A DNA stretch of 38,584 bases from Planctomycetota bacterium (GTDB lineage Bacteria; Planctomycetota; Phycisphaerae; UBA1845; JANYLN01): the NCBI GenBank assembly GCA_025357795.1, contig JANYLN010000251.1:1-38584 (forward strand), in the 5' to 3' direction. Made by a program: the position numbers and the translations under genes. Positions 1 through 38,584 of the stretch are shown here, piece by piece; the first letter of the stretch is position 1, and each line of letters starts with the position of its first letter. The notes under the pieces are model-generated. The model made no database searches and was not told the DNA's origin. It was given only the letters and a program-made list of their open reading frames with translations.

Positions 1-1
1 G

Positions 2-316
2 GCGCCGATCGGCAGCAACAAGGGCCTCCAGACGCGGGACATGATCCGCATCATCATCGAGCAGGCGCGGGTGCCGGTGGTGGTGGATGCGGGGCTGGGG
101 GCGCCTTCGCATGCGGCGGAGGCGATGGAGCTGGGCGCGGATGCGGTGCTGGTCAATACGGCACTGGCGGACGCGATCGATGCGGCGGGCATGGGCCGGG
201 CGTTCGCCTTGGCGACGGAGGCGGGGCGGCTGGCGTACCGCAGCGGCATGGGCCCGGTGCGGGACACGGCGGAGGCGTCGTCGCCGCTGACGGGGTTCCT
301 GGGATCGGCGGGGTAG
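2..316 (+). CDS. thiG: Thiazole synthase ThiG, C-terminal part (5' end outside window)
   Basis: Frame 2 reads [58 protein letters not shown], typical of the ThiG C-terminus; followed by thiH and thiS. Confidence 0.93.
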
Positions 317-374
317 AGCGGGTTGAGATTGTCTCTGGCGGGAGCGACAGCGCAGCACCATGGCAGCCGGCACA
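314..374 (+). repeat. Dispersed intergenic repeat, copy 1 (short form, lacks the left hairpin arm)
   Basis: TAGAGCG..GATTGTCTCTGGCGGGAGCGACAGC|GCAGCACCATGGCAGCCGGCACA aligns with 6229-6305 (32/38 and 21/23 matches by eye); starts at the thiG stop codon. Confidence 0.75.
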
Positions 375-552
375 GCCGAGGGCGGCCGTGCTACAGGCAA
401 CAACAGAAACAGCAACAACCACAGCAACGGCAAGAGAGCCACAAAGGGCACAAAAACGGCAAGAACAACAGCAACAACACGCGGCTCGCAAGCGAGCCGG
501 CTAAATGGGGAGGCTGCAGATAAATGGACTTCGATCCGAGCGGGGCAGAAGG

Positions 553-1683
553 ATGAGTTTTCTTAGCGAGCTGAAGAGCTGGCCTGTCGAGCGGGTCCGG
601 CAGATGATTGATTCTTCGACGCCGGCAGATGTCGAACGAGCTCTGATGCGCGAGAACCGGGAGCCGCGGGACCTGGCGGCGCTGCTGTCGGGGCATGCGA
701 TCCCGCGGCTGGAGGCGATCGCCCGGGAGGCGCAGCGGCTGACCCGCCTGCATTTCGGGCGGACCATCTCGATGTACGCACCGATCTACCTCTCGAACCT
801 CTGCGGGGCGGACTGCACGTACTGCGGCTATGCCGTGCATTCGGGTCACAAGGAGCGCCGCCGGACACTGACCGAGGCAGAGCTGCGGCAGGAATGCGAG
901 GCGCTGCGGGGGCACGGGTACCTGAGCGTGCTGCTTCTGACGGGGGAGGCGCCGCATGCGGTGTCGGCTGGGCAGATTGCCAGGGCGGTCTCTGTCGCGC
1001 ACGAGTATTTCCCATCGGTAGGGATCGAGGTCTATTCGCTGAAGGAAGACGAGTACCGGGATATGACGAGGCGCGGACTGGATGGCGTGACGCTCTACAT
1101 GGAGACGTATCACGAGCCGACGTTCGAGCAGGTGCATCTGCAAGGGCTGAAGCGGGACTACCTGTACCGGCTGGACACGATGGACCAGGCGGGACGAGCG
1201 GGGGTGCGGCGGCTGAGCGTTGGTGCGCTGCTGGGGCTGTACGACTGGCAGATGGATGGGTTCTGGACGGCGCTGCATGCGCGGTACCTCCAGCGGACCT
1301 GCTGGCAGAGCGCGGTGTCGATCTCCTTCCCGCGGCTGCTGCACACGCCGGCGCGGTTTTGCGTGCCGCACCTGGTGTCGGATCGGGAACTGATGCAGTT
1401 GATCCTGGCGTCGCGGCTGTTCGTGCCGGAGGCGGGGATCAACCTGTCCACGCGGGAGCGTCCCGCGTTCCGCGACGGCCTGGTACGTCTGGGGGTGACC
1501 CACATGAGCGCGGGCTCGTCGACGCGGCCCGGCGGGTATTCCATTACCGGGGAGGAGACGTTGGAGCAGTTCGAGATCGAGGACAGCCGGTCACCCGCCG
1601 AGGTCAGTGAGATGATCCGCCTGGCGGGCTACGACCCGGTCTGGAAGGATTTTGATCACGCATTCGACCCGCTGGCAGGATGA
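553..1683 (+). CDS. thiH: 2-iminoacetate synthase ThiH (radical SAM)
   Basis: CGADCTYCGYAVHSGHKERRRTLT radical SAM CxxxCxYC-type motif, ThiH-like throughout; ORF opens at 505 but ATG 553 (MSFLSELKSW) is the likelier start. Confidence 0.92.
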   Translation: MSFLSELKSWPVERVRQMIDSSTPADVERALMRENREPRDLAALLSGHAIPRLEAIAREAQRLTRLHFGRTISMYAPIYLSNLCGADCTYCGYAVHSGHKERRRTLTEAELRQECEALRGHGYLSVLLLTGEAPHAVSAGQIARAVSVAHEYFPSVGIEVYSLKEDEYRDMTRRGLDGVTLYMETYHEPTFEQVHLQGLKRDYLYRLDTMDQAGRAGVRRLSVGALLGLYDWQMDGFWTALHARYLQRTCWQSAVSISFPRLLHTPARFCVPHLVSDRELMQLILASRLFVPEAGINLSTRERPAFRDGLVRLGVTHMSAGSSTRPGGYSITGEETLEQFEIEDSRSPAEVSEMIRLAGYDPVWKDFDHAFDPLAG

Positions 1684-1744
1684 AAGGTGGCATTGTAAGC
1701 AAACGGCGGGCGATCGAGCCTGCGGCTGCGTTGGAGCACATGCG

Positions 1745-1945
1745 ATGCGTATCGAGCTAAACGGTGAGGCGCGGGACGTGGCTGGGGGCATGACGGTTAC
1801 GGCGCTTCTGGAGCTACTGGGGCTCAAGGCGATGGGCACGGTGGTGGAGCGGAACGGCGAGATCGTGGACCGGGCCGGCTTTGACTCCGTGGTCCTGTGC
1901 GAAGGCGACCGGCTCGAGCTGGTCCGGCTTGTCGGGGGCGGTTGA
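1745..1945 (+). CDS. thiS: Sulfur carrier protein ThiS
   Basis: 66 aa, MRIELNGEARDVAGGMTVTALLELLGL...LELVRLVGGG; small ubiquitin-like protein ending in Gly-Gly, next to thiG/thiH. Confidence 0.9.
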   Translation: MRIELNGEARDVAGGMTVTALLELLGLKAMGTVVERNGEIVDRAGFDSVVLCEGDRLELVRLVGGG

Positions 1946-1978
1946 GTGACGCGCGCCGAAGGTTGGCCCGGTTGGGCA

Positions 1979-2164
1979 TCAGGCCAGGGGTTGGACGGCC
2001 AGGCTGAGGTGCTCGCTCCAGTCCTTGCGGCGGGTAGCGTAGAAGGCGTAGAAGGTGCTGTCGTGGTGGAAGACGGAGCCTGTGCAGAGGGAGCATTCCC
2101 AATCGTGCTCCTGCATGAGGGCGAGGCCGTGGTGGGTCCAGGTCCGGAGGTCGCGGGAGTTTGG
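1979..2164 (-). pseudogene. Remnant of a five-bladed beta-propeller glycosidase (GH43/GH32-like)
   Basis: Minus-strand frame absent from the ORF track reads *PNSRDLRTWTHHGLALMQEHDWECSLCTGSVFHHDSTFYAFYATRRKDWSEHLSLAVQPLA*; bounded by stops, no start. Confidence 0.6.
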
Positions 2165-2233
2165 CTAAGATTCCGCATGGTTCTGCGTTGCAAGCATTTG
2201 CCGGGCCAGGGCAAGATTCGAACGCGTACTAAA

Positions 2234-2300
2234 GTCGTGACAGCCGGGGCGAATGCGCAGCATTGTCGTGACACTGCACCGTCGTGACATTGTCGTGACA
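2234..2300. repeat. Four direct copies of GTCGTGACA upstream of the CheB/R kinase
   Basis: Exact GTCGTGACA at 2234-2242, 2265-2273, 2281-2289 and 2292-2300. Confidence 0.85.
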
Positions 2301-2323
2301 TTGACACCATGTGCTTATACAAT
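2295..2323 (+). promoter_or_regulatory. Possible promoter for the CheB/R kinase, overlapping the repeats
   Basis: GTGACA (2295-2300), 17-nt spacer, TACAAT (2318-2323). Confidence 0.35.
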
Positions 2324-2442
2324 AGGGGCTATGAAACGCTGCGGAACCGATCGAGTTCCGGCAGGTTCCCGCATCGAATCACGATGGTCTGTGGAGTGTT
2401 CGGGCATCCGCTGGTGCTTGAGTTTAAGCGGAAAGGCGCGTC

Positions 2443-5400
2443 ATGACCGCGAAAAAAGGCAGAGATGTCCTAGGCGTTGGCTCCTCCGGCGGGAAGACGA
2501 ACGAACCCGCCAAACCTGAGGCAATATCAGACGACGCCACCCGGAAGCCCGGAGAATCGCATGCCCCTGCCCCGCATGAAACGCCGTCCCGAGCGGACAC
2601 CCACCGGCAGACGTTTCCGGTTGTCGGCATCGGCGCATCGGCCGGCGGGCTCGAGGCGCTGAAGGAGTTCTTCGGGGCCATGCCGGCTGACAGCGGGATG
2701 GCCTTCGTGGTGATCCAGCACCTGGATCCGCAGCACGACAGCCAGATGGCGGAGATCCTGGCGAAGTACACGACGATGAAGGTCATGCAGGCCGAGGATG
2801 GCATGGCGGCGGAGCCGAACACGGTCTTCACCAACCCGCCGGGGCGGGCCTTGAGCATTTCCGGTGGCCGGCTGGTCCTGGCCAAGCCGGCCGAGCGGCG
2901 GCACGTCGAGGCGGCCATCGACCAGTTCCTGATCTCGCTGGCGGAGGACCAGGGCGAGAGGGCCATCGGCATCATCCTGTCCGGCAGCAATGCGGCGGAC
3001 GGCCCGCAGGGCATCCGGGCGGTTCACGACGCCGGCGGGATATGCGTAGCGCAGGACCCGCAGACCGCGGAGTTTCCGCCGATGCCGCAGGGGACGATCG
3101 ATACAGGGCTGGTAGACTATGTCATGCCGGCAAGGCAGATGCCGGAGACGCTGCTGGCCTACGTGCAACACCTGCAGACCGCGGCCGCGAACGGCGATGA
3201 CCCCGTGGCTGGGCCCGAATCGGACGATCTGGAATCGATCCTGCATCTGCTGCGCACCCAAGCCAAGGGCGATTACCGATACTACAAGAGGGCCACGGTC
3301 CTGCGCCGCATCCATCGCCGCATGGGGCTGCGGCAGATCGGCAGCATGGCCGGCTACCTGCGGCTGCTCCAGGAACACCCGGAGGAGCTGACGCAGCTGT
3401 CCAGGGACATGCTGATCAGCGTGAGTTCGTTCTTCCGGGACCCCGAGGTATTCGAGGCCTTTCGAAACGAGGTCATCGTTCCGCTGGTGGAGGGCAAGAC
3501 TGACGATAGCCCCCTGCGGGCGTGGGTTGCCGGCTGCGCCACGGGTGAGGAGGCCTACACGATGGCGATGCTTCTGCTTGAGGCGACCACCGCCGCCGGC
3601 AAGAGAAGCCCGGTCCAGGTGTTCGCCTCGGACATCGATACGCATGCCCTGGACGTGGGGCGGGCGGGGATCTACCCCGAGAACATCGCCGATAAAGTGC
3701 GGCCCGATCGGCTGGAGCGATTCTTCACGAAGAAGGGCCAGACCTGGCAGGCGAACAAGCAACTCCGCGAGACGATGATCTTCTCCCGGCAGAACCTGCT
3801 GAGCGACCCTCCCTTCTCGAAGCTGGACCTGATCAGTTGCCGCAACGTGCTGATCTACCTGGAGCCGGCGGCGCAGAAGAAGATCCTGGCGATGTTCAGT
3901 TTTGCCCTGAACGTGGGCGGGGGCCTGCTGCTGGGGAAATCCGAAGGCGTGGCCGGCATGGAGGATCTATTCCAGCCGGTCTCCAGGCAGCAGCGAATCT
4001 ACCGCTTGATGCAGGCCAGCCGCCGGGCGGTTGCCGAGATTCCGCTGCAGATGGGCGGGGCGCCGGTCCAGAGCCGTGAGCGGGCCTTGGCCCAGCCGAC
4101 CGCTACCGGCCTGGCCCAGGCCAACCAGGAGGCGATCCTGCGGCATTTCAACGCCAGCCTGGTGCTGGTGGATGCGAAGGGGCAGATCCGCTACTTCCAC
4201 GGCCGGACGGAGAAGTACCTGGGCCACCCAAAGGGAGTGGCCACGCTGAACATCCTGGACATGACAGCGGGCACCCTCTCGGCGAGGCTACGTCGGGCGA
4301 TCGAGCAAGCCTGCCAGCAGGACGAAGCGGTCGTGATCTCCCGCGTGCCGCTGCCGCGGGAGGGGGCGCCGCTGGCGAACCTGACGGTGATAGGCCTGCC
4401 ATCGCAAGTGGAAGGGGGCAAGCTGCTGGCGATCGTCTTCGAGGACGCCCAGCCGCTACCGATGCCGGGCGTCGGGGCACCTGCCTCGTCCGAGGGCGAG
4501 CCGTTGGTCAGCCAGTTGGAGGCGGAGGTCAAGGCCCTGCGGGCGGATCTTAGTGCCAAGGCCGAGGAATATGACGCGGCCAACGAGGAGCTCAAGTCCG
4601 GCAACGAAGAAGTGATGTCCGTGAACGAGGAGCTCCAGTCGGCCAACGAGGAGATGGAGACTTCCAAGGAGGAGATGCAGTCGATCAACGAGGAGCTCAG
4701 CACGGTCAACAGCCATTTCGTAGAGAAGGTGGCTGAGCTCACCGAGACCACCGACTACCTGGCCAATCTGCTGAGAAGCACGCACATCGCGACCGTCTTT
4801 CTGGACAAGAAGATGTGTATCCGACGGTTCACTGCCGCGGCCACCGAACTGCTCAACCTGATCCCGGGGGACGTGGGACGGCCGATCGGTCACATCACGC
4901 AGAATTTCGCCGGGGCGAATCTCGCTGCTGATGCCGAGAACGTGCTCAAGACCCTGGCCGTCATGGAGAAGGAAGTGCGGTCCGACGGCGAACACTACTT
5001 CACCGTCCGCATACTTCCCTACCGTACGCTGGACGACCGGATCGATGGGGTGGTCATCACCTTCTCCGACGTGACGCGTCTCAAGCAGGTCGATCTCGCG
5101 TTGCAGTACGACAAGATCTACGCCGAGAGCATCGTCGAGACGGTCCCGGATCCCCTGATCGTGCTGGATGGGCAGTTGCGGGTCACGTCGGTCAACTCCG
5201 CGTTCTACCGGATGTTCCAGGTCAAGCCCGAGGATGTTGTGGGGCAGCTGATCTACGATCTGGGCAACCAGCAATGGAATATCACGAGGTTGCGGGAACT
5301 ACTCGAGGAGATCCCCCCGAAGCACGCCGTGTTCCGGGATTTCCGGGTGGAGCATGAGTTCCCGGGGATCGGCCGAAGGACGATGCTGCTGAGCGCCCGG

Positions 5401-6231
5401 CGGGTCCAGTCGACGGGCGAGATGCCCGAGTGCATCCTGCTGGCGCTGGAAGACGTCACTGAACGCGAGCGGGATCGCGAGGAATTACGGGCCCTTACCA
5501 TGGATCTGGAGCATCGCGTGGTGGAGCGGACGGCCCAGTTGCAGGCCATGGCGGTGCAGCTGACCCAAACCGAGCAGCGCGAACGGGACCGGCTGGCCAA
5601 GGTTCTGCACGATCATCTGCAGCAGGTGTTGGTAGGAGCGAAGTTCCACCTTGGGATCCTGCGCAGCCAGATACCCGACGCCAATCTGCGCCAGACCGTG
5701 CAGAAGGTGAACGAACTGCTGGATGAGTCGCTGGCGGCATCGCGGTCGCTGACGGTGGAACTGAGCCCGCCGATCCTCCACCAGGGCACGATGTGCCAGG
5801 TCCTGGAGTGGCTAGCCGGCTGGATGCACGACAAGCACGGCCTGTCGGTCCACCTGGAAGCGGACGAGCGGGCCAACCCGAAGCGTGAGGAGATCCGCGT
5901 CCTGGTGTTCGAGGCGGTGCGGGAATTGCTGCTCAACGTCGTCAAGCACGCCAAGGTCATCTCTGTCTGCGTACGGATGACGCAGGCGGATGGCGAGCAT
6001 ACGCAGGTGGTGGTCGCGGATGAGGGGGCCGGCTTCGATGCAGCGCGCGTGCAGTCCAAGGATGATTCCAGATTCGGCCTGCTCAGCATTCGCCAACGTC
6101 TAGCGGCGCTGGCGGGCCGGATCGACATCGATTCCACCCCCGGTAAGGGCACACGGATCACCCTGGTCGTGCCGACAAACCTGGCGACGGGGAACGTTGC
6201 GACGGTATCGCCGCCAGCCGCTAATGGCTAG
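2443..6231 (+). CDS. CheB methylesterase / CheR methyltransferase / PAS / histidine kinase fusion
   Basis: 1262 aa. CheB: FPVVGIGASAGGLEALKEFF, VIQHLDP. CheR: DMLISVSSFFRDPEVFEAF, WVAGCATGEEAYTMAM. Coiled coil EELKSGNEEVMSVNEELQSANEEMETSKEEMQSINEEL. PAS. Kinase: ERDRLAKVLHDHLQQVL and an HATPase domain. Confidence 0.93.
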   Translation: MTAKKGRDVLGVGSSGGKTNEPAKPEAISDDATRKPGESHAPAPHETPSRADTHRQTFPVVGIGASAGGLEALKEFFGAMPADSGMAFVVIQHLDPQHDSQMAEILAKYTTMKVMQAEDGMAAEPNTVFTNPPGRALSISGGRLVLAKPAERRHVEAAIDQFLISLAEDQGERAIGIILSGSNAADGPQGIRAVHDAGGICVAQDPQTAEFPPMPQGTIDTGLVDYVMPARQMPETLLAYVQHLQTAAANGDDPVAGPESDDLESILHLLRTQAKGDYRYYKRATVLRRIHRRMGLRQIGSMAGYLRLLQEHPEELTQLSRDMLISVSSFFRDPEVFEAFRNEVIVPLVEGKTDDSPLRAWVAGCATGEEAYTMAMLLLEATTAAGKRSPVQVFASDIDTHALDVGRAGIYPENIADKVRPDRLERFFTKKGQTWQANKQLRETMIFSRQNLLSDPPFSKLDLISCRNVLIYLEPAAQKKILAMFSFALNVGGGLLLGKSEGVAGMEDLFQPVSRQQRIYRLMQASRRAVAEIPLQMGGAPVQSRERALAQPTATGLAQANQEAILRHFNASLVLVDAKGQIRYFHGRTEKYLGHPKGVATLNILDMTAGTLSARLRRAIEQACQQDEAVVISRVPLPREGAPLANLTVIGLPSQVEGGKLLAIVFEDAQPLPMPGVGAPASSEGEPLVSQLEAEVKALRADLSAKAEEYDAANEELKSGNEEVMSVNEELQSANEEMETSKEEMQSINEELSTVNSHFVEKVAELTETTDYLANLLRSTHIATVFLDKKMCIRRFTAAATELLNLIPGDVGRPIGHITQNFAGANLAADAENVLKTLAVMEKEVRSDGEHYFTVRILPYRTLDDRIDGVVITFSDVTRLKQVDLALQYDKIYAESIVETVPDPLIVLDGQLRVTSVNSAFYRMFQVKPEDVVGQLIYDLGNQQWNITRLRELLEEIPPKHAVFRDFRVEHEFPGIGRRTMLLSARRVQSTGEMPECILLALEDVTERERDREELRALTMDLEHRVVERTAQLQAMAVQLTQTEQRERDRLAKVLHDHLQQVLVGAKFHLGILRSQIPDANLRQTVQKVNELLDESLAASRSLTVELSPPILHQGTMCQVLEWLAGWMHDKHGLSVHLEADERANPKREEIRVLVFEAVRELLLNVVKHAKVISVCVRMTQADGEHTQVVVADEGAGFDAARVQSKDDSRFGLLSIRQRLAALAGRIDIDSTPGKGTRITLVVPTNLATGNVATVSPPAANG

Positions 6232-6305
6232 AGCGTTTTCCGATTATCTCTAGCGGGAGCGACAGCATGGTCCTGCAACGGCGCAGGACCATGGCACCCG
6301 GCACA
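6229..6305 (+). repeat. Dispersed intergenic repeat, copy 2 (long form with hairpin)
   Basis: Starts at the CheB/R TAG stop; contains GCTAGAG/CTCTAGC and a perfect 10-bp stem ATGGTCCTGC(6267-6276)/GCAGGACCAT(6283-6292). Confidence 0.8.
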
Positions 6306-6352
6306 ATCGTCATCAACGACAATAATCTTCACCAAGACAGCCTCCTTCCATA

Positions 6353-7849
6353 TCAAAACGGGGTGAACTCGGTGTCACCGCCGCCGGAGGGGGTCGGGCC
6401 GCCTGGGTCGGCGCCGTAGGGTTCGGGGGCCATGGAGAGGTTGTCGAAGCGGGTGGAGCGGCCGTCGAAGTGGAGTTTTATCGTGCCGGTGGGGCCGTTA
6501 CGCTGCTTGGCGATGATGACTTCGGCGACGTTGGGCTCTTCGTTGGGATCGTAGTAGCTGGGGCGGTGCAGGAGCATGATCACGTCAGCGTCCTGCTCGA
6601 TGGCGCCGGATTCGCGGAGGTCGCTCATGCGGGGGCGGTGGCCGTCGCGACCTTCCGTGCCGCGGTTGAGCTGGGCGAGGGCGATGACCGGCACGTTGAG
6701 TTCGCGGCCGAGGGACTTGAGGCCTCTACTAATGATGGCGATCTCCTGCTGGCGGCTTTCGGCGCCGGGGGTGTACATCAGCTGGAGGTAGTCGATAAAG
6801 ACGGCCTCGATCTTGTGCTGCAGCCAGAGGCGGCGGGCCTTGGCGCGGAGTTCGAGGACGGTCATGCCGGGGGTGTCGTCGATAAAGAGCGGGGCGTCGC
6901 GGAGTTCGTCGCAGATCATCTGCAGCTGGCGGATCTCGTGTTCGTTGAGCATGCCGCGGCGGAGGCGGTGGGAGTCAACCTTGCCGCGGCTGCAGAGGAT
7001 ACGCTGGGCGACCTGCTGCTTGGACATTTCCATTGAGAAGAAGACGGTGGGCTTACCCTCATTGACGGCCATGTACTCGGCGACGTTGAGGCCGAAGGCC
7101 GTTTTGCCCATGGAGGGTCTGGCGGCGACGATGATCAGTTCGCTGCGCTGCAGGCCGCTGGTCATGTCGTCCATTTCGAGGAAGCCGGTGGGCAGGCCGG
7201 TGAGGTAATTGCCGTCACGGTCCTGGATCTGCCGGAAGGTCTCCTCGAGCAGGCTGGCGATACCGACGGCCTCGTTGGTGACGCGTTGCTCGGTGACGGA
7301 GAAGAACTTCTGTTCGGCCCTATCGAGGATCTCGGGGACGTCCTGGCGGGCGGAGTAGGCCTCGTCGATGATCTCGCCGCTGGCGGAGATCAGGTCGCGC
7401 AGGAGGGCCTTGTCGCGGACGATGCCGGCGTAGTACTCGGCGTTGGCGGAGGAGGGGACGGACTGGACGAGCTGGACGAGATAGTCGACGCCGCCGACCT
7501 TGTCGAGGACGGCGCGGCGGGTCAGTTCGTCGCGGAGGATGACGACGTCGATGGCGGATCCCTTGTCGTAGAGGTCGAGGACGGCCTCGTAGATGAGGCG
7601 GTGCTCGGGCTGGTAAAAGCGGGCGGAGTGGTGGCGCGGGATGACCGGCACCACATAGCCAATTGCCTCACGATCGAGCAGGAGGGAGCCCAGGAGGCTC
7701 ATCTCGGCTTCGAGGTCGTGAGGCGGGATGCGATCGGTCCAGCTGAGGCGGCCGGGCGAAAGGGATTCGCCGGCGGCCGCCTTGTGTGAACCGTCTCTGT
7801 TAAAATCCTTACGTGTTTCGCGTGGGCTGCTCATCGTCGGCCTCGTCAT
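6353..7849 (-). CDS. dnaB: Replicative DNA helicase DnaB
   Basis: 498 aa; [35 protein letters not shown] (Walker A), [29 protein letters not shown]. Confidence 0.96.
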
Positions 7850-8339
7850 CCTCGTCCGACTTTTCAGCCTGCTCGGCCACCTGCTCTTCGCTCTTGGCGA
7901 CGATGACCTTGATCTCAGCGTCGATCTCTTCGCCGAGGTGCATCAGGACGGCGTGCTCCCCGACCTCGCGGAGGGCATGCTCCATGCGGACCTGACTGGG
8001 CAGCAGATCGGGGAAGCCGATCTCGGCCAGGCGGACGACGATGTCGCGCGCGGAGACTGAGCCGTAGAGGTGGCCTTCGGGGTTGGCGGCGGCGCTGATC
8101 GTGATGGTAGTGCCGGCCAGGCGATCGGCGACCTTCTTGAGGACCGCCATGCGTTCCTTGCGGGCCTTTTCGAGCCGCTCGCGTTCCTTGGCGGCGGCGC
8201 GCATCGCGGGGGCGGTCGGCGCGGCGGCCAGCCCCCGGGGCAACAGGTAATTGCGGGCGTATCCGGCAGCAACTTCCACGACATCGCCGACGTGGCCCAG
8301 ATTCTCCACATCCGTCATCAACAGTACTTTCGTCTTCAT
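7809..8339 (-). CDS. rplI: 50S ribosomal protein L9
   Basis: MKTKVLLMTDVENLGHVGDVVEVAAGYARNYLLPRGLA; acidic C-terminal extension; 3' end overlaps the dnaB 5' end. Confidence 0.95.
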   Translation of the reverse strand: MKTKVLLMTDVENLGHVGDVVEVAAGYARNYLLPRGLAAAPTAPAMRAAAKERERLEKARKERMAVLKKVADRLAGTTITISAAANPEGHLYGSVSARDIVVRLAEIGFPDLLPSQVRMEHALREVGEHAVLMHLGEEIDAEIKVIVAKSEEQVAEQAEKSDEDDEADDEQPTRNT

Positions 8340-8506
8340 GAGTCTACCGTGCCTCCAGCGGCGTAGCCAAGGACGCCACAGAAATCATCTCTAGTCAATC
8401 ACACCGGGGGCCGGACCGGCCAAACAGGATATTCGGCGTCGGGCGATCCGGCCTTGGGAGGGCGGATCGGTCCAGCGGCACCCGCAACCCCGGGGTGCCT
8501 TGTTGG

Positions 8507-8731
8507 TTATCCCACAAACGGCATCAGGGCCAGGAAGCGGGCTCTTTTGATGGCGCGGCGTGCCCCTCGCTGGCACTTGGCGCAGTTGCCGGTGCGTTTG
8601 CGGCTGAGCATCTTGCCTTGGGCCGAGACCATCTTGGAGAGGGACTGCAGATCCTTGTAGTCGATCTTGGCGTCGCCGCCGCGGCAGAACCTGCACCGAT
8701 TCCTATCCTTCTTGCCGAACACCTTTGCCAT
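8507..8731 (-). CDS. rpsR: 30S ribosomal protein S18
   Basis: 74 aa; NRCRFCRGGDAKIDYKDLQSLSKMVSAQGKMLSRKRTGNCAKCQRGARRAIKRARFLALMPFV. Confidence 0.95.
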   Translation of the reverse strand: MAKVFGKKDRNRCRFCRGGDAKIDYKDLQSLSKMVSAQGKMLSRKRTGNCAKCQRGARRAIKRARFLALMPFVG

Positions 8732-8804
8732 GGAGTTACTCCTCCGGGAAATCTAGTAAGCGTACTTGTCTGTTATTTGTTTCGATCACGTACGACCGGC
8801 CCGA

Positions 8805-9269
8805 CTAAAACGGGATGTCGTCCTCGGGGCCGGCCGGCTCGGGGGCGTCGTAATTGGGCACTGCGTCGGCTTGCGAAGGCGCCGTGTGCTGGGCAGGGCG
8901 AGGGCCGCTGGGGGCGGCAGGGCCACCCTCGCTACGGTCGGCGGCGCCGACGAACTGGAAGTTATCGACGATGACGCTGTGCTTGGAGCGTTTCTGACCC
9001 TCGGGGGTCTGCCACTGACGGAGTTCGAGGCGCCCCTCGATGAGCACGGGGCGTCCCTTGGCCATGTATTGAGTGAAGGTCTCGGCTTTCTTGTCGAAGA
9101 CCTTGCAATCGATGAACATGGGCTCGTCTTTCAACTGGCCGTCCGGCCCCTTGCGTTTGTGGTTCACCGCGAGGCCGAACTCGGCTACCGCCAAGTTGTT
9201 AGCCGTGTATGAGAGCTGCGGATCGCGAGTCAGGTTGCCCATCAGAATGATTCTGTTGTAGCTAGCCAT
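8805..9269 (-). CDS. ssb: Single-stranded DNA-binding protein
   Basis: MASYNRIILMGNLTRDPQLSYTANNLAVAEFGLAVN... ending in the acidic tail DDIPF. Confidence 0.96.
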   Translation of the reverse strand: MASYNRIILMGNLTRDPQLSYTANNLAVAEFGLAVNHKRKGPDGQLKDEPMFIDCKVFDKKAETFTQYMAKGRPVLIEGRLELRQWQTPEGQKRSKHSVIVDNFQFVGAADRSEGGPAAPSGPRPAQHTAPSQADAVPNYDAPEPAGPEDDIPF

Positions 9270-9343
9270 GTGCTATACCTCCACCAATTGTAGACTCGCC
9301 AGCGGGCCAAGACCCGAACGTTTGCCAAACAAAGGCGATCCGC

Positions 9344-9817
9344 TTACGCGGCGCCGCCTTCGGTAGCCGGGGCGACCGGGGCGACCGGCTCGACGACAAC
9401 CTCGGCTGCGGGAGCGGCCACAGCCACGGCCTCGGCCGCAGGAGCGGCCTCGGGAGCGGGAGCGGGCTGGGCCTCAACGGGCTGGGGCTGGGTTTCGGCC
9501 GGGCGCGGGGCGTACTCGCTCTGGGGGACCTCTTCGACCCGCAGGACCAGGACGCGGAGGACCTTCTCGGAGAGCTGCACATCGCGCTCGATGCCGACGA
9601 CCTTTTCGGCTGGGCAGTTGAAGTAGACCAGCCAGTAGCTGCCGCGTTTGCGGTTATCGATCTCATAGGCCAGCCGGCGGTCTTCCCACTTGCGGCTGAT
9701 GAGGATCTCGGCCTCGGCGCGACCGAGGATGCGTTTGATCTCGCCGTCCATCGCGCCGTTATCGGGCACGGCCTGGACGTCCATCACGAACATTGCTTCG
9801 TACAGTTTCAAGTCCAA
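9344..9817 (-). CDS. rpsF: 30S ribosomal protein S6 with Pro/Ala/Glu-rich C-terminal extension
   Basis: MDLKLYEAMFVMDVQ...WEDRRLAYEIDNRKRGSYWLVYFNCPAEKV; between ssb and pth. Confidence 0.93.
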   Translation of the reverse strand: MDLKLYEAMFVMDVQAVPDNGAMDGEIKRILGRAEAEILISRKWEDRRLAYEIDNRKRGSYWLVYFNCPAEKVVGIERDVQLSEKVLRVLVLRVEEVPQSEYAPRPAETQPQPVEAQPAPAPEAAPAAEAVAVAAPAAEVVVEPVAPVAPATEGGAA

Positions 9818-9851
9818 TCTCCTTTGCCACTCGTTATTTCGTCTGCGACTT

Positions 9852-10433
9852 TTATTCCTGCTCTGCCTTGGTATCCGTGTTCCTGTTGAAGCGGTTCATC
9901 GCGACCGCGGGGCCGTCGGTGATCCAGCACTCGGCGGCTTCGGCGGCCCGCAGCAGGGCGATCTCGACCGGCTCGTGCTCTTCCGGGCGAAACGGGCTGA
10001 GCACATACTCCACGGCGTCGCCGGAGGCGGGCCGGCCGATCCCGATACGAATGCGGGCGAACTCATCACTGGCGAGGCGTTGGGCAATATCACCCAAGCC
10101 CTTTTGCCCGCCGGCGGAACCCTTGGCCCGCATGCGGACCCGCCCGACGGGCAGGTCCAGGTCGTCGCTGATGACCAGCAGGTCCGCCAGCGGCAGTTTG
10201 TAGAACTGCACGACCTCCAGGACCGCCTGCCCGGACCGATTCATGTAGGTCATCGGCTTGAGCAGGGCGGCCGTCTGCCCGGCGATCGGCCCGCGGCCAA
10301 AGGCGGCATTGCCCTTGATCGCCAGGTCGATCGACCAACGTCGAGCCAGCAAGTCGGCGACCACGAAGCCGAGGTTATGCCGCGTTCGCTCGTATTGCCG
10401 TCCCGGGTTGCCCAGACCGACGATGAGTTTCAT
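9852..10433 (-). CDS. pth: Peptidyl-tRNA hydrolase
   Basis: MKLIVGLGNPGRQYERTRHNLGFVVADLLA...KPMTYMNRSGQAV...DDLDLPVGRVRMRAKGSAGGQKGL. Confidence 0.96.
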   Translation of the reverse strand: MKLIVGLGNPGRQYERTRHNLGFVVADLLARRWSIDLAIKGNAAFGRGPIAGQTAALLKPMTYMNRSGQAVLEVVQFYKLPLADLLVISDDLDLPVGRVRMRAKGSAGGQKGLGDIAQRLASDEFARIRIGIGRPASGDAVEYVLSPFRPEEHEPVEIALLRAAEAAECWITDGPAVAMNRFNRNTDTKAEQE

Positions 10434-10493
10434 GCGTTAACCTTGGCGACTTCCACGTTCCGGCCCAGCATGCCCGACGCCACAACGAGAGGA

Positions 10494-11153
10494 CTAGGCT
10501 TCCTCGCCTTCCTCGGCCTCGGCCTTGCCACGGGTGATGATTTCCGGCTCCACCGCGCCAGCCTCGGCGACGGCGGCCGCGGCCTCGGGGACGGCCTCCT
10601 CGCCCGGCACGCGGCAGAAGGCCACGACCTGCTCGGGGTCGCCCGTGGCGACGATGCCGGCGGGCAGCGGCACATCCTTGAGGTGCAGGGTCTGGCCGAT
10701 GCCCAGGTCCGCCACGTTCACGCGGAAGTTCTCGGGGATCTGGGTGACCACGCAGTCGACTTCCATCTCCGCGAGGACCTGCTCGAGGACGCCGCCGTCG
10801 AGCGTGCCCTTGGGCGTGCCGCGCAGGATGATCTGCACGGTGATCTTGACGCGTTCGCTGAGGTCAACGCGGGCGAGGTCGACGTGCATCATGCTGGAGC
10901 CGAGGTGGTCCCACTGGACTTCCTTGACGAGCACCTGCTCGGTGACGTTATCCAGGTTGATCGTCAGGACGTGCGCGCCCTTGCGCAGGGCCTGCTCGAA
11001 TTCCTTGGTCGGCAGCGCTACCACCACGGGGTCCTGCTTGTGGCCGTAGATGATGCCGGGCAGCCAACCGGTCGCGCGGGTGCGCTTGTTGGCTTTCTTG
11101 CCCTGGTCCCGGCGGATCTTGCCGTTGATCGTGACTGTCGTTACTTCGGTCAT
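10494..11153 (-). CDS. rplY: 50S ribosomal protein L25 (Ctc family, with TL5-type C-terminal domain)
   Basis: IRRDQGKKANKRTRATGWLPGIIYGHKQDPVVVALPTKEFEQALRKG; position prs-rplY-pth. Confidence 0.92.
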   Translation of the reverse strand: MTEVTTVTINGKIRRDQGKKANKRTRATGWLPGIIYGHKQDPVVVALPTKEFEQALRKGAHVLTINLDNVTEQVLVKEVQWDHLGSSMMHVDLARVDLSERVKITVQIILRGTPKGTLDGGVLEQVLAEMEVDCVVTQIPENFRVNVADLGIGQTLHLKDVPLPAGIVATGDPEQVVAFCRVPGEEAVPEAAAAVAEAGAVEPEIITRGKAEAEEGEEA

Positions 11154-11190
11154 CCTACTGCTCCTATTGGCAATCCTCTAAGACTATCCT

Positions 11191-11234
11191 TGTAAGGCTC
11201 TCTGTAAGGCTCTCTGTAGACTCTCTGTAAGGCT

Positions 11235-11237
<3 letters not shown>
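11191..11237. repeat. Tandem ~12-bp repeat (TGTAAGGCTCTC), four units, overlapping the prs stop codon
   Basis: TGTAAGGCTCTC/TGTAAGGCTCTC/TGTAGACTCTC/TGTAAGGCTCTA. Confidence 0.85.
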
Positions 11238-12179
<942 letters not shown>

Positions 12180-12185
12180 TGATTT

Positions 12186-13418
12186 CTACTCTCCACGGCG
12201 GTTCGTCTCATGGGTCTTACCGTAGACCACCGAGCCGGGGTCCACCTGCGCACCGGGCGGCACCTGCAGTGGGGCGACCAGGATTGCGCCGTTGCCGATG
12301 TAGGCGTTGTCGCCGATCTCGGTGGGCTGAATCTGCTTGCCGTCGAAGTTGGCGATCAGCGAGCCGGCGCCGATGTTGACATTCAGGCCGGTGGTCGTGT
12401 CGCCGACGTAGCTCAGGTGCCGCACGCGCGTGCCGGCCCCGAAGACGGCTTTCTTGATCTCGGTAAAGACGCCGACGACCACGTTGTCGGCCAGGACGGT
12501 CCCCTCGCGCAGGTAGGCGAAGGGGCCGACGCTGCATTGTCGGCCGATCTTGACGTTGCCGTGGATGTACGTAAACGGGTAGACGGTGGTGTCCTGGCCG
12601 ATCTGGGCGCGGGCGTCGATCCAGGTGTTGCTGGGATCGACGATCGTCACGCCATGGCTCATGAGGTTCTCCTGGATGCGGTCCTGCATGACCTTGGAGA
12701 CCAGGGCGAGCTGTTGGCGGCTATTGACACTGATGACGTCTTCCGAGGCGACGGCGGTGATGGCGACGGCTTTGAGGCCGCGGGCGATCATGATGTGCAG
12801 GGCGTCGGTGAGGTAATATTCGTTCTTGACGTTGTTGGGGCGGACGTTGTGGAGGGCGTCCAGCAGGTGATGAGTATGGAAGCAGTAGTAGCTGGGGTTG
12901 ATTTCCTTGATGTTCTTTTGCTCGGGGGTGCAATCGGACTGCTCGACGATGCCCTGGAGGTTGCCGTAGGCATCGCGGACGATGCGGCCGTAACCGGCGG
13001 GGTCCTCTAATACGCTGGTCGCCAGGGTCGCGGAGGCGTTTTCGGTCCGGTGCTTCTCGACGACGGTGCCGAGGACTTTGTCGCTGATGAGGGGGCCATC
13101 GCCGCAGAGGACGAGGGTGTCCTGCCAGCCGCCCTTGCGGAGTTCCTGTTCGCACATCATGACGGCGTGGCCGGTACCGTGTTGCTCGGTCTGCTCGATC
13201 CAGATGATGTCGTCCTGGCCGGCGAAGGCGGCGATCACATCATCCTTACGGTAGCCGATGACGACGAGGATCTTCTCGACGCCGACCTTGCGGCAGGCCT
13301 CCAGGACGTAGGCGAGCATAGGCCGGCCACACACCTCGTGCAGGACCTTGGGCAGATCAGTGACCATACGGGTCGACTTGCCAGCCGCGAGGATGACCGC
13401 TGCCAGACCGCCAGCCAT
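12186..13418 (-). CDS. glmU: Bifunctional UDP-N-acetylglucosamine pyrophosphorylase / glucosamine-1-P acetyltransferase
   Basis: MAGGLAAVILAAGKSTRM; left-handed helix domain with NVNIGAGSLIANFDGKQ; ATG 13418 chosen because the longer ORF runs into tRNA-Gln. Confidence 0.92.
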   Translation of the reverse strand: MAGGLAAVILAAGKSTRMVTDLPKVLHEVCGRPMLAYVLEACRKVGVEKILVVIGYRKDDVIAAFAGQDDIIWIEQTEQHGTGHAVMMCEQELRKGGWQDTLVLCGDGPLISDKVLGTVVEKHRTENASATLATSVLEDPAGYGRIVRDAYGNLQGIVEQSDCTPEQKNIKEINPSYYCFHTHHLLDALHNVRPNNVKNEYYLTDALHIMIARGLKAVAITAVASEDVISVNSRQQLALVSKVMQDRIQENLMSHGVTIVDPSNTWIDARAQIGQDTTVYPFTYIHGNVKIGRQCSVGPFAYLREGTVLADNVVVGVFTEIKKAVFGAGTRVRHLSYVGDTTTGLNVNIGAGSLIANFDGKQIQPTEIGDNAYIGNGAILVAPLQVPPGAQVDPGSVVYGKTHETNRRGE

Positions 13419-13469
13419 ATGTCTGCGCTCCTTTAGTCCGATGCAACCCGGTGAACGGACGGTAAAACA

Positions 13470-13541
13470 CAAGCCCGCCTGGACTCGAACCAGGAATGCC
13501 AGGACCAAAACCTGGTGTGTTACCAATTACACCACGGGCTT
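13470..13541 (-). tRNA. tRNA-Gln(TTG)
   Basis: Hand-folded cloverleaf: acceptor AAGCCCG/CGGGCTT, D-stem GTGT/ACAC, anticodon arm CCAGG-TTTTGGT-CCTGG (anticodon TTG), T-arm CCTGG-TTCGAGT-CCAGG, discriminator G; CCA not encoded. Confidence 0.96.
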
Positions 13542-13839
13542 AATGGTTTCACGAACGCCCGTCTTGTTGCGATACTGCCAAAGGCGGCAAGCCCGGCAGG
13601 GCGGCAACGTATGCCCCTACAGAGGCCTGAGGCGGAATCCACCAGGTTCCGACCCATTATCCGCGACAGCCGCGGACACGCCCCGCAGAGGGGTTGAGGA
13701 TAGGTTTGACCCTACGCTCTATGCGCCAGAGGCGCTTACTGCTATGGCCCGATCCCACCAGGGGCCTGACCCGAGCGTAATGAGACTAGTGGTTTGGGGG
13801 CTGGCTGTCAAGCCGAAACGTGTTGAGCGAGAATCACAG

Positions 13840-13868
13840 TTGCGACGGCCAGGGTGTTTACCTATAAT
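13840..13868 (+). promoter_or_regulatory. Sigma70-type promoter for rpmE
   Basis: TTGCGA (13840-13845), 17-nt spacer, TATAAT (13863-13868). Confidence 0.7.
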
Positions 13869-13963
13869 GAGGATCTTTGCGAATGCGTACGCCTGCGGGC
13901 AGTCGTTTGCTTCCCGGCAGGGGCTCCGCAGACAATAGCAGCACGTAGATACAGAGGTTGACC

Positions 13964-14206
13964 ATGAAAAGCAAGATCCACCCGAAGTACGTAGAGTGTG
14001 CGGTGACATGCGGTTGCGGCAATAGTTGGAAGACCCGCTCGACCAAGGAAACGATCAAGGTCGAGGTTTGCTCGGGTTGCCACCCGTTCTTCACCGGCCA
14101 GCAGAAGTTCCTGGACGCGGCCGGCCGCGTTGAGAAGTTCCAGAAGAAGTACGGCGGCAACTACTTCACGAAGCCGCAGGCCGCGGCCCAGCCGAAGAAG
14201 GCCTAG
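13964..14206 (+). CDS. rpmE: 50S ribosomal protein L31
   Basis: [64 protein letters not shown]. Confidence 0.95.
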
Positions 14207-14220
14207 GTATAAATCTATAG

Positions 14221-14284
14221 ACCCGGCCGGTCGGGCCGTCCGCCGCCTTTGGCTGCGAAGGACGCCCCAGCAGGCCGGGTTTTT
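14221..14284 (+). terminator. Possible rho-independent terminator after rpmE
   Basis: ACCCGGCC (14221-14228) pairs with GGCCGGGT (14273-14280), inner CGTCC/GGACG, followed by TTTT. Confidence 0.5.
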
Positions 14285-14377
14285 GCGCGCCGTTGGAGTT
14301 TCCGCTTTAGCCGGGCGTTTGTTGTTGTGGCAGTGATCGTTGCCGGCGTCCCGAAACCCATTACCTGGTTGTGCACC

Positions 14378-15514
14378 ATGTCGGAAGAATTCGGCGAACT
14401 CGAATCGAAACTCATGGATCGCCTGGGCGAGCTGGCCCTGCGGTACGACGCCCTCAGCGATCAGATGAGCACGCCGGAAGTGGCTGGAAATGCCACCAAG
14501 ATGACGGCGCTGCTAAAGGAGCAGGGCCGGCTGCGGCGGTTCGCCGAGCCGTACCAGAAGCTCAAGCAGATCACCCAGCAGATCGCCGAGGACAAGGCGA
14601 TCCTGGAGGACAGATCGGCGGACAGGGACTTCCAGGACATGGCTCGCGAGGAGCTGCCCGGGTTGCAGAAGCAGCGGAGCGATCTGCTGGAGGCCGCCAC
14701 CGACGCGATGCTGACCGACGAAGAGGCGGCGATCTCGTCGGTGCTGGTGGAAATCCGGGCCGGCACCGGGGGCGAGGAGGCGGCCCTGTTCGCCCGGGAC
14801 CTCTTTGAGATGTACCAGCGGTACGCGGGCAGGAAGGGCTATTCCTTCGAAGTGATGGACATGTCCAGCAGCGAGCGCGGGGGTTTTCGCGAGGTGGTCG
14901 TCAACATCAAGGGCGAGGGCGTGTTCCAGGACTTCGGGTACGAGGGGGGCGGCCACCGGGTGCAACGGGTGCCCGAGACGGAGGCGCAGGGGCGGATTCA
15001 CACCTCGGCGGCGACGGTGGCGGTGCTACCGGAACCCGATGAGATCGACATCAAGATCGACTGGGACAAGGACGTACTGGAGCACGTATCGCGGGCGGGC
15101 GGGCCGGGCGGCCAGAACGTCAACAAGGTTTCCTCGGCGATCAGGCTGGAGCACATCGAGACGGGTATCACGGTTTCGATGCGGGACGAGAAGAGCCAGC
15201 ACAAGAACCGCGCCAAGGCTCGGCGGATCATGGCCAGCCGGGTGTTCGACCACTTCCGCAGCAAGCAGCAGAGCCAGATCGACGCGGCGCGCAAGACGAT
15301 GATCGGCAGCGGTGACCGCAGCCAGCGGATCCGCACATACAACTTCCCGCAGAACCGCCTGACGGACCACCGGATCAACGTGGACCTGTACAAGCTCGAG
15401 ATGGTCATGCAGGGCGATCTCGATGAACTGCTGGGGGCGTTGAAGATGCACGACCGGCAGAAGCGGCTGCAGAACCTGGCCAAGGAAGGGTTCGGGGCGG
15501 TGGCGAAGCGGTAG
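14378..15514 (+). CDS. prfA: Peptide chain release factor 1
   Basis: RAGTGGEEAALFARDLFEMY, HRVQRVPETEAQGRIHTSAATVAVLPE, GGPGGQNVNK (GGQ), DERSQHKN-like segment; ATG at 14378. Confidence 0.95.
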   Translation: MSEEFGELESKLMDRLGELALRYDALSDQMSTPEVAGNATKMTALLKEQGRLRRFAEPYQKLKQITQQIAEDKAILEDRSADRDFQDMAREELPGLQKQRSDLLEAATDAMLTDEEAAISSVLVEIRAGTGGEEAALFARDLFEMYQRYAGRKGYSFEVMDMSSSERGGFREVVVNIKGEGVFQDFGYEGGGHRVQRVPETEAQGRIHTSAATVAVLPEPDEIDIKIDWDKDVLEHVSRAGGPGGQNVNKVSSAIRLEHIETGITVSMRDEKSQHKNRAKARRIMASRVFDHFRSKQQSQIDAARKTMIGSGDRSQRIRTYNFPQNRLTDHRINVDLYKLEMVMQGDLDELLGALKMHDRQKRLQNLAKEGFGAVAKR

Positions 15515-15679
15515 CCGCCGGCGCAAGGGCGGCCGGGCGAATTTCGGTTCGATGCAGACGGCCCTGCCGGTCAGCGCGAACTATGGCCAACTCGGGGCCG
15601 TCGAGGTGGCCAGTTACACGGTGCGGGCCGTGGCCGTCGACCAGGCGACACTGGATTTCCTGAGCGACTCGGCCAAGGG

Positions 15680-16492
15680 CTACATCCCGGCTCCCAGCGA
15701 GGCGAGCCTCTGGCGGGCCTGGGCCAGTTCGACCACGGGATTCATGGCTTGCAGCCGGCGGACGATCAGCGGCCCGTGGTAGTTCGCCTCGTGCAGGGAT
15801 GCCACGTATTGGGCCAGGTCGAGTTCGCCGTCGCCCAGGGCCGTCTCGCGACCCAGGGGCGCGCGGCCGCCGTCAGCCTGACTACCCCGCCCGGCAATCG
15901 CATCACGGACGTAGGCCAGGATGATCTGATCAGCCAGGGGTCCGACTCCGGAAAAGGCCTCGAATCCGCCGAGCAGCAGGCCGGCGGGGTCGTAGCACAC
16001 CTTGATCGTCGGCGCGCCCAGGGTGCGTAGCAGTTCGGCGAGCTGGTTGGGATCGGTATAGCCTGTCTGCAAGGCCAGGAAGGTCCCGGTGGCATCGGTC
16101 CGTTGCGCCAGGCGGCGCATCGCCTCGACGAGTTGGGCACTGTCGGGTACGACCGGCCCCAGTTCGATGGTCACGATCGGCACGTGCATTTGCGCGGCCA
16201 TCTCGATCGCGCTGCGGGCGTGATCCACCCCTTCGTCGAGGCGCGACGGGTTACCGAAGCGCTGCCCGCCGATATCGACCTGCAAGGCGGCGATCTCGAG
16301 GTTCTGGTCGGCGACGAACCGCCGCAGGTGCCGCCTGGCCGTCTCGCCGAAGCGCCGCGGCTCGAACTCGGTGCCGACCGTGGCGATCTCGATCGTCTGG
16401 TAGCCCAGCCTGGCCGCCTGCTGGATCGCCTCCTGTGCCGGCATCCGCAGGTCGGCGATGCTCATGCCGATTCTGGCTCGTGAAGCTGACAT
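15680..16492 (-). CDS. Sugar phosphate isomerase/epimerase (xylose isomerase-like TIM barrel)
   Basis: MSASRARIGMSIADLRMPAQEAIQQAARLGYQTIEIA...FLALQTGYTDPNQLAELLRTLGAPTIKVCYDPAGLLLGG; start chosen from GGAG 6 nt upstream. Confidence 0.75.
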   Translation of the reverse strand: MSASRARIGMSIADLRMPAQEAIQQAARLGYQTIEIATVGTEFEPRRFGETARRHLRRFVADQNLEIAALQVDIGGQRFGNPSRLDEGVDHARSAIEMAAQMHVPIVTIELGPVVPDSAQLVEAMRRLAQRTDATGTFLALQTGYTDPNQLAELLRTLGAPTIKVCYDPAGLLLGGFEAFSGVGPLADQIILAYVRDAIAGRGSQADGGRAPLGRETALGDGELDLAQYVASLHEANYHGPLIVRRLQAMNPVVELAQARQRLASLGAGM

Positions 16493-16670
16493 GCGTGTCT
16501 CCTTGACCATCGATGAGATTGTAGTGCCATTCGGGTTCGGCCGCACATACCAGCCCCGCGCAGGAATTGTCATACTGTACCATGTCGAGGCCCCGCGTTC
16601 TCCGTCCGTCTTTACGTTCTTTTTGCGCCTCTGTCGCCACTTTTTACAGCATCTTCGCGCTCTTTTGGTC

Positions 16671-16676
16671 TATACT
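16671..16676 (+). promoter_or_regulatory. Candidate -10 element of the kdp promoter, with T-rich tracts upstream
   Basis: TATACT 32 nt before the first small ORF; CTTTACGTTCTTTTTG and ACTTTTTACAGC upstream; no well-spaced -35. Confidence 0.4.
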
Positions 16677-16707
16677 TTGGCGGATCTGAATCAGGAGGCA
16701 TTGCGTC

Positions 16708-16797
16708 ATGCAGGATTTGCTCTATCTGACACTGACTGTTGCGTTTGCAGCAGCGTCCCTAACGTTGGTGAGGCTCCTGGATCGGTTGGCAAGGTGA
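16708..16797 (+). CDS. 29-aa single-TM small protein upstream of kdpF
   Basis: [35 protein letters not shown] at 16693-16698, 9 nt from the ATG; 5 nt before the kdpF ATG. Confidence 0.7.
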
Positions 16798-16802
16798 AGG
16801 TC

Positions 16803-16892
16803 ATGGACACAATCTACATGGTCTGCGGCGTGGTGGCAGCGGGACTGATGGTCTACCTGTTTGTCGCCCTGTTCAAACCGGAGATATTCTGA
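16803..16892 (+). CDS. kdpF: K+-transporting ATPase small subunit KdpF
   Basis: [29 protein letters not shown]; KdpF-like ending; stop overlaps the kdpA start (TGATG). Confidence 0.88.
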
Positions 16893-18637
16893 TGACCACC
16901 AATGGCATCATCCAGATAGCCTTGTACATGGCCGTCCTGCTGGCGCTGGTCAAGCCGCTGGGGGCGTACATGGCAAGGGTCTACCAAGGCCAACCTATCC
17001 GCCTGGACCGCGTGCTGGGGCCGCTGGAGCGGTTGATCTATCGGGGGTGCAGGGTCAAGCCCGAGCAGGAAATGGACTGGAAGGTCTACACCTTGTCAAT
17101 GCTGGCCTTCAGCATCCTGGGCATCGTGTCGCTCTATGCACTTCTGCGGGTGCAGGGAATGCTGCCGCTGAATCCGCAAGGCATGGGGGCTGTGCCGCCG
17201 GACCTGGCATTCAACACGGCTGTGAGCTTCACCACGAACACGAACTGGCAGAACTACTCCGGCGAGACGACGCTGAGCCACCTGACCCAGATGGTGGGTA
17301 TGACGGTGCACAACTTCGTTTCGGCGGCGACGGGGATGGCGATCCTGGTGGCGTTCATCCGCGGCCTGGTGCGGCACAATGCCCGGGCGATCGGCAACTT
17401 CTGGGTCGATCTGACCCGCAGCGTCCTGTACATCCTGCTGCCGTTGTCACTGATCCTGGCAATGGTGCTGGTGACGCAGGGGGTTGTCCAGACACTGGGG
17501 CCGTACAAGTCGGTGGCGCTACTGCAGCCGACGAAGGATGCCAACGGACAGATGGTTACGCAGCAGGTGCTGGCGATGGGGCCCGTGGCCTCGCAGGTGG
17601 CGATCAAGCATGTCGGCACCAACGGCGGGGGGTTCTTCAATGCCAACGCGGCGCATCCGTTCGAGAACCCCACCCCACTGACGGACTTGCTGCTGATCCT
17701 GGCGGAAACGCTGATCCCGGCGGCTTTGACGTATACCTTCGGCAAGATGGTTGGCGATACGCGGCAGGGTTGGACGATCCTGGCGGCGATGATGGTCGTA
17801 CTGGCAATCTTCGCCTTGGCGACCTATGCGGCGGAATCGGCCGGCAACCCTCGACTGGTGGCCCTGGGCGTGGATCAGGCCGGAAGTAACATCAACCCGG
17901 GTGGCAACATGGAGGGCAAGGAGGTTCGCTTTGGGGTCGCCAGGTCCTCGCTGTTCGCCGTGGGGACGACGGCCACATCGACGGGGGCGGTGGACTCGAT
18001 GCACGACTCGTACACGCCGTTGGGCGGACTGTCGATACTGATCCTGATGCAGTTCAGTGAGACGATCCTGGGCGGGGTGGGCTCGGGGCTGTACGGCATG
18101 CTGATCTTCGTGATCGTGGCGGTGTTCCTCGCGGGGCTGATGGTCGGCAGGACGCCGGAGTACCTGGGCAAGAAGATCGAAGCGTACGAGATGAAGATGG
18201 CGTCGCTGATCGTACTGCTGATGCCGCTGATCGTACTGGGCCTGACGGCAGTGGCGGTGGTGACCAAGGCGGGGGTAAGCAGCATCGCCAACCCGGGTGC
18301 CCACGGCTTCAGCGAGATCCTTTATGCCTATACCTCGCAAGGCAACAACAACGGCAGCGCGTTTGCCGGCCTGAATGGCAATACCACGTTCTACAACGTG
18401 ACGGGCGCGCTGGCGATGCTGGTGGGACGATTCTGGCTGGCGATTCCGGCGTTGGCGATCGCGGGCTCTCTGGCTGCCAAGAAGACCGTTCCGGCAGGGC
18501 CAGGAACGCTACCGACGAACACGCCGCTGTTCGCGGGCCTGCTGGTAGCGGTGGTGGTGATCGTGGGGGCGTTGACGTTCTTTCCGGCGCTGGCCCTGGG
18601 GCCGATCGTGGAACACCTGATGATGGGCTCGATGTGA
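16892..18637 (+). CDS. kdpA: K+-transporting ATPase subunit A
   Basis: 581 aa; [54 protein letters not shown], multi-TM. Confidence 0.97.
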
Positions 18638-18691
18638 GGTCCGATTAATGCCTCGCCGGCTGGGGGTGAAGCCGGCAAGGAGGCTCCAAAC

Positions 18692-19083
18692 ATGAGAACA
18701 TATGAAGAGAAGGCTCAGCAGACGCAGGAGCGCCGCATGTCAGGCTGCGACGTGCTGATGGAGTGCCTGCGGCAGTTGCACCCGGCTGTGCAGTTCGACC
18801 GGCAGTGTGGGTTCTTTCTCTACATCCTGTCGATTGGGATGGGGGGTGGCAGGGGTGGTCGAACTGCTCACCAGAGGCGCGGATGATGTGGTCCTGTTAC
18901 TCGTTTCATTGACGTTGTGGCTTGCTACTGGGGGACCCGCCGGTCCAGCCGCCGTCGCCTGCGGCGCAGGTCGCGGACGGCAGGTGGCCTGAGACGCATG
19001 GGCCAGGCTGGCGAGGCTCGCAGACCGCCGATGACGGCAGTGAGAAGGAGTGGCAGGTGTTGCTGGAGGCAAAGGAATCATGA
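18692..19083 (+). other. Interrupted/frameshifted gene candidate: small membrane protein between kdpA and kdpB
   Basis: AAGGAGG 8 nt before ATG 18692. Skipping one G in the G6 (18841-18846) and one in the G5 (18930-18934) gives a continuous 129-aa frame whose TGA overlaps the kdpB ATG. Uncorrected first frame is 18692-18886 (64 aa). Confidence 0.55.
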
Positions 19084-21146
19084 CGACTAAGGCCAGGCCG
19101 CTGTTCGATGCGGCCATTCTCAAGAGGGCGATCCTGGACGCGATGGTCAAGCTCGACCCGCGCTACATGGTCCGCAACCCGGTCATGTTCATGGTGGAGG
19201 TCGGGGCGGCCCTGACGCTGTACCTGTTCGTCGCGGCGCTGCTCGGCAAAGGGGAAGCACCGGCGGGCTTCACCCTGGCCATTTCCTTGTGGCTGTGGTT
19301 TACGGTGCTGTTCGCCAACTTTGCCGAGGCGATGGCGGAAGGACGCGGCAAGGCCCAGGCCGAGACGCTTCGCAAGACCCGGCGCGACGTCAATGCACGC
19401 CAACTGTCCGCACCGCGACGTGATGCCAAGTCGCAGATGGTGCCGGCCTCGCAGCTGCGCAAGGGGCACGTCATACTGGTCGAGGCTGGTGAGTTCATCC
19501 CGGGTGACGGCGAGGTCATCGAAGGCGTCGCCAGCGTGGATGAAAGCGCGATTACCGGCGAGAGTGCCCCGGTCATCCGCGAGTCCGGCGGAGACCGCTC
19601 GGCGGTCACCGGCGGCACGCGGGTCTTGTCGGATTGGCTGATCGTGCGGATCACCGCGGATCCGGGCGAGAGTTTCCTGGACCGCATGATCTCGATGGTC
19701 GAGGGGGCCAAACGGCAGAAGACGCCGAATGAGATCGCCTTGAGTATCCTGCTGGCGGCACTGACGATCATCTTCCTGATGGTCTGCGTTACGCTGCTGC
19801 CGTTCTCGATCTATAGCGCCAATGCCAGCGGGCTGGGAAGGCCGGTGTCGGTGACGGTGCTGGTGGCGCTGCTGGTGTGCCTGGCGCCGACGACGATTGG
19901 GGGATTACTCTCCGCCATTGGCATCGCGGGCATGGACCGGCTGATCCAGGCGAATGTGATCGCCATGTCCGGTCGGGCGGTGGAGGCGGCTGGCGACGTA
20001 GACGTGCTGCTGCTGGACAAGACGGGGACGATCACACTGGGCAACCGGCAGGCGACCGAGTTCATTCCTGCAGGGAATGTGGCTGTGGAGGCGTTGGCGG
20101 ATGCGGCACAACTGGCGTCGCTGGCTGATGAGACTCCCGAGGGTCGCAGCATCGTAATCCTGGCGAAGGAAAAGCACGGCCTGCGGGGCAGGGACGTGCG
20201 TGCCCTGGGCGCCACCTTCGTCCCGTTCACCGCCCAAACACGGATGAGCGGCGTGAACCTCGATCATCGCGAGATCCGCAAGGGAGCAGCAGAAGCGATT
20301 CAGTGCTACGTTCGTGCCAAGGGCGGAGAGTTTCCGGAATCGGTGCAACGGCAGGTCCAAGAGATATCGCGGCAGGGTGGCACGCCGCTGGTGGTCGCTG
20401 ACGGGGCGAAGGTTCTGGGCGTGATTCGGCTGAAGGACATCGTCAAGGGCGGGATCAAGGAGCGATTCGCGGAGCTGCGGACGATGGGCATCCGGACGGT
20501 CATGGTGACCGGAGACAACCCTCTCACGGCGGCCGCCATTGCCGCCGAGGCAGGCGTCGATGACTTTCTGGCGGAGGCCACGCCGGAGGCCAAGCTGGAA
20601 CTGATCCGCAAGTACCAGGCCGGAGGCAGACTGGTCGCCATGACGGGCGACGGCACGAACGACGCACCAGCGCTGGCGCAGGCGGACGTGGCGGTGGCCA
20701 TGAACACGGGCACACAGGCCGCCAAGGAGGCCGGCAACATGGTGGACCTGGATTCGAGCCCGACCAAGCTCATCCAGATCGTCGAGATCGGCAAGCAGTT
20801 GCTCATGACCCGCGGGGCCCTGACGACCTTCAGCATCTCCAACGACATCGCGAAGTACTTCGCGGTCATCCCGGCTGCCTTCGCGGCGACGTACCCGGCC
20901 CTGGGCGCCCTGAACATCATGCGGCTGGCGACGCCGGCCAGCGCGATCCTGTCGGCGGTGATCTTCAACGCGCTGATCATCATCGCGCTGATCCCGTTAG
21001 CCCTGCGGGGCGTGCGGTATCGGGCGGTGCCGGCAGCGCAGCTGTTGCGGCGGAATATACTTATCTATGGGCTTGGCGGGTTGATCGTGCCGTTCATCGG
21101 CATCAAGATCATCGACCTGCTGCTGGTGGCCATGCACCTGACGTAA
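19080..21146 (+). CDS. kdpB: K+-transporting ATPase subunit B
   Basis: P-type ATPase DKTGT ([19 protein letters not shown]), TGES loop, [24 protein letters not shown] at 19080. Confidence 0.97.
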
Positions 21147-21754
21147 TGAGAGACAACATGAATTACAGAGTGCAAGACATCCTTCGGCCAGCCCTGGGCG
21201 TGCTGATCGCGATGACGATCCTGACGGGGCTGGTGTATCCGCTGGCGGTGACAGGCCTGGCGCAGGTTTTGTTCCCTCGGCAGGCCAACGGCAGCGTCAT
21301 CACCAGGAACGGCACTGCGGTTGGCTCGACGTTGATCGGCCAGCCCTTTGATGATCCGCGGTATTTCTGGTCGCGGCCGTCGGCGACCTCTCCTTTCCCG
21401 TATAACGCCGGGGCTTCCAGTGGCTCAAACCTGGGGCCGACGAACCCGGCGCTGGCGGAGGCTGTAAAGACCCGCATCCAGGCGTTGTGTCAAGCCGATC
21501 CCGACAATCATGACCCGGTACCGGTCGATTTGGTCACTACCTCGGCCAGCGGGCTGGACCCGGACATCAGCGCTGCGGCCGCTCTGTTCCAGGTCCACCG
21601 GGTGGCCCGTGCTCGCGACCTGCCGAAACAGCAGGTAAGGGATCTGGTGGCGCGATTCACGGAACCTCGCCAGTTCGGTATCCTGGGAGAACCACGCGTG
21701 AATGTGCTGGCCCTGAACATGGCACTGGATACCTTCGCGACAACGCCGCGGTGA
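21146..21754 (+). CDS. kdpC: K+-transporting ATPase subunit C
   Basis: [57 protein letters not shown]; start overlaps the kdpB stop (TAATG). Confidence 0.96.
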
Positions 21755-21761
21755 GACAAAC

Positions 21762-24425
21762 ATGACAGAGACTCGACCCAATCCGGACCAACTGCTCGCC
21801 CGCGTCCAGCAGGAAGAGGCCCGCCAGGCCCGCGGCAAGCTGAAGATCTTCTTCGGCGCGTATCCGGGTGTCGGCAAGACCCACTCCATGCTGGAAGCCG
21901 CCCGCGCCAAGCGCCAGGAAGGTGTGGACGTGGTTGTAGGGCTGGTGGAAAGCCACGGCCGCAAGGAGATCGAAGCCCTCTTGCAGGGCGGCCTGGACGT
22001 ACTGGACCGCCGAAGCGTGCCGTACCACAACGTCACCTTACAGGAGTTCGACCTGGATGCCGCCCTGCAGCGGCGTCCCGGGCTGCTGCTGGTGGACGAA
22101 CTGGCCCATACCAATGCCCCCGACTCGCGCCATGCCAAGCGTTGGCAGGACGTGCAGGAGTTGCTGGAATCGGGCATCGATGTCTACACGACGCTGAACG
22201 TTCAGCACCTCGAGAGTCTCAATGACATCATTGCCCAGATCACGGGTGTCACCGTTCGGGAGACCCTACCGGACTCGACCCTGGAAATGGCGGACGAAGT
22301 GGAGTTGATCGACCTGCCGCCGCAGGATCTGCTCAATCGCCTGGCGGAAGGCAAGGTCTACCTGCCACAGCAGGCGCAGCGGGCCATGGAGAACTTCTTC
22401 CGTGTGCCGAACCTGACGGTCCTGCGCGAACTGGCCCTTCGAGTCACCGCGGATCGGGTCAATGCGCAGGTGCAGTCGATCCGGCAGGTGGAGGCGGCTG
22501 GCAAGACCTGGCCTACCGTTGAACGGTTGCTGGTGTGCGTGGGCCCGAGCCCCACGTCGAGCAAGCTGATCCGGGCGGCCCGCCGGCTGGCGACAAGCCT
22601 TCGGGCGGAGTGGATCGTCCTGTACGTCGAGACGCCGGCGCAGCTGCGGCTCCCGCCGGCCCAGCGCGACCGCGTGATTCAACACCTGCGTCTGGCCGAG
22701 CAGCTCGGCGCCGAGTCGATCACGTTGTCCGGGCAGAAACTGGCCGAGGAGATCATCAACTACGCCCGCGCCCGCAACGTGACGAAGATTGTGATTGGCA
22801 AGCCTGTCCGCCCACGATGGAAAGACTGGCTCTTGGGCAGTCCCGTTGATGATCTGGTGCGAAGCAGCGGGGACATCGACATCTACGTGATGCGCGGCGA
22901 TGGGGGGCAGGTGGATTCGGCAGGACCGCCCCCGATTCCCACCAAGCCCCGTTGGGATGAGTATGGCTTTGCCCTGGCGGCGACCGCTGCAAGCACCGCG
23001 GTCGCCTGGCTGATATTCCCGCGCCTGGGGCTGGTGAACCTGGTGATGGTCTACCTGCTGGGTGTGGTGGCGGTGGCCGCGAAAACGCACCGGGGGCCGT
23101 CGATCCTGGCTTCGGTGCTTAGCGTCGTAGCGTTCGACTTCTGCTTCGTGCAACCACAGTTCTCGCTAACGGTGTCTGACACGGAGTACCTGTTCACATT
23201 CGGCGTCATGTTGCTGGTCGCCCTGGTCATCAGCCACCTGACGATCCGTACACGTGAGCAAGCCGAGATGGCCCGTCTGCGCGAGCGGCGCACGGCGACC
23301 TTGCACGCCCTCAGCCAGCACCTGGCCCGCACCCGAGGCACGGACGACCTCCTGCGGGTGGCCGTCCAGCACATCGGCGAGATCTTTGAAAGCCAGGTGG
23401 TGGCGCTGCTGCCGGATGAAAAGGGAGATCTGCGTGTGGTGGCGGGCAATGCGGCCGCCTGGGAACCCGATGCCAAGGAACGCAGCGTGGCCCACTGGGT
23501 GTACGATTTGGGTCAGATGGCAGGACGTGGGACACAGACGCTCTCTTTGGCGCAAGCCCTGTATGTGCCGCTTCGGGCATCCGGCATCCCGCTGGGGGTG
23601 CTGGCGGTCCGGCCAGCCGACCCCAATCGGCTGCTGATCCCGGAGCAGATGCACCTGCTGGAGGCCTTCACCAACCAGACAGCCCTTGCGCTGGAGCGGG
23701 GACAGTTGGAGGTCAGGGCTCGCCAGGCCCAGGTGCAGGTAGAAGCGGAACGCCTGCGGAGTTCCCTGCTCAGTAGCGTCTCGCACGATCTGCGGACTCC
23801 GTTGGCGACGATTACAGGTTCAGCCAGCACCATCCTGGAATCTGGCGAGGGGATGAAGCCGGAGACGCTCAGACAGCTCGCGCGCGACATCTATGAGGAG
23901 GGCGATCGCCTCAGCCGGCTGATCAACAACCTCCTGCAGATGACCCGGCTGCAGGCCGGCGCGGCCAAGGTGCAGAAGCAGCCGCAAGCGCTGGAGGAGG
24001 TCGTCGGAGTAGTGCTGGGTCGCCTGAGCAACCGCCTGTGCGGCCGGGACGTACAGGTGCATTTGCCGCCGGACCTGCCGATGGTGCCCCTGGACGAGGT
24101 ACTTATGGAGCAGGTGTTCCTGAACCTGCTGGACAACGCCGTCAAGTATACGCCGCCAGGCAGCGCCATCGCACTGGCAGCCTGGGCTGATGGTCAGGAC
24201 GTCGTGGTAGAGGTGGCTGATCGAGGCGAGGGGCTGGATGCGTCGGATCTGGACAAGGTCTTCGACATCTTCTACCGTGGCAGGAAACAGGCAGGTAACA
24301 GCGGAGCCGGGCTGGGGCTGGCGATCTGCCGGGGAATCGTACAAGCCCACGGCGGGCGGATCTGGGCGATGAACCGGCCCGAGGGCGGAGTTGCCTTCCG
24401 GTTCACATTGCCCCTGAATGGCTGA
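21762..24425 (+). CDS. kdpD: Osmosensitive K+ channel histidine kinase
   Basis: GKLKIFFGAYPGVGKTHSMLEAA, VDELAHTNAPDSRHAKRWQDVQELL, USP and DUF4118-type TM regions, SHDLRTPLATITGSAS, HATPase domain. Confidence 0.97.
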   Translation: MTETRPNPDQLLARVQQEEARQARGKLKIFFGAYPGVGKTHSMLEAARAKRQEGVDVVVGLVESHGRKEIEALLQGGLDVLDRRSVPYHNVTLQEFDLDAALQRRPGLLLVDELAHTNAPDSRHAKRWQDVQELLESGIDVYTTLNVQHLESLNDIIAQITGVTVRETLPDSTLEMADEVELIDLPPQDLLNRLAEGKVYLPQQAQRAMENFFRVPNLTVLRELALRVTADRVNAQVQSIRQVEAAGKTWPTVERLLVCVGPSPTSSKLIRAARRLATSLRAEWIVLYVETPAQLRLPPAQRDRVIQHLRLAEQLGAESITLSGQKLAEEIINYARARNVTKIVIGKPVRPRWKDWLLGSPVDDLVRSSGDIDIYVMRGDGGQVDSAGPPPIPTKPRWDEYGFALAATAASTAVAWLIFPRLGLVNLVMVYLLGVVAVAAKTHRGPSILASVLSVVAFDFCFVQPQFSLTVSDTEYLFTFGVMLLVALVISHLTIRTREQAEMARLRERRTATLHALSQHLARTRGTDDLLRVAVQHIGEIFESQVVALLPDEKGDLRVVAGNAAAWEPDAKERSVAHWVYDLGQMAGRGTQTLSLAQALYVPLRASGIPLGVLAVRPADPNRLLIPEQMHLLEAFTNQTALALERGQLEVRARQAQVQVEAERLRSSLLSSVSHDLRTPLATITGSASTILESGEGMKPETLRQLARDIYEEGDRLSRLINNLLQMTRLQAGAAKVQKQPQALEEVVGVVLGRLSNRLCGRDVQVHLPPDLPMVPLDEVLMEQVFLNLLDNAVKYTPPGSAIALAAWADGQDVVVEVADRGEGLDASDLDKVFDIFYRGRKQAGNSGAGLGLAICRGIVQAHGGRIWAMNRPEGGVAFRFTLPLNG

Positions 24426-24434
24426 CAGTGCGAT

Positions 24435-25139
24435 ATGGCGATCTCAACAGATACAACAGTTCTGGTCATTGAGGATGAGGCACCGATCCGCCGCTTCCTG
24501 CGGGCATCCCTGGAAAGCCAGGGACTCAAGATGCTGGAGGCTGCCGCGGGGCAAGAGGGCCTGTTGCTGGCCACATCCTACAAGCCGGATGTCCTGCTGC
24601 TGGACCTGGGTCTACCCGACATCGACGGTCTGGAGATCATTCGGCGCATCCGGGACTGGAGTGCGATGCCGATCATCATCCTGTCCGCCCGCGGCAAGGA
24701 CGCCGACAAGATCGCCGCCCTCGATGCCGGGGCCGATGATTACCTGACCAAGCCGTTCAGTGTCGGCGAGCTGATAGCCCGCATCCGCGTGGCCTTGCGG
24801 CATACTGCCAAGGCCCAGCAGGCTGCCGAGCGGCCGGTCTTCCAGGCGGGAGACCTGCGCGTCGATTTCACCAAGCGGCAGGTGTGCGTGCGCGATGTCG
24901 AGGTGCATCTGACGCCGATCGAGTACAACCTGTTGGCCGTGCTGGTCCGCTACGCAGGGCGCGTCGTAACTCACCGGCAACTGCTCAAGGAGGTATGGGG
25001 TGCCCATTCGACTGAGCAGTCGCATTACCTGCGGATCTACATGCACCAACTTCGCCGCAAACTCGAAAGCGATCCTGCCAAGCCGGAGTTCCTGCTGACG
25101 GAGCCTGGAGTGGGTTACCGCCTCAAGGACGATAGTTGA
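24435..25139 (+). CDS. kdpE: Response regulator (OmpR family)
   Basis: TVLVIEDEAPIRRFLRASLES, LLLDLGLPDIDGLEIIRRIR, winged-helix C-terminus; directly after kdpD. Confidence 0.96.
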   Translation: MAISTDTTVLVIEDEAPIRRFLRASLESQGLKMLEAAAGQEGLLLATSYKPDVLLLDLGLPDIDGLEIIRRIRDWSAMPIIILSARGKDADKIAALDAGADDYLTKPFSVGELIARIRVALRHTAKAQQAAERPVFQAGDLRVDFTKRQVCVRDVEVHLTPIEYNLLAVLVRYAGRVVTHRQLLKEVWGAHSTEQSHYLRIYMHQLRRKLESDPAKPEFLLTEPGVGYRLKDDS

Positions 25140-25240
25140 CGAACTATGTCCATATGCGTCTTTACGGTTTCTAAGCCGTGGCTGCTGTTACCGCTGGGCG
25201 ATCGCCCATGACCGGGTGCGGCGGCCGGTGACCTGGCAGG

Positions 25241-28200
25241 TCAGTTGGCGGGAATGGACATTGCCAGGCTGGGCGACTCGGCCGCAGAAGGCCCGAAGAC
25301 CAGTTCAACGGCATGCTCGCGCTGATCATTCACGAGCTGCAGAGTCCCTTGCAACTGAAGCTGGTCGTCGAGCGTCAGCCGGGCCGGGCCGCAGTGTGCC
25401 GGGTCTTGCCTGAACACGATGTGGTAGAAGGTCTGGTAGTAGCGGTAATGCACCTTGAACTGCGACCACGAGGCCGGGACCCGCGGCCGGAAATGAAGCA
25501 CGTCCACCTGCCGGTCGATCCCAAGGATCACCTCGTGGAACAACCGGTAGAACCATGCCGCCGAGCCGGTGTACCAGGTCCACCCCCCACGGCCGGCGTG
25601 AGCGGGTTGGCTGTAGACATCGGCCGCCAGCACGTACGGCTCGACCTTGTAGCGTTCGACGGCCTGCGGGTCGAGCGCATGGTTGATCGGGTTGAGCATC
25701 GACACCAGGGACGATGCCTGGTCCTTGCGCCCCGCTAACGCGAAGGCCATCGCCGCCCACACCGCCGCGTGTGTGTACTGCCCCCCGTTTTCACGAACGC
25801 CCGGCAGGTATCCCTTGATGTAGCCTGGTTCGAGGGCGGACTGATCAAACGGCGGCGTGAAGAGCTGGATGATCTGAAGATCCGGGCGCACCAACTGGTC
25901 CCAGACGGCGTCCAGTGCCTGCCGGCGCCGCTCGGGCTCGCCGAGACCGCAGATCGTGGCCCAGCTCTGGGGAAGCGAGTCGATCCGGCATTCGGGGTTC
26001 TGGTGCGAGCCCAGCGGCTCGCCGCTGTCGAAGTAGGCGCGGCGGTACCACTGGCCATCCCACGCGTGCTCTTCTATGCTGGCAGCCAGCTGGCGGGCGG
26101 TCGTCAGGCATCGCTCGGCGAAGGGCGAATCGCCCTTGCGGTCCGCCAGGGCGGCAAACTGGGACAACACGTGGTGCAGGAAGAACGCCAGCCAGACGCT
26201 CTCCCCCTGGCCGAGGTGGCCGACGCGGTTCATCCCGTCGTTCCAGTCCCCGCTGCCCATCAGCGGCAGGCCGTGCGAGCCGAACTTCAGGCCATTGACG
26301 ATGGCCCGCGTGCAGTGCTCGTAGAGGGTGCCGGCCTGGTCGGAACGGCCGGGAATGTCGTAGTAGCTCTCCTCGCCGTCCTTGAGGGGGCGGCCCGTCA
26401 GGTAGGGGATCTTCTCATCCAGGACGCCGGTGTCGCCGGTGAAGGCCACGTAGCGACAGGTTGCATACGCCAGCCACAGGTAATCGTCCGAGCAACTTGT
26501 GCGGACGCCTCGCCCGTCCGGCGGGTGCCACCAGTGCTGCACGTCTCCCTTCGCAAACTGCCGTTGGGCACTACGCAGGAGATGCTGCCGGGTCAGGTCG
26601 GGCATCTCATGCAGCAGGGCCAGGCAGTCCTGGAGCTGATCGCGGAAGCCATAGGCGCCGCCGGATTGGTAGAAGCCGCTACGGCCCCACATGCGGCAAG
26701 ACAGCACCTGGTAGGGCAACCAGCCGTTCATCAGCACGTTGAGCGCCGGATCGGGCGTCTCGGCGTAGAGTACGCCCAGCTTGTCATTCCAGAACTGCCA
26801 GACCTCCTGCAGCGCGACGCGGGCGGCTCCCACGCCGCGGTATCGCTGGATCAGGGAGATGGCCTCGGCCGCGCTGCTGCCGGCGCCGAGGATGAAGACG
26901 ATTTCCCGCTGGGCCCCTTCGGCCAGGTCCACCCGTACCTGCATCGCGGCACAGGGGTCCATACCCGGGCCCAGCCGCCCGCTCATGCGTCGCAGGCGCA
27001 GCGCAGCCGGGTTGGCGGGGTCGCCATTGCGCCCCAGGAACTCCGCGCGGTCTCCGCTGACGCTACGAACGGTTTCGCTGCAGTCGAAGAAGGCCACCGT
27101 GTCGGGAGACTCGCTGTTGTAGCTGTTGCGGGCGAGGATCGCCCCGGTCAGCGGCTCGCGCTCGGTCAGGATGTGCATGGCCTGCCGAGACCGCAGGTCT
27201 CCCAGGACAAGGTCGGCCGATGCGAAGATGCTGATGGTCCTGCTGAGCCCACTGACGTTCCTGAGCTTGAGCGCCAGGAACTTCACCGGTGCGTCGGCCG
27301 CCACGTACGTCGTCAGCGTCGACTCCAGGCCATCCTCGGCATGCTCGAAGATGCTGTACCCGAAGCCGTGCCTGCTGACGTACGGTGTCCGGCCGGGACA
27401 AGGCGAGGGTGTCGGGCTGAAGAACCGCCCGCTCCGGTCGTCGCGGACATAAATCGCCTCGCCGCTGGGATCGCTCACCGGGTCGTTACTCCAGGGCGTG
27501 AGGCGGTAGAGCTGCGAGTTGCCGAACCAGGTGTAGGCGCTGCCGCTCTCGCTGACGACCGTGCCCAGTCGGGGGTTGGCAATGACGTTCACCCACGGCG
27601 CCGGGGTCTGACGACCGGGTGGAAGCTCAACGATATATTCGCGCCCGTCGGGCGTGAAGCCGCCTGTTCCATTGGAGAAGATCAGGTCGCGCTTGGGGGG
27701 GAACTGCCCGTTACCCTGCAATAGCGCGACGCGCGACGGCGTCAGCAGCAGGCCATTGGGCGGCACGGATGCCTCCCGCCAACGGTCCAACTGCTGTTCG
27801 AGCAGGCCGTCGGTATCCCGGATGACGATCCGGGCCACCGCCTGCAGCAGCACTCGGTCCTCTTCGGGGAAATGATCGACGTGCCGAACCAAGACCCCGC
27901 CTGGCTTATCTACCAGCTGGGCCTCCGTACCGGCGGAGATCAGCCCCATGATCTGGTCGTTGAGCGTCTGCCGGTAACCCGACACATCTTCGTTCCAGAT
28001 CACCAGGTCCGTCAACAGGCCCTTCATTCGCCAATAGGCGTGCGCCGTCAACAGGTCCCACACCAGCCGCAGATTGTCCGCGTCGCGGACGCGGAGCAGC
28101 ACGATGGGCAGGTCGCCTGAGATGGCGTAACCCCAGAGCCCCGATTGACCTTTGCGGTTGCGCCGCAGAATACTGCTGGCGGCACGGCAGGCACCATTGG

Positions 28201-31200
28201 CGTAGATCACGCCCGAAGCCAACTGTCCGAAGTGCTGCGCCTGTGCCTCGCTGGCCCCCAGGTGGCCCAGGATGGCCTGGCTGTGGGTGGCTGCCACCTC
28301 GAACACGCGATCCGCCATCCGGTGATCCTGGTACTTTGTAATCAGGGCCATTGCGGCCTGGCGCGTGGGCGCCGCCCCGATGATCAGATCCACCTGTGCG
28401 CTCTGGTCAACGGGCAGCTCGACCGTGCGCCGGACAGCCATGCATGGATCCAACACGGGCCCGGTCGTCCCGGAAAGCGGGCTCCAATCGTCCATTGCCG
28501 CGGGCTGACGGGTGCTGCGACCTCGACCGATGAAGCGTCCGCGGTCCGTCTCGAAACTACACGTGTTCGTCTCGCCCCCGGCCGCCTGCAATATGCAGAA
28601 CATCCACGGGGGCTGCTCCTGCGGCGAGCGAGGACGTCGCGTCGCCAGGATGGCACAGTGCTCCGGCAGGATCTCGGTCTGCACGAACAGGTTGCTGAAC
28701 ACCCGGTGCAGCTCGTCCGTCACGCCCGGCGCGAGCACGACCTCCGCGTACCCCGTGACCACGAGGCCGCGCGCCGCGGCGGAGCGATTGGTCAGCTTGA
28801 TCCGGCGGATTTCGAGATCATCCTCGGGCGACACCGCGATCTCGGTGTGCGTTTCCACGTGGTCGTCCTGACGCCGGAACTCGGCCCGCCCCTGCGTGAA
28901 AATCGCCTCGTAACGGCTGCCGGCCCGAAGCGTCGGTTGAAACGCGTTGGACCAGTACCGGCTGGTTTGGCGGTCGTGGATGTAACAGAATACCCCACAC
29001 GATTCGGACGTGGGATCCTCCCGCCAGCGTGTCAGCGCCAGGTCGTTCCATCGGCTGTACCCGCCACCGGCGGCCGAGACCATCACGTGGTAGCGCCCGT
29101 TGGATAGCAGGTGCACTTCGGGGACCGGGGGGTTCGGATTGGTGAACACGCGCATGGCGGGTTCGGTTACCTTGTCTTCCCGTCTGCGCGAGACCTGGGC
29201 CTCCCGCGCATACGGGTGCATCATCGCGATGGCCTTGGGAATGCGTTCCTGGAGCAGCAAGCTCGCGGCCCGCAGGTCCGGGTTGCCCAGGAACCGGCGC
29301 CGCATTCGCGGCCCGAGCACGGCATGCCCCATCGCCAGCAGGCTCATGCCCTGGTGATGGGCCATGAACGCCTGGATGATCGCGCGGGGCTGTCCGGCCG
29401 GCAGGCGCGCGGGCGTGAAGTCGATCGCTTCGTAGAAGCCGTAGGGTCCGATGCAGGCCTCTCGGGCCATGCGTCGCAAATTCTTGCAGGCACGCTGCGG
29501 ATCGACCAGCAGGGCCAAGGTGGACGCGTACGGCGCGACCACCACGTCATCGCTGAGTCCGCGCTGCAAGCCCAACCCCGGCACGCCGAACGCGTGGTAC
29601 TGGTAGTTGCCCTCAGCATCCGTCAGGTTGTAGCACGATTCCGAGATGCCCCAGGGCACGCCGCGCCGCCGGCCATAGTCGATCTGGCGGACCACGGCCG
29701 CCCGGCATGTCTGATCCAGCAAAGTGCTCTGGAAATCGGGCATCACCAGCAGCGGCATCAGGTACTCGAACATCGAGCCGCTCCAGCTCAGCAGCGTTTG
29801 CGTGCTACGCACCGTTGTCAGTCGCCTGCCCAGGGCGAACCAATGGTCAAAGGGCAGCTGTCCGGACGCGATGGCCACATAGCTCGCCAGCCGTGCCTCC
29901 GACGCCAGGAGGTCATAGAAGCCGTTGTCCAGCCGTCGATCCGCCACCCAATACCCAATGGACAGCAGCTTGCGCGACTTGTCGTAGAGGAAGGAGAAAT
30001 CGGCATCCGCCAGACCCGTGCACCGCTCTGCCAGGACCTCCAGCTGCCGAATGTGCGACCCGATGCGCTGCGCGCCTGCCAGGAACACGTCGCCCAGACG
30101 CTGCCTGCCGTTGGTAGCGGGCTTTGCGGCCAGCACCTCGGTGGCCTGTTGCGCCAGACGGCCGAGTTCCTCAAGGCTGGATACGTGATCCATGTCAGCC
30201 AGCAGGCGCTCGGCATCACTGTCGAGTGACTCTGTGCCGGCGGTGAGCCACGGCGCCATCACCGTCAGGTCGTCCAGGAAGCCTCGTGCCTGCCGGTCGA
30301 AGGCCTGTGCCCACCAGGCAGCCTCAGGATGTCGCTGACCATCGAATGATCCAGCGAGTCGTGTTGCCGCCGTGCACAACTCTCTCAACCAGGCTACCGT
30401 GGCGGCGAGCCCGTGGGCTTCGTGCTGCAGAAGTTGGTTCACCGACTCCATTGCGGAACGGTCGCCGTTTGCGGGGGGATCATCGGCGGTGCGCAGGCGC
30501 ACAGCGGGAGCCAGACTGACCTGCTCCGTCAGAAGACCGAACGTGTCGCGCAACCCATCCCTTGCTTCTGCCGGCAGCGCCGGAGCGCCACGCAGTTCGA
30601 GCAGCCCGCTCCGCAGTACGCGCAGGTGCCCGGCCAGATTGCCGCTGTCAACGCTGGAGACGTAGAGGGGCCGGAGGGGCTTGCGCGTGCAGGTATCGTA
30701 CCAGTTATAGAAGTGCCCGCGGTAACGCTCTAACTGTTCCATCGATTCGAGCGCCTGGGCCGTCCGGTCCAGCAACTGTCCGCCGCTCAGATACCCCAGG
30801 TCATGCGCCGCCAGATTGGATAGCAGCGCCAGGCCCATGTTCGTGGGGCTGGTGCGGTGGGCCACGCGGTGAGCGGGATGCTCCTGGAAGTTGTCGGGGG
30901 GGAGCCAGTTGTCCTGTGGCCCGACAAACTCTTCGAAGTAGCGCCACGTGAGCCTGGCGGTGCGGCGAAGAAAGCCCACGTCGTGGCTGTTCAGCGGCCG
31001 GACGCCAGACCGAAGCGGCAGGCTGACCCACCAGGCGACCAGCGGCGAAAGGAACCACAGCAGCAGAACCGCAGCGGCCGAGACGGACCCGAATGGCGCG
31101 CCAATGACGACCAGAAGCCCTGCTGCTCCGACAGCCAAGGCTGGACCCACCCACATCCGCTGCAAGATGTCCAGGAGGCCCTCCACGGCTCCACTCTCGG

Positions 31201-33997
31201 CCGCCGCCGCCGTCTGCCACTCGAGGAGGCGCCGCCGACTGTAGAGCATCCGCCACATCGTCCGCACGGCGGCATCCATGGCCACCATCGCCTCAAACGG
31301 CAGGAACGTCAGCCACAACGCCGTCCGGGCCAGGCGACGGGCGGTGGATTGGCCAACGGCAGTCACATGCACCCACAGCGGAAGCCGGGCCGGGCGCTGC
31401 ATCAACGCGGCCAGGCTTGGTAGCAACTCCGGTACGAACAACAATCCCGCGACCCACAGGGTCCATGTCAGGGGAGCCGGCAGGACAACCCACCCCAGCA
31501 CGAGCAGCATCGTATAGGCGGGTGTCACATAGGCGCGGCGCAGGTTGTCGAAGATCTTCCACCGCCCCAGCGCCGCGATCCATGGACGGCCACGCCGCCC
31601 CGCGGCATCCGAGATCGTCGCGCCCAACCACGGGGCGATCTGCCAGTCGCCGCGCATCCAGCGGTGACGGCGGCTGACATCAGCCAGGTACCGCGAGGGG
31701 GAGTCCTCCAGCAGTTCCACGTCGTTGCACTGGCCGGAACGCGCGTAGCACGATTCCAGGAGATCGTGGCTGAGCACGGTATTGTCGGGAAATCGCCCGT
31801 CCAGCAGCCGGCGAAAAGCCCACACGTCATAGATGCCCTTGCCAATGTAGGACGCCTCGCCGAACAGGTCCTGGTACAGGTCCGACACGACGCGCGTGTA
31901 AGGATCGAGGCCCACCTCGCCCGCCAGCAGACGGGAATAGCGGCTCCGCTGCGCGCTGCGGAGCGAGATGCCGATGCGCGGCTGGAGGATTGCATAACCA
32001 CGGACCAGGCGCCGGCCGCAGGTATCCATCATCGGGCGGTTCAGCGGGTGGGCGGCGGCCCCCACCAGTCTCCAGCCGGCCCCCCACGGCAGGTCCGTGT
32101 CGGTGTCCAGCGTAATGACGTAACGGATCGATGGCAACTCCGATGTGTCGCCGACGATCCTGCTGAAGCGATCGCGTCCCTCCCCGCGAAGCAGTTCGTT
32201 GAAATCCTCCAGCTTGCCGCGTTTGCGCTCGCGGCCCATCCAGCACCCCTCCTGCGAGTTGAAGAGCCGGGGCCGGTGGAACAGGAAGAATCGTCCGTGC
32301 GTACCGTTGCCGTACTTGCCGTTCAGTTCTTCGACCCCGGCCGCTGCCAACCGGAGCAGGTTGTCATCCCCCTCGACGTGCTGCCTGTCGGCGTCCCCGA
32401 AATCCGTCAGCAATGCGAACCACAGGTTCGGATCGCGGTTGGCCAGGTAGCGAAGTTCCAGGGCCTCTACAATCTCCGTGATTCGCCGCCGCCCCGTCAA
32501 GAGCGTCGGTACGACGACCATCGTGCGGCACTGGTCGGGGATGCCATGCTCAAAGTCCATCCGGGGCAGCGCCCGCGGCGTGCGGACGGTGGAGGCGTAC
32601 CAATTGACAATCGCCACCGCGCACTGCGATGCCGCCAGCGCAGCGCATAGCGCCAGGATCGGCCTCGCCCATCCTGGGCCCTGCATGGCTTGCATAACCA
32701 GGGGAGCGGCGACGGCCGCTGTCAACAGCGAGACAGGACCGAGGTAGGTGAGAAGCTTCAGTCCCCGCAGCGGCCGACGGGGCGAGAGCCGCGCAACAGG
32801 GTGTCCGCGCAACGCCCGCTCCAGATGCCGCTTGCCTTCATCGACGAGCAGGTATCCCACGTGGGCCGCGACATCTTCGCTCTGCGCGACGTATTGCCGC
32901 GCGGCCAGCGACACCGCCGTCCGGGCCACTTCCTCTTCGTCGATGCCCCGCCGCCGGGCCAGGGCCTCAACCACGTGTCGGTACTCGTCGCGCGTACTGA
33001 AATCCATCTGACCATACACGCCCGCCGGCTCGGCTCGCAGGATCTTCTCCGTCTGGCTATGCGTCTCGACAAACTCGTGCCACTCGGTGGCGTTGACAAA
33101 GCGCAGGCTGGCGATGCTGTTGGCCATCGATGCCTGGTCCGCCGCCTGGCTCTGGCTCTCGGCGCGAACGACTTCCTCGATCGTCTGCCCTTGCTCGGCC
33201 AGGCGGTGTTCCAGCCACGCCAGGACGAAAGCGGTCGTCGGCCCGTGCCCTTGAAGAGCCTGGGTGAACTGTGCGACGAACGCCGTCGACAGGGGGGGGT
33301 TTTCGCGCACCATGTCCGCCAGCACCACAATGACGGCGCTTTCATGCCTCTGGCCGGATTCCTTGATCCGCTTCGCCCACTCCAGGGCGCGGTCTCGATG
33401 TGCCCGCTGCCAGCTGACGCTCACGGCGACGCGGCGCAGGTTCTCGATCAGGGCCAGGCGCAGCATGATGGCAACCGACCACAACTCCCCCAGGATCAGA
33501 TGCGTGACGGACTGGTAAGCGGCGATATAGCGAGCCAGGGCCTCACCATCCACGCGGCCGTCCACGTGCCGGATGAGTTGCAGGATGATGTCGTAGATGC
33601 GGGGAAGACCCGTCGGGTCGCTGCCCTTGAGCCGGGGCAACTGACGGCTGTATCCCGGCGGAAAATGCCTCCGGGCCAGATGAACCTGCTCCTCAACGAG
33701 GTAGTGATTGTCCAGGAGCCACTCGGCGGCCGGTGTGAGCCGCCGTCCGGCGGCGTGCGCCTCGGACATCAGGTCGTGGCAGCGGGCGATTACTCGCTCC
33801 GATTCGGCCAGCCGCTTCAGAAGGTGATCCCTGCCACGATGGCGACCCGTCTCATGAGCCGCTGCCAGACTTTTGGCATGTACCTCCAACTGCTCGATCG
33901 TGAACATCGCCCCGCGCAGTGGCGGTTCGGTTGCGCTGGCCGGGTACAAGTTGTCCGCCCAGCGGTTGGTGTCCGCCCGCCTGAACGGACTTCGCAT
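25241..33997 (-). CDS. Cyclic beta-1,2-glucan synthase-like protein (GT84 / glucoamylase-like / GH94)
   Basis: ~2918 aa from ATG 33997 (GGAG upstream). GT: YVITLDTDTDLPWGAGWRLVGAAAHPLNRP. Glucoamylase-like: GISESCYN...AFMAHHQGMSLLAMG. GH94: GSGDWNDGMNRVGHLGQGESVWLAFFLHHVL. Multi-TM segments between. Confidence 0.9.
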   Translation of the reverse strand: MRSPFRRADTNRWADNLYPASATEPPLRGAMFTIEQLEVHAKSLAAAHETGRHRGRDHLLKRLAESERVIARCHDLMSEAHAAGRRLTPAAEWLLDNHYLVEEQVHLARRHFPPGYSRQLPRLKGSDPTGLPRIYDIILQLIRHVDGRVDGEALARYIAAYQSVTHLILGELWSVAIMLRLALIENLRRVAVSVSWQRAHRDRALEWAKRIKESGQRHESAVIVVLADMVRENPPLSTAFVAQFTQALQGHGPTTAFVLAWLEHRLAEQGQTIEEVVRAESQSQAADQASMANSIASLRFVNATEWHEFVETHSQTEKILRAEPAGVYGQMDFSTRDEYRHVVEALARRRGIDEEEVARTAVSLAARQYVAQSEDVAAHVGYLLVDEGKRHLERALRGHPVARLSPRRPLRGLKLLTYLGPVSLLTAAVAAPLVMQAMQGPGWARPILALCAALAASQCAVAIVNWYASTVRTPRALPRMDFEHGIPDQCRTMVVVPTLLTGRRRITEIVEALELRYLANRDPNLWFALLTDFGDADRQHVEGDDNLLRLAAAGVEELNGKYGNGTHGRFFLFHRPRLFNSQEGCWMGRERKRGKLEDFNELLRGEGRDRFSRIVGDTSELPSIRYVITLDTDTDLPWGAGWRLVGAAAHPLNRPMMDTCGRRLVRGYAILQPRIGISLRSAQRSRYSRLLAGEVGLDPYTRVVSDLYQDLFGEASYIGKGIYDVWAFRRLLDGRFPDNTVLSHDLLESCYARSGQCNDVELLEDSPSRYLADVSRRHRWMRGDWQIAPWLGATISDAAGRRGRPWIAALGRWKIFDNLRRAYVTPAYTMLLVLGWVVLPAPLTWTLWVAGLLFVPELLPSLAALMQRPARLPLWVHVTAVGQSTARRLARTALWLTFLPFEAMVAMDAAVRTMWRMLYSRRRLLEWQTAAAAESGAVEGLLDILQRMWVGPALAVGAAGLLVVIGAPFGSVSAAAVLLLWFLSPLVAWWVSLPLRSGVRPLNSHDVGFLRRTARLTWRYFEEFVGPQDNWLPPDNFQEHPAHRVAHRTSPTNMGLALLSNLAAHDLGYLSGGQLLDRTAQALESMEQLERYRGHFYNWYDTCTRKPLRPLYVSSVDSGNLAGHLRVLRSGLLELRGAPALPAEARDGLRDTFGLLTEQVSLAPAVRLRTADDPPANGDRSAMESVNQLLQHEAHGLAATVAWLRELCTAATRLAGSFDGQRHPEAAWWAQAFDRQARGFLDDLTVMAPWLTAGTESLDSDAERLLADMDHVSSLEELGRLAQQATEVLAAKPATNGRQRLGDVFLAGAQRIGSHIRQLEVLAERCTGLADADFSFLYDKSRKLLSIGYWVADRRLDNGFYDLLASEARLASYVAIASGQLPFDHWFALGRRLTTVRSTQTLLSWSGSMFEYLMPLLVMPDFQSTLLDQTCRAAVVRQIDYGRRRGVPWGISESCYNLTDAEGNYQYHAFGVPGLGLQRGLSDDVVVAPYASTLALLVDPQRACKNLRRMAREACIGPYGFYEAIDFTPARLPAGQPRAIIQAFMAHHQGMSLLAMGHAVLGPRMRRRFLGNPDLRAASLLLQERIPKAIAMMHPYAREAQVSRRREDKVTEPAMRVFTNPNPPVPEVHLLSNGRYHVMVSAAGGGYSRWNDLALTRWREDPTSESCGVFCYIHDRQTSRYWSNAFQPTLRAGSRYEAIFTQGRAEFRRQDDHVETHTEIAVSPEDDLEIRRIKLTNRSAAARGLVVTGYAEVVLAPGVTDELHRVFSNLFVQTEILPEHCAILATRRPRSPQEQPPWMFCILQAAGGETNTCSFETDRGRFIGRGRSTRQPAAMDDWSPLSGTTGPVLDPCMAVRRTVELPVDQSAQVDLIIGAAPTRQAAMALITKYQDHRMADRVFEVAATHSQAILGHLGASEAQAQHFGQLASGVIYANGACRAASSILRRNRKGQSGLWGYAISGDLPIVLLRVRDADNLRLVWDLLTAHAYWRMKGLLTDLVIWNEDVSGYRQTLNDQIMGLISAGTEAQLVDKPGGVLVRHVDHFPEEDRVLLQAVARIVIRDTDGLLEQQLDRWREASVPPNGLLLTPSRVALLQGNGQFPPKRDLIFSNGTGGFTPDGREYIVELPPGRQTPAPWVNVIANPRLGTVVSESGSAYTWFGNSQLYRLTPWSNDPVSDPSGEAIYVRDDRSGRFFSPTPSPCPGRTPYVSRHGFGYSIFEHAEDGLESTLTTYVAADAPVKFLALKLRNVSGLSRTISIFASADLVLGDLRSRQAMHILTEREPLTGAILARNSYNSESPDTVAFFDCSETVRSVSGDRAEFLGRNGDPANPAALRLRRMSGRLGPGMDPCAAMQVRVDLAEGAQREIVFILGAGSSAAEAISLIQRYRGVGAARVALQEVWQFWNDKLGVLYAETPDPALNVLMNGWLPYQVLSCRMWGRSGFYQSGGAYGFRDQLQDCLALLHEMPDLTRQHLLRSAQRQFAKGDVQHWWHPPDGRGVRTSCSDDYLWLAYATCRYVAFTGDTGVLDEKIPYLTGRPLKDGEESYYDIPGRSDQAGTLYEHCTRAIVNGLKFGSHGLPLMGSGDWNDGMNRVGHLGQGESVWLAFFLHHVLSQFAALADRKGDSPFAERCLTTARQLAASIEEHAWDGQWYRRAYFDSGEPLGSHQNPECRIDSLPQSWATICGLGEPERRRQALDAVWDQLVRPDLQIIQLFTPPFDQSALEPGYIKGYLPGVRENGGQYTHAAVWAAMAFALAGRKDQASSLVSMLNPINHALDPQAVERYKVEPYVLAADVYSQPAHAGRGGWTWYTGSAAWFYRLFHEVILGIDRQVDVLHFRPRVPASWSQFKVHYRYYQTFYHIVFRQDPAHCGPARLTLDDQLQLQGTLQLVNDQREHAVELVFGPSAAESPSLAMSIPAN

Positions 33998-34095
33998 CCT
34001 GACAGCTCCAATGATTGCCCTATGAATTCCACGTCTCAGCGCACACCGCCTTGCGATACCGGAAGGCCCGCTCACGGATCAGATGTCCGTTCGAT

Positions 34096-34308
34096 CTATC
34101 GGACAGATTTCTGGACGTCCTTGCCGGCCTGTTCCACAGACTTCCCCGCATTCTGTACTGCCTTATCGACGGCCTCGCCCGCGTTGTGTGCGGCCTTGTC
34201 GACCGCCTCGCCTGCCTTCTGACCAGAGTCCTTCTTCTTGCATCCACACAAACCGGTTGCCAGGACAACCGCCAATCCCATCATCATAAGTCGCCCTGCA
34301 AATTGCAT
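34096..34308 (-). CDS. Small lipoprotein with amphipathic ~11-residue repeats
   Basis: MQFAGRLMMMGLAVVLATGLCGCKKKDSGQKAGEAVDKAAHNAGEAVDKAVQNAGKSVEQAGKDVQKSVR; signal peptide with lipobox-like GLCGC; internal ATG has SD GGAG. Confidence 0.75.
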   Translation of the reverse strand: MQFAGRLMMMGLAVVLATGLCGCKKKDSGQKAGEAVDKAAHNAGEAVDKAVQNAGKSVEQAGKDVQKSVR

Positions 34309-34405
34309 ATGCGTCTCCGTGTCTTCCCGTGTTCGCGGTGAAACTTGTGTAGAGTCACCATCTATATTCTCGCCACTCCGGATCAGCGCGTAACCCACGT
34401 TGAAC

Positions 34406-34855
34406 TCATGCCGAATGTCCAGGAGTTCCTTCGTCGTCGCTGGCGATGATATTGCCGGGCGAGACCTGGGGAGCGTGACCCTGTGCGGCATGTCGGGCCT
34501 CGCACTGACGAGTCTCGGCCGTCGACATCGCGATCAGTCGGAGCGTCTCATTTCCTCGCGTGATCGAGTCGTCCAGGTGGAAACGCAGCATCGGAACCTG
34601 CCGGATCGCCATGGCGTCAGCCACCATGGACTGGATGCGTCCTTGCGCCGACTCCAGACCGCGGAGGGTCGCGGCCGCCTCCAACGCCTCGCCCATGACG
34701 CTCACGTACACATCGGCGTGCGCCAGGTCCTCGCTCACCCGGACGCGCGTGACACTCGCCAGGTGAGAGATCCGTGGGTCGGACAGCCGCGAGATGATAG
34801 CCTCGCCGATGATTCTTCGCACAATCGTGGCGATTCGCTCCGGTCTGTATCGCAT
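34406..34855 (-). CDS. rbfA: Ribosome-binding factor A homolog
   Basis: MRYRPERIATIVRRIIGEAIISRLSDPRISHLASVTRVRVSEDLAHADVYVSVMG...VPMLRFHLDDSITRGNETLRLI. Confidence 0.8.
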   Translation of the reverse strand: MRYRPERIATIVRRIIGEAIISRLSDPRISHLASVTRVRVSEDLAHADVYVSVMGEALEAAATLRGLESAQGRIQSMVADAMAIRQVPMLRFHLDDSITRGNETLRLIAMSTAETRQCEARHAAQGHAPQVSPGNIIASDDEGTPGHSA

Positions 34856-34980
34856 TGGGAGTCTCCTCTATGACTTTCGCCCACAATCATCGTGGGCCGT
34901 TACCTATGCTTCCGCCTGGAAGGCAGGATCCGCAACAGCCCTGCCGTTCCAGGCGTCGCATCACAGCCATCGTGCCCGGC

Positions 34981-35526
34981 TCAATCCTTGTCCTTATCGC
35001 TGGCCGTCTTGAGCCCGCCGTCCTTCAGCCACTTGTCCAGCGCCTTACCGACGCCCTCGGACAGGTTTCTCGCACCGCTCGACGACGTCGCCTTGGAGCG
35101 CCCGACCAGCTGGGCCGCCGCAACGACATTACCACTTGCGTCGGTCAGCTTCGCGCGAACGACCACTTCCTCCAGCGGGCCGATCGCCGTGTCCACCGTG
35201 CTGCTGGATTCATAGTGGACGATCTGGGCGGACAACTTGAGCCCGGGCTGCCCTTCGGTCATCAGGCCTCTCTTTTGGGCAGCGACCGCCAACTCCATTC
35301 CGATCATGGCGGGCATCTCCGAAGGCGTTTGCAAGCCGGGCGCAACGGTGATCCTTTCGATGGTCAGAGCTTTGTAAGTCGCAAGGTGCGGAGTCATGCC
35401 AATCACAACCACCTTGCCAGAGGCGCCCCTGGCCTCGCCCACTCCCTCCGAAATGAGGCGTCCGCACCCGAGGGACAGGATGCTCAGCGCCACAGCCGTC
35501 AGCGTCATAATCACAGTCCTAGCCAT
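34981..35526 (-). CDS. Putative lipoprotein (possibly DUF4410-like)
   Basis: MARTVIMTLTAVALSILSLGCGRLISEGVGEARG...VVRAKLTDASGNVVAAAQLVG; lipobox LSLGC; SD AAGGAG. Confidence 0.6.
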   Translation of the reverse strand: MARTVIMTLTAVALSILSLGCGRLISEGVGEARGASGKVVVIGMTPHLATYKALTIERITVAPGLQTPSEMPAMIGMELAVAAQKRGLMTEGQPGLKLSAQIVHYESSSTVDTAIGPLEEVVVRAKLTDASGNVVAAAQLVGRSKATSSSGARNLSEGVGKALDKWLKDGGLKTASDKDKD

Positions 35527-35626
35527 TGGTCGTCTCCTTATGCCCGCACCCGCGATGGGTGGGGTGCACCTGTTCGTAGCCTGTGGCCGCACAAGACGCA
35601 GTCACGCGCTGTCTTACCACCGGTGA

Positions 35627-35782
35627 CTAGATGCGCCCCAGGAGCAGCAGGATAATCAGAATCAGCAACACCAATCCAAGCCCGCCGCTCGGGTAGTACC
35701 CCCAGCTCTTGCTGTGAGGCCATGTAGGGGCCGCACCCACAAGCATCAGAATCAAGATGACGATCAAAATAGTGCCTAGCAT
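35627..35782 (-). CDS. DUF3309-type small membrane protein
   Basis: MLGTILIVILILMLVGAAPTWPHSKSWGYYPSGGLGLVLLILIILLLLGRI. Confidence 0.85.
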   Translation of the reverse strand: MLGTILIVILILMLVGAAPTWPHSKSWGYYPSGGLGLVLLILIILLLLGRI

Positions 35783-35837
35783 GTCAGTTCTCCTTTTAGA
35801 AAAACACCGCATGAACAGAGTGCTCTGATGGGGCGTT

Positions 35838-37724
35838 TCACTGGTACGCCCCTTCCATGACAGTCTGACCGCCTTCCGGTTGCACCTGCTTTTCAGGCTC
35901 CGGCAAGAGCGGCCGGGAACGTAGCCCGATCCGCTCTTGCGCGTCTGCTAACGTCCCGACAACATGAGCGGATGGGCCGCACCCGATACGCTCTTTCGCC
36001 TTGTTCAGGTCACCTTTGGCGTTCCACAAACCCACAACCAGATTCAGTTGCGGGAATCGACTACGAAGACGCTTGCACAGGTACCGCGCATGCATCACGG
36101 CGGCAGGAGGCGTGGCGGAAATGCAAACCACATCAGCTTTGTGCTGTTCGACAAGATCCATCATCTCGCTGCCCGGGGCCGTCACGGAGACGGTGTGCAC
36201 CTGGCATCCCCCTATCTCCAACAATTGGGCCAGCATCATTCCGGCGATCTCATCGGCCTCGTCGTAAGCGGGCAGGCAGAGGATGCAACGCTTCGCCGCG
36301 CCGGTCAAAGGGGCGAGAGCGGCATCGCCGTCTGCCTCTTTCGTCACCGCGGCATCCTCTTTCGCCTGCATTGCCTGCCAGCGCTCGCCCAGATCTTCAA
36401 TTGACACCCTCAAACTCTGGAAGATGAACTGGTGCCTGCCCTCGTCGAGCTCGTCGCGATGCCAATGAATCTCGGCCAGGGCCAGCGCCGGGACGAGCAC
36501 CGTGTCATAGACTTGGACGAGGGTCATGTGCTCAAGATATTCCTCGACCACTTCGGCCGCCTCCTCTTGATCTCCCGCCAGGAGCCGCTGATAGACGCGC
36601 GTCCTGGGCTCAAACACCGGCTCATTCCCCAGCAGAGTGTCCAGGAAGGATAGTTGGGGAACGTGCTTGCCGATCACCAGGAGACACACGGTCAACGGGG
36701 TCGCCACAAGCAGCCCTACAGGCCCCCATAACCATGTCCAGAAGACAGCCGCTACCAGGACCGCCACGGGCGAAACCCCGGTCTTCTTGCCATATAGCCA
36801 CGGCTCCATGACGTTGCTGATGAAAAGCTCCAGGACCACGAACAGCCCAAGCGTCAGGAGGGGCGCCGCCCAGCCCGTCGAGATTGCCATGGACAGACCG
36901 ATCGGTGCCGCCGCGGCAATCCCCACTCCGATGTATGGAATGAACCTCATGGCCGTGGCCAGGATCCCCCACAGGATGGCGTTGGGCACGCCGATGAAGT
37001 AAAGCCCGATGGCGACGGGAACGCCAAGAGTAATATTGATGAACAATTGCACCAGGAGGTAGCGACTGACCCGCGTGGCGGCGTCTTCCAGCGTCTGGGT
37101 GGTCATGGTCAGCTGGCCTCGTCCAACCAGGCGGATGAAGCGATCGCGCAAGTCCTCCCGTCGGACCAGGAAGAACATCACGAGAACGATGACGATGCCG
37201 GCCGATCCCAACACATCGAGGGCTGAGCCGAACATTCCAGAAATGACTTCTAGTGGACTCGGCGGCCAGGGGATCACGCGAACCGGGAAGGGCTGTTCCT
37301 CGCGCCCGTTGAGCTCTTCGGCCGGCACTGATTGCGAGAGATTCTGGCCAATGTCCTGGCTTGTTCTTCTGACCTTGCTCAGCACCGTGCTTAGATACTC
37401 ATTCACCGAATGTAGTTTCGTTTGGATATTCTTCTGGTACGCAGGCATGTTGGGTGCCAGGTTGCCAATTTGAACCACGGCGGTCCATGCCACGGCGCCC
37501 AGCACCGCGAAGCCCAGGGTGGCCGTAACCAACACGGCCGGGACACGCCTCAGCTTCCGCCGCTCCAACCAGTCACAGGCCGGGGTCAGCAAGAAGCTCA
37601 GCAGCACGGCCAGCGTCAACGGAACCAGCACACCCTTGGCCAGGTAAAAGGCCGCAATAACCACGGCGATGGACGCCAGCGTCAACATCCACGATGACTT
37701 GGCGAAATGGTCCGGGGTTGTCAT
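35838..37724 (-). CDS. AI-2E family (DUF20/UPF0118) permease with C-terminal B12-binding-like domain
   Basis: Multi-TM permease with RFIPYIGVGIAA and WGPVGLLVATPLTVCL, then VYQRLLAGDQEEAAEVVEEYLEH...ALAEIHWHRDELDEGRHQFIFQSLR and CILCLPAYDEADEIAGMMLAQLLEIGGCQVH; ATG 37724 with GGAGAGG. Confidence 0.85.
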   Translation of the reverse strand: MTTPDHFAKSSWMLTLASIAVVIAAFYLAKGVLVPLTLAVLLSFLLTPACDWLERRKLRRVPAVLVTATLGFAVLGAVAWTAVVQIGNLAPNMPAYQKNIQTKLHSVNEYLSTVLSKVRRTSQDIGQNLSQSVPAEELNGREEQPFPVRVIPWPPSPLEVISGMFGSALDVLGSAGIVIVLVMFFLVRREDLRDRFIRLVGRGQLTMTTQTLEDAATRVSRYLLVQLFINITLGVPVAIGLYFIGVPNAILWGILATAMRFIPYIGVGIAAAAPIGLSMAISTGWAAPLLTLGLFVVLELFISNVMEPWLYGKKTGVSPVAVLVAAVFWTWLWGPVGLLVATPLTVCLLVIGKHVPQLSFLDTLLGNEPVFEPRTRVYQRLLAGDQEEAAEVVEEYLEHMTLVQVYDTVLVPALALAEIHWHRDELDEGRHQFIFQSLRVSIEDLGERWQAMQAKEDAAVTKEADGDAALAPLTGAAKRCILCLPAYDEADEIAGMMLAQLLEIGGCQVHTVSVTAPGSEMMDLVEQHKADVVCISATPPAAVMHARYLCKRLRSRFPQLNLVVGLWNAKGDLNKAKERIGCGPSAHVVGTLADAQERIGLRSRPLLPEPEKQVQPEGGQTVMEGAYQ

Positions 37725-37806
37725 GCGATCCTCTCCGACGATTCTCATGAGCCGCCGCGGCTACACAGGCGGCCGACGACAGGCCCGGGGGCGGCCGAAG
37801 CCGCGG

Positions 37807-38049
37807 TCAGCGCTTCCACAAGCGGCCAAGCAGCAAGCCGACACCTGCCGCGATCAGTACGGACTTGAGCGGCTGTTCCCGGATGAATTGGTCGAAGGTG
37901 CGCTCTACCTGGCGTACTTTGTCTCGCCCGCGTTCACAACAGGCAGAGGCATTCTCCTGCAATTGTCCGAGCGTCTCCTTCGCAGTATCCGCTGCAATGT
38001 CGCCCATGTCCTTAAGACCTTTGCTTACAGAATCACTGACGGTAACCAT
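37807..38049 (-). CDS. DUF883 / ElaB-YqjD-like membrane-anchored protein
   Basis: 80 aa; coiled-coil plus C-terminal anchor REQPLKSVLIAAGVGLLLGRLWKR. Confidence 0.8.
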   Translation of the reverse strand: MVTVSDSVSKGLKDMGDIAADTAKETLGQLQENASACCERGRDKVRQVERTFDQFIREQPLKSVLIAAGVGLLLGRLWKR

Positions 38050-38108
38050 AACGTTCCTTTCGCACGAGCGAGTGACCTCGTTTCGCGTCCCCTATTTACC
38101 AGGTGGCT

Positions 38109-38258
38109 CTACAACACTCTGCGTCCCTGAATCAGGCGGACGACCACAACGATCAGAGCCACCACCAGCAGGATATGGACCAACCCGCCGACCGTGTAGG
38201 AAGTGACTATTCCGAGCAACCACATCAGCAGAAGAATGAGCACAATAGTCCACAGCAT
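38109..38258 (-). CDS. lmo0937-family small membrane protein
   Basis: MLWTIVLILLLMWLLGIVTSYTVGGLVHILLVVALIVVVVRLIQGRRVL; SD AAGGA upstream. Confidence 0.8.
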   Translation of the reverse strand: MLWTIVLILLLMWLLGIVTSYTVGGLVHILLVVALIVVVVRLIQGRRVL

Positions 38259-38367
38259 CGTAATGTTCCTTTTCATGGTGTTGCACCGTGCATCGCACGG
38301 TGGGCGAGCCGGCGACGGGCATGATGCCGCCCGCCGCCGGCTCCACTTCGAACGCATCGCCCGGAGA

Positions 38368-38584
38368 CTACGGAGCGACAACCTTCACCTTGAAGTCCAC
38401 GGAGGTCGGCTCCCCGGTGGCCGGTGTCCCCTCTACATAGATCCGATACTCCCCGAGGGCAGCGTCCTTGGCCGCCGCAATCCGGAGCTGCACATCAGGC
38501 TTGTCACCGGCCTTGACCCAAACGCTGGTCGGTTCAACGCTGATACCCTTGGACGCTTTGATCTGCAGCTTCACGTCCCGCTTG
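38368..38584 (-). CDS. C-terminal Ig-like domain fragment of a larger protein (5' end outside window)
   Basis: KRDVKLQIKASKGISVEPTSVWVKAGDKPDVQLRIAAAKDAALGEYRIYVEGTPATGEPTSVDFKVKVVAP*; open frame to the window edge. Confidence 0.6.
   Translation of the reverse strand, partial: KRDVKLQIKASKGISVEPTSVWVKAGDKPDVQLRIAAAKDAALGEYRIYVEGTPATGEPTSVDFKVKVVAP

Follow-up and report, generated by a model that had tools for sequence, protein, structure and literature searches.

The window analysed here is a 38,584-nucleotide stretch of a Planctomycetota bacterium (contig JANYLN010000251.1 of assembly GCA_025357795.1), and it carries a complete kdp operon consisting of kdpF, kdpA, kdpB, kdpC, kdpD and kdpE, of which kdpC, kdpD and kdpE were named from their own sequence and position. 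The kdpA stop codon ends at 18637 and the kdpB ATG lies at 19080, leaving a spacer of 442 nt. A sequence-only reading had drawn attention to this distance and to an AAGGAGG motif 8 nt ahead of an ATG at 18692, and had noted that dropping one G from each of two G-runs (G6, 18841-18846; G5, 18930-18934) joins three frames into a composite protein of 129 aa. Both observations proved exact on re-reading, as did the length of the span (18692-19083, 392 nt, 3n+2) and the overlap of the composite TGA with the kdpB ATG (ATGA). Hydropathy analysis likewise bore out two hydrophobic segments, at about residues 38-61 and 62-84. The coordinates of these features are given in Table 1.

Table 1. Features of the kdpF-kdpB region, in window coordinates (codon scores are per codon).
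Feature	Position	Strand	Basis
kdpF, the normal kdpF of the operon	16804-16892	+	matches KdpF profile (PF09604)
kdpA, intact	16892-18637	+	Pfam PF03814, E 3.8e-244; TIGR00680
Predicted hairpin GCCUC-GCCGGCU...AGCCGGC-AAG-GAGGC, pairing part of the AAGGAGG	18650-18683	+	fold of 18630-18710, -25.8 kcal/mol, z -1.6 (weak)
Shine-Dalgarno-like AAGGAGG, 8 nt before ATG 18692	18677-18683	+	sequence
Composite segment 1, 51 codons: opens the composite and the first hydrophobic segment	18692-18844	+	0.16 vs -0.63/-0.54 in the other + frames
Composite segment 2, 29 codons: completes the first hydrophobic segment and holds most of the second	18846-18932	+	best + frame but weak, -0.15 vs -0.51/-0.77
Composite segment 3, 49 codons and TGA: hydrophilic tail, stop overlapping kdpB ATG (ATGA)	18934-19083	+	0.02 vs -0.32/-0.43
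kdpB, intact	19080-21146	+	TIGR01497, 1102 bits

The composite thus occupies an operonic position with translation signals at both ends, and its AAGGAGG is the best Shine-Dalgarno sequence of the whole gap. As the DNA is written, the frame of segment 1 runs from ATG 18692 to a TGA at 18884-18886, giving a 64-aa open reading frame, and kdpB has a Shine-Dalgarno-like GGAGG of its own 10 nt upstream of its ATG. The spacer sequence is present in a single copy in its own draft genome, a 3.5-Mb assembly in 338 contigs (87.9% complete). An Rfam search of the kdpA-kdpB gap returned no RNA element, and with a whole-gap fold of z -1.8 an RNA element was rejected as an account of the spacer.

We then searched for relatives of the composite. 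No family match was found in the Pfam, NCBIfam and PHROGs profile libraries, and no homolog in the PDB, in plasmids or phages, in 84,980 species genomes scanned by pattern, or in six-frame searches of 61 relatives and of genomes from the order (114), the class (397) and the phylum (392). Apart from the window itself, the homology searches returned only scattered weak pieces (E 1e-4 to 1e-2), and none of the weak-match loci that were fetched contains kdpA or kdpB. The comparison with other kdpA-kdpB gaps proposed in the sequence-only reading was carried out on 131 further loci, not all of them independent owing to an overlap between two collections, and none of these gaps holds the composite sequence. 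The gap is usually short in these loci (median 49 nt), with 10 of the 131 reaching at least 400 nt; two of these contain no long open reading frame (L039, 530 nt; L151, 426 nt), the L097 gap carries a 3.4-kb insertion, and the others hold the coding sequences of L180, L144, L145, L007, L008, L082 and L087 described below. Because no relatives appear in the genomes, the libraries or the 131 other gaps, the insert is specific to its source lineage, and none of the other genomes searched belongs to that lineage's family. The proposal that it encodes a kdp accessory subunit or regulator is not supported, no homolog having turned up in the 131 loci or in any collection searched.

Several candidate resemblances were rejected. 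Neither the composite nor any of its three pieces matched the KdpF profile (PF09604). Origin as a duplicated fragment of KdpA, KdpB, KdpC or KdpD was discarded, since the best alignment, to the KdpB N-terminus, was equalled by 50 of 500 shuffles; by eye, the hydrophobic pattern of the KdpB N-terminus resembles that of the composite. A match in L050 that lies upstream of kdpA (49% over 47 aa, E 0.28) belongs to another peptide that precedes kdpF and is a chance likeness of hydrophobic stretches. The gap of L180 (584 nt) encodes an uninterrupted small membrane protein of about 127 aa without a Pfam match, and it was set aside as a relative because 133 of 500 shuffles aligned equally well.

To judge whether the composite carries a coding signal, its codon usage was scored with a table built from the genes of the window. 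Of dinucleotide-shuffled gaps, 83% also permit a composite from a start to kdpB with at most two frame changes; the mere existence of a two-shift composite is therefore no evidence of a gene. The codon-usage score is more discriminating: it was matched by 2 of 5,000 shuffles when the start was freely chosen (p ~4e-4), and by 0 of 2,000 for a two-frame-change reading of the fixed span. A free search placed the frame changes at 18842, in the G6 run, and at 18918, 12 nt before the G5 run. The composite frame scored highest among the three plus-strand frames in each of the three segments, segment 2 being the weakest, and GC content by codon position was.67/.46/.76 in the composite vs.68/.46/.83 in the neighbouring genes. 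By the same statistic the gap reached z 4.0 on the plus strand vs 0.9 on the minus strand, and a minus-strand gene (136-aa open reading frame, 18740-19150) was rejected for want of a coding signal on that strand.

Comparison with other sequences places this signal in an intermediate range. Two of 39 other uncalled spacers of the genome reach z 4.0, and both overlap long uninterrupted open reading frames (420 and 661 aa) that the caller had missed, with the high score falling on the opposite strand in the case of the 661-aa frame. Pieces of real genes bearing two artificial insertions scored a mean z of 7.4 and a minimum of 5.1, so that the kdp gap lies below all of them. Synonymous codon choice alone was not host-like (-0.05 per codon in the composite vs +0.09 to +0.19 in eight genes), and a generic codon HMM left the composite uncalled, calling the third segment alone. 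The coding signal is thus statistically real but intermediate between spacers and genes, which is what a gene that is short, atypical or in decay would be expected to give.

The explanation we favour, at a confidence somewhat short of even, is that the spacer holds the remains of a small lineage-specific gene for a two-helix membrane-hairpin protein of about 129 aa, which was once translated within the kdp operon and is now broken by two single-base shifts. We infer the former translation and the membrane location, and that the breaks arose through lost selection rather than through sequencing; both ends of the composite look native to the operon. In such a once-intact gene, translation would have begun at ATG 18692 with ribosomes coming off kdpA, and those terminating on kdpA may have opened the predicted hairpin directly behind its stop codon, freeing the partly paired Shine-Dalgarno sequence. 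Reading would originally have run on to the ATGA shared with kdpB and stopped there. In the sequence as it stands, translation from ATG 18692 would halt at 18886 to give a truncated product of 64 aa, and kdpB would use its own GGAGG; because of this separate ribosome-binding site, kdpB would not be lost. A role in potassium transport gains no support from this analysis. The description of a recently broken gene in the sequence-only reading thus stands in part: its frame-switching coding trace is moderately supported statistically, but no intact relative was found.

The main rival is a plain spacer: an ordinary expanded kdpA-kdpB interval, non-coding or long decayed, whose G-rich DNA happens to allow a path through three frames that reads as the composite. 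This is a serious possibility, though it ranks below a decaying gene. It accords with the ease with which shuffled gaps yield a two-change composite, with the searches that found a homolog nowhere, with the lack of synonymous codon bias, and with the long spacers of L039 and L151. It does not readily account for a codon score that shuffles with a free start so seldom match, for switch points that a blind search recovers near the G-runs, or for a span that opens with a Shine-Dalgarno sequence and ATG and closes on ATGA.

Sequencing or assembly indels in a draft whose source organism carries the gene intact are the third explanation, and a rather unlikely one. We surveyed ~202-203 kb of other contigs of the same draft genome for frame breaks with an HMM, which flagged six internal frame changes in 202 kb. 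Two of the six look like ordinary gene overlaps, and four look like single-base breaks. These lie in a second groEL, in htrA, in a ParA-like ATPase called on the basis of its translation, and in a sulfatase-like gene that matched no Pfam family. The groEL is the second of a tandem pair (L125:8899-10475, minus strand, contig C290) and is cut near L125:9691; it aligns to family positions 1-260 and then 259-525, with both halves fully conserved, and its tandem partner and a third copy elsewhere are intact. The breaks in the htrA protease, ParA-like ATPase and sulfatase-like genes lie near 11809 and 19304 of L114 and 8879 of L118. Even a conserved gene such as groEL can therefore be broken by a single-base shift in a draft genome, whether through recent mutation or through assembly error.

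Such clean breaks in conserved genes of an incomplete draft give the indel explanation its footing, but their frequency and placement do not favour it. About four breaks per 203 kb predict ~0.008 in 392 nt, and by a Poisson estimate two breaks within that length should occur in about 3 of 100,000 cases. Moreover, the breaks elsewhere fall outside G/C runs of at least 5; a C5 run lies about 35 nt from one flagged site, which is one of the two gene overlaps. All 37 G/C runs of at least 5 in 18.4 kb of intact neighbouring genes are in frame, and the 351 such runs in 165 kb of called coding DNA are almost entirely unflagged. The composite's codon signal is also below that of real genes. Homopolymer sequencing errors, which the sequence-only reading had offered as one cause, are thus possible but not the natural explanation. 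Locally low coverage could be a source of clustered errors; that the breaks cluster in one orphan amid intact neighbours is better explained by relaxed selection than by uniform error.

A further alternative holds that the 64-aa open reading frame at 18692-18886, with its Shine-Dalgarno sequence, is the sole real small gene, as written, and that the remainder is spacer. The frame does have the best Shine-Dalgarno sequence of the gap and includes the segment with the best codon score, but its tail beyond the G6 run lies in the worst plus-strand frame (segment 2, offset 2, -0.77 per codon) and it has no homolog, and we regard this reading as improbable.

Still less probable is a functional kdp subunit or regulator made at the G-runs through two programmed +1 shifts or through slippage of the transcript. 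In its favour, the shifts agree in sign, the G-runs can accommodate both of them, and the ends of the composite are operon-like; however, G-runs this short (5-6 nt) are common in the neighbouring genes without shifting (37 runs), the arrangement is not conserved in the 131 other kdp loci, and the yield would be limited by two rare events whose frequencies multiply. A conserved shift site with a two-frame product was not found, the composite having no homolog in the genomes searched, and the suggestion of +1 frameshifting gained no supporting evidence. Its most specific form, a lineage-specific two-helix KdpFABC subunit or regulator read from three frames by two +1 shifts at the G-runs and coupled to kdpB translation, we consider barely credible.

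The putative decaying orphan may be set beside known systems. KdpF and the other small one- or two-helix KdpFABC subunits (PF09604) are likewise small hydrophobic proteins inside the kdp operon. The composite does not resemble KdpF in sequence, its score falling below the shuffle mean, and it differs also in its 129 aa, its two hydrophobic segments followed by a long hydrophilic tail, and its place between kdpA and kdpB. Other kdpA-kdpB insertions also place extra coding sequence in this spacer, but as uninterrupted open reading frames whose sequence is unrelated to the composite. In the frame-broken groEL, htrA and ParA-like genes the coding signal likewise resumes in another frame after a single-base break; in contrast to the composite, these belong to known families with intact relatives and carry one break each, outside G-runs. 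Were the gene intact in life, its product would be a membrane protein not described before, confined to this lineage and co-translated with a potassium pump; if broken, the orphan adds one more instance of the gain and loss of genes within an operon.

The kdpA-kdpB gap holds other genes elsewhere. In L007, L008, L082 and L087 it contains kdpC, the order being kdpA-kdpC-kdpB and not kdpA-kdpB-kdpC. In two genomes of the same class (L144 and L145, gaps of ~880 nt) it encodes a signal-peptide, beta-barrel-like protein; the one that was tested had no match in Pfam.

Two observations concern the surroundings of the operon. Just upstream of kdpF, at 16709-16798 on the plus strand, lies an open reading frame for a 29-aa one-helix peptide without a Pfam or NCBIfam family match. 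Similar peptides, with a pattern of roughly M-D-x-x-Y-L ... F-F ... C-x-x-L, were seen by eye in roughly half of a set of 69 kdp loci spanning several phyla, ~175-215 nt ahead of the kdpA start, and the peptide looks like an uncurated kdp-linked microprotein. Beside the operon, at 25241-34075 on the minus strand, is an uninterrupted open reading frame of 2,944 aa which, judged from its sequence, appears to resemble an NdvB-type cyclic beta-glucan synthase.
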